Assembly: GCF_024362205.1 (NCBI RefSeq)
Contig: NZ_CP101462.1
Span: 1,888,501 to 1,952,500 of the forward strand
Reading direction: 5' to 3'
Source of the DNA: Exiguobacterium aurantiacum
GTDB lineage: Bacteria > Bacillota > Bacilli > Exiguobacteriales > Exiguobacteriaceae
Length of the DNA stretch: 64,000 nt
In this document: piece after piece, positions 1-64,000 of the stretch
Layout of the letters: each line of letters starts with the position of its first letter
Position numbering within the stretch: position 1 is the first letter of the stretch
The notes under the pieces: generated by a model
The model's database searches: none
The model's input: only the letters and a program-made list of their open reading frames with translations
Told to the model about the DNA's origin: nothing
Program-made: the position numbers and the translations under genes

Positions 1-344
1 CGTGTGTAATAGAGCGGCGGCACCCCGATGCCCCCACCAACGAGCACGACCCGCTTGCCCGTCTGTTCGAGCGGAAAGCCGTTGCCGAGCGGTCCGAGGA
101 CGTCCAAGACGTCCCCCGTCCGACGCGCGGCCAAGTCTGTCGTCCCGCTGCCGATGACTTTATACAAGAACGTGACGACGTTGTCTTCGACGTTCGCGAC
201 CGAGAGCGGCCGGCGTAACAGTTCAGATGTCTTCACGTGGAAGAATGTGCCCGGCGCAACGGCTTGCGGTGCGATCTCGACTTTCATCTCCATTGTCGCT
301 GTCGCAATCAATCGGTTCGAGATAATGGTCGCGAGTTGTCTCAT
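1..344 (-). CDS. pyrK: Dihydroorotate dehydrogenase B electron-transfer subunit (partial)
   Basis: PyrK carries electrons from dihydroorotate oxidation in PyrD to NAD through FAD and a 2Fe-2S cluster. The first 114 codons are visible; the 3' part is cut by the window edge. The flavin-binding motif RRPLS is at residues 44-48, GSGTTDL at 65-71 and the glycine-rich nucleotide loop GGGIGVPP at 103-110. The cysteine-rich iron-sulfur region would lie outside the window. The ATG overlaps the carB stop as ATGA, which indicates translational coupling and membership of the pyr operon. pyrD should follow beyond position 1, as in other Bacillales. Confidence 0.9.
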
Positions 345-3300
345 ACGGTCACCCCGAATGTCGTGAACGCCGGCAAGCTCGTCGTTTGGAACGACAGGCT
401 CTCGATGACTCGAAGCAGCGCCTCGACCGTGTCAAGCGACGTCAGGCAGAGCACCCCTTGCTCGGCCGCGGCCCGACGGATGATGAACCCGTCTTTTGTC
501 GCGAGGGCGTCACGCGTCGTCGTGTTCAAGACGATGTCGACTTCTCCTCGTTCGATGACGCTCAGCATCGTCTCTCCCGACTCATTGATTTTCCCGACCG
601 GGTGGACCGGCAAGCCGTCTGCCGAGAGGGCGGTTGCCGTACCGGACGTGGCCATCAGGCGGAATCCGAGTCGATTGAAGCGGCGGGCGATGTCGAGCGC
701 CTCGTCCTTGTCTTGGTCGGCGACCGTCAACAACACGTTCCCTTTCAAGGCGATCGTCATGCCGGCGGCGACGAGTCCTTTATACAGTGCTTTTTCGAGC
801 GTGCGGTCTGTCGCCATGACTTCACCGGTCGATTTCATCTCCGGACCAAGTGATGGGTCGACTTCTTTCAGTTTCGCGAAACTGAACACCGGCACTTTGA
901 CCGAGATGGCATCCGCTTCAGGATGCAGGCCGGTCCCAAGCCCGAGGTCTTTCAGGCTCGTCCCGAGAATCGTCTGCGTGGCGATGCGTGCGACCGGGAG
1001 GCCCGTCACTTTCGAGATGAACGGGACGGTCCGGCTCGCCCGCGGGTTGACCTCGATGACGTATAGGTCGTCGGCGTAGACGAACTGGATATTGAGCAAC
1101 CCTTTGATCCGGAACGCCTTGGCGAGTTTGATCGTGTAATCGACGACCTTCTCTTTTAACGCTTCGCTCAACCGCTGCGGCGGGTACACCGCAATCGAGT
1201 CGCCCGAGTGGACCCCGGCCCGTTCAATATGTTCCATGATACCCGGGATGTAAACGTCTGTCCCGTCACAGATGGCGTCGACTTCGATCTCGATTCCCGT
1301 CAAGTATCGGTCGATGAGAACAGGTCGATCTTTCGAGGCGACGACGGCGTGGCGCATGTACCGCTCAAGCTCCAAGCGCTCATAGACAATTTCCATCGCC
1401 CGGCCACCGAGGACGTATGATGGGCGGACAAGTACCGGATAGCCGAGCATGTCGGCACAGGCGACGGCCTCTTCGACCGTGACCGCCGTCTTGCCTGGCG
1501 GTTGGGCGAGCCGTTCGGCCGAGAGCGTCGCTTCGAACGCTTTCCGGTCTTCGGCGCGGTCGATGTCTTCAAGCGACGTCCCTAAAATCTGGACCCCTTC
1601 CGCTTCGAGCGAGGCCGCCAAGTTGATGGCCGTCTGGCCGCCGAACTGGACGATGACACCGAGCGGCTGTTCGTTGCGGATGACCTCGAGCACGTCCTCG
1701 GTCGTGAGCGGTTCGAAGTAGAGCCGGTCCGAGATCGAGAAGTCTGTCGACACTGTCTCCGGATTGTTGTTGATGATGATCGCTTCATAACCTGCGTCAC
1801 GAATCGTCTGAATCGAGTGGACGGTCGCGTAGTCGAACTCGACACCTTGGCCGATGCGGATTGGGCCCGATCCGAGGACGAGAATCGACGGCTTGTCCGT
1901 CTTCACGGCCTCGTTCTCGACTTCGTACGTCCCGTAAAAGTATGGTGTCTCCGAGGCGAACTCGGCCGCACACGTGTCGACCATCTTGTACACAGGACGG
2001 ATGCCCCAGTCGTTCCGAAGTGACGTCACCGTCCCCACATTCTCGTTTACGATGCGGGCGATCATCTTATCACTGAAACCGAGACGCTTCGTTTCGATGA
2101 GGCGTTCTTTCGAAAGCGGCTCATGCTGAAGCGTCTCTTCTTGTTGCCAAATCCGTGCGAGTTTCGATAAGAAGAAACGATCGATTTTTGTCAGCTCATG
2201 CAACTGTTCCGTCGAGTAGCCGCGGCGGAGCGCCTCATAGAGCATCCACAGCCGCTCATCCGTCGGTGTCGTCAGCTCGCGGTCGAGCTCCGCGGTGCTG
2301 AGTTGCGCGAGGCGTGGCACGGCCAAGTCTTCTGTCCCGAGTTCGAGCGAACGGACGGCCTTCAAGAGTGCTTCTTCCAAATTACGGCCGATCGCCATCA
2401 CTTCCCCGGTCGCTTTCATCTGGGTGCCGAGGCGACGATCAGCCGTCTCGAACTTATCGAAGGCGAAGCGCGGGATTTTAGCGACGACATAGTCGAGCGC
2501 CGGTTCGAACGAGGCGTAACTCGTCTCCGTCACCGGGTTTTTCAGTTCTGACAATTTGTAGCCGACCGCCACTTTCGCAGCCAACTTGGCGATCGGGTAT
2601 CCCGTCGCTTTCGAGGCGAGCGCCGAACTGCGGGAGACACGTGGGTTGACCTCGATGACGTAGTACGTGAAGCTGTCCGGGTCAAGGGCGAACTGGATGT
2701 TGCATCCCCCTTCGATGCCGAGGGCGCGGATGATATCGAGTGAGACGCTGCGGAGCATCTGATAGTCGCGGTCCGACAACGTCTGCGTCGGAGCGAAGAC
2801 GATCGAGTCGCCCGTATGGACCCCGACCGGATCAAAGTTTTCCATCGCACAGACGATGATGGCTTGGTCGCTCGAATCGCGCATCACTTCATACTCGACT
2901 TCTTTCATGCCGGCAATCGACTTCTCGAGCAACACTTGTGTCACTGGACTCGCTTTCAGTCCTGATTCGACGAACTGTTCGAATTCATTCCGGTCATGGG
3001 CAATCCCGCCACCGGTTCCTCCGAGCGTGTACGCCGGACGGATGATAATCGGATAGCCGATCCGGTCGGCAAAGCCCCAAGCCGACTCGAGCGACTGCAC
3101 AATCTCACTTTCCGGGACCCCGTGGCCGAGCTTATACATGAGGTCGCGGAACTGTTCCCGGTCCTCGGCTTGTTCGATGGCCGATAATTTTGTCCCGAGC
3201 AATTCGACCCCGCAATCTTCAAGCACGCCGCGGCGATCGAGTTCCATCGCCAAGTTGAGGCCGGTCTGGCCGCCGAGTGTGGCGAGGAGCGCGTCCGGAC

Positions 3301-3544
3301 GTTCTTGACGAATGATCCGTTCGACGAACTCCGGTTCGAGCGGTTCGATATAGACACGGTCCGCCGTCGTCGGGTCGGTCATGATCGTGGCCGGGTTCGA
3401 GTTGACGAGGATGACCTCGTATCCTTCTTCTTTCAAGGCAAGACACGCCTGAGTACCAGCATAGTCAAATTCTGCCGCCTGTCCGATGACGATCGGGCCG
3501 GATCCGATTACAAGGATTTTCTGAATATCTGGTCGTTTTGGCAT
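341..3544 (-). CDS. carB: Carbamoyl-phosphate synthase large subunit
   Basis: This 1067-residue protein has the full length of CarB. It makes carbamoyl phosphate from bicarbonate, ATP and the ammonia delivered by CarA. The sequence shows the internal duplication of the family: [17 protein letters not shown] near residue 14 and [17 protein letters not shown] near residue 560 mark the two ATP-grasp halves. A C-terminal MGS-like regulatory domain contains VLNTTTRD. Because it lies between carA and pyrK in the pyr operon, it is the pyrimidine enzyme (PyrAB type). It starts 1 nt after the carA stop and overlaps pyrK by 4 bp, so the whole block is probably translationally coupled. Confidence 0.97.
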
Positions 3545-3545
3545 G

Positions 3546-4628
3546 TCACATTCCTACTTTCTGTTTGTTTTCTTGAACGAGTTGCATGAAACGGTCAAAT
3601 AAATCGTTGGCATCGTATGGACCCGGTGCCGCCTCGGGATGATATTGGACCGAGAACGTCGGATGATGCAAGTGCTTCACCCCTTCGACCGTGCCATCGT
3701 TGACGGCGCGATGCGTGACGACGAGTCCGGTCGTCGCGAGTGACGCCTCATCCACCGCATAGCCGTGGTTTTGGGACGTGATCGTCACCGCTCCGGTCTC
3801 AAGTTCGAGCACGGGATGGTTGGCACCGCGATGGCCGAACGGAAGTTTGAACGTGTTGGCACCGCTCGCGAGCGCAATCAACTGATGGCCGAGACAAATC
3901 CCGAAGATCGGCAGTGTCGGCATGAGGCGCTCGATGAGCGGCAGCGCCGTCGGGACGTCTTTCGGGTCCCCCGGTCCGTTCGACAGCATGACGCCGTCCG
4001 GTTCGTAGCGCATCACTTCTTCGGCCGTCACGTCGTGCGGCAAGACGACGACTTCACAGTCGCGCTTCACGAGTTCACGCATGATGCCGAGCTTCGCGCC
4101 GAAGTCGATCAGGGCGATCCGTGGCCCGCTGCCGGTGCTGACATACGCCCGTTTCGTCGAGACGCGTTCGACTTGATTGGTCGGAAGTAACACGTCGAAT
4201 TGAGCTTTCACCGTCTCCCACGTCGAGTCACCGTCGACCATGACACCGCGCATGACACCGAGTGAGCGCAGATGGCGCGTCAACATGCGTGTGTCGACCC
4301 CTGCTAGACCCGGAATGTTGAAGCGTTTGAGCGTATCATGAAGCGTTGCCGTCGAGCGGAAGTTCGACGGCGCGTCGCACACTTCTTTGACGATGAGCCC
4401 TTTCGCCATCGGTACGGTCGTCTCAAAATCTTCCCGGTTGACGCCATAGTTTCCGATCAACGGGTTGGTCAACACGATGAGTTGATCACAATAAGACGGG
4501 TCAGACAACATCTCTTGATATCCGGTCATCCCGGTCTGGAAGACGACTTCCCCAATCGTCTCGACGTCTACGCCGAATGCTTGTCCTACAAATGAAGTAC
4601 CGTCCTCAAGCCATAATGTTCGTTTCAT
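3546..4628 (-). CDS. carA: Carbamoyl-phosphate synthase small (glutaminase) subunit
   Basis: CarA hydrolyses glutamine and channels ammonia to CarB. The 360-residue protein has the small-subunit N-terminal domain and a class I glutamine amidotransferase domain. The nucleophile cysteine is in FGICLGHQ and the histidine-glutamate pair in [10 protein letters not shown] near the C-terminus. The start lies inside the 3' end of pyrC (23 bp same-strand overlap) and is preceded by AAGGGGAG at good spacing, so this start is well supported. It is part of the pyr operon under PyrR control. Confidence 0.97.
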
Positions 4629-5886
4629 CGAATCTCCCCTTATATACGATTTTTCCGGCCGCGATCGTCATGACCGGCCAGCCTACTAGTTTTTTCCCGG
4701 CGAACGGTGTATTTTTCCCTTTCGAGCGGAACGTCGTCGGATCGACCACCCGCTCCGTCTCGGTATCGATGAGCGCGAAGTCCGCTGCCCGTCCGACTTC
4801 AATCACACCGTACGGCAATCCGAACACGTCGCTCGGACGTTTCGTCATCCAATCGATGAGCGCCGCTTCTTCCATCTGTCCCGTTTTGACGAACGTCGTG
4901 TATAGTAACGGGAACGCCGTCTCGAAACCGGTGATGCCGAACGGGGCCCGTTCCATTCCGGCCGCCTTTTCTTCGGCCGTATGTGGGGCGTGATCGGTCG
5001 CAATCATATCGATCGTGCCATCGAACAAGCCTTCGAGTAGCGCCTCCCGGTCGTCCGCGCTGCGGAGCGGCGGGTTCATCTTGAAGTTCGGGTCGAGCCC
5101 CGGGATATCGTCTTCACAGAGGACGAGGTGATGCGGCGTCACTTCGGCCGTCACCCGGATCCCGGCTCGTTTGGCGTCTCGGATGACGCGCACCGATTGT
5201 CGTGATGAGACGTGGCAAACGTGATAGTGGCAACCCGTCTCTTCGGCGATCAAGACGTCGCGGGCGATATGGATGCTCTCCGCGAGGCTCGGGATGCCTT
5301 GGATGCCATGTTCTTCACTGAACCGGCCTTCGTGGACCGAACCGGCCTTGAGCGTATTGTCCTCGCAGTGGGCGACAATCGCTTTGTCGAGTCGCTTCGC
5401 CTCACGCATCGCTTCACGCATCATCGCCGCCGATTGGACGCCGACCCCGTCATCGGTGAAGGCGAACGAATCTGCGAGCGAGGCCATGTCGACTTGCTCG
5501 GTGCCGAGCTGCCGTTTCGTGATGGCGGCGTACGGCAGGACGCGCACGCTTGCGTCTTGCTCGATCTTAGCCAACAGTTGGTCCATCGTCTCCCGGTCGT
5601 CCGGGACGGGACGCGTGTTCGGCATGGCGCAAATCGTGGTGAACCCGCCGGCCGCTGCCGCCTCGGTACCCGTCTTGATCGTCTCTTTCTTCTCTCCGCC
5701 CGGCTCGCGCAAGTGGACGTGGACATCGACGAGACCCGGAATGAGTAGCTTTCCTGTCACATCAATCACGTCATGTCCTTCGGTCGTACCTTTATAGTCG
5801 ACCGAGCGGATTTCGCCATCCTCGATCAATAGATTCGTCGTCCGTTTCGTGTTCCCGTCATACCAAGTTGCGTGTTGAAGTATCAT
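4606..5886 (-). CDS. pyrC: Dihydroorotase
   Basis: PyrC closes carbamoyl aspartate to dihydroorotate. The 426-residue length and the metal motif [11 protein letters not shown] near residue 57 mark it as a type I dihydroorotase, as in other Bacillota. Further amidohydrolase motifs are TDHAPH near residue 305 and EVTPHHLVL. Its start codon overlaps the pyrB stop as ATGA, and its end overlaps carA by 23 bp. No irregularities are visible. Confidence 0.97.
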
Positions 5887-6788
5887 AATTGTCCCCCTAA
5901 TGCTCGATTTAAAATGGCCATCCGGGCGTAAACGCCGTTCGTCATCTGCGGAAAGATGCGCGACTTCGGATGTTCAATCAAACTGCCCGCAATCTCGACG
6001 TCCCGATTGACCGGGGCCGGATGCATGATGATCGCTTGTCCTTTCATTCGCTCGACGCGGGCGGGTGTCAACCCGTAGCGCGCATGATAATCTTCTTTCG
6101 AGAAGATGTCGCCCATGATATGGCGTTCGTGCTGAACGCGTAGCAACATGATGACGTCACAGTCCGCCAACACGTCGTCGAGGTCACGATGCTCTAGCCC
6201 CATCGACTCATCCCACCAAGAGGCTGGACTGCAGCCGACGACGTTCGCGCCGAACCGTTTGAGTACCGAGGCGTTCGAGCGGGCGACACGGCTATGGACG
6301 AGGTCACCGCAGATGGCGATATTCAATCCCTCGAACGTCTTGAACTCTTCAAAGATTGTGACGAGGTCGAGGAGTGACTGGGACGGGTGTTCCCCGCTCC
6401 CGTCACCGCCGTTCAGCACAGGGATATTCAACTTTTCGACGAGTTCATGGTAGTAACCCGACTCCGGATGGCGAATCACGAGGGCATCGACCCCGATCGC
6501 CTCGAGCGTCTTACATGTGTCATACAACGTCTCACCTTTCGTCACCGAGGACGTCGCCACGTCGAACGGGATCTCTTGGACCTTCAAGTGCCGTTCGGCC
6601 ATTTGAAACGAATTTTTCGTCCGCGTCGAGTTTTCAAAGAACAAGTTCGCGACCGTCTTCCCGTCGAACAAGGGCGGCATGTCCCCTTGTTTATAGCGTA
6701 GCGACTCCTCGATCAACCCCATGATCTCGTCGAGCGAGAGTGTGTCCAGACTGACAAAATGCTTCGGTTGTTGTTTGATTAAGTTCAT
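5883..6788 (-). CDS. pyrB: Aspartate carbamoyltransferase
   Basis: PyrB joins carbamoyl phosphate and aspartate in the committed step of UMP synthesis. The 301-residue protein shows the carbamoyl-phosphate motif [10 protein letters not shown] near residue 53, HPxQSLLDL near residue 135 and the second-domain motif DVIMLLRVQ near residue 212. No regulatory PyrI subunit is nearby, as expected for a Bacillota enzyme. It is the first gene after the third PyrR-controlled leader (6820-6921) and is followed by pyrC with a 4 bp overlap. GGAGGAG lies before the ATG. Confidence 0.97.
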
Positions 6789-6819
6789 GTTCGTCTCCTC
6801 CTTTTGTGTGAAGGCAAAG

Positions 6820-6921
6820 AGAAAAGGCGTCTCTTCACCTACGTGAAGGGACGCCTTTATTCGGGTAGACTACACCCAAATAAACGAGCCTTCACTTTGC
6901 CGACCTCACGGGATCGAATTA
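6820..6921 (-). promoter_or_regulatory. PyrR-dependent attenuator upstream of pyrB
   Basis: Three mutually exclusive RNA elements are visible. The PyrR hairpin GAUC-CCGUGA-GGUC (6902-6915) fits the published PyrR-loop pattern UCCnGnGAGGY and has flanking CUUU/AAAG arms that include the uraA stop codon. The antiterminator pairs GUGAAGG (6889-6895) with CCUUCAC (6843-6849) around an inner hairpin UUUAUU-GGGU/ACCC-AAUAAA. The terminator (6824-6857, then UUUUCUC) uses the same CCUUCAC in its left arm. PyrR loaded with UMP would stabilise the first hairpin, free the terminator and cut pyrB expression. The fold is inferred by eye from base pairing. Confidence 0.88.
6824..6857 (-). terminator. Intrinsic terminator of the pyrB attenuator
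   Basis: The arms aaggcgtc-cttcac and gtgaag-gacgcctt enclose a short loop and are followed on the minus strand by TTTTCTCTTT. The left arm is shared with the antiterminator described for this leader. Confidence 0.85.
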
Positions 6922-8220
6922 AAAGTTACTTGCTTGTCGTGTGTCTTCAGTTGTTTCGGCAGCAGATTCGTCGACCGCTTCTTCTTTCGGCAAGAAGGCG
7001 TTCAAGAGAATCCCGACGACTGTCGCGAGCGCCATCCCTTGGACTGGGAAGCTGCCGAGTTGGACCATCGCCCCACCGAGTCCGATGACGAGGATGACCG
7101 AGGCGATGATGAGGTTGCGTTTCTCGGCGAGATTGACGTTGCTTTCGACCATCGTCCGCAGACCATTCGAGGCGATGACCCCGAACAAGAGGATCGAGAT
7201 GCCGCCTTTGACCGGGTTCGGGATCGTCGAGATGAACGCTTCGACATGTCCGAGGAACCCAAAGCTGATGGCCATGAGCGCCGCTCCGGCGATGACATAG
7301 ACGCTATACACTTTCGTGATGGCCATGACCCCGTTGTTCTCCCCGTAAGTCGTGCACGGAGGACCACCGAGTGCCGAGGCGACCGCTTTCCCGACACCGT
7401 CGCCGAGAAGCGTCCGATGGAGACCTGGGTCTTTCATCGTCTCGCGTCCGATGATTTTCGACGTGACCATCTGGTCGCCGATATGTTCGGTCATCGTGAC
7501 GAGGGCGACTGGGACGATGGCTAAGAGTGCCCCGACTTGCCACATCGGCATGTAGTCAACGAACACCATCGTGAAGTCAGGCAGTTGGAACAAGCTCGCT
7601 TGACCGAGCGCCGAGTAGTCGATGATGCCGAACAGCGCGGCGATGATGTAACCGCCGATAATCCCGAACAAGATTGGCACGGCGCCCCATACTCCTTTGA
7701 GCGTCGTCATGGCGAACATTGTGATACCGAGCGTGAGCAACGCGACGGTGATGAACGTTCCGTTGTAGGCTCCGTCTTTGTTCATCGACATGTCGATCGC
7801 GACCGGCGCGAGTGACAAACCGATGACCATGATGACCGGACCGACGACGACTGGCGGCAAGAGACGCAACAACCAGTTCACCCCTGTCTTATAGATGATG
7901 AGCGAGACGACACCGTAGACCGATCCGGCGATGATGCCACCGAACAGGGCGGCTTCGACACCCCATTGCTGGCTGACCGCGATAATCGGGGCGATGTACG
8001 CGAAGCTCGATCCGAGATAGGTCGGAACTTTGAATCGGGTAATGGCTAGGAATGAGAGCGTGGCCACACCGGAAGCGACGAGGGCGACGGACGTGTTCAG
8101 TCCAGTCAAAATCGGGACTAAGATTGTCGCTCCGAACATGGCGAAGACGTGTTGCAGGCTGAAGAGCAGCCATTGCGGTAAGTGAGCGGGACGCTCGTGG
8201 ATGTTGAGGATTGGTTTCAT
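6919..8220 (-). CDS. uraA: Uracil permease (UraA/PyrP, NCS2 family)
   Basis: This is an integral membrane importer of uracil in the nucleobase:cation symporter-2 family. The 433-residue protein is strongly hydrophobic with about 14 segments and has the conserved family stretch GGPPCTTYGENNGVMA near residue 300, which carries the substrate-binding glutamate. I place the start at 8220 rather than at an upstream in-frame codon because AGGAAGGAG stands at proper distance and the upstream part is the PyrR hairpin. The position between pyrR and pyrB matches pyrP of Bacillus. Its ribosome binding site overlaps a PyrR hairpin, so control is probably translational. Confidence 0.95.
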   Translation of the reverse strand: MKPILNIHERPAHLPQWLLFSLQHVFAMFGATILVPILTGLNTSVALVASGVATLSFLAITRFKVPTYLGSSFAYIAPIIAVSQQWGVEAALFGGIIAGSVYGVVSLIIYKTGVNWLLRLLPPVVVGPVIMVIGLSLAPVAIDMSMNKDGAYNGTFITVALLTLGITMFAMTTLKGVWGAVPILFGIIGGYIIAALFGIIDYSALGQASLFQLPDFTMVFVDYMPMWQVGALLAIVPVALVTMTEHIGDQMVTSKIIGRETMKDPGLHRTLLGDGVGKAVASALGGPPCTTYGENNGVMAITKVYSVYVIAGAALMAISFGFLGHVEAFISTIPNPVKGGISILLFGVIASNGLRTMVESNVNLAEKRNLIIASVILVIGLGGAMVQLGSFPVQGMALATVVGILLNAFLPKEEAVDESAAETTEDTRQASNF

Positions 8221-8228
8221 ATGTGAAT

Positions 8229-8262
8229 CTCCTTCCTGGCCTCTCTGGACCACCTTAAAGGT
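8229..8262 (-). promoter_or_regulatory. PyrR binding hairpin over the uraA ribosome binding site
   Basis: The RNA contains GGUC-CAGAGA-GGCC, the canonical PyrR loop, with lower-stem arms CCUU (8258-8261) and AAGG (8231-8234). The 3' arm is part of the uraA Shine-Dalgarno AAGGAG (8229-8234). The pyrR-uraA gap is only 48 nt and holds no terminator. PyrR binding here would therefore hide the ribosome binding site rather than cause termination. This mechanism is inferred from layout; translational PyrR control is known in other bacteria. Confidence 0.85.
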
Positions 8263-8268
8263 TTTGGT

Positions 8269-8963
<695 letters not shown>

Positions 8964-8977
8964 GTTATGCTTCCTAG

Positions 8978-9006
8978 ACTATAAATCGGAATCGGTTGAA
9001 AGTCAA
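8978..9006 (-). promoter_or_regulatory. Promoter of the pyr operon
   Basis: On the minus strand TTGACT (9001-9006) and TATAGT (8978-8983) are separated by exactly 17 nt, a good sigma-A match. The -35 box overlaps the rluD stop codon. Transcription would begin near 8971, just before the PyrR hairpin, giving a leader of about 170 nt. Confidence 0.8.
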
Positions 9007-9914
9007 CGCGTTTTCTCGATTTTGTCTAATTTGGCAAGCTCCGCCTCGAAGTCGGCCGGGAGCGGCGCTTCAAATTCGAGCCATTCGTTCGTGCGCGGAT
9101 GGAAGAAACCGAGCGTCGCCGCGTGGAGCGCCTGACCGTTCAATTGAATCGTGCGACGCGGACCGTATTTCGGGTCACCGGCGAGCGGATGGCCGATATA
9201 ACGCATATGGACGCGGATTTGGTGCGTCCGTCCCGTCTCCAATTTACACTCGACGAGCGTGAAGTCTTTGTACCGCTCGAGCAGACGGAAGTGCGTGATT
9301 GCTTCTTTCGCGTTTTTGTCCGTCACCGTCATCCGTTGACGGTCGTTCGTGTCACGCCCGATCGGCGCCTCGATCGTCCCGAGTTCATGGGCGACTTCGC
9401 CATGGACGAGGGCGATGTATTCACGCTTGATTTTACGATCCTTCAACTGGCTCGCGAGCGATTCGTGCGCCACATCGTTTTTCGCGACCATGAGAAGACC
9501 GGTCGTGTCTTTGTCGATGCGGTGGACGATACCTGGTCGTTTGACACCATTGATCCCTGACAAGTCGTCACAGTGGTAGAGGAGCGCGTTGACGAGCGTC
9601 CCTGACGTATGGCCGGCCGCCGGATGGACGACCATGCCGCGTGCCTTATTGACGACGATGACATCCTCGTCCTCATAGACGACGTCGAGCTGGATATGCT
9701 CAGGTAATACTTCGAGTTCGACGGCATCTGGGACCGTCACGACGATTTCGTCGCCTTCTTGCAGTTTATAGTTCGGCTTGACGATCTGTCCGTTGACGAG
9801 CAGGTCTCCCGCCTTGATCCAGTCTTGGATTTGCGAACGTGACCAGTCACTTTGTTCGCTCATCCATTTATCGATACGAGCCTTTTCTTCGGCGACAAAT
9901 GTGTAAGTTTCCAT
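9003..9914 (-). CDS. rluD: Ribosomal large subunit pseudouridine synthase (RluD family)
   Basis: This enzyme converts specific uridines of 23S rRNA to pseudouridine. The 303-residue protein has an N-terminal S4-like RNA-binding domain (about residues 13-75) and the RluA-family catalytic motif HRIDKDTTGL with the catalytic Asp at residue 134. RTHQIRVHM near residue 230 is another family signature. It follows lspA with a 1 bp overlap (TAATG), the same pairing as lspA-ylyB in Bacillus. The exact target uridines cannot be read from sequence. Confidence 0.93.
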   Translation of the reverse strand: METYTFVAEEKARIDKWMSEQSDWSRSQIQDWIKAGDLLVNGQIVKPNYKLQEGDEIVVTVPDAVELEVLPEHIQLDVVYEDEDVIVVNKARGMVVHPAAGHTSGTLVNALLYHCDDLSGINGVKRPGIVHRIDKDTTGLLMVAKNDVAHESLASQLKDRKIKREYIALVHGEVAHELGTIEAPIGRDTNDRQRMTVTDKNAKEAITHFRLLERYKDFTLVECKLETGRTHQIRVHMRYIGHPLAGDPKYGPRRTIQLNGQALHAATLGFFHPRTNEWLEFEAPLPADFEAELAKLDKIEKTR

Positions 9915-10387
9915 TACGATTGTCCCCTTTCTTTGTTTAGTTTTTCTTCGAACAAGACGCCGATGATCATAAAGATGACCCCGAACGTGAGCGCCATATC
10001 GGCGACATTAAAGATGGGGAAGTTATAGCCGAACGGGTACGTGTCGACAAAATCGACGACTTCGCCGCGGAAGAGACGGTCGATGAAGTTCCCGATCGCA
10101 CCGGCGAGCAGTAACCCGACGCTATAACCGAGCAAATCGAAGCCGTTCACTTCTTTATGCAAGAAGTAAATCAACCCGACGACGACGATGGCGGTGACGA
10201 TGAAAAAGAACACCATCTGCCCTTCGAGCATGCCCCAGGCCGCGCCTTTATTACGGTAAGACGTCAAATACAGCAACCCAGGGATGAGTTCGATCGACTG
10301 TCCAATCGTCATCGTCTGGACGACGATCCATTTGGTCACTTGGTCGAACAATATGAGGAAAAGTGCTAATCCGTAGTAACGTTTCAT
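9914..10387 (-). CDS. lspA: Lipoprotein signal peptidase II
   Basis: LspA cleaves signal peptides of lipid-modified prolipoproteins in the membrane. The 157-residue protein has four hydrophobic segments. The two catalytic aspartates are in GEVVDF (Asp112) and FNVAD (Asp130), and the conserved GNFIDR precedes them. It lies between ileS and rluD, as in many Gram-positive genomes. A hairpin separates it from ileS upstream, so it may have partly independent expression. Confidence 0.95.
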   Translation of the reverse strand: MKRYYGLALFLILFDQVTKWIVVQTMTIGQSIELIPGLLYLTSYRNKGAAWGMLEGQMVFFFIVTAIVVVGLIYFLHKEVNGFDLLGYSVGLLLAGAIGNFIDRLFRGEVVDFVDTYPFGYNFPIFNVADMALTFGVIFMIIGVLFEEKLNKERGQS

Positions 10388-10407
10388 CAGATTCTCCTTT
10401 CAAGTCA

Positions 10408-10440
10408 TAAGAAACCGGAGTGGACGATCGCCACTCCGGT
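10408..10440 (-). terminator. Hairpin terminator after ileS
   Basis: Arms accggagtgg (10414-10423) and ccactccggt (10431-10440) form a perfect ten-base stem followed on the minus strand by TTTC. The T tract is short, so read-through into lspA is likely. Confidence 0.7.
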
Positions 10441-10445
10441 CCGGC

Positions 10446-13172
10446 TTATGCGATGACTTCTGTACAACGCGGGCAAAGCTCTGGGTGCTGTTCGTCTTGA
10501 CCGAGTTCGGTCGAGTACGTCCAGCAACGGGCACAAGGGGCACCGTCAGCCTTCAAGACGCTGATTTCGGCCGTCGCATAGTCGACATCGGCCGACTCGA
10601 CGTAATCGAGCTGTGACACTTGTAGCAATTGGCGGACGTTGTCAATCGTCTCGAGCAACTGTTTCGTCTCACCTTTTGGCGCGACGAGCAGCTTCGCTTC
10701 GAGCGGTTTCCCAATCAATTTCTCACCGCGGGCGATCTCGATCGCTTTCAAGACGTCATCCCGGAACGTGAGGAACTTCGACCATTTCGCGAGCAACGCC
10801 TTCTCGTCTTCCGACAATGCCGCTACTTCGTCAAGGTCCGTCAAGAAGACGCTATCCGCTTGTTTAGCCGGCACTTCTTGCCACACCTCATCCGCCGTGT
10901 GCGGAAGGATCGGTGCGAGCAATTTCGTGAGCGTGACGACCGTGTCATACATGACCGTTTGGACGGCACGACGACGCGCATCATCTTCGCGCTCGATATA
11001 CAGAATATCTTTCGTGAAGTCGAGGTAGAATGACGACAACTCGTTGACACAGAAATTATGGCTCAAGTGATAGACGGCCATGAAGTCGAACGTATCATAC
11101 GCTTTGACGACTTTCGCTTGCAGCTGTTTGAGTTTTGTCGCCATGAAGCGGTCCGCTTCCGGCATGTCTTCGAACGCGACACGCATCGATGGGTCGAACC
11201 CGTTCAAGTTACCGAGCAAGAAGCGCAACGTGTTGCGGATTTTCCGGTATACTTCCGACACTTGTTTAAAGTTATCGTGTGACGCACGGACATCGGACTG
11301 ATAGTCGACCGACGATACCCAAAGGCGGACGATTTCCGCTCCGTACTGTTTGACGAGGTCGTTCGGTGCAATCGTGTTACCGAGTGACTTCGACATCTTG
11401 CGGCCGTCACCGTCGAGGACGAAGCCGTGGCTGAGCACGTTGCGATACGGTGCTTTGCCCGTCGTCGCGACTGCCGTCGAGAGTGACGAGTTGAACCAGC
11501 CGCGGTATTGGTCAGAGCCTTCAAGGTACAAGTCGGCCGGACGGCGCAAGTTATCGCGCTGTTCGAGGACGCCCGCATGCGACGAACCTGAGTCAAACCA
11601 GACGTCCATGATGTCGAGTTCTTTACGGAACTCGCCGTTCGGGCTGTTCGGGTGTGTGAAGCCTTCTGGCAACAAATCTTTCGCTTCACGCTCATACCAG
11701 ACGTTCGAGCCGTGCTCATGGAACAAGTTGGCGATGTGATCGATCGTCTCGTTCGTGATGATTTCCGTTCCGTCTTCGGCGTAGAAGATCGGGATTGGGA
11801 CGCCCCAAGCGCGTTGACGGCTGATGACCCAGTCCCCACGGTCACGGACCATGTTGTAAAGGCGTGTCATGCCCCATTCCGGTACCCATTTCACTTCTTC
11901 GATTTCACGGAGCATGTCGGCCCGGAAGTCTTTGATTGAGGCGAACCATTGCGGTGTGGCGCGGAAGATGACCGGTTTTTTCGTACGCCAGTCATGCGGG
12001 TACGAGTGTTTGATGAATTTCAAGTTGAGGAGATAGCCGTTCTCTTCGAGCTTCATGCCGATTTGTTTGTTCGCGTCTTCATAGAACAAGCCTTCGAAAC
12101 CTGGCGCCTCATCCGTCATATAACCACGGTCATCGACCGGGCACAGAACGTCGAGTCCGTATGCTTGTCCGACACGATAGTCGTCTTCCCCGTGACCAGG
12201 TGCCGTATGGACGAGACCTGTCGCGTCAGCGGTGACGTGATCACCGATCATGACGAGCGAGGTCCGGTCGTAGAGCGGGTGTTGCGCCGTCATGTGTTCG
12301 AACTCACGTCCGTTCCAAGAGCCGCTCACCGTATAATCCGTCCACTTGAGTGCCGTCGTCACTTCTTCAACGAGCGATTCGGCGACGATATAGCCTTTGC
12401 CGTCATGCTCGATGCGCGTGTACGTCAACTCGTCGCTGACCGCGATCCCAAGGTTGGCCGGGATCGTCCATGGTGTCGTCGTCCAGATGACGAAGTGGTC
12501 GGTCGTCTGCAGGACGTCTTTGCCGTCGACGACTTGGAACGCCACGTAGATGGCCGGTGACTTCTTGTCATAGTATTCGATTTCAGCCTCGGCGAGCGCC
12601 GATTCAGAAGACGGTGACCAATAGACCGGTTTCTTCCCTTTATAGATGTAGCCCTTTTCAGCCATCGTACCGAAGAGACGGATTTGAGCCGCTTCGTATT
12701 CTGGGAGGAGCGTGATATACGGGTTGTCAAAGTCAGCGAGCAACCCGAGGCGTTTGAACTGTTCGCGTTGCGAGTTCACTTGTTCCATCGCGTACGCCGC
12801 ACACTTCTCACGGAACTCGGCGACGGTCATCTCTTTACGATTGACGCCCGCTTTTTGGAGCGCGTTCTCGATCGGGAGACCGTGCGTGTCCCAGCCCGGG
12901 ATCATCGGTGACTGGTAGCCGTTCAATGATTTGAAGCGGACGATGATGTCTTTCAATACTTTGTTGAGCGCGTGGCCCATATGGATGTCACCGTTCGCGT
13001 ACGGAGGTCCGTCGTGCAAGATGTATTGCGGTTTCCCGGCGTTCTTCTCTTGGACACGATTGTATAGGTCCATCTGTTCCCAAGCCTCGTGCATCGCGGG
13101 CTCGCGTTTTGGCAGATTTCCGCGCATTGCGAATTCTGTCTCAGGCATCAATAATGTGTCTTTGTAGTTCAT
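10446..13172 (-). CDS. ileS: Isoleucine--tRNA ligase
   Basis: IleS charges tRNA-Ile. The 908-residue protein has the class I signatures HMGHALNK (HIGH box) near residue 67 and [10 protein letters not shown] (KMSKS box) near residue 590. A C-terminal zinc site is formed by CARC and CPRC. This layout is the usual bacterial type. I chose the ATG at 13172 because GGAGGAG precedes it; the longer in-frame reading has no ribosome binding site. A T-box leader upstream makes its expression depend on uncharged tRNA-Ile. It follows divIVA as in Bacillus. Confidence 0.96.
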
Positions 13173-13201
13173 TGAAACTCCTCCTGCATCTTTTTTTGAC
13201 A

Positions 13202-13418
13202 ACAAAAAAACCCGCCCCTAATAGGGACGAGTTAGTCGACTCGCGGTACCACCCTACTAATCTCAAGGGAACTCCCCGAGACCGCTCTTGGTAACCGATA
13301 ACGAGGTCAGACGGTCGTGCTTACTAACTTCAGCCCGACACTCATAGGGGATACCGATAAAGTCTTTCTCTTAGGCTTGCACCTTCCCTAAGTCGCTTCG
13401 TAGGTATGACTTTATCGA
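13202..13418 (-). promoter_or_regulatory. T-box leader of ileS (isoleucine specifier)
   Basis: The T-box core GGUGGUACCGCG is present on the minus strand (13242-13253), followed by a terminator (13208-13232) with a run of seven T. Stem I closes with CGAUAAAGUC/GACUUUAUCG (13408-13417 and 13355-13364). Just after it lies AUC (13350-13352) in the context UAUCCCCUAUGAG, which resembles the specifier region of other ileS T-boxes and would pair with the tRNA-Ile anticodon GAU. The core is certain; the specifier position is a reading by eye. Confidence 0.92.
13203..13232 (-). terminator. Terminator of the ileS T-box
   Basis: Arms aactcgtccc and ggggcgggtt (with G-U pairs) around a short loop, followed by TTTTTTTG on the minus strand. 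It competes with the antiterminator bearing the UGG bulge of the T-box. Confidence 0.85.
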
Positions 13419-13443
13419 CGTGTCCTAATCGACGTATTGTGTA

Positions 13444-13989
13444 TTATCCGTGATGTTTGGTTGGTATGACTTCGTCGTCATTATACGCAAGTTCGGTCTT
13501 ATCGTCAAGAACCGTCTGGACCGGCGGCTCCCCGACAATCGTGTCCCATTCGGTGCTGTTCAACAGCTCCATCTGTGCATCGACGAGGACGCGGAACCGG
13601 GTCCGGTACAACTCGACTTTCTTGAGCATTTGAATGACTTCACGCTCGGCGAGCTGCTCTTTGCGTGACGCTTCTTCCTCACGGGCGAGCGCCTCGCGTT
13701 CGGCTTGCTTCAAAATGAGACTCGCTTCCTTGGCCGCGTTCGTCTTCACTTCTTCTGCTGCCTCTTGGGCGACGATAATCGATTTGTTCAACGTGTCTTC
13801 CATCGAGGAGAAGTAGTCAATGCGGGCTTGCATATCGTTGACGAGTTCTTCGTACCTTCTATTCTCACGAATCAATAGTTCAAATTCTTTGATGATTTGA
13901 TCTAAAAATTCATTGACCTCATCGATATCGTACCCGCGAAAACGAGTCGAGAACTCTTTATTATGAATATCAATCGGTGTCAACGCCAT
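13444..13989 (-). CDS. divIVA: Septum/pole-localised cell-division initiation protein DivIVA
   Basis: DivIVA is a membrane-curvature-binding coiled-coil protein that marks poles and septa and recruits other proteins. The 181-residue product begins MALTPIDIHNKEFSTRFRGYD, the conserved lipid-binding N-terminal domain (FxxxxRGYD). It continues with long charged coiled coils (residues 30-145). It sits between ylmH and ileS as in Bacillus. In a non-sporulating cell its role is likely in division and wall growth rather than prespore chromosome anchoring. Confidence 0.95.
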   Translation of the reverse strand: MALTPIDIHNKEFSTRFRGYDIDEVNEFLDQIIKEFELLIRENRRYEELVNDMQARIDYFSSMEDTLNKSIIVAQEAAEEVKTNAAKEASLILKQAEREALAREEEASRKEQLAEREVIQMLKKVELYRTRFRVLVDAQMELLNSTEWDTIVGEPPVQTVLDDKTELAYNDDEVIPTKHHG

Positions 13990-14007
13990 TCGACTTTCCT
14001 CCTAAGT

Positions 14008-14778
14008 TCAACGTATGATGCCATACTGGATTTTTATTTTCTCACGCTTTGTCGAGCCGAGAATCGCCGTCAGTTTGACACGGCCATACCCACGGATCGA
14101 GACCAAATCGTCTGGTTCAAGGATGAAGCTCGGATCATCAATCGGTTTATGGTTCACTTTACAGTCTCCATGTTTGACGAGCGCCTGTGCTTTTTGCCGG
14201 GATAACCCGAGCACTTCGCTGACGACCGTGTCAAACCGGAGTGACGAGACGATACCGAACTCATCGCTCCATTTGACTTCCGGTACGACGAGCACAGCTT
14301 CCGGCGCCACTTCAGAGATGCGAATCCGGGCCTTGCCGACCCGATCGACGTTCATCTCGATGAAGCCGGCCGCGTCACGTGTCGTGGCGAACTGGGCGAT
14401 GCCATCGTCGAGGACGACGTCGCCAAACTTTTGCCGCTTCAACCCGGCGTTCAAGAGCGTCCCCGTCACTTGACGGTGCGTCAATTCGACGAACTTGGTC
14501 GGATAGTCGATTTGACGAATCGCAATCTCAAAGTCATTCGGGTCGAGCTCATAATAATCCGGAGCCAGGATGAGACGACGCCGTTCCGCGCCGACAAATC
14601 CGCCATCCTCGTAAATCGCGAGCTGCTTTCCGACGAGTTGCCGGACGATTTGTTGCTCGCGTGGATCTAAAAAGTCCGTCACTTTCAACATATAGTTGTC
14701 CTCGACTTGTTGAACCCAATCGAGCACTTGCTCGATAAATGCCCGTTCATTCGGTCGATAATGATCGAAGACGCTCAT
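14008..14778 (-). CDS. ylmH: S4-domain RNA-binding protein YlmH
   Basis: The protein of 256 residues has the YlmH architecture: an N-terminal domain of unknown fold, then a C-terminal S4 domain (about residues 180-240, SRQKAQALVKHGDCKVN). YlmH-type proteins bind the 50S ribosome and take part in rescue of stalled peptidyl-tRNA; that role is family knowledge. It is directly behind ylmG and ahead of divIVA in the conserved ylm cluster. Confidence 0.92.
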   Translation of the reverse strand: MSVFDHYRPNERAFIEQVLDWVQQVEDNYMLKVTDFLDPREQQIVRQLVGKQLAIYEDGGFVGAERRRLILAPDYYELDPNDFEIAIRQIDYPTKFVELTHRQVTGTLLNAGLKRQKFGDVVLDDGIAQFATTRDAAGFIEMNVDRVGKARIRISEVAPEAVLVVPEVKWSDEFGIVSSLRFDTVVSEVLGLSRQKAQALVKHGDCKVNHKPIDDPSFILEPDDLVSIRGYGRVKLTAILGSTKREKIKIQYGIIR

Positions 14779-15051
14779 TTAAATACCGAAAATCGCGCGC
14801 ACTCCAAATTGCGCCATCCGTAGCACAAATAAAGCGACGATTGGGGAGATGTCGAGCATCCCGCCGATTGGTGGGATGATGCGACGAAACGGATTTAAAA
14901 ACGGTTCGCAAAGATACGACAAGATTTGACCAAATTTTGATTCACGCGCATTTGGGAACCACGATAATAAAATATAGGCAATCAAGACCCAACTATAATA
15001 TCCAAGTAATGTAACGATCGTGTTGCCTAACGCAGGTATAGCATTTTCCAT
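14779..15051 (-). CDS. ylmG: YggT-family membrane protein YlmG
   Basis: This 90-residue protein belongs to the YGGT family. It has two hydrophobic segments (about residues 5-28 and 65-85) flanking the conserved FLNPFRRIIPPIGG. The exact function is unknown; homologues sit in the division cluster and affect nucleoid or division-site organisation. It begins 4 nt after sepF and ends directly before the ylmH start. Confidence 0.9.
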   Translation of the reverse strand: MENAIPALGNTIVTLLGYYSWVLIAYILLSWFPNARESKFGQILSYLCEPFLNPFRRIIPPIGGMLDISPIVALFVLRMAQFGVRAIFGI

Positions 15052-15055
15052 TCAG

Positions 15056-15523
15056 TTACCACCCTTTACTATTGAGTTCGTCCTCCGAAATCAAGTTCGA
15101 GATCGACCCCGTCAACTCGATGTTGTTCGGAGTACATAGAATCGTGTTATGTCCAATCGACGTCATCGTCCCTTCTAACGCGTAGACGACACCTGACAAG
15201 AAGTTGACGACTTGACGAGACTGCTCTTTCGACATCCGTTGAAGGTTGACGATGACGGCCCGGTTTTCTTTCAACTGGTCGCTGATGTCTTGAGCTTCGG
15301 CGAATACACGCGGTTCGGCCAAGACGACTTTTGAACGTTCTTTCTTCTTCGTGTTCAACGCGACGATATTGTTTGATGTTTTCGGACGGTCCTCATTTTT
15401 GACGATTGCCTCCGTCATCGGCTGTGTCTTCGTTTCGGCGACCGCATACTCGTCTCCTTCGAACTGGTTGTTCGGATCTTCCTCGAGTCCAAAGAAGTCC
15501 TTCATTTTGTTTTTGATTGACAT
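15056..15523 (-). CDS. sepF: Cell division protein SepF
   Basis: SepF anchors FtsZ filaments to the membrane and shapes the septum. The 155-residue protein starts with an amphipathic helix MSIKNKMKDFFGL that binds lipid, followed by an acidic linker. The C-terminal ring-forming domain (about 70-150) has the typical VNLQRMSKEQSRQVVNFLSG. It would bind the conserved C-terminal tail of the FtsZ encoded nearby. GGAGGA precedes the ATG. Confidence 0.95.
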   Translation of the reverse strand: MSIKNKMKDFFGLEEDPNNQFEGDEYAVAETKTQPMTEAIVKNEDRPKTSNNIVALNTKKKERSKVVLAEPRVFAEAQDISDQLKENRAVIVNLQRMSKEQSRQVVNFLSGVVYALEGTMTSIGHNTILCTPNNIELTGSISNLISEDELNSKGW

Positions 15524-15546
15524 AACGGATTCCTCCTTAAAATATA

Positions 15547-16200
15547 TTATTGCACAAGTACGGTTCCAATACGAACAAACGATGCGCCTTCTTCGATTGC
15601 CAACGTGTAGTCATTCGACATCCCCATTGACAGTTCGGTACACGGTGCATGCGGATAGGCATGACGCGCGACGTCATCGCGCAATCGTCTCAAGTTTCGG
15701 AACGTCTCCCGAATCACGGCCTCGTCTTCTGTGAACGGGGCCATCGTCATCAGCCCGATGATTCGAATGTGAGGATACTGTTTACAGTTCTCGATGAACG
15801 GGACGACTTCCTCTTTTTCGAGACCATGTTTTGATGCTTCGCCCGATACGTTCACTTGCACGAAACAATCAATCACGCCTTGGGCGCGCTTATCGATCTC
15901 TTCGGCGAGCGAGAGGCGGTCAAGCGAATGAATCGCTGCCACATGGTCGATAATTTGTCTTACTTTACGCGTCTGCAAGCTGCCGATGAAATGAAATTTG
16001 GCATCAGGCGGCAACTGCTCGACTTTTTCAAGCAACCCTTCCGGACGATTTTCGCCGAAGTCGCGGATGCCTTCTGCATAGAGGGCGTTCGCCACGTCGG
16101 GACCGACCGATTTCGTGACCGCGATGAGTGTCACCGGTTGCTCGGTTCGATGCGCGTCAATCATTTGTCTGACTTGATTCACATTATTGGCTATACTCAC
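15547..16200 (-). CDS. ylmE: YggS-family pyridoxal phosphate homeostasis protein
   Basis: The 217-residue single-domain PLP-binding protein matches the YggS/PLPBP family. The PLP lysine is in LIAVTKSVG near residue 30, FGENRPEG near residue 49 and FHFIGSLQTRKV follow, and MGMSNDY near the end binds the phosphate. The family buffers free PLP and affects amino acid metabolism; it has no proven catalytic activity. Its start overlaps the ylmD stop as ATGA. Confidence 0.94.
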   Translation of the reverse strand: MSIANNVNQVRQMIDAHRTEQPVTLIAVTKSVGPDVANALYAEGIRDFGENRPEGLLEKVEQLPPDAKFHFIGSLQTRKVRQIIDHVAAIHSLDRLSLAEEIDKRAQGVIDCFVQVNVSGEASKHGLEKEEVVPFIENCKQYPHIRIIGLMTMAPFTEDEAVIRETFRNLRRLRDDVARHAYPHAPCTELSMGMSNDYTLAIEEGASFVRIGTVLVQ

Positions 16201-16958
16201 GATTTCTTCTCCTTGACGAGGACGGCCGCAAATCGACGCTTGGCATCACCGTTCCGATACGAGAAAAAGCTCCGATCGGCAACGGTCGACAAGTTCGACT
16301 GGGTCACCTCGATATTTCGTTCGGTGGCGAGCGTCTCGTTCACTCGTTGCAGTGAAAGATGGGCATGGCCCGCTCGTTCGTCCGAGACTGACGCTTCATA
16401 AGCGGCCGTCGAGACGGCTTCGACTGCGTCGAGGACACGACGATCGACCTCGTAATCCTCGGCCGTGATGGCTGGTCCGACGAACATGTCGATGGCGTCG
16501 GCCGGTACGCCGAGCGTGGCGAACGCATCCGTCATCGAGGACACGATGTTTCCAACCGTCCCTTTCCAACCCGCGTGCGCCACACCGATGACACCATGGT
16601 CTTTGGCGCAAAAGAATAACGGGACACAATCCGCGAACACAAGGGCGAGCGGTAACGAATCGGCCGTCGTGACGAGACCGTCCGTTGCCGGGATCGTTTC
16701 ATCGTAACGATACGCGCCTTTACCGCGGTCGGCGTCTCCGACGATTTCGACGTTTGTCTGATGCACTTGGTCGGCCCATACCGAATCGGCGAGGTCTAGA
16801 CCGGCTGCTTCGAAAAACTGCTCCCGATTGACGACGACTCGTTCCGGGTCATCCCCGACGTGGAGTCCGACGTTGCCTTCGTTGTGTCCGTCGGTCCGGG
16901 TCGTCACATAAGCGCGGAAGCGATAAGTCTCGGTTTCCCATGTATGTAACAGTCGCAT
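16197..16958 (-). CDS. pgeF: Multicopper-oxidase-fold protein YlmD/PgeF (laccase domain)
   Basis: This 253-residue protein is of the YfiH/YlmD family, shown in other bacteria to be a purine nucleoside phosphorylase/adenosine deaminase and linked to peptidoglycan editing. The metal-ligand motifs are visible: DQVHQTNV near residue 62, ADCVPLFF near residue 109 and GVAHAGWKGTVGNIV near residue 125. It is the first gene behind ftsZ, with a terminator between them. ylmE overlaps its end. Confidence 0.92.
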   Translation of the reverse strand: MRLLHTWETETYRFRAYVTTRTDGHNEGNVGLHVGDDPERVVVNREQFFEAAGLDLADSVWADQVHQTNVEIVGDADRGKGAYRYDETIPATDGLVTTADSLPLALVFADCVPLFFCAKDHGVIGVAHAGWKGTVGNIVSSMTDAFATLGVPADAIDMFVGPAITAEDYEVDRRVLDAVEAVSTAAYEASVSDERAGHAHLSLQRVNETLATERNIEVTQSNLSTVADRSFFSYRNGDAKRRFAAVLVKEKKS

Positions 16959-16974
16959 ATGATTCTCCTTTTTT

Positions 16975-17007
16975 AGAAAAAGGGGATGCCGAGAACCGGC
17001 ACCCCCC
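16975..17007 (-). terminator. Terminator downstream of ftsZ
   Basis: Arms ggggatgccg (16982-16991) and cggcaccccc (16997-17006) form a strong stem followed by TTTTTC on the minus strand. It closes the ftsA-ftsZ unit before ylmD. Confidence 0.88.
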
Positions 17008-17013
17008 TGTTGT

Positions 17014-18159
17014 TTAGTTACGGCGTTGTCTTACGAACGCTGGGATGTTGATCGTCTCGTCTGGGACGTCCCCGCCATAGACCGGTCTATGGAAGTTCCC
17101 TTCATCTTGTGGCGCAGCTTCTTGCGCTTTAGGTTGAGCCTCACGGTTCACTTCAGCTTCCGGTTTTTTCTTCGGTTGCTGGAGGAACGGGTTCGTCCCT
17201 TGCGCTTCTTCTGCGAATTCAGTTGCAATCACGGTAACGATGATCTCATCGTTCAAGTTTTCGTTGATGACCGAACCGAAAATCAAGTTCACTTCTTCAT
17301 CAGCGGCACTTTGGACGATTTGAGCAGCTTCCGTGACTTCGAACAAGCTGAGGCTGAGTCCGCCTGTGATGTTCATCAAGACACCTTTCGCGCCTTCGAT
17401 TGAAGACTCAAGAAGTGGAGATGAGATGGCTTTCTTCGCTGCCTCGACGGCACGGTTCTCGCCTGTCGCGACACCGACACCCATGAGGGCCGAGCCTTTT
17501 TCCGTCATGATCGTCTTCACGTCAGCGAAGTCGAGGTTGATGAGCCCAGGAATGGCGATCAAATCTGTGATCCCTTGGACACCTTGACGAAGCACGTTAT
17601 CCGCTTCGCGGAACGCTTCGATCATCGGCGTATTGCGCTCGACGATTTCAAGCAACTTATCGTTTGGAATAACGATGAGTGTATCAACTTTTTCTTTGAA
17701 CGCTTGAATCCCGTGTTGGGCGTGTTGCATCCGTTTGCGTCCTTCGAACATGAACGGTTTCGTGACGACACCGACTGTGAGCGCTCCGATTTCTTTCGAG
17801 ATCTCAGCGATGACAGGTGCAGCCCCAGTCCCAGTTCCTCCGCCCATACCTGCTGTGACGAAGACCATGTCAGCGCCATCGAGCGCTTCAATCAACTGTT
17901 CACGGCTCTCTTCTGCCGCTTTTTTCCCGATATCAGGATTCGCTCCGGCACCAAGGCCGCGCGTCAATTTCGCGCCAAGTTGAAGCTTCACGTCTGCTTT
18001 TGACATGTTGAGTGCTTGCGCGTCCGTGTTGACGGCGATGAACTCGACACCTTGCACTCCGTGCTCGATCATGCGGTTAACGGCGTTTGAACCACCGCCA
18101 CCGACTCCAATTACTTTAATTTTTGCTACGGCGTCAATCGCCTCATCAAAGTACATCAT
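17014..18159 (-). CDS. ftsZ: Cell division GTPase FtsZ
   Basis: FtsZ polymerises into the Z ring that directs septum formation. The 381-residue protein has the tubulin signature GGGTGTG at residues 106-112, preceded by [13 protein letters not shown] near residue 18. The conserved C-terminal tail [10 protein letters not shown] is intact and is the docking site for FtsA and SepF, both encoded in this window. GGGGG stands 9 nt before the first of two adjacent ATG codons. It lies 48 nt after ftsA. Confidence 0.98.
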
Positions 18160-18207
18160 TTCAGGTATCCCCCTACGTAATTTCCAATTGTTAACACAAC
18201 GTCAAGT

Positions 18208-19503
18208 TTACACGCCAAATAGTTTTTCCATTAAGCGGCCGAATCCATTTTTCGTTTCGCGTTCGTCCCGCTCCACATCCACTTCGTGGTCATGGTCGTT
18301 ACCGTGCGGCATCGTTCCGTCCGGTTTCGTGACGGCCACGCGCTCTTCCGGCTTTTCAAGTCGCGACTTCGAGACGTGATGATCGCTCATAAGCACGTAC
18401 TTGAGGACGCCGACCGCGGTCGCGTATTTCGGGTGTCTGACGCCAATCGACGAAGGCTGATACAGTCTCGTCGTTTGACCCATGACACGAGTCGCCAATT
18501 CTTGGATGCCAGGTAAAGCAGCGGCCCCACCGCAGAGGAGATACCCTCCACTGAGCGTCGGGACGCCTACCTTTTGCACTCTATTCAACACAAGCGTAAA
18601 CATTTCCTCTATTCTTGCCTCTAAAACATAACTAATTTCTGCTTGCGGTTCGAACGTGACTTCTCCGTTAATGTTCGTGAACGAGAAGCCCTCGGATGCG
18701 TCTGCCATTTCTTCAAGGGCGAGTCCGTATTCTTCTTTCGCCACTTTGGCGTCTTGGTATTTACAATTGAGCTTGTAAACCAAGTCACGCGTCATATGAT
18801 CGCCTCCGACCGGAAGGATATATGAGTAGACGAGGTCGCCCCGATAGAAGACAGAGACGGTTGTCTTTTCATGCCCGATATCGATTAATCCGATGCCAAG
18901 ATCGATTTCATCGACAGATGCCGCGCTCATACCGAGTGCCAAGTTGCCGAGGACGAAGCCTTCGAGTTTCAGGCCCGCTCGTTCGATGGAGCGACGAATG
19001 CTATGTAAAATCGTCTTCGAACCAGTTACCATCTTCCCGTGCATCTCTAAACGATAGCCGAGCATTCCCCGAGGATCGACGACACCTGTCTGTTGATCGA
19101 CCGTGAAGGAAGACGGAATCACATCGATGACGCTCATCTCGTCCGGCAAGCGCATGACTTGCGCCGAGTTGATGACTTCGATGACGTCTGTATCCGTGAT
19201 TTCTTGGTCTTCTCGTTTGACCGACGCGATTCCGTGACATGGGGCGATTTGGATATGTTCCCCTTCGATGGCAACGTATACCGACCGAATTTGATCACCG
19301 AGTGCCGCTTCGGCATGTTCGACGGCTTGTTTGATGGCTTGAACCGTCTTATCGATGTCGACGACGGCGCCACGTTTTACTCCTGCAGACGGGGCACACC
19401 CCTCCGCCAAAATGTTAAGCGTTCCCCCGAGTAATTCACCCACGACGAGCTTAATTTCTGACGTTCCTATATCCAATGCGGCCACATAACCATTCGCTTC
19501 CAA
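18208..19503 (-). CDS. ftsA: Cell division ATPase FtsA
   Basis: FtsA is an actin-like ATPase that tethers FtsZ to the membrane. The 431-residue protein shows the actin-fold phosphate loops ALDIGTSEIKLVVG near residue 9 and GIGLIDIGHEKTTVSVF near residue 202. The C-terminal amphipathic membrane helix FGRLMEKLFGV is at the end after a charged linker. A terminator behind divIB and a 227 bp gap upstream imply that ftsA-ftsZ have their own promoter. Confidence 0.96.
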   Translation of the reverse strand: MEANGYVAALDIGTSEIKLVVGELLGGTLNILAEGCAPSAGVKRGAVVDIDKTVQAIKQAVEHAEAALGDQIRSVYVAIEGEHIQIAPCHGIASVKREDQEITDTDVIEVINSAQVMRLPDEMSVIDVIPSSFTVDQQTGVVDPRGMLGYRLEMHGKMVTGSKTILHSIRRSIERAGLKLEGFVLGNLALGMSAASVDEIDLGIGLIDIGHEKTTVSVFYRGDLVYSYILPVGGDHMTRDLVYKLNCKYQDAKVAKEEYGLALEEMADASEGFSFTNINGEVTFEPQAEISYVLEARIEEMFTLVLNRVQKVGVPTLSGGYLLCGGAAALPGIQELATRVMGQTTRLYQPSSIGVRHPKYATAVGVLKYVLMSDHHVSKSRLEKPEERVAVTKPDGTMPHGNDHDHEVDVERDERETKNGFGRLMEKLFGV

Positions 19504-19686
19504 AAGGGAAACACCTCCGCGCTTTAATTTCTGTACTTGAATTCCGTTACATTGTTACAGATATCCAAAAATATTGGTAGGTCCGGCAAGATATCTCACG
19601 TCTAAGTTTACAACAAATAAGATAGTGAGAAAAGGTAGAATCCTACAAATTAAGCGGTTTTGGGGTGTCAATTCGATTACAATCGA

Positions 19687-19719
19687 TAAAAAAACAGCCC
19701 TTATGTGTATAAGGACTGT
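19687..19719 (-). terminator. Terminator between divIB and ftsA
   Basis: Arms acagcccttat (19694-19704) and ataaggactgt (19709-19719) with one mismatch, followed by TTTTTTTATC on the minus strand. It ends the rsmH-to-divIB unit. Confidence 0.88.
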
Positions 19720-19730
19720 AAAATATCAGA

Positions 19731-20501
19731 TTATTGTTTCGGTTTTTCATACGGGACGAAATAATATCCACCATCCATGACGACGGTTCCCCGTTGTCCT
19801 TTTGGAATGTTTTCATAGATTTCACCGTATTTGGACACAGTCTGGCTGAGCTTGAACGTTGGTGTTTGAATCGTATTGCCGTCGTTCATATAAATTTCAT
19901 AACGCGTCGACTCCCCGTCTTGTTTCGAGAACACGATCTCCGACATCCGGGCCCGCATCGCATCATCGACTTGTTCGAGCTCTGTCGCGATTTTTTCGAG
20001 TTCGGCTTTGTCCGTGAACTCGCGCAAGAGCGGACCGTCCTTTAACTTCTCAGGATCGGTGATGCCACCGGTCGGGTGAAGCGAGCCATCGGCGAGTACC
20101 GCGACTTCCTCTTTCTCCGTCCGCGAATACGCGATCATCTTTTCCTCTTCGACATTGATCGTGACGATGTTATACCATGACCGATCGACGTCGACGTCTT
20201 TTACGCCTGGCACGGCGCGGAGTTCTCGTTCAATCCCGTTCGGTGACACTTGAACGATCTTCGTGGACGTATCGATGTCCGTCCCGGCGAGCACATACTC
20301 TTCTGTCAGCCAAGACAGGCCGTTCACGTTCACCGCCTTCACGTCAGATACCGACGTCTGCATATACACGACGAGTGCGATCAGCACCGCGAATAAGATC
20401 AAGATGGTCGACAAGCGTCGGTTCGCTTTTTTACGACGCTGATCTTTCATATACGGGATACGGTCTTCTAAACTACGAACGGTGTTCTGACGTGTCTCCA
20501 T
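19731..20501 (-). CDS. divIB: Cell division protein DivIB/FtsQ
   Basis: DivIB is a bitopic membrane protein that forms the FtsL-DivIC-DivIB complex activating septal wall synthesis. The 256-residue protein has a basic cytoplasmic stretch, one membrane segment (about residues 30-48), then a POTRA domain (VKAVNVNGLSWLTEEYVLAG) and the FtsQ-type beta domain. The ATG at 20501 is chosen because AAGGAG precedes it; an upstream in-frame reading enters murG. It follows murG directly; murB, found between them in Bacillus, is absent. Confidence 0.94.
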   Translation of the reverse strand: METRQNTVRSLEDRIPYMKDQRRKKANRRLSTILILFAVLIALVVYMQTSVSDVKAVNVNGLSWLTEEYVLAGTDIDTSTKIVQVSPNGIERELRAVPGVKDVDVDRSWYNIVTINVEEEKMIAYSRTEKEEVAVLADGSLHPTGGITDPEKLKDGPLLREFTDKAELEKIATELEQVDDAMRARMSEIVFSKQDGESTRYEIYMNDGNTIQTPTFKLSQTVSKYGEIYENIPKGQRGTVVMDGGYYFVPYEKPKQ

Positions 20502-20514
20502 GTCTATTCTCCTT

Positions 20515-21591
20515 TTATTCGCGGACTTCTTCGACGAGGTCGGCGAGTGCTTCCGCAGCATGCGGGAACCCTAACCGTTTCGAGGCTTCTGCCATCTCAT
20601 CGTGGTTTGCCAATACGTGCCGGATGGATGTGACGAGCGTCTCGCCCGTCAAGTCCCCTTCTTTGATCAGTTCGGCCGCACCGTTCTCGACGAGGGCTGA
20701 CGCATTTTTTGTCTGATGGTCGGCCGTCACGTACGGGCTCGGAATCAAGATACTTGGCAAGCCAAGCGCGGTCAGCTCCGAGATTGTCGAGGCGCCGGCC
20801 CGTGACACGACAAGACTCGCACAAGCAAGCAGTTCAGGCATGTTGTAGACGTACGGCAATACATGGACGTTATCCGCTTTTGGCGCGGTGGCCACGACGT
20901 TGTCGTAGTGCACGTTCCCGGTCACGTAGAGCACGTTCACCGGTTCGGCCGCAAGCTCTGGAATGGCTTCGATGACGGCGCGATTGATCGCTTCTGCCCC
21001 GCGGCTTCCGCCGTAAATCAAGACGATCGGACGTTCATCGAGGCCAAACTCGGCTCGGACGGCCGCTTCATTCACCGTCGTCTTCAACACTTCGCTCCCG
21101 CGCGGGTTACCGATGACTCGGACGTTCGCATCGGGGAACTGTGCTTCCGAACCGGCGAACGACAAGGCGACCCGGTCGGCTTTCTTCGATAGGAACTTGT
21201 TCGTCAAACCTGGGATGCTGTTCTGCTCATGCAGAATCGTCGGAATCCCAAGTTGCTGTGCCGTAAAGACGACCGGTCCTGAGACGAAACCGCCCGTGCC
21301 AATCACGACGTCCGGACGGAACGTCTTCATCTCTTTGCGTAACGTGAGGACCGATTGGACAAACCAATACGCCGTCTTCACATTGTCGACCGATAAAGAA
21401 CGTTTCAGCCCGGCAATCCGAATCGACTTGAACGGTACGCCCGCCCGTGGGACGAGGTCGGCTTCGAGACCGTTCTCGGTACCGATATACAGCACTTCAA
21501 GTTTCGGATGCCGTGCTTTGAGCGTATCGAGGAGAGCGAGTGCCGGGTAGATATGTCCGCCCGTCCCTCCACCAGAGATCATTACTTTCAT
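20515..21591 (-). CDS. murG: UDP-GlcNAc transferase MurG
   Basis: MurG adds GlcNAc to lipid I to form lipid II on the inner membrane face. The 358-residue protein begins with the glycine-rich ISGGGTGGHIYPALAL and contains HEQNSIPGLTNK near residue 123 and YGGSRGAEAINR near residue 185, all typical of the GT28 family. Its ATG overlaps the murD stop as ATGA. The usual spoVE/ftsW gene between murD and murG is not here. Confidence 0.97.
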   Translation of the reverse strand: MKVMISGGGTGGHIYPALALLDTLKARHPKLEVLYIGTENGLEADLVPRAGVPFKSIRIAGLKRSLSVDNVKTAYWFVQSVLTLRKEMKTFRPDVVIGTGGFVSGPVVFTAQQLGIPTILHEQNSIPGLTNKFLSKKADRVALSFAGSEAQFPDANVRVIGNPRGSEVLKTTVNEAAVRAEFGLDERPIVLIYGGSRGAEAINRAVIEAIPELAAEPVNVLYVTGNVHYDNVVATAPKADNVHVLPYVYNMPELLACASLVVSRAGASTISELTALGLPSILIPSPYVTADHQTKNASALVENGAAELIKEGDLTGETLVTSIRHVLANHDEMAEASKRLGFPHAAEALADLVEEVRE

Positions 21592-22925
21592 CGATTGGCC
21601 TCCTCATATGCGTTCACGAGTCGGACGAAATGTTCGCCGCGCTCTTCGAACGTCTTATATTGATCCCAACTCGCACAAGCCGGCGATAGTAAGATCACGT
21701 CATCCGTCGACGACTGTTCGAACGCGAGCGGGACCGCCGCCTCGAGTGTATCGACTGCGAACGACGGGATTTGTTCGGCTTCACCTAACGACTTGAAACG
21801 GTCTGCCGTCTCGCCGTAAGCGACAATCGCTTTGACCCGCCCTAACGCCGGAACGAGTGAATTGAGATCGGCGCCACGTTCGAGTCCGCCGCACACCCAA
21901 ATGATTGGGGCCTCGAATCCGTTCAGCGCCGCCTCAGCGGCGACATTGTTTGTCGCTTTCGAGTCGTTATACACACGGCGTCCGAGTACTCGCCCGAGAC
22001 TTTCTGTCCGGTGGGCCACCCCGCCGAACGTTTGAAGCACGCGTTCGATATGGGCCCGCGGGATATCGAATGGTTCGACGAGCAACAAGGCCGCCAACAC
22101 GTTCTCGACGTTATGGGCCCCACCAAGGGCGAGGTCCTCGACGCGGATGATCGCCTCTCCGTGAAGGGTGATCCAACCGTCTGCTACGTGCGCGTCTCCA
22201 CTCTCGTAACCGAACGTCGCGGCGGGAAGACCTGCCGGGACGCGTTTCATCACTTCCGTGTCACTGCCTTTGACGACGACACGGTCTGAGGCCGTCATGT
22301 TCTGGAACAAGTTGCCTTTGGCGTCGGCATACGACTCAAAGTCACCGTGGTAGTCCAAGTGGGCCGGTGAAAGGTTCAACAGCGCCGCCGCTCGCGGATG
22401 GAACTGTTCGACCCCCATCAATTGGAAGCTCGACAGTTCGATGACGATCAAATCGTCCCGCTTCGCTTTCGATGCGACTTCGATGGCCGGGAAACCGATA
22501 TTCCCTGCCACGTGGACCGGACGACTCCCCCCTTTGAGCAATTCATGAACGAGTGTCGTCGTCGTCGTTTTACCGTTCGATCCGGTGATGGCGACGAACG
22601 TCGCGTCGGTCGCCAAGTAGGCGAGTTCCACTTCCGTATAAATCGGAATCTTTCGCGCCATCGCCTCTTGCAATAACGGGATGTGATACGGAATGCCTGG
22701 ATTTTTGACGATCAGCTCCGCCGTATCTAGTAGTTCGAGCGGATGGGCCCCGTAAACGCCGTTGATACCGAGCGCTTCGATTTTCATCCGTTCTTCCGTT
22801 GACGGTTCGCTCCCGGTATTGATGGTCACGTTCGCACCGACATTTCTTAAGTAAGCGGCAGCGGCGATGCCGCTCCGTGCCGCACCGAGTACGAGGACTC
22901 GTTTATCGTTCCACTGTTGTTGCAT
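21588..22925 (-). CDS. murD: UDP-N-acetylmuramoylalanine--D-glutamate ligase
   Basis: MurD adds D-glutamate to UDP-MurNAc-L-Ala. The 445-residue protein has the Mur-ligase ATP loop ITGSNGKTTTTTL near residue 115, LSPAHLDYH near residue 185 and the C-terminal domain motif NDSKATN. Two starts are possible. I prefer 22925, with GGTGG five nt upstream; the alternative ATG at 22937 lacks a ribosome binding site. It follows mraY by about 15 nt and overlaps murG by 4 bp. Confidence 0.95.
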   Translation of the reverse strand: MQQQWNDKRVLVLGAARSGIAAAAYLRNVGANVTINTGSEPSTEERMKIEALGINGVYGAHPLELLDTAELIVKNPGIPYHIPLLQEAMARKIPIYTEVELAYLATDATFVAITGSNGKTTTTTLVHELLKGGSRPVHVAGNIGFPAIEVASKAKRDDLIVIELSSFQLMGVEQFHPRAAALLNLSPAHLDYHGDFESYADAKGNLFQNMTASDRVVVKGSDTEVMKRVPAGLPAATFGYESGDAHVADGWITLHGEAIIRVEDLALGGAHNVENVLAALLLVEPFDIPRAHIERVLQTFGGVAHRTESLGRVLGRRVYNDSKATNNVAAEAALNGFEAPIIWVCGGLERGADLNSLVPALGRVKAIVAYGETADRFKSLGEAEQIPSFAVDTLEAAVPLAFEQSSTDDVILLSPACASWDQYKTFEERGEHFVRLVNAYEEANR

Positions 22926-22940
22926 GTGCTCCACCATCCA

Positions 22941-23900
22941 TTACATGAGTAGTAACGACAAGACTGCCGTGATCAAACTAATTCCACCGAACGTCAAGAC
23001 GATACGCCATTCTGACCAACCGACCATTTCGAAATGGTGATGGATCGGGCTCATCTTAAAGATCCGTTTGCCCGTCGTCTTGAACGAGAGCACTTGCAAG
23101 ATGACGCTAAGCGTCTCGATGACAAAGATGATCCCGACAAAGACGAGCAACAGCTCGAGCTTGAGCATGAGGGCGAGACCAGCGACCGCCCCACCGAGTG
23201 CGAGTGATCCCGTGTCACCCATGAAAATCTTCGCCGGGTATTTATTGAAGACGAGGAAACCGAGCAAGGCGCCGACGGCACTGAAGGCGAACCAAGCGAT
23301 GCCCGCTTCGTCTTGTCCGAGCGCATAGATGCCGAAGAAAGCGAACGTCGGGATGGCCGAGAACGAGACGAGGCCATCGAGACCGTCCGTCAAGTTGACC
23401 GCGTTCGAGAAACCGACGAGCCAGAAGATGACGATGGCAACATAGAACCAGCCCGTATCAAACGCAATCGAAGTGAACGGGATTTGAATCGTCGTATCGA
23501 GTGCCCCACCGAGTGAGAGGAACCAAACGAACAGGACCGAGACGACGATTTGACCGATCAATTTCTGAAGCGACGTCAAACCGAGGTTGCGCTTGTTGAC
23601 GACTTTAATATAGTCGTCGAGGAAGCCAATCACCCCGAAGGCGAGTGTCACGAACAAGAGTGTGCCGAATCCGGCGACGGCTTCACCGAAGACGACCGAG
23701 ACGAGAAATCCGATGATGAGGGCGAGCAAGATGACGATTCCGCCCATCGTCGGGGTACCTGATTTCTTTTGATGCCAACCCGGACCTTCGTCACGAATTT
23801 CTTGGCCAAACTTTAAGTTACGCAGTGCCGGGATGGCCCGCGGCATGACGACCAATACGGTCAATAATGAACTGATTAAGACGATTAAACTGATTAACAT
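22941..23900 (-). CDS. mraY: Phospho-N-acetylmuramoyl-pentapeptide-transferase MraY
   Basis: MraY transfers phospho-MurNAc-pentapeptide to undecaprenyl phosphate to make lipid I. The 319-residue protein has ten hydrophobic segments. The polyprenyl transferase motifs are visible: [10 protein letters not shown] near residue 46, GFLDDYIKV near residue 93, the catalytic-region NLTDGLDGL near residue 170 and PIHHHFE near residue 285. It sits between murF and murD. Confidence 0.97.
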
Positions 23901-23921
23901 GTTCGTACCTCACTACTCTCT

Positions 23922-25229
23922 TTATTGAACCAAGCGCTCAAGCGCCAGTCCTCGCGATGCTTTTAACAATATCACAGTCTGGGGGCGTTGATAACTGCCG
24001 AGAAGCACTTTCGCTTCCTCCACCGTCGGCACCATTGTCACGTTCACACGCGGGTCGGTGATGCCGGTCGCAATCCATTTCGCCTTGTCTCCGATGAGCA
24101 CACAATCCGTGACCGGGGCCGTGATGACGTGGCCGACGCTTTCATGTTGCGTGACTTCGTCCGCTCCAAGTTCATACATATCCCCGAGGACGAGGACACG
24201 TCGCGAGAACCCTTCAAGCGTTTTTATCGTCTCGATGGCGGCAATCATCGAGGTCGGGCTGGCGTTATAGGCGTCATTGATCAAGTGGGCATCGCCGAAC
24301 ATCCGCTTCTCCATCCGCATCGACGTCAACTGGACCCGGTCGAGACCGCGTTGAATCGTGTCGTGTCCCAAGCCGAACTTGAGGCCGCAGGCGATCGCAT
24401 AGGCAGCGTTGCGAATTTGGTGGGCGCCGAGCACTTTCAATTCATACAACTCGTTGTTGTATCGGAAAATCGAAGCGTCAAACGTCGCCTCCACGACTTC
24501 GAGTTTGCCGTCAGCGGTCGCCTCATAGCCGACACGATATCCGCCCGCTTCACTGAGGAGCGGCTCATCGGCATCGACAATCAAGACGCCGTCCGGCTTC
24601 AGACCGGCTTTAATCTCGAGCTTCGCCTTGGCGATGCCCTCGCGACCCCCGACTTGTTCGCCGTGCGACTCCCCGATGTTGGTGACGAAGGCGATATCCG
24701 GTTTAGCGAGCTTCGATAACAACTCGATTTGTCCGAACCCGTTCATCCCCATCTCGAGGACGGCGACTTCCGTATCGCGCGGCATCCTGAGCACGGTGAG
24801 CGGCAAGCCGACATCCGAGTTGAAATTGCCCGCCGTCTTGTGTGTCTTGAACGTCTCACCGAGCACGACGGCGATCATGTCTTTCGTCGACGTCTTGCCG
24901 TTCGACCCGGTGATGGCGACGACTTTCGGGTTGATCTCCGCCAAATAGCGGGCCGCCGCCTCTTGGAGCGCCTGGAGCGGCGAGGCGACTGGAATGGCGA
25001 CAATCCCTTCCGGAAGCGGTCGGTCTTGTTCCCAAAACGTCACGATCGCCCCTTGTTTGACGGCAGCCTCGATGTAATCATGCCCATCGACACGCGCCCC
25101 GATGATCGGGACGAACAAGCCGTCGGCGTTGTCGTCTCGCGAGTCGGTGGCGACGCGGCGTACCTCGCGCGTATCGTCTGTCTCCATCCCGAACCAAGAT
25201 GCGAGTGTTTGAATCGTCAACTGTTCCAT
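23922..25229 (-). CDS. murF: UDP-MurNAc-tripeptide--D-Ala-D-Ala ligase MurF
   Basis: MurF adds D-Ala-D-Ala to complete the wall pentapeptide precursor. The 435-residue protein has ITGSNGKTSTKDM near residue 107, the conserved GMNGFGQIE near residue 160 and NDAYNASPTSM near residue 320, typical of MurF. The ATG at 25229 has AGGAGG at 9 nt; an upstream in-frame ATG is too close to that site. murE, which is next to murF in many genomes, is not in the window. Confidence 0.96.
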   Translation of the reverse strand: MEQLTIQTLASWFGMETDDTREVRRVATDSRDDNADGLFVPIIGARVDGHDYIEAAVKQGAIVTFWEQDRPLPEGIVAIPVASPLQALQEAAARYLAEINPKVVAITGSNGKTSTKDMIAVVLGETFKTHKTAGNFNSDVGLPLTVLRMPRDTEVAVLEMGMNGFGQIELLSKLAKPDIAFVTNIGESHGEQVGGREGIAKAKLEIKAGLKPDGVLIVDADEPLLSEAGGYRVGYEATADGKLEVVEATFDASIFRYNNELYELKVLGAHQIRNAAYAIACGLKFGLGHDTIQRGLDRVQLTSMRMEKRMFGDAHLINDAYNASPTSMIAAIETIKTLEGFSRRVLVLGDMYELGADEVTQHESVGHVITAPVTDCVLIGDKAKWIATGITDPRVNVTMVPTVEEAKVLLGSYQRPQTVILLKASRGLALERLVQ

Positions 25230-25250
25230 AACCATTTCCTCCTGTGACAA

Positions 25251-25275
25251 AGGAAAAGAGAGCCGAGGCCCTCTT
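25251..25275 (-). terminator. Weak hairpin between pbpB and murF
   Basis: Arms agagagc (25257-25263) and gccctct (25268-25274) with loop cgag, followed by TTTTCC on the minus strand. It stands just ahead of the murF ribosome binding site and may only attenuate transcription. Confidence 0.45.
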
Positions 25276-25287
25276 CATCCCTTTGCG

Positions 25288-27435
25288 TTAGTTCGACGGT
25301 GACTGGAGCTTCACTTTTAATGTCGCCCCGGTCTTGACGGGCTTGTCTTTCCCAATCGACTGGGACGTGACGAAGCCGGTACCGTCTATTTCTAAATTCA
25401 ATTGGTAAAGTGTCGCTAACCGTTTCACATCACGGAGCGACCAGCCTTTCAAGACTGGCATCTTGAACGACTCATCCGTCTTCAACAGCAAGCGCTCGCC
25501 GACGACGTACGGTTGACCCTCGACCGGACTTTGCGCGATGACCGTTTCGCCACCGCCAAGTGATACCGGCGTGAATGCCGCCGCTTCGGCTGCCTTCACA
25601 GCCTCGTCACGGCCTTGTCCGACAAACGATTCCGTCGTTTTCGTCGACGCATCGATCGTCTTCGCTTGTTTGTCCGGCTCGACGCTCCGGTACCGGAGCG
25701 CGACGTCCATCACATCTTTGAACAGCGGTGCCATGATACGCGGCCCTGTCGTCGAAGAGTCACTGTTCGGTCGGTCGACAGCGATATACATGACGAGTTC
25801 AGGGTCGTCCTCCGGCGCCATGCCGACGAACGAATGGATATATTGTCCGCTCAAGTACTTCCCGTTCTCCGCGATTTGTGCGGTCCCGGTTTTCCCGATG
25901 ACGCGGTAGTTGTCGAGCGCGTACAATTGCCCTGTCCCGACGTCACTGTTGACGACGCCGTCAAGCGCTTCCCGCGTCTGTTTCGCCGCCTCGGCCGTGA
26001 TGGGTTGCCCGACGACTTTCGGATTCGTCGTCCGAATCGTCTCGCCTGTCTCACGATTGACGACTTTTTTAATGACGTGGGGTTGTTTCATCGTCCCATC
26101 GGTCGCGATGGCCGACGTCGCTTGCAAGATTTGCATCGGCGTGACGGCCGTCGATTGGCCCCATGCCGTGATCAAGACGTTGAGTGGGCTCTCGAAATCA
26201 TATTGACTGTTGACCTCACCTGGTAAATCGACGCCGGTACGTTGGTCGAACTTGAACGCTTTGAAATAATCCTCGTAGCGGCTAAGCCCGAGCCGTTCGT
26301 TCGCCAGAATCGAGAACGCGACGTTCGACGAGTGCCAAACGCCTTCTACCATAGGAATCGTACCCCATCCGGTAATGTTGTAATCATTGAACACGGTCTT
26401 GCCATACTTATAAGAACCCGACTTGTACAGTTCATTCGGGTTATAGACACCTTCATTGATGGCGGCAGCCAACGTGAAGATTTTCATCGTCGACCCCGGC
26501 TCAAAGCGGGATGATACCGAGAAGTTGCTGTACGAGCTGATTTCACGCGTGTTCGGATCGAACGATGGACGGTCCGACAAGGCGATGATTTCGCCGGTCT
26601 TCGGGTCCATGATAATCGCCGTCGCATTCTTCGGCTTGTACTCTTGGTACAGCTCTTCCATTTTCGTATCGAGCAACTGTTGAATGCGGTGGTCGATCGT
26701 CAGTTGGACGTCCGCCCCATCTTCCGGGTCGACCTTTAATTGCTCGTCGCTCGAGACGAGTTGACGGCCGGCCAAGTCTTTCTCGAAGCGGTATAACCCG
26801 TACGATTCGCTCAAGACGTCATTGAGTGACTTTTCAATCCCAAGTTCTCCGACGAGTTCGATGCGTCCGTTCTGGTCAATCTTTTGGGCATAGCCGACGA
26901 CGCTTGATGCGAACACTTTGTTCGGATAGTAGCGTTTCGGTTCTTCGACGAACGTAATGCCGGGAATCTCGAACGCTTCAATTTCTTCCTTTTGCTCGAC
27001 CGTCAAATCGCGACCCGGTACACCAAACTCGATTTGCCCCCGGTCTTTGTTTTGCTCGAGCCGCTTCAAGATGTCCGCCTCCGTCATCGGAAGGACGGTC
27101 GCAAGTTGTTTCGCGGCCTCTGGGAAGGCTTCGGGCATGAGCGTCTTGTTCTTGACCCGCTCCCCGCCAAGTTTCAATACGGCCACGACGCGATACGACG
27201 GGATGTTGATGGCGATTGGTTGTCCGAAACGATCAAAGATTTCCCCACGCTCTGCTTTTAACGTACTGACCGCTTTCCAGCGCTCTTCTTCGGCGAAAGC
27301 GAGCATGTTCTTGCCCTGATATGTTTGAAAAACGGACAAGTAGAAGAACCAGCCGACAAAAAATAAAAAGAGTGGTGTGAAGCAAACGATCGCCACCCAC
27401 GCCACTCTTTTTTTACTCTGTTGTAGAGAATTCAT
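25288..27435 (-). CDS. pbpB: Division transpeptidase PBP2B (FtsI-type, with PASTA domains)
   Basis: This is the class B penicillin-binding protein that cross-links septal peptidoglycan. The 715-residue protein has one N-terminal membrane anchor (about residues 12-33), a dimerisation domain, and a transpeptidase domain. Catalytic motifs are GSTMK (SxxK, about residue 315), HSSN (SxN, about 370) and GKTGTA (KTG, about 520). Two PASTA repeats fill the C-terminal 130 residues. It resembles PBP2B/SpoVD of Bacillus; with no sporulation genes here it is taken as the division enzyme. The start overlaps the ftsL stop as ATGA. Confidence 0.94.
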   Translation of the reverse strand: MNSLQQSKKRVAWVAIVCFTPLFLFFVGWFFYLSVFQTYQGKNMLAFAEEERWKAVSTLKAERGEIFDRFGQPIAINIPSYRVVAVLKLGGERVKNKTLMPEAFPEAAKQLATVLPMTEADILKRLEQNKDRGQIEFGVPGRDLTVEQKEEIEAFEIPGITFVEEPKRYYPNKVFASSVVGYAQKIDQNGRIELVGELGIEKSLNDVLSESYGLYRFEKDLAGRQLVSSDEQLKVDPEDGADVQLTIDHRIQQLLDTKMEELYQEYKPKNATAIIMDPKTGEIIALSDRPSFDPNTREISSYSNFSVSSRFEPGSTMKIFTLAAAINEGVYNPNELYKSGSYKYGKTVFNDYNITGWGTIPMVEGVWHSSNVAFSILANERLGLSRYEDYFKAFKFDQRTGVDLPGEVNSQYDFESPLNVLITAWGQSTAVTPMQILQATSAIATDGTMKQPHVIKKVVNRETGETIRTTNPKVVGQPITAEAAKQTREALDGVVNSDVGTGQLYALDNYRVIGKTGTAQIAENGKYLSGQYIHSFVGMAPEDDPELVMYIAVDRPNSDSSTTGPRIMAPLFKDVMDVALRYRSVEPDKQAKTIDASTKTTESFVGQGRDEAVKAAEAAAFTPVSLGGGETVIAQSPVEGQPYVVGERLLLKTDESFKMPVLKGWSLRDVKRLATLYQLNLEIDGTGFVTSQSIGKDKPVKTGATLKVKLQSPSN

Positions 27436-27797
27436 CAGTCAATCACCTTGACGTTGTTCTCATTGAATTGCATTCCGAGCTTTTCAGCAATCGCATAGAT
27501 TCTCTCAGGTGAGCTTAGTTGGGCGATCTCATACTTTAATTCTTCGTTCTCTTTCGCGATCGTGTTCGTCTCTTGTGTGATCAGAGCCGTGTCGCGCATG
27601 ATGTTGTACGCTTCATTATGTTTCGATACCGTGATGCCACCGAACAAGACAACTGAACAGATCATGGTCGGGTACAGGATGGATTCGAACAAAGTCAACG
27701 TACGTCGTTTCGGAGCTGGTATTGGTCGTTCTTGCGGAATCGGGTTGCGATTCGGCGAAATTTGAGGCTGCAGAGCCTTGCGAGCAGCTTCTGGCAT
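27435..27797 (-). CDS. ftsL: Cell division protein FtsL
   Basis: FtsL is a small bitopic protein of the divisome that partners DivIC and DivIB. The 120-residue product has a basic, proline-rich cytoplasmic part, one membrane segment (about residues 36-58), then an extracellular leucine-zipper coiled coil (TQETNTIAKENEELKYEIAQL). Sequence conservation in the family is low, so identification also rests on position between rsmH and pbpB. Confidence 0.9.
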   Translation of the reverse strand: MPEAARKALQPQISPNRNPIPQERPIPAPKRRTLTLFESILYPTMICSVVLFGGITVSKHNEAYNIMRDTALITQETNTIAKENEELKYEIAQLSSPERIYAIAEKLGMQFNENNVKVID

Positions 27798-27820
27798 CAG
27801 GTATCCCTCCTACGTACAGT

Positions 27821-28753
27821 CTATTTTTGTTTTTCTGCGACCCGAAGCTTAGCTGAACGGGCCCGGCGGTTGCCTTCGAGCTCGTCGTCCCCGGCCGCGA
27901 TCGGCTTGCGCGTGATCAACTTCAGTTCGGGTTCAAACTCTTTCGGGATGACCGGCAATCCGGGCGGTAACGGCGGATGCTGGCTTCTCTCTTTGAAGAC
28001 TTGCTTACAAATCCGATCTTCTAACGAGTGGAACGTGATGACACAAATCCGTCCACCGATGGCGAGCAAATCGATCGCGTCTTGGACGGCGCGGTCGAAC
28101 ACGTTCAATTCATCGTTGACGGCGATGCGGATCGCCTGGAACGTTCGTTTCGCAGGGTGACCGCCTTTTCGTCGTGCCGGCGCCGGGATCGCGTCTTTAA
28201 TCAACTCGACGAGCTCAAACGTCGTCTCGATTGGCTTGACGGCACGGGCTTGCTCGATTTTGCGGGCAATCTGTTTCGAGAATTTCTCTTCCCCGTATGT
28301 AAAGAAGATGCGGGCAAGGTCCCCGAACGGCCATTCGTTGACGACATGGTAAGCCGATAGCTCACGCGAACGGTCCATGCGCATATCCAACGGCGCATCG
28401 TAATTGTAGCTAAAGCCACGTTCGGCCTCATCGAGCTGTGGCGAAGACACACCGAGGTCAAACAATACCCCATCGACCTGGGTGATTCCCCGTGCCAACA
28501 GTTCATCTTTCAAATGGACGAAGTTGCTTTTAATGAACGTAACCCGGTCCTCATATGGAGCCAACCGCTCACTCGCGTGCTTGAGCGCGACGTCGTCTTG
28601 GTCGAAGGCGTACAGATGGCCTGTCGTCAACCGCTTGACGATTTCTTCGCTATGACCGGCTCCTCCTAACGTACAATCGACATAAATCCCGTCTGGCTTA
28701 ATATTCAATCCCTCAATGGACTCCATTTTTAAAACCGTTTCATGCTCAAACAT
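27821..28753 (-). CDS. rsmH: 16S rRNA m4C1402 methyltransferase RsmH
   Basis: RsmH (MraW) methylates N4 of C1402 in 16S rRNA. The 310-residue protein has the SAM motif [13 protein letters not shown] near residue 26, [15 protein letters not shown] near residue 95 and [10 protein letters not shown] near residue 250. It is the first gene of the dcw cluster here. The neighbour mraZ, normally just upstream, is missing: only 168 non-coding bp lie between rsmH and bshC. Confidence 0.96.
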
Positions 28754-28790
28754 ACAAAAACCCTCTCAACCTACATTTTTCAACTATTTT

Positions 28791-28820
28791 ATTACGTTTA
28801 CTTTATCATAAAAATGTCAA
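28791..28820 (-). promoter_or_regulatory. Candidate promoter of the dcw cluster
   Basis: A perfect TTGACA (28815-28820, minus strand) is followed after 18 nt by the weak -10 CGTAAT (28791-28796) in an AT-rich stretch. This is the only promoter-like sequence between the bshC terminator and rsmH. The repeated MraZ operator motif TGGGN is not visible here. Confidence 0.5.
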
Positions 28821-28867
28821 GCGCCGCATAGCTTTTTATCGAAAAGAGGAAACAAAAAGGTAACAAA

Positions 28868-28898
28868 CAAAAAAGATTCCCTGATTGCTCAGGGAACC
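28868..28898 (-). terminator. Terminator of bshC
   Basis: Arms gattccctga (28875-28884) and tcagggaac (28889-28897) with a four-base loop, followed by TTTTTTG on the minus strand. It separates the bshC unit from the dcw promoter. Confidence 0.9.
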
Positions 28899-28921
28899 CC
28901 CAAAAAAACATTGGTATTTTT

Positions 28922-30478
28922 TTACATTTTGACAAGACATCGCTCTGCCTCAGTCTGTTCGTAGGCGTCACCTAGCCGTTTGAACACATCGAGACCGTGA
29001 CGATTCAAGAGCGGTACCATCGACCAGATTCGCTCTTGCGGCGCATCCATCGGTAAGAGCCGTGTCGATAGATGAATCCGTCGACTGTTCAACCGGTATT
29101 GGTCACGTTTTGCTTCGGCCCGCATTTCATCGGCGAGCCGATCGAGCACGTGGCGCGCCTTGGCATCAAATCGATGGCCTTGCTTCCCGGCTTCGCGACC
29201 GAGCGCTTCCGTGAGCGTTCGATAGGCGTAAAGGCTCTGGTCGAACGCCTCGTCATCGAACGTATGGTCCGGCAACGGGTTCGTCAAGTAATCGACGAGC
29301 GTCACGCCTTCTTGGGCGAGCTTCTTCTCATCGTTCGCCGAGACGAGGACGGCCCCGAGGCGCGGGATGAGGAGCGGCATTTTCCAATCAAAGATATGGA
29401 ACAGCGGACGCAATTGGAGCCAGTAGGCGATTTCTCCGGGACCGGCGATGTAAGCGAGCGTCGGGAACAGGAAGTCTTGCATGAGTGGACGCGACACGAC
29501 GTTGTTCGAGAATCGTTCCGGGTGCGCGTCGACTTGTTGGATCAGCTCGGCCTCAGTGAACCGATGACCTCGTTTCGTCGTGAACAGCCCGTCTTGTTTC
29601 GTCAACAATTCGCGCGTCCCGTCGTGATAGAACAGATGGGCCGCGTCCCGGTTCAAGTCGACGTGCGGCATGCCGTCCTCGAACGCATCCCGCAGCGCCG
29701 CGTTCAGTTGGTCGTGCTCACGAATCAACCGCTGGAATGCATCGCGCTCGAGCGCCCGCACTTCCGGCTGGTGCGGGTCAAACAGGATGAAGTCTTCCCC
29801 GACGAACCGGCGCATCATCTGCCCGAAAAACGAAGCGAACGAATGGCTCGCTTGGAGCACGGCGACGAGCTCATGATAGAGTGTCGTCGTGTATGGCGTC
29901 TCCGTCTCTGATAACAGCAGCCGCTGCAACATTTGCACGAGCTCGATTTTCAGACGATCGAATTCCAGCTCCCCAACCGACGCCTTTCCGGCGAGTGGGA
30001 CCGTCGATAGCGCCTCTTTACGCAATTGTCGCGACAACGGCTGGCTCACGAACACGTGGTTGATTTCCGCATAGTCGTGATCCTCGGTCGCCATCCAAAA
30101 GATCGGGATGACCGGTTTGTTCAGTTTCGCTTCTGCCTGTTTGGCTTTTTTGATCACGGTCAACAGTTTATACACCGCGAACAATGGTCCGCCGAACACC
30201 CCGACTTGCTGTCCGGTCACCATCGTCAACGCCTCGCCTCGAGCCAAGGCATCGAGTTTTGATTCGAGCGCGGGAGACATCGGACCGTGGACGGTTTGTT
30301 GGTCTCGCATTATATTCACGAGTTCGGGCAGATGCGTGAACGAACGTCGCTTCAGTTCGTCAGCCCTCGCCTCGAGTTCGTCCATCCCTTTATAGTCCAG
30401 CCATTTCGAATAACCCGTCTCCACCTGCATCATCGGAGACGTCGGGGCGTACATGGCATCTAGCGACTCTATCCTCAC
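28922..30478 (-). CDS. bshC: Bacillithiol biosynthesis cysteine-adding enzyme BshC
   Basis: BshC is the putative ligase that adds cysteine to GlcN-malate in bacillithiol synthesis, the thiol cofactor of Bacillota. The 518-residue length fits (family about 540). Conserved stretches are VTGQQVGVFGGPLFAVYK near residue 80, FWMATEDHDYAEINHV near residue 125 and a C-terminal coiled coil. The start appears to be GTG at 30478 with AAAGGAAG about 9 nt upstream. Upstream lie a DUF3397 gene and panE, as in Bacillus. Confidence 0.92.
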   Translation of the reverse strand: MRIESLDAMYAPTSPMMQVETGYSKWLDYKGMDELEARADELKRRSFTHLPELVNIMRDQQTVHGPMSPALESKLDALARGEALTMVTGQQVGVFGGPLFAVYKLLTVIKKAKQAEAKLNKPVIPIFWMATEDHDYAEINHVFVSQPLSRQLRKEALSTVPLAGKASVGELEFDRLKIELVQMLQRLLLSETETPYTTTLYHELVAVLQASHSFASFFGQMMRRFVGEDFILFDPHQPEVRALERDAFQRLIREHDQLNAALRDAFEDGMPHVDLNRDAAHLFYHDGTRELLTKQDGLFTTKRGHRFTEAELIQQVDAHPERFSNNVVSRPLMQDFLFPTLAYIAGPGEIAYWLQLRPLFHIFDWKMPLLIPRLGAVLVSANDEKKLAQEGVTLVDYLTNPLPDHTFDDEAFDQSLYAYRTLTEALGREAGKQGHRFDAKARHVLDRLADEMRAEAKRDQYRLNSRRIHLSTRLLPMDAPQERIWSMVPLLNRHGLDVFKRLGDAYEQTEAERCLVKM

Positions 30479-30502
30479 GTATAACGACTTCCTTTCAAAC
30501 GA

Positions 30503-30862
30503 TTAATACATCATCTCGCGCGCGATGCCGATCGTGAACAGCACCAAGTGGGCCGGGACGAGCAACAAAAACAATAGGCGCCACCCGTGCACGAACATCT
30601 TCGAATAGACGATATCTTCATGACGCACCCGCTGCCAAATCGCGTTGGCGGGGAAGATGGCGGCACAGACTGCAAGCAGCAGCCAGAACACATCGACCCC
30701 GACAATCGCCTCGAGCAAAATCCCACACGCATAGAACCAGAGGACCACGCCGGCATCACAGACGAGTTTGAACGTATTAACCGATTTCGGCATAATTTTT
30801 CTAAGTATCATATACACCATAAACCAAATGACGAGTGGAAATGAAACGATATACACTAACAC
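30503..30862 (-). CDS. DUF3397 family membrane protein
   Basis: A 119-residue protein with four hydrophobic segments (about residues 3-20, 37-55, 58-76, 95-113). Length, topology and position between panE and bshC match the DUF3397 family of Bacillales. No function is known and no catalytic motif is visible. It overlaps the panE end by 7 bp, so it belongs to the same transcript. Confidence 0.75.
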   Translation of the reverse strand: MLVYIVSFPLVIWFMVYMILRKIMPKSVNTFKLVCDAGVVLWFYACGILLEAIVGVDVFWLLLAVCAAIFPANAIWQRVRHEDIVYSKMFVHGWRLLFLLLVPAHLVLFTIGIAREMMY

Positions 30863-31695
30863 GATACGCTCGCTCCTAAAATTAATTTTTGTAGGACGGG
30901 AATGACGGTCAACGTGATACCTCGTTCGTCGGCCCGTTTCAACAGCGGCGTCAAGATGGCGTCGACCTCGGTCTGGCGCCCCGCCTCGATGTCACGCAAC
31001 ATCGAAGAGCGGTTATGCGCCGTCTTGGCAATGATGGTCTCGATATATGTATACGGCACGTGCCGGTCGAACAACGTCGTCAATTCTTTGTAAATCGCCG
31101 TCGCGATATCGCGGCATGGCGGCATGGCGACCGCACCGTTCTCGACACGGCAGAGCGCCGTAATCGGGTTGATGATCGCGTTCGCAAATAGTTTTTCCGT
31201 GACGACTTGCTCGATGTCCGCTTCCCAGACGACATCGAGCGGAGAGGCGGTGAATCGGATCCCCTCAACCGGCTCGAAACTCCCAATCCGAATGCGCCCG
31301 AGCCCGGTATGATGGATCCGCTTGCCGTCGCGGCTTACCCCATGTTCGACCACACCGAGGTGGAACCCTTTCGTGCGTGCATGGTCGAGATGGGCGATCC
31401 CGTTCGAACAGATGAACACGGGCACGTCTCCCGACAATCGTTCCGTCGCCGCTTCGACCTGGTGTGCTTTCGTCGTCACAAAAAACACGTCCTGCTCCGT
31501 CTCGACGAGTGTCGCCACCGGACATAGACGGACTATGGACGTCCCATCCGTGACGCCGGTACGTTCGATCGTCACGGTCGACGCCTCGTCGACACGGCCA
31601 TAGAGCGTCACCGTATAGTCCGGCTCGAACAGCGAAGCCATCAGCATGCCGACGGCGCCGTTCCCGATAATCCCAATTCGTTTAATCGGCTTCAT
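30856..31695 (-). CDS. panE: 2-dehydropantoate 2-reductase family protein
   Basis: Ketopantoate reductase makes pantoate for coenzyme A synthesis, using NADPH. The 279-residue protein starts with the dinucleotide loop IGIIGNGAVGMLMAS. KAHQVEAA and the C-terminal ApbA-type domain (NPITALCRVENG, RSSMLRDIEAGRQTEVD) follow. The ATG at 31695 has GGAGGG at 6 nt; a much longer in-frame reading lacks a ribosome binding site. The position fits ylbQ of Bacillus. Divergent paralogues of PanE exist, so the substrate is inferred. Confidence 0.88.
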   Translation of the reverse strand: MKPIKRIGIIGNGAVGMLMASLFEPDYTVTLYGRVDEASTVTIERTGVTDGTSIVRLCPVATLVETEQDVFFVTTKAHQVEAATERLSGDVPVFICSNGIAHLDHARTKGFHLGVVEHGVSRDGKRIHHTGLGRIRIGSFEPVEGIRFTASPLDVVWEADIEQVVTEKLFANAIINPITALCRVENGAVAMPPCRDIATAIYKELTTLFDRHVPYTYIETIIAKTAHNRSSMLRDIEAGRQTEVDAILTPLLKRADERGITLTVIPVLQKLILGASVSC

Positions 31696-31760
31696 TGCCA
31701 TCCCTCCACGTCTAGTCTGCACTGAAAAGTTTACCACAATCTGTTTCCACGACCCAAAAA

Positions 31761-31797
31761 GAAAAAAAGAAGCGACCTCCGAGGAGACCGCTTCTTT
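31761..31797 (-). terminator. Terminator of rpmF
   Basis: Arms agaagcg (31769-31775) and cgcttct (31789-31795) extended by further pairs, followed by TTTTTTTC on the minus strand. Confidence 0.88.
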
Positions 31798-31802
31798 TCG
31801 CA

Positions 31803-31976
31803 TTATTTGCTTGTTACTTCTTTACCGTTGTAATGTCCGCAAGATTTGCAAACACGGTGTGAAAGTTTCATGTCGCCACAGTTCGGGCACTCGTTCATAC
31901 CAGGTACGTTGAGTTTGAAGTGAGTACGACGAAGACGTTTGCGAGTTTTCGACGTTCTACGGAATGGTACTGCCAT
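31803..31976 (-). CDS. rpmF: 50S ribosomal protein L32
   Basis: This 57-residue protein is L32: [19 protein letters not shown] opens it, and a zinc-ribbon of two cysteine pairs (CPNC and CKSC) follows. The zinc-binding (C+) form is present. GGAGGTG before the ATG at 31976 sets the start; longer readings in this frame are spurious. It follows the yceD-like gene by 22 nt, a widely conserved pair. Confidence 0.97.
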
Positions 31977-31998
31977 CGTTGTCCACCTCCTTGAAAAG

Positions 31999-32526
31999 TT
32001 AGCCGTCCTTATCCTCTTTTTTAGAGAACAAGTCGGCGAGGCCCGCGAGGCGCGGGTCAATTTTTGGTTGGTCGTCCGGCTGCTCGTCAATGACGGACCA
32101 GCCTTCCCCTTCAACCTGAGTTTTGTCTGTTTCGTTCCCGAAGACTTGCATCGGGACGTCTAACATGATGAGCTCTCTTACGATCGGTCGCAGATCAATC
32201 GTATTTCCTTCTGGCAAATTGACATCATCGAATTGCTCCGTATAACGCCCATTCTCCAAAAAGAAAGGCTCGAGCGATTCAATATCGAATTCATAGATGA
32301 CATCGTCCAACGTACGCGCATCTGGCAACGTCAGGTCACCTTGAACCTTCAAATTGAATGTAACTTGATTAGATGTGAACGACGCATCCCCGTGCACATG
32401 CACCGGGCGAATCGAACGGATATCCGGATGGAGCTGAGTAAGCTCTGGTAGTTCGACCATCTCATCGATGGCAAAACTGTCACCCTGGTTTCGTAGCTTA
32501 AGTAGCTGTGCAATAGACCACTTCAT
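31999..32526 (-). CDS. yceD: YceD/DUF177 family protein
   Basis: The 175-residue protein belongs to the DUF177 (YceD) family that is almost always encoded next to rpmF and has been tied to 23S rRNA accumulation. The family core is [24 protein letters not shown] (central) and [22 protein letters not shown]. Zinc-binding cysteines of some homologues are absent. The ATG at 32526 has GAGGTG at good spacing; the longer reading is not supported. Confidence 0.9.
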
Positions 32527-32683
32527 CCGAATCACCTCAATTGCAACAATATGAATTATAGATAGGCCAACTTGTTTTGTCAATGTTTTTTCTTTACACT
32601 AAAATCAGTTGACGACGGCGCTTTGCCAAAGCGTACTTATCCATCTTACACCAATCTAATCGACAATGCAAAGGAGTAATTTT

Positions 32684-33792
32684 ATGCGAAAAACGGCCAT
32701 CATCGCTGAGTACAACCCGTTCCATAACGGACATCTCCACCAGGCGGAACGTGCCCGGATTGAAACCGATGCCGACGCCGTCATCGCCGTCATGAGCGCC
32801 CAGTTCACGCAACGCGGGGAGCCGGCGGCATTCGATAAATGGAGCCGCGCGAAAGCAGCTGTTCAAACGGGCGCGATCGACCTTGTCGTCGAACTACCAA
32901 CCTGTTACGGGGTGCAACGCGCCGACCGGTTCGCGAGCGCCGCGGTCAGCATTGCCGAACGTATGCGATGCCAATCGCTCTCGTTCGGGAGTGAGAGCGG
33001 CGATATCACGGCCGTGACCCGGGCCGCAGCCGCCAACATCGAAGCGACGCCGGCTTATCAGACGGCGTTAAAAGAAGCATTGGATCAAGGACGGTCCTCG
33101 GCCAAAGCCTCGAGTGAGGCGTTCGGGGCGCTCTACCCTGAGTTCGACTTGACGCTCCCGAACAATATCCTCGCCTATCACTATGCAAAAGCAGCGAAGA
33201 CGATCGAGCTCCATACGATTCGCCGCCTCGGTGCGGGATATCACGACCCGAGCGTCTCAGACGTCATGTCGGCCACAGGAGTGCGCGCCCACTACTTGGA
33301 GTCAGGCATGGTCCGGGCCGTCCCTAACGCCACGAGAGCGTTGTTTCAGGACGTGTCGATGGCACATTGGTCCCTTTATTGGCCCGTCTTGCAATACAAG
33401 TTGCGGACGACCCCGAAAGAGGTACTTGAACAGCTCGTCGGCATCGACAGTTCGTTATCACCTCGTTTGATTGAAGCCGGACTCGAACCGACGTTCGAAC
33501 AGGCGCTCGCTCGCCTGCTGACGAGACGCTACACTCGGACCGCCGTCCAACGCGCCCTCGTCTCCGTCCTCCTCCATTGGCGACGTGACGAGTTACCGGA
33601 ACGGTTCGATGAAGTGCCTTACGTCCGCCCACTCGCGTTCAACGCGATTGGACAAGCTGTATTAAAAGGCATAAAAAAAGACGTACCGCTCATGAGCAAG
33701 TACCATCCCGACCTTGCGTTCGAGGCTCGAGTGACCGAGGCGTATCGCCTTCCTCTAGGAAATCGGTCACTCGTCGAACATAGGCAAACCCC

Positions 33793-33814
<22 letters not shown>
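32684..33814 (+). CDS. tmcAL: tRNA(Met) cytidine acetate ligase TmcAL
   Basis: TmcAL forms N4-acetylcytidine at the wobble position of elongator tRNA-Met using acetate and ATP. The 376-residue protein has the nucleotidyltransferase motif AEYNPFHNGHLHQ near residue 8 and PLMSKYHPDLAFEARVTEAYR near the end, both typical of the family (YlbM). AAAGGAG sets the ATG at 32684. It is divergent from yceD and convergent with the ylbL-like gene, whose stop codon it overlaps by 22 bp. Confidence 0.93.
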
Positions 33815-35850
<2,036 letters not shown>

Positions 35851-35865
35851 ATCCGTTCTCCTTCA

Positions 35866-35903
35866 CCACAAAAGATGAAGGCGGTACCGCCTTCATCTTT
35901 TGT
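35866..35903. terminator. Terminator between ylbG and rsmD
   Basis: A perfect palindrome centred on ggtacc with arms acaaaagatgaaggc and gccttcatcttttgt. The transcript runs leftward, so it mainly ends ylbG; it stands directly ahead of the rsmD ribosome binding site. Confidence 0.8.
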
Positions 35904-35904
35904 G

Positions 35905-36168
35905 TTATTTCTGCTTCGGTTCGTACGTCTCGGCGACGAAAGGTCGTTCACTGCGGACGACCGCTTCGACGAACGGCAAGGCGCTCACTTGTTCAAGGAT
36001 CGCCTCATGTCCATCGAGGTCTGTATAGAGGAAGGCATACTTCTCACGTTTCGACACGTAATACAAGTTCGCATAGCGACGCAACGCCTTCACTTGTTTC
36101 AGCGATTGGACGTAGACGACGAATCCGATTCGACCGTTCAACTCAAACGACTCAGATGGCACATCCAC
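35905..36168 (-). CDS. ylbG: YlbG family protein (DUF2129)
   Basis: The protein (87 residues from the chosen start) matches YlbG: GFVVYVQSLKQVKALRRY and NLYYVSKREKYAFLYTDLD are the family core. Its function is unknown. No ATG is available. I place the start at GTG 36168, which has GGAGGCGGAAG upstream and lies inside the end of ylbF. GTG 36162 is an alternative. The 17 bp overlap implies coupling to ylbF. Confidence 0.78.
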   Translation of the reverse strand: MDVPSESFELNGRIGFVVYVQSLKQVKALRRYANLYYVSKREKYAFLYTDLDGHEAILEQVSALPFVEAVVRSERPFVAETYEPKQK

Positions 36169-36604
36169 AGCTTCCGCCTCCTCCTCCACAGCTTCCTCCG
36201 CCTGAACAACCGCCTTCATCGAAGAACGGGTTTCCGGTCGGGACTTTGATTTTGGGAGAAACCGAGAAGGCCAACAGCTCACTCACTTCCCCAAGCAATT
36301 TATCCAAACTGCGTTCCGCTTTTTTAAACGCGGCCACTTCTGGTTGGACATCGAGACGCCGTTTGACGAGGTGCATCTCTTTTTTAATGCGATCGTGGTC
36401 GGGATGGTGCTTCCCGAACCGTTGTACGTACTCGTAATCTTCTTTCATCCGTAAGAACTCACGTTCCACGAGGCGCGCTTCTTCTGACTGGGCTCGCGCT
36501 TGTTTCGTGGCGATATATGTTTGGAACGACTCGCTCGCTTCAATCAAATCGGCTAACGACTCCGTTTGATCGAGCAGGGCAATCGTCTGTTCAGTAATAA
36601 TCAT
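36152..36604 (-). CDS. ylbF: YlbF/RicF family regulatory protein
   Basis: A 150-residue helical protein of the Com_YlbF family. In Bacillus, RicF with RicA and RicT forms an iron-sulfur complex that promotes RNase Y-dependent mRNA maturation. The helical core spans residues 1-115. The tail is a glycine-rich segment with four cysteines (CSGGGSC and CGC), which fits a contribution to 4Fe-4S binding. AAGGGTG precedes the ATG at 36604. The order ylbF-ylbG-rsmD-coaD is as in Bacillus. Confidence 0.88.
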   Translation of the reverse strand: MIITEQTIALLDQTESLADLIEASESFQTYIATKQARAQSEEARLVEREFLRMKEDYEYVQRFGKHHPDHDRIKKEMHLVKRRLDVQPEVAAFKKAERSLDKLLGEVSELLAFSVSPKIKVPTGNPFFDEGGCSGGGSCGGGGGSCGCAI

Positions 36605-36722
36605 GGCTTTCACCCTTTCTGCCATGATTTTAACACATTTGATTCCCTCTGTAAGCAATCGGCTTTATAATTGAACGTGACTGTCAAGCGTCCAACTAGA
36701 AAGGAAGTGAACAGGTGCGCAC

Positions 36723-37490
36723 GTGCACCTCGCTATGAAAAAAGTCTCATTCAACATGATTCGCTCGGCCGGCATCAAAACCGACTATGCGAAACCTGAA
36801 TATTATTACGACCAGCTCGATAAAGTAAGAACGGCCGACCTCGTCTTGTTCCCCGAATATTGGATGGTCAACTCGATCATCTACGGACTGAATAAACCGA
36901 TTTTCCCGTCGCCGGCCACTTACCATCTGGGGCATGACAAAATCGAGATGACGCGCGCCTTTAAAGCGACATTCCCGCACCGCATCCCGAAGACACTCAT
37001 CTACGGGAAGAACCCGTATACGATTGAGCGTGTCCTCGAGGAGTTTGAATATCCTTTCGTCGCCAAGACGGCTAAATCATCGATGGGACAAGGCGTCTGG
37101 CTCATCAAGCATGAGCAGGACTGGCTTGAGTACGTCGACAAGCACGACACGTTCTACGTCCAACAGTTCATCCCGAACGACCGCGACTTGCGCATCATCG
37201 TCATCGGAGAAGAAGTCGTCGGGTCGTATTGGCGTGTCAGCGAGGCGTTCTTGAACAATGTCGCTCAAGGCGCCCACTTCTCGTATGAGGATATCCCAGA
37301 GTCAGTCGTGGCCGAAGTGCTCGACATCGCGAAAACGCTTCACATCAATCACGCCGCGTTTGACGTCATCGTCGTCGAAGATGAATTTTACATTTTAGAG
37401 TTCAACGTCTTCTTCGGTTCAGAAGGGCTCATGCCGCTCGGTGTGAGACTGCCCGACAAAATCGCCCATTACCTCGACACTCGCGCTTGA
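36723..37490 (+). CDS. ATP-grasp protein, RimK-like, unknown substrate
   Basis: The 255-residue protein has a RimK-type ATP-grasp domain: FVAKTAKSSMGQGVWLI (nucleotide lysine and glycine loop, about residues 114-130), VQQFIPNDRDLRIIVIG (about 146-162) and the metal motif LEFNVFFG (about 228-235). The 85-residue N-terminal part is a compact pre-ATP-grasp domain. Such enzymes ligate a carboxylate to an amine; the substrate is not visible. GTG 36723 with AGGTG 5 nt upstream is the likely start; ATG 36735 is the alternative. It is divergent from ylbF, stands alone and has no partner gene that hints at a pathway. Confidence 0.7.
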   Translation: MHLAMKKVSFNMIRSAGIKTDYAKPEYYYDQLDKVRTADLVLFPEYWMVNSIIYGLNKPIFPSPATYHLGHDKIEMTRAFKATFPHRIPKTLIYGKNPYTIERVLEEFEYPFVAKTAKSSMGQGVWLIKHEQDWLEYVDKHDTFYVQQFIPNDRDLRIIVIGEEVVGSYWRVSEAFLNNVAQGAHFSYEDIPESVVAEVLDIAKTLHINHAAFDVIVVEDEFYILEFNVFFGSEGLMPLGVRLPDKIAHYLDTRA

Positions 37491-37590
37491 GGCGTTCATC
37501 TTTTTTTCACAATTTGAACACACGTTATTCCAAGAACGTTTTCGAATATGATATGATGACATATGAGGTTTATTAGGGAAAAGGGGGATT

Positions 37591-37956
37591 ATGATGAAAT
37601 TTGAGCAGTTCCACATCGAGGGAAAAGAGATCCGCTTCGGTTTGCTCGAGACGATCATGGATCATCATCATTTCATCCGTGAAGGCGCTTGGGACTATGA
37701 GCGTGCAACGTATGACATGAAGTACGAGAAACAATCGACAGGCGAGACGTTCTACCTTCGCTTACCGGTATATGCGATCGAAGGCCAAATCGAGGACCGT
37801 CATGCGGTCGTCAAAATGTTGACACCGATTCTCGGAAAACATTACTACCCGCACGGCGTCGAGTACGACGAAGAGTTCCCGGAAGAAATCGTCCGTGATT
37901 GCGAGCGTCGTCTAGCCGCACTCGCTGAGACACTCGAAGTAAAACCCCTTGCATAA
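37591..37956 (+). CDS. YugN-like family protein
   Basis: A 121-residue protein that resembles the YugN-like family of Bacillales (MKFEQFHIEGKEIRFG at the start, YYPHGVEYDEEFPEEIV near the end). The family is soluble, short and of unknown function. AAGGGGGA precedes two adjacent ATG codons. A terminator follows directly, so it is probably transcribed alone. Confidence 0.7.
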   Translation: MMKFEQFHIEGKEIRFGLLETIMDHHHFIREGAWDYERATYDMKYEKQSTGETFYLRLPVYAIEGQIEDRHAVVKMLTPILGKHYYPHGVEYDEEFPEEIVRDCERRLAALAETLEVKPLA

Positions 37957-37972
37957 GCGAAGGGGTTTTTCT
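37941..37972 (+). terminator. Terminator of the yugN-like gene
   Basis: Arms aaaacccctt and aaggggtttt around gcataagcg, followed by a T run. The left arm lies in the last codons of the gene. Confidence 0.88.
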
Positions 37973-38013
37973 TATGGTCTCTCATGAGTCGAGATACACG
38001 TTGACCACATAGC

Positions 38014-38505
38014 TTACGCCGACAAATCCTCTGACCGGATGATGGCACAGCCTTTGCCCTCATAATATGCGATCATGTCGTCGATTTTCTTCAAGTCATA
38101 GCTCGTGATGCAATCCGACAGGACGCTGACCGCATAGTCTGCTTTCCGCAGATTGTAACACGTCGACTTCACACAGGCGGTCGCATCGGCGCCGGTGATA
38201 TAGAACGTGTCGATGCCATGCTGTTCAATGAACGAAGCGAACGCCTCGCTCGTCAAGGCGTTGCCTTTATATTTAGTGAACACGTGATCGGACACGATTT
38301 TCAAATCTGGGGCTAATTCCGCCCCGCGCGTCCCTGTTTTGAACGTTCTCGTCCCCGCGGATAAATTCTCATGCCGGATATAGACGACAGGAAGCCCCTT
38401 GGCGACCGCCCAATCGATGGCTTTGTTGATGTTGTCGATGACGGCTCTGTAATTTTTCGTGATGTCATTTTGAATATCAATGACAATCAATGCTTGCTGT
38501 TGCAT
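38014..38505 (-). CDS. Isochorismatase-family cysteine hydrolase
   Basis: The 163-residue protein has the isochorismatase-like hydrolase fold. The catalytic triad is visible: Asp in VIDIQND near residue 9, Lys in FTKYKGNA near residue 78 and Cys in TGADATACVKST near residue 112, with the cis-peptide region before it. Members include nicotinamidases, ureidoacrylate hydrolases and others. The nicotinamidase metal ligands (DxHxxxH) are not evident, so the substrate is left open. It is monocistronic in appearance, convergent with the yugN-like gene. Confidence 0.85.
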   Translation of the reverse strand: MQQQALIVIDIQNDITKNYRAVIDNINKAIDWAVAKGLPVVYIRHENLSAGTRTFKTGTRGAELAPDLKIVSDHVFTKYKGNALTSEAFASFIEQHGIDTFYITGADATACVKSTCYNLRKADYAVSVLSDCITSYDLKKIDDMIAYYEGKGCAIIRSEDLSA

Positions 38506-38602
38506 CCGATTTCCCCCTCGATGAGTCGTATATCGTGACTACTGCCTTCATCATACCAAAGTTCACGATTGGAAAATATAGACAAAGTTCATCATCAACA
38601 TA

Positions 38603-38638
38603 CAAAAAAGGGAGGCCCTCGATGGGTCCTCCCTTTTG
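38603..38638 (-). terminator. Terminator behind the sco1-linked small gene
   Basis: Arms aaaagggagg (38607-38616) and cctccctttt (38628-38637) with inner pairs ccc/ggg, followed by TTTTTTG on the minus strand. It marks the end of the ctaG-ctaM-sco1 transcript. Confidence 0.88.
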
Positions 38639-38911
38639 TCATGTCGCGATGACGTTGAGCGTCACATCGACTTGTCCGAGCAACAAGTCGAACTGGTCGC
38701 GCACGTAGCGATATAAGCGTTCAGCCTCGACGAGCGAGACGGGTGCAATGATTTGATAATCGTATCGCTCTTTCGAAAGAGATACGACTTTCACTTCAGA
38801 CAACCCGAATTCGATCGCACTGCAGGCGATCAAGTCCTCAATCGCCCGTTCGGCAATCGTCACATCTCCGTAGGAATAATCATTTCCGATGACAGCCATC
38901 GTATCATTCAT
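38639..38911 (-). CDS. Conserved-looking hypothetical protein next to sco1
   Basis: I do not recognise this 90-residue protein. It is soluble, acidic and has alternating strand-helix character (AERAIEDLIACSAIEFGLSE, VKVVSLSKERYDYQIIAP, VEAERLYRYVRDQFDLLLGQ), suggesting a small alpha-beta fold. AAGGAG eight nt before the ATG at 38911 is a strong ribosome binding site, and the sco1 stop is only about 5 nt away, so it is very likely real and cotranscribed with the oxidase assembly genes. Confidence 0.7.
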   Translation of the reverse strand: MNDTMAVIGNDYSYGDVTIAERAIEDLIACSAIEFGLSEVKVVSLSKERYDYQIIAPVSLVEAERLYRYVRDQFDLLLGQVDVTLNVIAT

Positions 38912-38916
38912 CTTCT

Positions 38917-39531
38917 TCACTCCTTTTCTGCCGCGAGTACTAACACGTCCTCCATAATGGTTTCGATATCGACAGGTTTTTCTCCTGCCGTCGCCATTTG
39001 GGCGACTGCGCGGACGTCATGATCGCGGTCGATGATATACATCGTCGTCGCATGCGTGACGAGTCCGCTGTTCGCTTTCGAATAGTAGAACTGAAGCTGA
39101 CGCGTGATGCGGTCGATGTCGGCCTTGTCTCCGGTCAACATCTTCCAGCCAGTCGGTTCGGCTTGGAACGCCGCCCCGTAGTTCTCTAAGACTGGAACCG
39201 TATCGACTTCAGGGTCGACCGTGATGGCGACGAGTTCGACGTCCGTCCCGTACAGGTTGCTCGCTTTCAGCTCTTGTTCGAGCTTCATGAAGTCGCGCAA
39301 CGTGAGCGGGCAGATGTCCGGACAGTTCGTATAAAAGAACGTGACGATTTTGACTTTGCCGTTGTCCGAATTGTATGACTGCCCGTCGAGCGCGTTCGTC
39401 AACGTGAACGGGGTCGGTTCTTGGATGACGGGCAAGTCCTCTTCTTTAAAGAATAAGAAGTACGAGGCCACGCCGATCGCCACTAAAATGGCGACCGTCA
39501 ACCCGACCGTCAGATAGCTATTCCGTTTCAT
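38917..39531 (-). CDS. sco1: SCO1/SenC family copper-delivery protein
   Basis: SCO proteins deliver copper to the CuA site of cytochrome c oxidase subunit II. The 204-residue protein has an N-terminal membrane anchor (about residues 7-27) and a thioredoxin-like domain with the copper motif FFYTNCPDICPLTL (Cys70, Cys74). A distal histidine lies in LVTHATTMYIID. There is no lipobox cysteine. The ATG at 39531 has GAGGGGG at 6 nt. It follows ctaM by about 20 nt, in the oxidase assembly block. Confidence 0.92.
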   Translation of the reverse strand: MKRNSYLTVGLTVAILVAIGVASYFLFFKEEDLPVIQEPTPFTLTNALDGQSYNSDNGKVKIVTFFYTNCPDICPLTLRDFMKLEQELKASNLYGTDVELVAITVDPEVDTVPVLENYGAAFQAEPTGWKMLTGDKADIDRITRQLQFYYSKANSGLVTHATTMYIIDRDHDVRAVAQMATAGEKPVDIETIMEDVLVLAAEKE

Positions 39532-39551
39532 CCTCATCCCCCTCTCTCGAT

Positions 39552-40013
39552 TCACCCACCGATAATGGCACGGAAGACGTTCGTCGTCTCACCTGGGTCA
39601 TAGGCGACGTATAGGAGGACGTATACCATCACACCTGTGATCGCCGTGAAGAACCAGACGACCGAGGCTTTCGGTCCGATTTTCCGGTGTTTCTCGACTT
39701 TGTTCTTATAGCCGAGATAAAGCGTGATCAAGCCGAGGACCCCGCCTGTCGTAGCAAGCAAGATATGGAAGATCATGAACGCCAAATAGTAAGGCTTCAC
39801 TGAATCCGGGCCTCCAAAGGCAGTATTTCCGACAAAGATTGTGCGCGAAACGTAAAGAATGAAGAATGTTGTCGCGGCAATCGCGGCGGCCGTCATGACT
39901 TTTTTATGTTTGTCGACGTTGCGGCGATCACGCGCGATGATCGTCCATCCGATCGCGACTAAAATAGCACTGATGACAATGAATGTCACACTGATCAAGG
40001 CAAGATAGTTCAT
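39552..40013 (-). CDS. ctaM: DUF420 protein, CtaM-like oxidase assembly factor
   Basis: A 153-residue membrane protein with four hydrophobic segments (about 5-25, 38-58, 78-100, 120-145). It belongs to DUF420 (FHILLATTGGVLGLITLYLGYKNK). The Bacillus member CtaM (YozB) is needed for maturation of heme A-containing oxidases. Histidines such as in FHI and KHRKIG are conserved in the family. Its place between ctaG and sco1 supports this role. Confidence 0.85.
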   Translation of the reverse strand: MNYLALISVTFIVISAILVAIGWTIIARDRRNVDKHKKVMTAAAIAATTFFILYVSRTIFVGNTAFGGPDSVKPYYLAFMIFHILLATTGGVLGLITLYLGYKNKVEKHRKIGPKASVVWFFTAITGVMVYVLLYVAYDPGETTNVFRAIIGG

Positions 40014-40036
40014 CGTAGTTTCCCCTTTGACTTAGT

Positions 40037-40960
40037 TCATTTTTTCTCTTTTGGTTCATGCGGCGTGAACGACATGCCTTCATCGAGCGCAAGCGACTTC
40101 GTCCGGCGCACCCAGCCGAAGAACGTCCAACCGAAGAAGAAACCGTAGACGACCTCTTGCCCGAGCTTCATCAATACCCCACCGAAGCGTTGGTCTTCAA
40201 GGGCACTGTTCGTCGCACCCATAAGGGCGTTCAAATCAAGGCCGGATACGTCCCCGTTCGGCATACAATAACCGAGCACGGTCGCAAACGTTTCGGCGTC
40301 TGTATAGGCGTCATACAAGATGCCTTGGCTGAAGATGATGAACGCACACGCCGGCGTCAAGAGCACCCCGTTGGCGATGATGTATACCATCCGCTTCAAA
40401 TCAGACATGCCTTCCTCTTCTTCCGAGATGAACGGAGCGATGACCGGATACCACATCGTCAAACTGAAGACGACGAGAGCGCCGTGGAAGATACGATGCA
40501 CCCCATAGTTCGTCAACACGTAGTCAAAAATGAATGGCATATGGTAGAACGTGAATAATGCATTGAACAAAACGAGTGCAATCAAAGGTTTTGTCATAAA
40601 TTTGAGCGTCGGCCCAATCACCTTATAGCTAAATAATTTTTCGAACACCCAATACGGCATCCCATACACGACGAGCGCCGGTGCGAGCACGTAGACGAGT
40701 ACCATCTGTAACATATGAACCGAGAAGATGATGTGCGCGAGCACATCGACCGGACTTCCGAAACCGATGTAATACAATAAAATAGCGGATAACATGCTGA
40801 ACTTTTGTAACAACGTGGTCGACTCGTATCCTCGCTTCGCCATGCTCTCTGTGACGACCGCATAGAGGACGTACAACCCTACCATCAACAATCCGAACCA
40901 TGGACTCCAAAGCGTCGTCCAATCGAACTGTTTGAGTAGCTCTGATGTATTCCAGAGCAT
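40037..40960 (-). CDS. ctaG: Cytochrome c oxidase assembly factor CtaG
   Basis: CtaG of the caa3 type is a polytopic protein required for active caa3 oxidase. The 307-residue protein has seven hydrophobic segments and the conserved stretches FSVHMLQMVLVYVLAPALVVYG, FTFYHMPFIFDY and IFHGALVVFSLTMWYPVI, with histidines that may bind copper. It lies downstream of ctaF but is separated by a terminator-like hairpin, so it may be transcribed at a lower level. Confidence 0.93.
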   Translation of the reverse strand: MLWNTSELLKQFDWTTLWSPWFGLLMVGLYVLYAVVTESMAKRGYESTTLLQKFSMLSAILLYYIGFGSPVDVLAHIIFSVHMLQMVLVYVLAPALVVYGMPYWVFEKLFSYKVIGPTLKFMTKPLIALVLFNALFTFYHMPFIFDYVLTNYGVHRIFHGALVVFSLTMWYPVIAPFISEEEEGMSDLKRMVYIIANGVLLTPACAFIIFSQGILYDAYTDAETFATVLGYCMPNGDVSGLDLNALMGATNSALEDQRFGGVLMKLGQEVVYGFFFGWTFFGWVRRTKSLALDEGMSFTPHEPKEKK

Positions 40961-41041
40961 CCCTTCACCCCTTTTCTTTCTCTCCCAAACCGATGAAACC
41001 GTTCACTTCAAGATTACTATTCCTTTATTTTTGAAGTAAAG

Positions 41042-41088
41042 CAAAAAGGACTGAATCATCTATGTTTCCACAGATGTTCAATCCTTTG
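41042..41088 (-). terminator. Imperfect terminator between ctaF and ctaG
   Basis: The minus strand folds AAAGGA-TGAA-ATCT against AGAT-TTCA-TCCTTT with small mismatches and continues with TTTTTGC. It would reduce read-through from the structural genes to the assembly factors. Confidence 0.75.
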
Positions 41089-41094
41089 TCACAT

Positions 41095-41424
41095 TTACCA
41101 AATGAGCAAGCGAAGGGCAGCGACCGTGATGATGGCGACAAAGATGCCAAGCCACATCATTCCGACGATCCATGTGTTGCCACGGTTGTTCATATGCATG
41201 AAGATGTAAAGCTGCAAGAACACTTGGATGATGGCGAGGATGATCAAGAAACCACCTGCCGCCCACACTGGCATGAGTTCAGCGTATACAGCGCCGAACG
41301 CGACGAATGTGAGCAAGATCATCATCGCGAAGCTGATCAACTGAAGTTGATACTCGCGTCGTGATTCCGCTTTTACTTCGAGCTCTAACTGCTTGTGCGA
41401 TTCGTTCATTGGTTGTTTTTCCAT
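41095..41424 (-). CDS. ctaF: Cytochrome c oxidase subunit IV (caa3 type)
   Basis: A 109-residue protein of the CyoD/CtaF family with three hydrophobic segments (about 27-48, 52-73, 83-105). The conserved FLQLYIFMHMN is present. It is a small structural subunit of the caa3 oxidase. Its start is 1 nt after the ctaE stop (TAATATG). Confidence 0.92.
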   Translation of the reverse strand: MEKQPMNESHKQLELEVKAESRREYQLQLISFAMMILLTFVAFGAVYAELMPVWAAGGFLIILAIIQVFLQLYIFMHMNNRGNTWIVGMMWLGIFVAIITVAALRLLIW

Positions 41425-41425
41425 A

Positions 41426-42052
41426 TTAGCTCACCATCCCTAAGAGGTAGACGATTGAGAAGATGAAAACCCATACGACGTCGATAAAGTGCCAGTACAG
41501 GCTCGACACGTAGAACTTCGGTGCATTGTACACATCGATCGGACGGTTCCAGTTGCGAATCAACAGCGTCGTGATCCAAAGGAGACCGAACGTGACGTGC
41601 GCTCCGTGGAATCCGACGAGCGTGTAGAACGCCGAGCCGAACGCGCTTGAAGTGAACGTGTGACCGATATGGTAGTAGTGGATGAACTCGTAAATCTCTG
41701 CTCCGAGGAATCCGGCACCGAGGAGAAGCGTGATGATCAACCAAAACTTCATGCGGCCTGGATTGTTCGCTTTCATGTTCATCATAGCGAGAACACTCGT
41801 AAGTGAACTTGTGAGGAGGAGCATCGTCATTAAGAAGACGAGCCCCATCTCAAAGATATTGTACGAGCGAAGTTCCTCTGGCGCACCAGAGTTCAGAAGA
41901 CCGACGTACGTTCCGAACAGCGAGGCGAAGAGAACCGTCTCTCCACCGAGGAAGAACCAGAAGGCCACATATTTATTTTTCCCTTCCAGCGTGGCTTTCT
42001 CTGGATTGGCCGGAATACCGGTCACCGGGTGTTTTTCGACTGCATGTGCCAT
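41426..42052 (-). CDS. ctaE: Cytochrome c oxidase subunit III
   Basis: CoxIII-type subunit of the heme-copper oxidase, 208 residues with five membrane segments. The signature stretches WFFLGGETVLFASLFGTYV, EFIHYYHIGHTF and FHGAHVTFGLLWI are conserved. The ATG directly follows the ctaD stop. Part of the ctaC-D-E-F unit. Confidence 0.95.
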   Translation of the reverse strand: MAHAVEKHPVTGIPANPEKATLEGKNKYVAFWFFLGGETVLFASLFGTYVGLLNSGAPEELRSYNIFEMGLVFLMTMLLLTSSLTSVLAMMNMKANNPGRMKFWLIITLLLGAGFLGAEIYEFIHYYHIGHTFTSSAFGSAFYTLVGFHGAHVTFGLLWITTLLIRNWNRPIDVYNAPKFYVSSLYWHFIDVVWVFIFSIVYLLGMVS

Positions 42053-43939
42053 TTATTGGTCTCCTTTCTCACGAATCGCTTTCAAATCCGCTTCAATCTG
42101 TGATTTTGGAATGTAGAAGCCGTGGTCGTCAATCCATGAACGGAGGAACATCGACACGAATGTGATGAGTAACCCGATCACGATGAGTGACCAACCGACA
42201 ACCGCGTTATCCATTTGGAAGATGGCTCCAAGCCCGGCGATGAAAAGACCGAGTGACATGAAGAACGGAATGAGCGAGTTGTTCGGCATGTGAATGTCTG
42301 CGACTGGTTCAGCAACAGAAACCCGTTTGTTGCCCGCCATTTTCTCGAGCCAGAACGTATCGAGACCTTTGACGAGCGGTGTTTGTGCAAAGTTGTACTC
42401 TGGTGTCGGTACAGGAAGCGTCCACTCGAGTGTACGTCCATCTTCCCAGTGGTCTGGCTTGACGCGTTGTTTCGACAAGAATGCCTTGACGACAGCGATC
42501 AGCAAGATGATCGTCGACACACCCATGAAGAAGGCACCGATCGTCGACAGCAAGTTCATCGTCTCAAACCCTTGGTTCGGAAGGTATGTGAAGACGCGGC
42601 GTGGCATCCCGAACAATCCGAGGAAGTGTTGCGGGAAGAACGTCAAGTGGAACCCGATGAAGAACAACCAGAACTGCCAGTAGCCAAGCTTCTCAGAGAG
42701 CGCTTTGCCGAACATGAGCGGGAACCAATAGTAAAGTCCTGCGAATAGACCGTAGACGACCCCACCTACGATAACGTAGTGGAAGTGAGCGACAACGAAG
42801 TAACTATCGTGATACTGATAGTCGGCCGGTGCGACCGAAAGCATGACCCCTGTCATCCCCCCGACGAGGAACGATGGAATGAATGCGACCGAGTACAGCA
42901 TCGCGACGTTGAACTTGATTTGTCCGCCCCATAGCGTGAACAACCAGTTGAAGATCTTGACCCCTGTCGGCACGGCGATCGCCATTGTTGCGACAGCGAA
43001 GATCGAGTTGGCGACCGGTCCAAGACCGACCGTGAACATGTGGTGGACCCAAACCATGAATCCAAGGAAACCGATGAGCATCGTTGCGAAGACCATCGTC
43101 GTGTAACCGAATAGGCGTTTACGAGCGAATGTCGGAATGATTTCCGAGAAAATACCGAACGCTGGGAGTATCAAGATGTATACTTCCGGGTGTCCGAAAA
43201 TCCAGAAAAGGTGTTCCCAGATGACGACGTTACCACCCATTGCTGGGTCGAAGTAGACGGCACCGAACAAGCGCTCGAACATCAACATGAACAAGCCGAC
43301 TGTGAGCGGCGGGAACGCGAAGACGATCAACGCCGAAGCAACGAACGTCGTCCACGTGAAGAGCGGCATCCGCATGAGTTTCATGCCTGGTGCACGCATG
43401 TTCAAAATCGTGACGAGGAAGTTAATCCCTGCCATGAGTGAACCGAAACCTGAGATTTGAAGGCCGAGGGCGTAGAAGTCGACCCCTGACGCATCCGGTT
43501 GTGTCGAGAGCGGCGCGTAAGCCGTCCACCCTGCGTTCGGTGCAGCGCCGAAGAACCAGCTAAGGTTCAACATGACTCCACCGAAGAAGAACAACCAAAA
43601 TCCTAGTGAGTTAATGAACGGGAACGCGACGTCGCGTGCCCCGATTTGAAGCGGCACGACGGCGTTCATGAATCCGAAGAGCATCGGCATGGCCGCTAGG
43701 AAGATCATCGTCGTCCCGTGCATCGTGATCAATTGGTTGAACGTTTCGCCGCTGACGAAGTCGTTCATCGGGCGAACGAGTTGCCACCGAATAAGTAAAG
43801 CTTCAATTCCACCGAGAAGGAGGAAGAAGATTCCTGAGAACAAATACAAAATACCGATTTTTTTGTGGTCAACCGTCGTAACCCAATCCATGATGCCATT
43901 GTATTTACGCGGTTGCTGCATAGCAGTGGTCTGTGCCAC
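42053..43939 (-). CDS. ctaD: Cytochrome c oxidase subunit I
   Basis: The catalytic subunit of the caa3 oxidase, 628 residues with about 14 membrane segments. Heme and copper ligands are visible: the low-spin heme His in MHGTTMIFL, the CuB His and cross-linked Tyr in FGHPEVYIL, the His pair in VHHMF and the two heme ligands in VVAHFHYVIVGG. The start is GTG at 43939 with GGGGGA upstream. It pumps protons with electrons passed from the CuA site of CtaC. Confidence 0.97.
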   Translation of the reverse strand: MAQTTAMQQPRKYNGIMDWVTTVDHKKIGILYLFSGIFFLLLGGIEALLIRWQLVRPMNDFVSGETFNQLITMHGTTMIFLAAMPMLFGFMNAVVPLQIGARDVAFPFINSLGFWLFFFGGVMLNLSWFFGAAPNAGWTAYAPLSTQPDASGVDFYALGLQISGFGSLMAGINFLVTILNMRAPGMKLMRMPLFTWTTFVASALIVFAFPPLTVGLFMLMFERLFGAVYFDPAMGGNVVIWEHLFWIFGHPEVYILILPAFGIFSEIIPTFARKRLFGYTTMVFATMLIGFLGFMVWVHHMFTVGLGPVANSIFAVATMAIAVPTGVKIFNWLFTLWGGQIKFNVAMLYSVAFIPSFLVGGMTGVMLSVAPADYQYHDSYFVVAHFHYVIVGGVVYGLFAGLYYWFPLMFGKALSEKLGYWQFWLFFIGFHLTFFPQHFLGLFGMPRRVFTYLPNQGFETMNLLSTIGAFFMGVSTIILLIAVVKAFLSKQRVKPDHWEDGRTLEWTLPVPTPEYNFAQTPLVKGLDTFWLEKMAGNKRVSVAEPVADIHMPNNSLIPFFMSLGLFIAGLGAIFQMDNAVVGWSLIVIGLLITFVSMFLRSWIDDHGFYIPKSQIEADLKAIREKGDQ

Positions 43940-43959
43940 GTGAAATCCCCCTTTTCCCG

Positions 43960-44976
43960 TTAGTCAATCTTCTGATCGTACAAGAAGTCAACGAGTGCAT
44001 CTAACTCTTCATCACTGATTTGGCCTTCACCGAAGCCAGGCATGAGCGCGCCTTGTTTCAATTCTTGTGGGTCGCGAATCCATTCTTTCAACTTCTCTTC
44101 GTTGTTTTCGAGGTAACCCGCCAACCATTCGCGATCACCAAAGTTCGTCAAGCTCGGCGCGACTTTCCCGCCACCGTGACAGCTCAAGCAGCTCTCGACG
44201 TACACTGCTTCACCTGTAGTCAAGTTTTGGTTATCTGCAACGAGGTTTTCTGTGTTTGCGTCCTGCTGTGCTTTCATGTCTTCGAGCCATTGGTCGTACT
44301 CTTCTTGCTCGAGTGCGATGACTTTGAAGTCCATGAGTGCGTGTGAAGGTCCGCAAAGCTCGGCACATTTCCCGTAGAACGTACCTGGTTCATTTGCATG
44401 CAACCACATTTCGTTATCAAGGCCTGGGTTTGTATCTGTCTTACCTGACAAGGCCGGTACCCAGAACGAGTGAATGACGTCTTTCGATGTCAAGTTGATG
44501 CCGACACGCTTACCGACTGGGATGACGAGTTCTTGACCCGTGACCACGCCTGCGTTCGGATATTCAAATTCCCACCAGTAAAGGTTGGCCGTGACATTGA
44601 TTTCTTCTTCTTTTTTCGCTTCTTTCGCTTTTGCGAGCTCGACTGTCGTCGTGATCGTCGGAACAGCGAGAATGATAAGTAAAATGATTGGAACGACTGT
44701 CCAAATCATCTCGAGCGTGCTACTTCCTTCGACTTGCTTCGGAATCGATTCATCTTTCCGACGGAATTTCATGAGCACGTACACGTAAATAATCGTTACG
44801 ATGACAAGTACAAAGAGCATGATTGCCAAACTGATGAGAATGATGCGAAGCTGAATCTCAGCTCCCTCTCCCATCGGCTTCAATGCAGACAATCCCTCTA
44901 CGCCGCACCCTGATAACAGTAGTGCGAACATCATCATCGGGACGATGCCAAACAGAAGCTTCTTAAATGATTTCAC
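43960..44976 (-). CDS. ctaC: Cytochrome c oxidase subunit II with fused cytochrome c
   Basis: Subunit II takes electrons to the CuA centre. The 338-residue protein begins with a lipoprotein signal peptide (LLLSGC, modified Cys about 24) and two membrane segments. The CuA motif CAELCGPSHALMDF near residue 205 and the C-terminal heme c motif CLSCHGGGKVAPSL define the caa3 type. The GTG at 44976 with GTGGGG at 6 nt is preferred; GTG 44988 in frame is an alternative. Confidence 0.95.
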   Translation of the reverse strand: MKSFKKLLFGIVPMMMFALLLSGCGVEGLSALKPMGEGAEIQLRIILISLAIMLFVLVIVTIIYVYVLMKFRRKDESIPKQVEGSSTLEMIWTVVPIILLIILAVPTITTTVELAKAKEAKKEEEINVTANLYWWEFEYPNAGVVTGQELVIPVGKRVGINLTSKDVIHSFWVPALSGKTDTNPGLDNEMWLHANEPGTFYGKCAELCGPSHALMDFKVIALEQEEYDQWLEDMKAQQDANTENLVADNQNLTTGEAVYVESCLSCHGGGKVAPSLTNFGDREWLAGYLENNEEKLKEWIRDPQELKQGALMPGFGEGQISDEELDALVDFLYDQKID

Positions 44977-45036
44977 AACAATCCCCACTTTCTCCCAAAA
45001 TGATGTGCAATGGTTTCTATATAGTGAGTGCGACTA

Positions 45037-45957
45037 TCAAAGTGCCGTCAATACCAGCGTGACAATCCACACGACTAAATAAATCAATGAATAAAAGAAC
45101 ATTTTGTTTGCCCACTTGATCTCATCTTCGGCCTTAAACCCTTTCAAGCCGAGATATAACCAGTAGCCCCCAAGACCGGCCGCGACGATCACGTAGATCA
45201 AACCGTAATGCAAGAACAAGAGCGACGCTGGAATGAGTGTCGCGATCCACCAAATGATTTGGCGCTTGGTGATCGCAAAGCCGTTGACGACCGGTAGCAT
45301 CGGAATGCCGGCCGCTCGATACTCCTCGACACGCCGCATGGCGAGCGCGAGGAAGTGTGGCGGTTGCCACAAGAACATGACGAGGAACATGAGCCACGCA
45401 TCGATATGAAGCGCGGGATCGATGGCTGCCCAACCGATGAGCGGCGGTACCGCTCCGGAGATGCTGCCGACGACCGTGTTCAACGTGTGCGTCCGTTTAA
45501 GCCACATCGTATAAATGACGACATAAAAAAATGCCCCGATTAAACCGAAGACTGCTGCCACATACGACACGATCAATAACAACAATGTCCCGATCGCGAG
45601 TTGCGTTAATCCAAGGAGCAAAATCTGTTCTCCCGAAATTTTCCCGGTGACACTTGGTCGGTTGTCTGTACGTCCCATCAAGTAATCGATATCACGGTCC
45701 ACGAAGTTGTTTAGGTAACAACTCCCGGAGATGACGAGCGCGCTTCCTAACATCGTTAATAAGAGTTGTGGCCAAACTTCAAACAAATAAAGTACTGGCG
45801 TATCACTCTGATATGTTGCTGCTACAAAGAAACCGGCGAACACCAACAATAGATTGGCGCGGACGATTCCCATTTTTGCCAGAGCAACATAGTCGCGGAA
45901 CGAGGCGGATTCTGTATATTCTACTTCTGCCATTGTCCCTGGGTTGACTTTTGTCAT
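45037..45957 (-). CDS. ctaB: Protoheme IX farnesyltransferase (heme O synthase)
   Basis: CtaB adds a farnesyl group to heme B to make heme O. The 306-residue protein has about nine hydrophobic segments and the prenyltransferase motif [19 protein letters not shown] near residue 83. A second Asp-containing loop is less exact, as usual in the family. The ATG at 45957 has TAGGGGGG upstream. It is divergent from ctaA, which performs the next step. Confidence 0.95.
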
Positions 45958-46111
45958 ACTGACCCCCCTACTAATCACGAAATCCTCGTATTCTTTTCAC
46001 AGAAAAAACACAATATGAACAAAGTTCACCTAACTCATAACAAAGATACCATATTTTCAAAAAGAATACGTCGTTTATGCTTGTAAAATAGCTAGTTTTT
46101 TGTGACAGACG

Positions 46112-46127
46112 TGTGATAATTGTCACA
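46112..46127. promoter_or_regulatory. CRP/FNR-type operator ahead of ctaA
   Basis: The sequence TGTGATAATTGTCACA is a perfect TGTGA-N6-TCACA palindrome, the consensus of the CRP/FNR regulator family, including Fnr of Bacillus. It overlaps the -35 box of the ctaA promoter, a place that suits repression. A second half-site TGTGACA lies just upstream (46101-46107). The regulator is inferred. Confidence 0.7.
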
Positions 46128-46148
46128 GTAAAAACGCTATGCTAATAC
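46120..46148 (+). promoter_or_regulatory. Promoter of ctaA
   Basis: TTGTCA (46120-46125), a 17 nt spacer and TAATAC (46143-46148) with an extended -10 TGC in front. Its -35 box is part of the CRP/FNR-type palindrome. Confidence 0.65.
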
Positions 46149-46288
46149 TAGAATAACGATTTTGATAGCGATTGCAAGCTTTTCCGTTTCGTTTTTACGA
46201 CGTAAAGCCGTATAATAAGTATGGCGAAAAAAATATAAACTGACAAGGCACAATTCTAGTGATTTTTCTCAAAAGCAGGTGGAAACGA

Positions 46289-47191
46289 ATGCATAAAAAA
46301 CTCGCACTATTTTCAGCACTCGTCACGCTCGGGATGATGCTCGTTCTCATCATGGGTGGAACCGTGACGAAGACCGACTCCGGCGACGGGTGCGGTACAG
46401 ACTGGCCGCTCTGCCACGGGAAACTGATTCCGACGAACCCGAGCGTCGAGACGATGATCGAGTACAGTCACCGTGTCGTCTCCGGCATCGAAGGACTCCT
46501 CATCATCGCATTGACGGTTTGGACGTTCGCGGTCGTCAAGAACCGCTATGACGTCAAAGTGTTCGCGTTCCTCGCGTTCATCTTTATGCTCATCCAGTCC
46601 ATCATCGGCGCTGGGGCCGTCATCTGGCAACAGTCGGACGCGATTCTCGCGCTCCACTTCGGCATCTCACTCGTCTCGTTCGCGTCACTGCTCATTCTGA
46701 CGATCCTTTTGTTCGAAGGAGAACGCGTACATCGGGCCGTCTCCGAACGATTGAAGATTCACCTTTACGGCTTGACGATCTATACGATGGTCGTCGTCTA
46801 TACGGGTGCTTACGTTCGTCACCTCGGCGCGACGTATGCGTGCGTCGGCTGGCCGGTCTGTAGCCAAGACGTCTGGACGTTCGAGTCGTACGTTCAAATG
46901 GGGCACCGCATCATGGCAGGACTGCTCGTCTTCTATACGCTGTACGTGTTGTACTTGGCCCGACGGGAGACGAACCGCCTCGTCGAGACGGGCATGTGGG
47001 CCTCGCTGTTCTTCATCCTGCTTCAAGTCGGTACGGGTGCGTGGATCGTCCTTGGAGGACATGCCACGTACGTGCCGCTCCTCCACGCGTTCTTGATTAC
47101 GTGCTATTTCGGGATTATCTCGTATTTGGCATATCATGCGTATCGGAGTCAGAAGCAGACGACCGCGTCCGCTCGACAAAAATCAGTTTAA
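46289..47191 (+). CDS. ctaA: Heme A synthase
   Basis: CtaA oxidises the C8 methyl group of heme O to give heme A. The 300-residue protein has eight membrane segments. The two extracellular cysteine pairs are visible (CGTDWPLC near residue 36 and CVGWPVC near residue 190). Heme-ligand histidines lie in EYSHRVVSG, ALHFGIS, QMGHRIMAG and LLHAFLI. AGGTGGAAA precedes the ATG at 46289. It is followed by a terminator and is monocistronic. Confidence 0.95.
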   Translation: MHKKLALFSALVTLGMMLVLIMGGTVTKTDSGDGCGTDWPLCHGKLIPTNPSVETMIEYSHRVVSGIEGLLIIALTVWTFAVVKNRYDVKVFAFLAFIFMLIQSIIGAGAVIWQQSDAILALHFGISLVSFASLLILTILLFEGERVHRAVSERLKIHLYGLTIYTMVVVYTGAYVRHLGATYACVGWPVCSQDVWTFESYVQMGHRIMAGLLVFYTLYVLYLARRETNRLVETGMWASLFFILLQVGTGAWIVLGGHATYVPLLHAFLITCYFGIISYLAYHAYRSQKQTTASARQKSV

Positions 47192-47202
47192 TCGAACACA
47201 CG

Positions 47203-47233
47203 AAAAGGAGCGACATTCATCGCTCCTTTTTTC
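47203..47233 (+). terminator. Terminator of ctaA
   Basis: Arms aaaggagcga and tcgctccttt around cattca, followed by TTTTTC. It lies tail to tail with the photolyase gene and may act for it as well. Confidence 0.9.
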
Positions 47234-47242
47234 TATGCCTGT

Positions 47243-48598
47243 TCATTGGGCGTCCTTGAATCGTTCGAGCGCCCGGGCCCGCGCTTCCTTATGGTCGACG
47301 ATCGGGTCGACGTATCCGTCCCGCTCGGTCAGGTCGGGAAAGTGAATCGCTTTTTTGTCGAAATCGGCGAGTTCAGGGACGTACTTTCGGATGAACGTCC
47401 CTTCGCTGTCAAACTTCTCGGACTGTGTCGTCGGGTTGAAGATGCGGAAGTATGGCACCGCATCCGTCCCGACCGAGGCGGCCCATTGCCAACCGCCGAT
47501 ATTCGAGGCTGCCTCATAGTCAATCAGTTTCTGCTCGAAATAGCGTTCCCCTTTCCGCCAGTCGATCATCAGATGCTTCGATAAGAATGAGGCGACGACC
47601 ATCCGGAGCCGGTTGTGCATCCAACCCGTCTCGTTCAATTGCCGCATCGCCGCGTCGACGATCGGATAGCCCGTCTTCCCGTCACACCACGCTTGGAAGT
47701 TCTCGTCATCATTTTCCCAATCGAGATGTTTATATTTGTCGTTGAACGGGCGGTCTTTCAGTCCCGGGAATTGGACCATGATCATATAATAAAACTCACG
47801 CCATAACAACTCGTCGTAATACGTGTCGCGCCCGCTCGATTTCGGCGCCGACAGCACCGCTTCCGTCACGGTGCGAATCGACAGCACCCCGGTCCGAAGA
47901 TACGGCGAGAGTCGGCTCGTGCCGGCGATGGCCGGGATGTCACGGTCCACATCGTATGCATCGATCCGCTTGGCGACAAAGTCGCTCAAGCGCTGTTTCG
48001 CGGCTGCTTCCCCGAGCGCTTTCCACGAACGCTCGCATCGGTCGAACTGACGCTTCAATTCAGATGGGACGTCATGCCCCGTCGTCACGTGACGCTTCAG
48101 CGCTGTCACATCGACCTCATATGGAACGGGCGGCGTCTCGGCATAGGCTGCTTTTTTAAATGGCGTATATACTTTATACGGATCGCCGTCTTTTTTCGTG
48201 AACGCGTTCGGAGCGAACAAATGCCGGTCGAGCAAGCGGATGACTTTTACGTCTTGCCCGAGTGCCTCGATGACGGCATCGTCCCGCTGCTTGAACGGTT
48301 CGACATACTCGGCGTTGAAATAGAGGGCATCAAGCTCGCCGAGTGCTTCGACGAACTGCTCGGCCGTGTCGGCGACAAGGACACGCAGACCGAGGCCGTT
48401 CTCCTTGAGCTCGTCCATAAATTGTCGCATCGCCGCGAAAAAGTAATCGTGTCGCGTCTCGAACGGCTCACAATAGTTCGGGTTGAGCCAAAAGACAAAT
48501 TCCACGTCATCGCCTGAATCGGCGTCTTTCAATACTCGGTGTAACATATGGTTATCAGTCAATCGAAAATCCGATCGAAACCAACAAACTCGCCTCAT
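47243..48598 (-). CDS. phr: Deoxyribodipyrimidine photolyase (CPD photolyase)
   Basis: This enzyme repairs UV-induced cyclobutane pyrimidine dimers with light energy. The 451-residue protein has the N-terminal antenna domain (WFRSDFRLTDNHML) and the C-terminal FAD domain with LLWREFYYMIM, TGWMHNRLRMVVASFL and WQWAASVGTDAVPYFRIFNP. This is class I. The ATG at 48598 has AGGAG at 8 nt. The gene interrupts the ctaA-pyc neighbourhood seen in Bacillus, so it looks like a lineage-specific insertion. Confidence 0.94.
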   Translation of the reverse strand: MRRVCWFRSDFRLTDNHMLHRVLKDADSGDDVEFVFWLNPNYCEPFETRHDYFFAAMRQFMDELKENGLGLRVLVADTAEQFVEALGELDALYFNAEYVEPFKQRDDAVIEALGQDVKVIRLLDRHLFAPNAFTKKDGDPYKVYTPFKKAAYAETPPVPYEVDVTALKRHVTTGHDVPSELKRQFDRCERSWKALGEAAAKQRLSDFVAKRIDAYDVDRDIPAIAGTSRLSPYLRTGVLSIRTVTEAVLSAPKSSGRDTYYDELLWREFYYMIMVQFPGLKDRPFNDKYKHLDWENDDENFQAWCDGKTGYPIVDAAMRQLNETGWMHNRLRMVVASFLSKHLMIDWRKGERYFEQKLIDYEAASNIGGWQWAASVGTDAVPYFRIFNPTTQSEKFDSEGTFIRKYVPELADFDKKAIHFPDLTERDGYVDPIVDHKEARARALERFKDAQ

Positions 48599-48614
48599 CT
48601 CTCCCACTCCTATC

Positions 48615-48639
48615 TAAAAAAGAAGCATAGCCGCGCTAT
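48615..48639 (-). terminator. Terminator of pyc
   Basis: Arms agaagcatagc and gctatgcttct with almost no loop, followed by TTTTTTAG on the minus strand. Confidence 0.9.
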
Positions 48640-48647
48640 GCTTCTTT

Positions 48648-51600
48648 TCATTGTACAAACTCAATCAATAAGTCGTCACTTTGGATTGTGTCGCCCTCTT
48701 TAATATGGACCGCTTTGACCTCACCGTCTTGAGCGGCTTGGACCGTCGTCTCCATCTTCATCGCTTCCGTGACGAGGAGCTGTTCCCCGCGATGGACACG
48801 GCTACCCGGTTCGACGAGCACTTTCAACACCGAACCTGGCATTGAAGCACCGACTTGTTTCGGGTTCGCCCGGTCGACTTTCGGACGGCTCGTCGTCGCC
48901 GACTTCACGTTCACGTCCTTGATCTCGATTTCACGTGGGACTCCGTTCATCTCATACGAGACGAGACGGATGCCGTCCTCGTTCGCCGCACTGATTTGAA
49001 CGAGTTTGATGATGAGCGTCTTCCCGGTCTCGATCTCGACTTGAATCGTCTCCCCGACGTTCAAGCCATAGAAGAACGTCAACGTGTCGAGCACCGATAC
49101 ATCACCGTACGTCGTCGAATGGGTGACGTAATCCTCGAACACTTTCGGATACAACGCGTTCGAGAGCAGTTCGAAGTCCGTCACGGGACGATCGAGTTTC
49201 TCGAACAGTTTCGTCTGTGCCGCCTTGAAATCGTAAGGTTCGATCAGTTTACCCGGACGCACGTCGAGCGGTTTCTCGCCTTTCAAGATGGCTTGCTGCA
49301 CGTCCGTCGGGAATCCGCCTGGAGGCGTCCCGAGCTCCCCGCGCATCATCTCGACGACCGAATCTGGGAAGTCGAGTTGATGACCACGTTCGACCACATC
49401 TTGTTCGCTCAAGTTATGTTGGACCATGAACAGTGCCATGTCCCCGACGACTTTAGACGACGGCGTCACTTTGACGATATCGCCGAACAACATGTTGACG
49501 CGGGCGTACATCGCTTTGACTTCGCTCCAACGGTCGCCTAAGCCGACCGCTTTCGCTTGTTGTTGCAAGTTCGAATACTGTCCGCCCGGCATCTCGTGCT
49601 CATATACCGATGGGTTCGAAGCACGCATATCGCTCTCGAATGGCTCATAGTTATGACGCACGTCTTGCCAGTAGTCGCTGATGACCTCGTAATGCTTCGC
49701 ATCGATTTTCGGTTGACGCTCGTGATGATCGAGCGCATAAATCAAGCTGCCGCCTGAAGGCTGTGACGTCATGCCTGACATTGAGCTCGCAGCCACGTCG
49801 ACGATGTCGACGCCCGCATCTGTCGCCCGAGCATACGTGAAGATCCCGTTGCCGGAAGCATCGTGCGTGTGCAAGTGGATCGGCAAGTCGACGGCATCTT
49901 TCAAGGCCGAGACGAGCGCGTACGCCGATTCCGGTTTGAGCAAGCCGGCCATGTCCTTGATGGCAAGGATGTGGGCCCCGCTCGCTTCGAGTTTCTTCGC
50001 CAAGTCGACGTAATACGGCAAGTGATACTTCGGACGGCTGCCATCGTATAGGTCACCCGTATAACATACCGCTGCCTCGGCGACTTTTCCGGTCGGTAAC
50101 GTGGCGTCAATCGCGAGTTGAATCGACTCAAGGTTGTTCAAGCTGTCGAAGATCCGGAACACGTCGACGCCGGCATAGGCCGCCTCGTGGACGAATTTCT
50201 CGATGACGTTGTCGGCATAGTTTTTATAGCCGACGGCGTTGGCGCCGCGAAGCAACATTTGAATCAACACGTTCGGCATCTTCTCACGGAGACGCATGAG
50301 GCGTACCCACGGGTCTTCCGAGAGGAAGCGATAGGCGACGTCGAACGTGGCCCCGCCCCATGCCTCGACCGAGAACAGCTCCGGCATGAGCTTGCTCGTC
50401 GGTTCAGCGATATTGATGATGTCTTGCGTCCGCATCCGTGTCGCGAGCAGCGATTGGTGCGCGTCACGCATCGTCGTATCGGTCAACAGCAGTTCCGGCT
50501 GGCGTTTAATCCAGTCGGCGAGGCCATCCGGACCGAGCTCCGTCAAAATCTGTTTCGTGCCTGGTTTGGCTTCAGCCGGTAGCTCATGCGGGATTCGGAC
50601 CGAACGGCTAATCGGCTTATCTTTCAATCCGACACCCGGGAATCCGTTCACCGTAACGTCGCCGATATAGTTGAGAAGCTTCGTCCCGCGGTCTTTCCGT
50701 TTCGGGAAGACGAACAGTTCCGGTGTCTCGTCGATGAACGACGTGTTATAGTCACCGCTGATGAAGTTTGCGTGTTTCATCACGTTGATTAAGAACGGGA
50801 TGTTCGTCTTGATACCGCGAATCCGGAACTCGTTCAAGTTACGGACCATCTTCGAAGCGGCCTGCTCGAACGTCATGCCGTGCGTCGACAGCTTGACGAG
50901 GAGCGAGTCATAGTATGGTGAGATTTCGGCACCGACGTAGGCGTTCCCACCGTCGAGTCGGACCCCGAAACCGCCCGGAGAGCGGTAAGCCATAATTTTA
51001 CCCGTGTCCGGCATGAAGTTGTTGGCCGGATCTTCCGACGTGACTCGCGATTGGATCGCATAGCCGAGCAATTTGATATCTTCTTGTTTCGGCATATGGA
51101 TGACGTCGCCGTGGAGCGACTCGCCTTGCGCGATCATGAGCTGGGTCTGCACGATATCGAAGCCGGTCACCATCTCGGTGATCGTGTGCTCGACTTGGAT
51201 GCGCGGGTTGACCTCGATGAAGTAGAACGACTCGTCTTCCGTGACGAGGAATTCGACCGTCCCAGCGTTAATATACTCGACGTGACGCATGAGCTTAACC
51301 GCCGCGTCACAAATCGCTTGGCGCGATTTTTCAGACAACGTCACACACGGTGCGACCTCGACGACTTTTTGATGTCGACGTTGGACCGAACAGTCACGTT
51401 CGAACAAGTGAATGATGTTACCGTGATCGTCCCCGAGAATCTGAACCTCGATATGTTTTGGACGTTCCACTAATTTTTCTATGTACACTTCGTCTGAACC
51501 GAACGCTTGCTTCGCTTCTGACTTGGCACGTTCAATCAAATCTTTCATCTCGGCTTCCGTACGGATGACACGCATCCCGCGTCCCCCGCCGCCCATCGCC

Positions 51601-52088
51601 GCTTTGACCATGAGCGGGAAACCGTGCTCATTCGCAAAGTCGAGCGCGTCTTCGTATGAAGTGAGCGGTCCGTTTGAACCTGGAATGACCGGGAGTCCGG
51701 CCGCGATCGCACTTTGACGGGCCCGAACTTTATCCCCGAACGCATGAAGATGCGATTCGTTCGGACCGACAAAGATGATGCCTTCTTCGCGGCAACGACG
51801 TGCGAGTTCGATGTTCTCGGATAAGAAACCGTACCCTGGGTGAATTGCGTCAGCCCCCGACTGTTTCGCAATCCGGATCACGTCTTCGATGTCGAGATAA
51901 GCGTCAATCGGCTTTTTATCGAGCCCGATCAAATACGCCTCATCCGCTTTGAAGCGGTGTAACGAGCCGCTGTCTTCTTGTGAATACACGGCGACCGTGC
52001 GCATTCCTAATTCAGTGGCGGCCCTAAATACACGAATGGCGATTTCTCCACGGTTGGCTACAAGTAATTTGTTAATTGATTTCAACAT
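48648..52088 (-). CDS. pyc: Pyruvate carboxylase
   Basis: Pyruvate carboxylase makes oxaloacetate to refill the citric acid cycle. The 1146-residue protein has all domains in one chain: biotin carboxylase with ATP-grasp (about 1-455, KAAMGGGGRGMRV), the carboxyltransferase domain (about 530-1000, starting near ELLLTDTTMRDAHQSLLATR) and the biotin carrier with EAMKMETTV near residue 1112. GGGGGG precedes the ATG. It is placed behind ftsW as in Bacillus. Confidence 0.97.
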   Translation of the reverse strand: MLKSINKLLVANRGEIAIRVFRAATELGMRTVAVYSQEDSGSLHRFKADEAYLIGLDKKPIDAYLDIEDVIRIAKQSGADAIHPGYGFLSENIELARRCREEGIIFVGPNESHLHAFGDKVRARQSAIAAGLPVIPGSNGPLTSYEDALDFANEHGFPLMVKAAMGGGGRGMRVIRTEAEMKDLIERAKSEAKQAFGSDEVYIEKLVERPKHIEVQILGDDHGNIIHLFERDCSVQRRHQKVVEVAPCVTLSEKSRQAICDAAVKLMRHVEYINAGTVEFLVTEDESFYFIEVNPRIQVEHTITEMVTGFDIVQTQLMIAQGESLHGDVIHMPKQEDIKLLGYAIQSRVTSEDPANNFMPDTGKIMAYRSPGGFGVRLDGGNAYVGAEISPYYDSLLVKLSTHGMTFEQAASKMVRNLNEFRIRGIKTNIPFLINVMKHANFISGDYNTSFIDETPELFVFPKRKDRGTKLLNYIGDVTVNGFPGVGLKDKPISRSVRIPHELPAEAKPGTKQILTELGPDGLADWIKRQPELLLTDTTMRDAHQSLLATRMRTQDIINIAEPTSKLMPELFSVEAWGGATFDVAYRFLSEDPWVRLMRLREKMPNVLIQMLLRGANAVGYKNYADNVIEKFVHEAAYAGVDVFRIFDSLNNLESIQLAIDATLPTGKVAEAAVCYTGDLYDGSRPKYHLPYYVDLAKKLEASGAHILAIKDMAGLLKPESAYALVSALKDAVDLPIHLHTHDASGNGIFTYARATDAGVDIVDVAASSMSGMTSQPSGGSLIYALDHHERQPKIDAKHYEVISDYWQDVRHNYEPFESDMRASNPSVYEHEMPGGQYSNLQQQAKAVGLGDRWSEVKAMYARVNMLFGDIVKVTPSSKVVGDMALFMVQHNLSEQDVVERGHQLDFPDSVVEMMRGELGTPPGGFPTDVQQAILKGEKPLDVRPGKLIEPYDFKAAQTKLFEKLDRPVTDFELLSNALYPKVFEDYVTHSTTYGDVSVLDTLTFFYGLNVGETIQVEIETGKTLIIKLVQISAANEDGIRLVSYEMNGVPREIEIKDVNVKSATTSRPKVDRANPKQVGASMPGSVLKVLVEPGSRVHRGEQLLVTEAMKMETTVQAAQDGEVKAVHIKEGDTIQSDDLLIEFVQ

Positions 52089-52119
52089 AAATCCCCCCAG
52101 TTAAGTAGTTCGATTCTCC

Positions 52120-53355
52120 TTACCTTACAACATGAAACGATGAATTTTGAACGTTTTCTGCTGACTTTTCACGGATTTCCGCCCGTTTCGTCGCTTCCCG
52201 ATGCCGATTTCGCATCGAGATACTACTGAGCACACCGAGAACCCCCAACGTCATAATGAGTGACGTACCTCCATAACTGACGAGCGGGAGCGTGACCCCC
52301 GTCCCCGGGAACCACCCCGACATCGCTCCAATATTAATTCCGGTTTGAACCATGATTTGAGCGGCGATGCCAAACGAGACGAACATCGCAAAATGATTAT
52401 CGCTATGGTTGGCAATATTGATGGCTCGGAAGGCGATGAAAAACAGCAAGACGAGGACGATGACGACCCCGATGAATCCGAGCTCTTCCGCGATGATGGA
52501 CATGATGTAGTCCGTCTCCGGTTCCGGTAAGTATCCATATTTCTGATAACTATTCCCGAGACCGACACCAGTCACCCCCCCGTGCACAATCGAAATGATT
52601 GACATGAGCAGTTGATGCCCATAGTTTTCAGGGTCCATGAATGGATTGAAGACGACCTCGATCCGACTGCGTTGGTTTTCCGTAAAAATCGCCGTGAACA
52701 TTAAATAAATGGCGCCAATCCCGGTGATCACCGCAGGCACGATAATCCGGAGAGGTGCCCCGACGGCGAGCCACATGAGGAACATGATGGCACCGAGGAC
52801 GAACAGGCCGCCCATATCCGGCTGCCCATTGATGGCAATCGCGTACGGGAAAAAGAAGTACAGGATTGGTATGATGAAGAACGCTCCGATTTGAGCACGC
52901 AATCCTTTTTTCACAACCGCCGCTCGACTTAATCGACCTGGCAGCCCCTTCAACTCCCCATTCCACAACTGATGATAATAATTTGCCAACAACAAGATAA
53001 GTACAAATTTGGCAATCTCAATCGGTTGCATCGTAAAGCCTCCGAAGATGAGCCAAGCTCGCGCCCCATTTAGCGGTCGCATCGCCCATGTGATAAACAA
53101 GAGCACCACCGATACGAAGTAGAGGCTGTAAAGAATGTTTGGTTTTCTAAAGTTCTCATAGCGGAACATCGTCGCGATAAAGTAAACGACAATCCCAATT
53201 CCTGCGTAGACGAGCTGACGATAGAACAAGTCGCTACTGGCGTAATCGCCACGGTTCCATACGCTCGCACTGTAAATCATGATGGAACTGATTCCGACGA
53301 GCAGGAGCACCGCAATGAACAAAGAGAAATCAAAGTACCGAAACCGAGTTTTCAT
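52120..53355 (-). CDS. ftsW: Septal peptidoglycan polymerase FtsW (SEDS family)
   Basis: FtsW polymerises glycan strands at the septum with its partner PBP2B. The 411-residue protein has ten membrane segments. SEDS signatures are GARAWLIFGGFTMQPIEIAK near residue 100, QPDMGGLFVLG near residue 180 and the C-terminal GVTLPLVSYGGTSLI. It is located next to pyc and ylaN, as in Bacillus, and not in the dcw cluster. AAGGAAGTG precedes the ATG. Confidence 0.94.
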   Translation of the reverse strand: MKTRFRYFDFSLFIAVLLLVGISSIMIYSASVWNRGDYASSDLFYRQLVYAGIGIVVYFIATMFRYENFRKPNILYSLYFVSVVLLFITWAMRPLNGARAWLIFGGFTMQPIEIAKFVLILLLANYYHQLWNGELKGLPGRLSRAAVVKKGLRAQIGAFFIIPILYFFFPYAIAINGQPDMGGLFVLGAIMFLMWLAVGAPLRIIVPAVITGIGAIYLMFTAIFTENQRSRIEVVFNPFMDPENYGHQLLMSIISIVHGGVTGVGLGNSYQKYGYLPEPETDYIMSIIAEELGFIGVVIVLVLLFFIAFRAINIANHSDNHFAMFVSFGIAAQIMVQTGINIGAMSGWFPGTGVTLPLVSYGGTSLIMTLGVLGVLSSISMRNRHREATKRAEIREKSAENVQNSSFHVVR

Positions 53356-53393
53356 GTTTTCACTTCCTTATGTACATCAATCCTTGACCCATT

Positions 53394-53437
53394 ATAAAAA
53401 AATACTCAAACAGCGCCGCTTGCACAGTTTGAGTATA
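53394..53437 (-). terminator. Terminator of ylaN
   Basis: Perfect ten-base arms atactcaaac (53402-53411) and gtttgagtat (53427-53436), followed by TTTTTTTAT on the minus strand. Confidence 0.92.
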
Positions 53438-53441
53438 AGGT

Positions 53442-53720
53442 TCATAAATCTGAAGCTTCCGCGAGGGCGGACAGCTTTTGTTCCAATGAATCGAGCAATC
53501 CTTTACCTTCAATGTCTGAAATGAGTCCAAGACGGACCGCAAAATCAATTTGGCGTGATAGACCGAACATATGTGTATCAAGCACCTCTTCATAAAGCGG
53601 GCACTTCGGCATTTTTAGGTTTTCTAACTGCACTTCAATCAAACAACGGATTTTTTCAGCGTCTGCCTCTAATAGTTGAAGCGCTTGCTCCCGTTGGACT
53701 GCAGCCAAATTTGTCGCCAC
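53442..53720 (-). CDS. ylaN: YlaN family protein (UPF0358)
   Basis: A 92-residue all-helical protein of the YlaN family. In Bacillus it is needed under iron limitation and has been linked to iron-sulfur/Fur-controlled iron metabolism. Conserved stretches are [23 protein letters not shown] and [23 protein letters not shown]. The start is GTG at 53720 with GGAGGAGGGG five nt upstream; a longer in-frame ATG has no ribosome binding site. Confidence 0.9.
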
Positions 53721-53892
53721 TACGACCCCTCCTCCGTACAATGACAGACTGTTTGTCATAACTCAACTGTACATTATATTTCATCATAATTCAATGAACA
53801 GTCTAGATTCACTACGAGTTTCTCGCAGTTTCCCTTTTTCTCTGGAAGAGCTGTATAATGTACAGTGTATCGTGAATAAAGGGGGCGTATCA

Positions 53893-54360
53893 ATGATTTT
53901 CCCACTAGACGGAGCGGTTCGTCACGCGTTGACGATCGACCCGACCGTATGGATTTTTGACGACCGCAAGCGGAACGTCGAAGAACTCGACCGCACTGTC
54001 GAGAATGATAATGAAGCGTATTATGCCAAAATGGGGAAGGCATGGGACGACGGCTTGACGCAAGGGACACGTGTCGACCACAACAAACCGATGACTCGGG
54101 CCGATAAAGATGCGGCGCTGCGCGACTCGTTCGCGATGCCGTTCGCCCCGTTCCTGCAAAACGCTGAACCGATCGCCACGGCGACGCACGTCAGCTTTTA
54201 TGGGGACTCGCTGCTCACGCTGCCCATCGATGAGGCGCGTACCGTCTATCTTCAGTTCTCGAAAGACGGGAAAGTGCTTGCGGACGGCCCGGTGTACGTC
54301 TTGCATAATCAACAAATTTTGCGAGGTGTCCATCACATCGCGGTGCGGACAGAGGCATGA
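53893..54360 (+). CDS. YlaL-like conserved protein
   Basis: A 155-residue soluble protein. The N-terminal part has HALTIDPTVWIFDDRKRNVEELD, and the C-terminal half is rich in beta strands (THVSFYGDSLLTLPIDEARTV, GPVYVLHNQQIL). I do not recognise a catalytic motif. Length and position between ylaN and the phoH-like gene match ylaL of Bacillus, which some annotations call a peptidyl-prolyl isomerase without firm basis. The ATG at 53893 has AAAGGGGG upstream. Confidence 0.6.
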   Translation: MIFPLDGAVRHALTIDPTVWIFDDRKRNVEELDRTVENDNEAYYAKMGKAWDDGLTQGTRVDHNKPMTRADKDAALRDSFAMPFAPFLQNAEPIATATHVSFYGDSLLTLPIDEARTVYLQFSKDGKVLADGPVYVLHNQQILRGVHHIAVRTEA

Positions 54361-54362
54361 GT

Positions 54363-54393
54363 GAGAAGGCCATTGCGCCTTCTCATTTTTTTG
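54363..54393 (+). terminator. Terminator of the ylaL-like gene
   Basis: Arms gagaaggc and gccttctc around cattgc, followed by seven T. Confidence 0.9.
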
Positions 54394-54454
54394 GACTTTT
54401 TAGTTCACAAAGTGTAACATATAGGTTATGGAAAAACTTCAAGCTTGAAAGGTC

Positions 54455-55666
54455 GTGACGCTTACGTACCCTTTATGGAAGAAAAATTTAATCATCGTGT
54501 GGATCGGCAGCTTTTTGACGGCTGCTTCGATGAGCCTCGTCTTGCCGTTCCTCCCCTTGTTCATCGAAGAGCTCGGGGTCACGAATCCCGATCACGTCGT
54601 CACGTGGTCAGCCGTCGCTTTCGGTGCCACGTTCCTCGTGGCCGCCATCGTCTCTCCTCTTTGGGGACGACTCGCCGATCAAAAGGGCCGCAAACTGATG
54701 CTCATTCGGGCCAGTCTCGGCATGGCCATCGTGATGACGCTTATCAGTTTCGTACAAGACGTGTATCAGCTCGTCGGACTTCGGCTCCTCATGGGCGCCG
54801 TCTCCGGATTCATCTCGGCGGGGATCACCCTCGTCGTTTCACAAACGCCAAAAGAGAAAAGTGGCTGGGCGCTCGGTACCTTGTCGACCGGTGGGATCAC
54901 CGGCGGACTCCTCGGTCCATTGATTGGAGGACTCCTCGCAGACCTGATTGGGCTTCGACCCGTTTTTCTCTTGACCGGCAGTGCCTTGTTTATCACGTTC
55001 ATCATCACACTCGTGTTCGTCAAAGAAGACTTCGTCCCGGTGGCGCGCGAGCGGCTTGACTCGACCAAATCGATCATCGCTTCGCTACGCCATCCGCAAC
55101 TCATCTTCAGCCTCTTTTTGACGACGTTTTTGATCACCTTCTCGACGCAGTCGGTCGGCCCACTGCTGACACTGTACGTCCGTGAATTGAACCCGTATAC
55201 GACATCGCTCGCCTTTATCGCTGGCATCGTCGCCTCGGCACCGGGTGTGGCCGCGCTCATTTCCGCACAGCGGCTCGGACGGCTATCGGATCGGTACGGG
55301 GCTGAACGCATCTTGTTTTGGGCGCTCATCATTTATAGCGCCTTCTTGATTCCGCAGGCGCTCGTGACATCGACGACGCAACTCGTCGTCTTGCGGTTCG
55401 GTCTCGGTTTCGCCACCGCGGCGCTCATGCCGTCGGTGCAGTCGCTTTTGCGACAACACACGCCGAGCCGCGCAGCCGGGCGTATCTTTTCCTATAATCA
55501 GTCGGCCCAGTTCATGGGTAACTTGCTCGGACCGTTGTTCGGCTCCCAAGTCGTCGCCCACTTCGGATTCTCGGCACTATTTATCGTGACCGGTCTGATT
55601 ATGCTGACGAACGCCCTGCTCGAAAAATCAAACGTGCAAGTCGCACTTCATCCGAATACGAAATAA
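54455..55666 (+). CDS. MFS efflux transporter (multidrug type)
   Basis: The 403-residue protein has twelve membrane segments and the major facilitator motif A GRLADQKGRKLML at residues 71-83, with a degenerate copy GRLSDRYGAERIL near residue 276. Motif C-like GGITGGLLGPLIGG in segment five points to an antiporter of the drug-efflux group (MdtG-like). The substrate cannot be read from sequence. The start is GTG at 54455 with a weak AAAGG close by. It seems inserted between ylaL and ylaK relative to Bacillus. Confidence 0.82.
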   Translation: MTLTYPLWKKNLIIVWIGSFLTAASMSLVLPFLPLFIEELGVTNPDHVVTWSAVAFGATFLVAAIVSPLWGRLADQKGRKLMLIRASLGMAIVMTLISFVQDVYQLVGLRLLMGAVSGFISAGITLVVSQTPKEKSGWALGTLSTGGITGGLLGPLIGGLLADLIGLRPVFLLTGSALFITFIITLVFVKEDFVPVARERLDSTKSIIASLRHPQLIFSLFLTTFLITFSTQSVGPLLTLYVRELNPYTTSLAFIAGIVASAPGVAALISAQRLGRLSDRYGAERILFWALIIYSAFLIPQALVTSTTQLVVLRFGLGFATAALMPSVQSLLRQHTPSRAAGRIFSYNQSAQFMGNLLGPLFGSQVVAHFGFSALFIVTGLIMLTNALLEKSNVQVALHPNTK

Positions 55667-55695
55667 ACGCCGAGCGGCCCGCTCGGCGTTTTTCG
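55666..55695. terminator. Terminator between the MFS gene and ylaK
   Basis: Perfect arms aacgccgagcgg and ccgctcggcgtt, followed by TTTTCG on the plus strand and TTTATTT on the minus strand; it can serve both convergent genes. Confidence 0.9.
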
Positions 55696-57012
55696 TTATA
55701 GTAAATCGGCGGCCAATCGGGCGAGCGACGAGCGCTCCCCTTTGATGAGTTGGACGTGGCCGAACACATTCTGTCCTTTGAACCGCTCGACGGCGTACGT
55801 GAGACCGTTCGAATATTCATCCAGATACGGGTGGTCGATTTGATAAGGATCGCCGACGAGGACGATTTTCGAATTCTCTCCGACCCGGGTCAGAATCGTC
55901 TTGATCTCGTGTTTCGTCAAGTTCTGGGCCTCGTCAATGATGATGAACTGATCCGGCATGCTGCGGCCACGAATATACGTGAGCGCCTCGAGCTGAATCG
56001 ATTTAATGCCGGCCAAGATGTTCCCGAGCTCGTCTTTCGAGTTGGCGTTGAACAGGAACTCCAAGTTATCATAAATCGGCTGCATCCACGGACGTAGTTT
56101 CTCTTCCATCTCCCCCGGTAGATAGCCGATATCATTCCCCATCGGAACGACCGGACGGGCGACGACGAGTTTGTTGAACCGACGTTCGTCTTCGACGAGC
56201 GACAGCCCCGCCGCGAGCGCGAGCAACGTCTTCCCGGTCCCCGCCTTCCCGAGCAGTGTCACGAACGGGATATCGTCCCGCAGCAACAAATCGAGTGCCA
56301 TCCGTTGCTGGACGTTACGGGGATGGATACCCCAGACGTGTTCGACGTCTAGCGAGAGCGGACGGAGGATCGGTTGCAACGCATCGACGACCGCGATCGC
56401 GCTCGCTTTCGAGACGTTACTTTTTAAGACGACGAATGAGTTCGGGTACAACTGATTTTTTGAAACGGCCTCGAGCGGAAGCTGCCGGACTTTATAAAAT
56501 TCATCGATGACGGCTTGATCGACTTCGATTTCACGATAGCCGGCATACAAGTTCGTCGTATCGACGATATGGTCGGTCAAATAATCTTCGGCTTCGATGC
56601 CGATGGCGTCCGCTTTGACGCGAACGAGTATATCTTTCGAGACGACGACGACTTTACGGGTCCGGTCGTGCTCATATTGTTTCATCAGGCCAAGCGCCAC
56701 GGTCAAGATCCGATTGTCGTTCGTCATGACGTCGAACGGGAAATCGACGGTATGCTCATGACCGATTTCGACGAACAGATGACCGCCGTTCTCGAGCGGT
56801 ACCCCGTCATGCAGTTTACCGGTCGTCCGGAGTTGGTCGAGCACACGCGCCGTTTCCCGTGCGTTACGGCCAATCTCGTCCATATTTCGTTTTTTGCCGT
56901 CAAGCTCTTCTAATACGATGGCGGGGATGACGACATCGTGCTCATCGAATTGGAATAAGGATAATGGATCGTGTAAGAGTACGTTCGTATCGAGCACATA
57001 TGTTTTTTTCAT
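55696..57012 (-). CDS. ylaK: PIN domain-PhoH ATPase (YlaK)
   Basis: The 438-residue protein joins an N-terminal PIN nuclease domain (TYVLDTNVLLHDP, residues 4-16; EELDGKKR) to a C-terminal PhoH ATPase with Walker A GKAGTGKT near residue 255 and Walker B IIIDEAQNL near residue 350. PhoH2-type proteins have RNA helicase and RNase activity in mycobacteria; the same is inferred here. The ATG at 57012 has GAGGGGCGG upstream. An upstream in-frame ATG lacks a site. Confidence 0.9.
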   Translation of the reverse strand: MKKTYVLDTNVLLHDPLSLFQFDEHDVVIPAIVLEELDGKKRNMDEIGRNARETARVLDQLRTTGKLHDGVPLENGGHLFVEIGHEHTVDFPFDVMTNDNRILTVALGLMKQYEHDRTRKVVVVSKDILVRVKADAIGIEAEDYLTDHIVDTTNLYAGYREIEVDQAVIDEFYKVRQLPLEAVSKNQLYPNSFVVLKSNVSKASAIAVVDALQPILRPLSLDVEHVWGIHPRNVQQRMALDLLLRDDIPFVTLLGKAGTGKTLLALAAGLSLVEDERRFNKLVVARPVVPMGNDIGYLPGEMEEKLRPWMQPIYDNLEFLFNANSKDELGNILAGIKSIQLEALTYIRGRSMPDQFIIIDEAQNLTKHEIKTILTRVGENSKIVLVGDPYQIDHPYLDEYSNGLTYAVERFKGQNVFGHVQLIKGERSSLARLAADLL

Positions 57013-57044
57013 AGACTTTGCCGCCCCTCGAAAATTGTTGGTGA

Positions 57045-57494
57045 TCAAGAATTCAAACTCTCCTTGACTTCACGGTCCAACTTTTCTGCTGCTTCGACAT
57101 CGTACGTCTTGATGATGTCCGGTTGTCCATACGTTGCCCCGTAAAAAGAGATGTTGCGGACCTCCTCGACTTTCCCTTCGAAAAAGCGAAGGTGTAACGC
57201 CGGCTTCACGCTCGGCTCGAACTCATGCACGTGAGACAAGGCGATACTATAGGCAAGACCTCCCTCTAAAAAGATGAGACTTGCTGTTTTCTCGTTTGCA
57301 AGCAACGTGATCAAATGCGAATTCTTCGTCAAGGCAAAGCGAATCGTCATCTCATTCGGCGCTTGAACCCAGCTGATCGCATGTGTGATCGGCCACCGTT
57401 TCGGCTCATCAAATGTCACTAAAAACATCAATGGCATCTCGTTCAATGTGTCTTGTTGCGTCCTCGATAGTTCGAACGCCGCTTTACTCGCCAT
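57045..57494 (-). CDS. Pyridoxamine 5'-phosphate oxidase-like flavin-fold protein
   Basis: A 149-residue protein with a split-barrel flavin-binding appearance (MPLMFLVTFDEPKRWPITHAISWV at the start, MTIRFALTKNSHLITLLANEKTASLIF in the centre). This order of strands fits the PNPOx-like superfamily, whose members bind FMN, F420 or heme. No residue set points to true pyridoxal synthesis. GGAGGAGGGG precedes the ATG. It lies between ylaK and ylaI. Confidence 0.65.
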   Translation of the reverse strand: MASKAAFELSRTQQDTLNEMPLMFLVTFDEPKRWPITHAISWVQAPNEMTIRFALTKNSHLITLLANEKTASLIFLEGGLAYSIALSHVHEFEPSVKPALHLRFFEGKVEEVRNISFYGATYGQPDIIKTYDVEAAEKLDREVKESLNS

Positions 57495-57578
57495 GTACTC
57501 CCCTCCTCCCGAACGGGTATACGAAATGGATTCGCCCTTACAAACCTCTTTCCCTGCTTTTCTCTCCTGAAATCATGC

Positions 57579-57584
57579 TATAAT
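57579..57584 (+). promoter_or_regulatory. Extended -10 promoter of ylaI
   Basis: TATAAT preceded by TGC (extended -10), 22 nt before the ylaI start. There is no good -35 hexamer, which is common for extended -10 promoters. Confidence 0.6.
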
Positions 57585-57606
57585 CAACGAAGAGGAAGGT
57601 GAGACC

Positions 57607-57807
57607 ATGCGCGTAAAGTGCTCTCTTTGTGATAAAATCGATACGATTGATTCGTGGTCGTTCGAAGCAAAACGACTTCGTAATAAACCTGCTAAAACGT
57701 ATATGTGCCAGACGTGTCAAGAACGCATCACCGCGCGAACCGCGGAGCGTGCCGCGACCGGCCAATTCCACCTATATCCATCGTTCCGGCAAAAACGGAG
57801 ATGGTAA
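57607..57807 (+). CDS. ylaI: YlaI family zinc-ribbon protein (DUF2197)
   Basis: A 66-residue protein with two cysteine pairs (CSLC at residues 5-8 and CQTC at 34-37) that form a zinc ribbon, and an arginine-rich C-terminus. It matches YlaI of Bacillus in length and position; the function is unknown. AGGAAGGTG precedes the ATG. Confidence 0.88.
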   Translation: MRVKCSLCDKIDTIDSWSFEAKRLRNKPAKTYMCQTCQERITARTAERAATGQFHLYPSFRQKRRW

Positions 57808-57810
57808 TCA

Positions 57811-57850
57811 AAAATGGACGTTTCGCCCGAGGGCGAGACGTCCATTTTTC
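57811..57850. terminator. Bidirectional terminator between ylaI and ylaH
   Basis: Arms aaaatggacgt-tcgccc and gggcga-acgtccattt, with T tracts on both strands. It serves the two convergent genes. Confidence 0.92.
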
Positions 57851-58193
57851 AGTGTGATTCGATGCCTTGTCGACGGTTCCACCAGAGGCGGCCTCGGTAA
57901 ATCGCCAAGACGACAGCCATGACGAGGAGAACTTCTGGAATCGGCCATGTGAAGAAGACGAGCGCCATCGTGCCTGCCCCGAGTGCGAGCAGCATGTAGA
58001 CGACGAGTGACTTCCACCACGTCAATTGTTTTGCAAAACCTAATTTAAACACAAGGATTGTCAATAAGATGACCGTGATGATTAACGCGTTGAACCCGAC
58101 CGAGAAGTCGTTCGCGTCACTGCCGACGCCAAGTAGCGAGGCAATCCACGGCACATCGATTTGTGTGATGTCCATCGTTTGAGAAGCTTTCAA
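57849..58193 (-). CDS. ylaH: YlaH-like membrane protein
   Basis: A 114-residue protein with three hydrophobic segments (about residues 32-52, 62-80 and 82-100), matching the YlaH-like family in size, topology and position beside typA. Its function is unknown. It is transcribed leftward with typA on its left, also leftward. Confidence 0.8.
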   Translation of the reverse strand: MKASQTMDITQIDVPWIASLLGVGSDANDFSVGFNALIITVILLTILVFKLGFAKQLTWWKSLVVYMLLALGAGTMALVFFTWPIPEVLLVMAVVLAIYRGRLWWNRRQGIESH

Positions 58194-58242
58194 GCTGATA
58201 ATCCCCCTTTATTTCCTACACAACCATTCTACACTATCCAAA

Positions 58243-58274
58243 ACAAAAGGGAACGCCTAGGCGCTCCCTTTTTC
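58243..58274 (-). terminator. Terminator of typA
   Basis: Arms aaaaggga-cgcc and ggcg-tccctttt separated by ta, followed by TTTTGTTTT on the minus strand. One mismatch in the stem. Confidence 0.88.
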
Positions 58275-58278
58275 CGAC

Positions 58279-60123
58279 TTATTCTTTACCAAGTTTACGA
58301 CGCTTGTCAGCTTTCTCGCGCTCGTTCTTGTTCAAGACTTTTTTACGGAGACGGATCGACTCCGGTGTGATTTCACAGTACTCGTCATCGTTCAAGAACG
58401 TGAGCGACTCTTCGAGTGAGAAGACGCGTGGACGTTTCAAGACTTGTGTCGAGTCTTTTGCTGAAGCACGCATGTTCGTCAACTGTTTGCCTTTGACAGC
58501 GTTGATCGCGAGGTCGACGTCACGGTTACATTCACCGATGATCATTCCCTCGTATACTTCTACACCTGGCTCGATGAAGATCGTTCCACGGTCTTCAAGG
58601 GCACCGATCGAGTAAGCCGTCGACTTACCAGGTTCGATACAAACCATGACACCACTGCGGCGACCGCCGATGTCAGCAGAGATAAACGGACGGTACTCTT
58701 CGAACGTGTGGTTCAAGATCCCGTATCCGCGTGTTGCTGACAAGAACTCGTTACGATAGCCAATGAGACCACGTGACGGAACGATGAATTCCATACGTGT
58801 TTGACCGTTGTCGTTCGTGTTCATGTTCGCGAGTTCCCCTTTACGGAGACCGATCGATTCCATGACTGAACCAGTGTACTCTTCTGGGACGTCAACGATG
58901 ACGCGCTCGAACGGCTCAATTTTCGTACCATCTTCGTCTTCACGGATGATTACTTGTGGTTTCGAAACTTGAAGCTCGTAGCCTTCACGACGCATGTTCT
59001 CGATCAAGATCCCGAGGTGAAGCTCACCGCGGCCTGATACGACCCATTGGTCAGGTGAATCTGTGTTCTCGACACGGAGTGAAACGTCCGTCTCAAGTTG
59101 TTTCATCAAACGCTCTTCGATTTTACGTGCCGTCACGAAATCGCCTTCGCGTCCTGCGAATGGAGAGTTGTTCGTCATGAAACGCATTTGAAGCGTCGGC
59201 TCATCGATGCGGAGGAGCGGAAGCGGCTCTTCTTTACCGACTGGCGTGACCGTCTCACCGACGTTGATGTCTTCCATCCCGGCGATGGCGATCAAGTCAC
59301 CAGCTTTGGCTTCTTCGATTTCAACACGTTTGAGGCCGAAGTAACCGAACAATTTTGTGACGCGCAATTGTTTGATTGATTCGTCTGTTTTGCAAAGCGA
59401 CACTGATTCGCCGACTTTGATTTTCCCACGGAACACGCGACCGACACCAATCCGGCCGAGGTAGTTGTCGTAGTCGAGCATCGTGACTTGGAACTGAAGC
59501 GGCTCATCCGAGTTATCGATTGGTGCCGGTGTGTTCTCAAGAATCGTGTCGAGCACGTACGTGATTGTATCTTCTTGCTTCTCTGGATCAGGATCGAACG
59601 AACTTGAACCGCTGACAGCAGACGTATAGACGACAGGGAATTCAAGTTGATCTTCATCTGCTCCAAGGTCGATCAACAAGTCGACAACTTCATCGACGAC
59701 GTCGAGTGGGCGTACCATCGGCTTGTCGATTTTGTTCACGACAACGATTGGACGGAGACCTTGGTCGAGTGCTTTCTTCAATACGAAACGCGTTTGTGGC
59801 ATGCAGCCTTCACGAGCATCGACGACGAGGATAACGCCGTCAACCATACGCATGATGCGCTCAACTTCACCACCGAAGTCGGCGTGACCTGGTGTATCAA
59901 CGATGTTGATGCGTGTGTCTTTATAATCGATCGCCGTGTTTTTCGCGAGAATTGTGATTCCGCGCTCACGTTCGATGTCGTTCGAGTCCATGGCGCGTTC
60001 TGCGACCATTTCGTTTGTCCGGAAAGTACCAGACTGTTTCAATAATTCATCGACAAGCGTTGTTTTACCGTGGTCAACGTGGGCGATGATGGCTACGTTC
60101 CGAAGGTTAGTTCTTACATTCAT
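58279..60123 (-). CDS. typA: Ribosome-associated GTPase TypA/BipA
   Basis: BipA is a translational GTPase related to EF-G that helps 50S assembly at low temperature and under stress. The 614-residue protein has the G1 motif AHVDHGKTT near residue 15, the G2/G3 region with DTPGHADF near residue 75, NKID near residue 130 and the BipA-specific C-terminal domain. GAGGAC precedes the ATG. It corresponds to ylaG of Bacillus. Confidence 0.97.
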
Positions 60124-60286
60124 GTAGTTAGTCCTCTCTTATTTAAAAAAGTTTCATCTTTTATTCAACTTTAAGAGTATAGCACACGTCCCACCACCTT
60201 TGTCGAGTGTTATCAACTGTTAGCGTTTCCAAACGCATCATTTTTGACTACAATAAAGAAGACTAGAGAAAAAAGGGGGAATCTCC

Positions 60287-60463
60287 ATGCAACTCATGTT
60301 CGTTTTAATCGCGACCGCGGTCGTCGCCGGCTTCGTCGGCATCGGCATCGGTGTCGCCGAAGGAAGTGCCGCCATCATCATCGGCAGTCTTGCCTTGAGC
60401 GGCATCGCCACATTCTTTGGAATCAACTTGCGTCGTCGCGTCCTCTCTGACCGACGTCCATAA
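60287..60463 (+). CDS. ylaF: Small membrane protein, YlaF-like
   Basis: A 58-residue protein: MQLMFVLIATAVVAGFVGIG starts it, a second hydrophobic segment (about residues 29-46) follows, and it ends with the basic RRRVLSDRRP. AAAAGGGGGA precedes the ATG at good distance, and a strong terminator follows 3 nt after the stop, which supports a real gene. Length and position next to typA match ylaF of Bacillus. Its function is unknown. Confidence 0.8.
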   Translation: MQLMFVLIATAVVAGFVGIGIGVAEGSAAIIIGSLALSGIATFFGINLRRRVLSDRRP

Positions 60464-60465
60464 CA

Positions 60466-60497
60466 GAAGGCCCGGGCGCTGCGCCCGGGCCTTGTTT
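60466..60497 (+). terminator. Terminator of ylaF
   Basis: Perfect GC-rich arms aaggcccgggcgc and gcgcccgggcctt, followed by TGTTTATTATT. The suhB-like fusion gene ends toward it from the other side. Confidence 0.9.
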
Positions 60498-60570
60498 ATT
60501 ATTATCCTTCCGGCACCCACGCGTTCCGCAGGCGATCCCGGAGCCGCATCGCGACTACCGTCACTGCTGA

Positions 60571-61824
60571 TTATAAATCGCGCGTCAGACAAATCCGGTC
60601 ACGCAAGGCGAGCCCGTCTTCCTCGATTGGCGGATATCCGTGGTCCGGGAAGTAGTCGCGCTCGACCGATTCAAAACGAAAGCCGGCTTGTTGATAAAAG
60701 CGCAACTGGACGATGCTCGAGTTGCCCGTACAGACGAGCATATGCTTCGCCCCGCTTTGCTCGGCCCGACGAATCGCGTCTTGGAGCAGGCGTTGCCCAA
60801 TCGTCTGGTTTTGCCGATCCGGTTTGACGGCGATATTGACGAGCTCGAGCAGTTCCTCACTACGCCGCACCAACATGTATGCACCGACAAGTTCCCCGCC
60901 GAGCGTCGCTTCATACGTCTCGCCCGCAACGTATTGTTCACGCACCATCGCCTCATTCGGGTTGGCGAGGACGAGCAAATCACGGACGCGGTCGTAGGAG
61001 GCGTTGACTTCAATTTGAAGATCTGGTCTCACTTCCGGGGTCACCCCTTTGGCGATGACGTAGTGTTTGACGACATCTTTGACGAACGTCTCGCTCCCGG
61101 CAAGGACCGACGTCTTCCCGTCATAGCGCACCGGTTCCCCATAAATCGAGACGACGCGGCCCCCGACCTCCTCGACGAGCAGTTTCCCGGCGGCGTAGTC
61201 CCATGGCATATTGCGCATCGTGATATAGCCGTCGACCCGTCCCGCTGCGAGCCAGGCGAGTTCGAGCGAAGCGGCCCCGTGCGCTCGCGTGCCGACCGAG
61301 TCGCGCACGATCGGCGCGAGCACTTCCGGTGCGATCTGCTGGTTCGGTGTCACCCATGTCGCATTCATACTAAGGAAGGCATCGCGGACATGATGTTCCT
61401 GAATCGGCGGGAGCTTCCGCCCGTTCAGCGTCGTGCCGACACCACGGCGCGCCACGAACAGCTCATCTGCCATCACGTCATAGACGAAGCCGTACTCGAC
61501 GGCTCCATCGATCATGACGGCCACCGAGATGGCGAACATTCGTTTTTGGTGGATGAAGTTCAACGTTCCATCGATCGGGTCGACGAACCAGACCGTTCCG
61601 GACAGGTCGTCCGGGCTTGTGGAGATGCCCTCTTCCCCGATGATGTGATGCTCGGGGTACGTCTCACGGATGCGGTCGACAATCAACTGTTCGACGGCCC
61701 GGTCGATTTCCGTGACCAAATCCCCTTTCCCCGTCTTTCGTTCGATGCGATAGCTCTCATCGATTTGCTGTCGAATATATTCCCCTGCTTGTTTAATCAA
61801 GTCAATCGCGAACCATTCCAACAT
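60571..61824 (-). CDS. Inositol monophosphatase-family phosphatase fused to a GNAT acetyltransferase
   Basis: The 417-residue protein has two enzyme domains. Residues 1-260 are an inositol-monophosphatase-type phosphatase with all metal sites: GEEG (63-66), DPIDGTLNF (82-90) and WDYAAG (208-213). Residues 268-417 are a GNAT N-acetyltransferase resembling YvbK (LELVNIAVKPD, CTGNSSIVQLRFYQQAGFR). In the acetyl-CoA loop the usual first glycine is a threonine (QNQTIGQ, 338-344). The ATG at 61824 has AGAGGTG upstream. The phosphatase matches yktC by position; stand-alone yktC products are about 265 residues. Substrates are unknown; such phosphatases can act on inositol phosphate, NADP or PAP. Confidence 0.88.
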   Translation of the reverse strand: MLEWFAIDLIKQAGEYIRQQIDESYRIERKTGKGDLVTEIDRAVEQLIVDRIRETYPEHHIIGEEGISTSPDDLSGTVWFVDPIDGTLNFIHQKRMFAISVAVMIDGAVEYGFVYDVMADELFVARRGVGTTLNGRKLPPIQEHHVRDAFLSMNATWVTPNQQIAPEVLAPIVRDSVGTRAHGAASLELAWLAAGRVDGYITMRNMPWDYAAGKLLVEEVGGRVVSIYGEPVRYDGKTSVLAGSETFVKDVVKHYVIAKGVTPEVRPDLQIEVNASYDRVRDLLVLANPNEAMVREQYVAGETYEATLGGELVGAYMLVRRSEELLELVNIAVKPDRQNQTIGQRLLQDAIRRAEQSGAKHMLVCTGNSSIVQLRFYQQAGFRFESVERDYFPDHGYPPIEEDGLALRDRICLTRDL

Positions 61825-61852
61825 GTTTATCACCTCTAATATGTATTGTACC

Positions 61853-61887
61853 AAACAAAAACCAGTATCCGCATGGAATACTGGTTG
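61853..61887 (-). terminator. Terminator of the small gene 61904-62092
   Basis: Arms aaccagtat and atactggtt around ccgcatgga, followed by TTTTGTTTG on the minus strand. Confidence 0.88.
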
Positions 61888-61903
61888 AATGAGTGGTTGT
61901 GGG

Positions 61904-62092
61904 TCAGGCTTCGAGACGCAAAAGTTCTTGGCGATATTTCTCTAACCGATGCTTGCTAGCCTGGACAGTGGCATCGTCTTGTGACGCCATTGCATCGAAG
62001 AGAGTTGCCAATTCGTAATCAATCTCTAAGCGCAGCACCGGAATCCGTTTTTCTGCGTCTTTTCTTTTGAATGCCTCGATCACTTGTTTCAT
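61904..62092 (-). CDS. Small helical protein (possible YkzI counterpart)
   Basis: A 62-residue, highly charged helical protein (MKQVIEAFKRKDAEKRIPVL, then IDYELATLFDAMAS and a coiled-coil end). I do not recognise a family from sequence alone; its position between yktA and the yktC-like gene matches ykzI of Bacillus. GGAG stands 11 nt before the ATG; a GTG at 62104 is less likely. It ends at a strong terminator. Confidence 0.62.
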   Translation of the reverse strand: MKQVIEAFKRKDAEKRIPVLRLEIDYELATLFDAMASQDDATVQASKHRLEKYRQELLRLEA

Positions 62093-62290
62093 GAGATGCC
62101 ACACTCCTTTAGTTGGGCTACAAGTTACGGTTTAGTGAGTTGAATTGAGTATATCAGATGAGATTCAAAAAGGAAAGAGAATTGTCTGACTATTTTGAAT
62201 TTTTTATCTTAGTGAGTATATTCCCATTTCAACTGACGCTAAACCTGAATTAACTGTTAATGATATGTACCCTATTTATAAGAGAACTAA

Positions 62291-62331
62291 CAAAAAAAGC
62301 ATGAGAAAACTGTTCCGTTCTCCCATGCTTT
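62291..62331 (-). terminator. Terminator of yktA
   Basis: Arms aagcatgagaaaac and gttctcccatgctt (with G-U pairs), followed by TTTTTTTG on the minus strand. Confidence 0.88.
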
Positions 62332-62338
62332 CCAGCAG

Positions 62339-62605
62339 TTACAATTTTATAATCTTTGCATTTGATTTTAGGGCCGCTTGGACCGTACGATAGGTAGAGT
62401 ATCCGGTCTGTTCGTCGTGCACGGCGCTCAGTTGTTTTTCTTCTGATTTCGATGTCACGATTTGTTTGAACGACCGATACGCATCCAAAAACGTTTCGCG
62501 GTCGACACCGCCTTCATTGGCAAGGGCGACTTGATTGTAGAACTCGACGACTTCTATGAGCTCATCCGTCGTCCAGTCCGGATTAATCGGATAGTTGATT
62601 TGCAT
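62339..62605 (-). CDS. yktA: UPF0223 family protein YktA
   Basis: An 88-residue protein matching the UPF0223 family of Bacillales: INYPINPDWTTDELIEVVEFYNQV near the start, FLDAYRSFKQIVTSKSEEKQL in the centre. It is a small helical protein of unknown function. GAGGTG precedes the ATG at 62605. It is divergent from speA as in Bacillus. The next gene of that order, yktB, is not present here. Confidence 0.88.
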   Translation of the reverse strand: MQINYPINPDWTTDELIEVVEFYNQVALANEGGVDRETFLDAYRSFKQIVTSKSEEKQLSAVHDEQTGYSTYRTVQAALKSNAKIIKL

Positions 62606-62624
62606 ATTCTTCACCTCGACAACC

Positions 62625-62652
62625 ATTGTATCAACAAAAAAAACTATTGCAA
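62625..62652 (-). promoter_or_regulatory. Promoter of yktA
   Basis: On the minus strand TTGCAA (62647-62652), a 16 nt spacer and TACAAT (62625-62630). The -35 hexamer is the same base pairs as that of the speA promoter. The leader to the ATG would be only about 13 nt. Confidence 0.6.
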
Positions 62653-62675
62653 GTTGGGATAGAAATCACTATAGT
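62647..62675 (+). promoter_or_regulatory. Promoter of speA
   Basis: TTGCAA (62647-62652), a 17 nt spacer and TATAGT (62670-62675) form a good sigma-A promoter. About 95 nt of leader with no clear fold precede the start codon. Confidence 0.7.
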
Positions 62676-62777
62676 TTTTTTGTTGCATTGTTTTTTAAAA
62701 CGAAACGTCTAAAATGACATGAGATTGAACCTAAACCGACAACCCATATACACACTGCTATCAAGGAGGACTTACTA

Positions 62778-64000
62778 TTGAAACTTAAAGGTGCTACACA
62801 GCTCGAGACACCGCTCTTTGACACGTTGCTCACGCACGTGGACACGAATCCGATCGCATTCCACATCCCAGGCCATAAAGGCGGGAAAGGAATGGACCCT
62901 GAGTTCCGCGACTTCATCGGCGAGAACGCTTTGAAGATCGACCTGATCAACATCGCCCCGCTCGATGACCTTCATCATCCGAAAGCGGCGATTGCCGAGG
63001 CCGAGCGCCTCGCAGCCGAAGCGTTCCGTGCCGACGAGACGTTCTTCTCAGTTCAAGGGACATCAAGCGCCATCATGGCAATGATCATGGGCGTCGTCGG
63101 ACCGAACGAGAAGATCATTGTGCCGCGCAACGTCCATAAATCTGTTATGTCCGCGCTCGTCTTGACCGGGGCCCACCCTGTCTTCATTCACCCTGAATAT
63201 GATGAGACGTACGGGATCGCCCACGGAATCACGGCAAGCGCCGTCGAACGCGCCCTCGAGATGCACCCTGACACGAAAGCGGTCCTCGTCATCAATCCGA
63301 CGTACTTCGGGATCGCCGGTGATTTAGAACGGATCGTCGCTGTCGCCCACGCCCAGGACGTACCGGTCCTCGTTGATGAGGCACATGGTGTCCATTTGCC
63401 GTTCCACGACGAACTCCCGCTCTCGGCAATGCAAGCCGGCGCGGACGTCGCGGCGACGAGCGTCCACAAGCTTGGCGGTTCGATGACGGGAAGTTCGATT
63501 TTGAACGTCCGTCGCGGACTCGTCTCACCGGAACGGATTCACGCGATGCTCTCGATGATCACGACGACATCGACATCATACCTCCTCCTCGCGTCGCTCG
63601 ATGCGGCCCGTCGCCAATTGGCGACGAAAGGGGAAGCGATGAACGAACGTGCCCTCACGCTCGCCCGTACGGCTCGTACGGCCATCAATAACATGCCGCA
63701 CTTGTCGGTCTACGGTCACGCCGAACTTCATTCAGAGTCCACGTACGCACTCGACGAGACGAAAATTCTCGTCTCGGTCCGCGAGCTCGGGATCACCGGT
63801 TTCGAAGTCGAGAAATATTTGCGTGAGACGCACCGCATCGAAGTCGAGATGTCGGATTTGTTGAACGTCTTGTTCATCGTGACGAGCGCCGACGATGAGT
63901 CGACGATTCAAGCGTTGATTGACGGGATGCGTGACGTTGTATCGGTCTACGACCAATCTGGAAACGATTCGCTATCGATCATGCTCCCAGAGATTCCACC
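62778..64000 (+). CDS. speA: Arginine decarboxylase / Orn-Lys-Arg decarboxylase family (partial)
   Basis: A PLP enzyme of the Orn/Lys/Arg decarboxylase major class; SpeA makes agmatine for polyamine synthesis. 407 codons are visible, and the 3' part is cut by the window edge. Motifs are FHIPGHKGG (28-36), the PLP-stacking VDEAHGVH (199-206) and the Schiff-base lysine in TSVHKLGGS (Lys231). The start is TTG at 62778 with AAGGAGG upstream. Arginine is the likely substrate by gene order (speA-yktA), but lysine cannot be excluded. Confidence 0.9.
   Translation, partial: MKLKGATQLETPLFDTLLTHVDTNPIAFHIPGHKGGKGMDPEFRDFIGENALKIDLINIAPLDDLHHPKAAIAEAERLAAEAFRADETFFSVQGTSSAIMAMIMGVVGPNEKIIVPRNVHKSVMSALVLTGAHPVFIHPEYDETYGIAHGITASAVERALEMHPDTKAVLVINPTYFGIAGDLERIVAVAHAQDVPVLVDEAHGVHLPFHDELPLSAMQAGADVAATSVHKLGGSMTGSSILNVRRGLVSPERIHAMLSMITTTSTSYLLLASLDAARRQLATKGEAMNERALTLARTARTAINNMPHLSVYGHAELHSESTYALDETKILVSVRELGITGFEVEKYLRETHRIEVEMSDLLNVLFIVTSADDESTIQALIDGMRDVVSVYDQSGNDSLSIMLPEIP

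Follow-up and report, generated by a model that had tools for sequence, protein, structure and literature searches.

Known phosphatases of the YktC/SuhB/IMPase-II family (B. subtilis YktC; S. aureus structures 3t0j, 5i3s, and 5dw8) stop near residue 256-265. B. subtilis YktC has measured inositol-monophosphatase and GMP/IMP 5'-nucleotidase activities, hydrolyzing inositol-1-phosphate well (Km 0.076 mM) and GMP and IMP weakly, and is required for diamide resistance; the authors of that study doubted that inositol phosphate is the physiological substrate and also argued against a role involving NADP, which they did not themselves assay (PMC5080769). In the TYB cluster, which comprises three enzymes for the amino-sugar-like compound 1-deoxynojirimycin, the phosphatase is Yktc1, a paralogue of YktC (PMC4338435).

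The second family of concern here, the GNAT superfamily, has the P-loop consensus Gln/Arg-x-x-Gly-x-Gly/Ala, and active members with atypical P-loops, such as AAC(2')-Ic and PseH, exist (PMC4964394). For the YvbK and YkzC subfamilies of GNATs, the literature searched yielded no report on the activity, substrate, or cofactor binding of any protein. The bifunctional NAGS/NAGK enzymes combine an amino-acid kinase with a C-terminal GNAT domain of the same pathway; they share the C-terminal GNAT fusion with the protein described below but differ in that their pathway is known and their first domain is unrelated. Both families that meet in the present protein are already known; as far as these tools show, what is new is the IMPase-GNAT architecture and a convergent pair of adjacent genes, yktC and ykzC.

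The gene in question lies in a 64,000-nucleotide stretch of Exiguobacterium aurantiacum contig NZ_CP101462.1 (the window). It starts with an ATG at position 61824 and ends with a TAA at 60571 on the minus strand, encoding a protein of 417 amino acids (Table 1). The initial annotation described it as a fusion of an IMPase-type phosphatase with a YvbK-like GNAT domain at residues 268-417, a reading that agrees with our results: Pfam detects both domains, and the limits proposed are accurate to within 1-2 residues. The surroundings, with a gene of the UPF0223 family upstream, as in Bacillus, and typA and ylaH downstream, match those in the sister genus and correspond to the YktC-type neighborhood (UPF0223 gene, small gene, yktC, then typA). 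Terminator-like hairpins precede and follow the fusion gene, and its relatives also show a hairpin after the stop codon, so that the gene is probably transcribed alone. A consensus scan did not call the TACAAT -10 element, and no -35 element was found. In the linker (61021-61050, minus strand), an SD-like sequence, AAAGGGGTGA, lies ahead of an in-frame GTG (Val265) that could start a free GNAT in the source species. As a general feature of the genus, such an internal restart was rejected because the GTG is not conserved, being absent in about half of the relatives.

Table 1. Features of the fusion locus, in window coordinates
Feature	Position	Strand	Basis
Fusion gene: YktC-type phosphatase followed by YvbK-type GNAT	60571..61824	minus	417 codons plus stop; 19/19 genomes of the genus
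Inositol-monophosphatase domain, residues 5-257	61054..61812	minus	Pfam PF00459; S. aureus IMPase-II by sequence and fold
Metal-ligand Glu64 (GEEG)	61633..61635	minus	motif position; invariant in genus
DPIDGT motif: metal ligands Asp82 and Asp85, plus Thr87	61564..61581	minus	motif position; invariant in genus
Metal-ligand Asp209 (WDYAAG)	61198..61200	minus	motif position; invariant in genus
Linker, residues 257-268, predicted flexible, fast-evolving	61021..61056	minus	pLDDT, dN/dS
Complete GNAT domain, YvbK subfamily, residues 269-417	60574..61020	minus	Pfam, 1yvk match, YvbK profile, pLDDT
Atypical acyl-CoA P-loop QNQTIG, residues 338-343, Thr341 for Gly	60796..60813	minus	alignment
Good ribosome-binding site AGAGGTGA	61830..61837	minus	upstream of fusion-gene ATG; kept in nearly all 19 relatives
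-10-like TACAAT preceded by TGG (extended -10, TGGTACAAT), probable promoter of the fusion gene	61845..61850	minus	kept in nearly all 19 relatives
Terminator-like hairpin of the gene upstream of the fusion gene	61860..61886	minus	
GC-rich terminator hairpin, fusion gene / convergent small gene (ylaF position)	60467..60493	plus	

The fusion frame is unbroken in all 19 species genomes of the source Exiguobacterium genus, with 79-97% identity over residues 1-417, and therefore is no sequencing artefact. The possibility that an error joined two frames, the objection raised in the initial annotation itself, is negligible, as is that of a chimera or misassembly: these genomes come from separate assemblies, and we found no point in favor of an artefact. 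In the sister genus (the E. sibiricum/undae/antarcticum/indicum group), all 19 genomes encode the phosphatase only, with a stop near residue 256 and 60-67% identity to the phosphatase half of the fusion; the E. sibiricum locus, for example, has the same neighbors (UPF0223 gene, small gene, phosphatase gene, typA, and ylaH), and the phosphatase stop there is followed by no more than a short spacer. A search for the same architecture in 399 Bacilli genomes from 145 genera yielded no further fusion among the matches listed, and neither did a stricter search of 398 Bacillota genomes, in which weak fusions could escape given the E-value cut-off of 1e-70 and the limit of 4 scored candidates per genome. 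Several long open frames around IMPase genes (in G088, G060, G232, G264, and G216) were rejected as fusions since they contain no in-frame GNAT. As far as these tools show, then, the architecture appears to be confined to one genus; the initial annotation knew of no description of such a protein, and the literature that we searched contained no published IMPase-GNAT fusion either.

The phosphatase half is readily recognizable. Residues 5-244 score 211 bits against Inositol_P (PF00459; curated cut-off 27), this half matches S. aureus IMPase-II among solved structures (E-value 4e-64), and the predicted model superimposes on that structure with a TM-score of 0.90-0.93, normalized to the target. 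Fold, metal ligands, and motifs are thus shared with the known family, to which the fusion adds a second enzyme domain. The motifs GEE, DPIDGT, and WDxAAG are all present, and their ligands Glu64, Asp82, Asp85, and Asp209 are invariant in the genus, in line with the intact metal sites noted initially; the role of Glu64 we take from homology to Glu70 of human IMPase. All 52 positions conserved in the unfused phosphatases are kept, so this half, judged from its sequence, retains every conserved residue of an Mg2+-dependent YktC phosphatase. It is also the sole Inositol_P protein found in the source genome and so presumably fills the YktC role. The control of a PAP or NADP phosphatase that was suggested initially is not the leading candidate, as the published activities, which are those of B. 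subtilis YktC only, are on inositol phosphate and GMP/IMP (PMC5080769).

The C-terminal half matches Acetyltransf_1 at residues 298-382 (46 bits; curated cut-off 20.7), and among solved structures it comes closest to B. subtilis YvbK (1yvk; E-value 4.8e-29), compared with 8.8e-7 for a RimI-like protein. The match to the YvbK subfamily (1yvk, 1y9k, and 6ao7) is full-length, at about 40% identity, with the VNIAV, TGNSS, and YQxxGFR motifs kept, and the order of strands and helices of the GNAT fold is complete in the AlphaFold2 model. Nevertheless, this is a divergent member: beyond its fusion to a phosphatase, only 35 of the 60 YvbK-conserved positions are kept, and many of the 25 changes are fixed. 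Those fixed in 18/18 aligned fusions include Gly341Thr, Asp288Asn, Cys303Thr, Gly365Cys, Tyr396Gly, Asn403Asp, and Arg412Cys; Glu327, Asn330, Gly343, and Tyr377 are among the positions retained, and Gln338, a common residue in YvbK, does not vary. The pattern suggests a domain that took on a different job and afterward came under constraint once more, rather than one in decay.

AlphaFold2 predicts two confident domains (mean pLDDT 84.9) and, between them, a linker in which pLDDT drops below 50 (residues 260-266), and the pTM of 0.62 implies that the mutual arrangement of the predicted domains is not fixed. Within the GNAT half, pLDDT is mostly 83-96 per 10-residue block, the exception being one block of 76 at the P-loop. 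The Nei-Gojobori method, applied to pairs below saturation, gave dN/dS ratios of about 0.03 in the phosphatase, 0.07 in the GNAT, and 0.29 in the linker region (residues 256-276); these values are rough, since synonymous sites come close to saturation. Both domains are under purifying selection.

One of the fixed changes lies in the acyl-CoA loop, where the initial annotation had pointed to Thr341 in place of the usual glycine. This residue turns out to be Thr in 19/19 fusions and Gly in 27/27 unfused YvbK-like sequences aligned, so that QNQTIG departs from the consensus at the first Gly; given that some active GNATs deviate at the P-loop, this does not exclude the domain from the superfamily to which fold and sequence assign it. 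The change raises the possibility of a pseudo-enzyme or an acyl-CoA sensor: the GNAT half may have lost transfer activity, perhaps along with the binding of CoA, and may now act in regulation or interaction. The replacement of an otherwise universal Gly in every fusion and the 25 changed positions would fit such a role, for which there is also a precedent in another hydrolase-GNAT fusion: human O-GlcNAcase carries a C-terminal pseudo-acetyltransferase domain in which an atypical P-loop accompanies the loss of acetyl-CoA binding (PMC3919268). The likeness in domain order is evident, but the GH84 hydrolase of O-GlcNAcase is unrelated, and nothing of the consensus is left in the P-loop of O-GlcNAcase (TDPSVA), whereas a single key residue is changed in the fusion. 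The retention of Gln338, Gly343, Glu327, Asn330, and Tyr377, the invariance of the loop, and the activity of AAC(2')-Ic and PseH despite their atypical P-loops (PMC4964394) all argue against a pseudo-enzyme; the dN/dS of the domain suggests a maintained function, although a sensor would show the same. Thr341 therefore cuts both ways, and sequence does not decide between an active GNAT and a sensor. Given the invariance of the remaining loop residues and of the candidate catalytic residues, we lean toward a domain that still binds acyl-CoA, and consider a regulatory sensor possible but unlikely, and less likely than a two-enzyme module.

We then come to the origin of the GNAT half. The fused domains score a median of 134 bits against the YvbK profile and 10 bits against the YkzC profile, to which true YkzC members score 230 bits, and derivation from YkzC was rejected on this basis. 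In the tree, the fused domains group together as a single clade, whose stem branch is very long (2.5-2.75 changes per site) and is followed by conservation. A stand-alone YvbK-like gene is present, elsewhere in the genome, in 16 of the 19 sister-genus genomes and in none of the fused genus, and shares 32-38% identity with the fused domain. The two are apart in the tree, but the rejection of their grouping is borderline (AU p 0.048) and long branches are present; descent from the sister-genus YvbK is thus unsupported. The gene order around the sister-genus stand-alone YvbK is variable and revealed no relic site. The fused domain may stem from the resident gene, which would have moved and then diverged rapidly, or may have been acquired. 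One sister-genus genome carries a second, distant YvbK-like gene (L127; G020:C1:704806-705204) with in-frame TGA and TAG codons in the aligned region, which probably is a decaying copy.

The absence of a stand-alone YvbK from the fused genus looks as if the gene had been replaced by the fused copy, and could point to a passenger fusion, that is, two independent enzymes that merely came to sit on one polypeptide when a stop codon was lost, the joined form being fixed by drift, and that keep their ancestral jobs. The stand-alone yktC and yvbK genes are not neighbors in the Bacilli genomes compared, which would suit such an accident and means that gene order provides no link for this exact pair. 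However, the ancestral YvbK signature was not kept, as the changed positions and the long stem indicate, the fused domain is (at borderline significance) apart from the sister-genus YvbK, and a second, separate GNAT arrived behind yktC in another lineage, so that we regard a passenger fusion as distinctly improbable. Long frames around YvbK in other Bacilli were rejected as phosphatase fusions; they join YvbK-like domains to other GNAT domains in either order (L130:1227-1667 and L131:1279-1722, family f3) or form a tandem GNAT with a YvbK-like domain (L129:1621-2058, family f4). The YvbK domain thus appears to be prone to fusion.

The second GNAT is found in Bacillaceae. In B. velezensis, as a plasmid search revealed, an annotated GNAT gene overlaps suhB/yktC by 14 nt; it is of the YkzC type, named after the B. 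subtilis gene at the same place. Published gene order supports the ykzC naming (PMC4448311). As in the fusion, a GNAT follows immediately behind the same phosphatase gene, but here there are two genes, and YkzC, although a GNAT by Pfam, belongs to another subfamily, with 24% identity to the fused domain over 63 residues only. YkzC is present in 59/80 genomes of the Bacillus family (family f15) and in 5 of its 6 genera; among loci from other Bacilli genomes, the gene lies directly behind the phosphatase in 8/49. In all 27 Bacillaceae loci with YkzC that were examined (for example, L141:3501-4737 and L186-L203), ykzC is on the same strand and starts between -14 and +11 nt from the yktC stop, in some cases at a TAATG overlap. 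Such overlapping or abutting junctions are the usual sign of translational coupling, and the two genes probably are coupled. The single-domain yktC that the initial annotation attributed to Bacillus is thus indeed a separate phosphatase gene, but one often adjoined by a GNAT gene. No functional description of the pair or of YkzC was found in the literature searched. Another recurrent partner of IMPase genes is a gene resembling NAD-dependent dehydrogenases of the 3-hydroxyisobutyrate type (296-299 aa, GxGTMGLPM motif; Bacilli families f19 and f52), located directly behind the phosphatase gene, 3-39 nt after its stop in L171, L178, and L182.

With a YvbK-type fusion in one lineage and a YkzC-type coupled gene in another, the phosphatase was independently joined by a GNAT on at least two occasions. 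As GNATs are common and two events make a small number, the recurrence hints at enzymes that work together but is no proof; how tight and how widespread the pair is in Bacillaceae carries more weight. The coupling would also suit a dedicated modifier, and the GNAT half might acetylate a lysine, either in the phosphatase half or in partner proteins, making the fusion a self-contained, acetylation-regulated phosphatase. The covalent tether would keep the GNAT near its target, and protein acetylation is known for some GNATs (PMC4964394). Nevertheless, we identified no candidate lysine, and with all family-conserved phosphatase positions kept, no specific co-adaptation is visible, which leaves regulatory acetylation an unlikely explanation.

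The explanation that we tentatively favor, at slightly under an even chance, is a fixed, vertically inherited fusion that acts as a module of a phosphatase and a re-specialized acyltransferase. A GNAT sequence of the YvbK type would have landed behind the resident yktC-type gene in an ancestor of one Exiguobacterium genus and come to be read in frame. The GNAT half would be an N-acyltransferase that depends on acyl-CoA and in which both the acceptor and the P-loop are altered, and the tether would let both enzymes work on one shared class of small molecules. Candidate substrates are amine-bearing sugar or polyol phosphates, which would be dephosphorylated and N-acetylated; we propose phosphorylated, amine-bearing small molecules because of the activities of YktC and the place of Yktc1 in the TYB cluster. 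In Bacillaceae, the coupled yktC-ykzC genes would achieve something comparable by means of another GNAT. Counting against this module are the lost P-loop Gly, the small number of pairing origins, the abundance of GNATs, and the separation of yktC from yvbK in the Bacilli compared. More broadly, a YktC-type phosphatase with a dedicated GNAT might constitute an undescribed two-enzyme module, reached convergently with two GNAT subfamilies (coupled ykzC and the fusion), that dephosphorylates and N-acylates one class of phosphorylated amines or is switched by acyl-CoA, a generalization that we consider plausible but rather less than likely.

The fusion and the independent coupled gene pair make the role of YktC in the cell testable as that of a phosphatase-acyltransferase module. 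In addition, the fusion represents a natural experiment on the tolerance of a GNAT to the change of a single P-loop residue.
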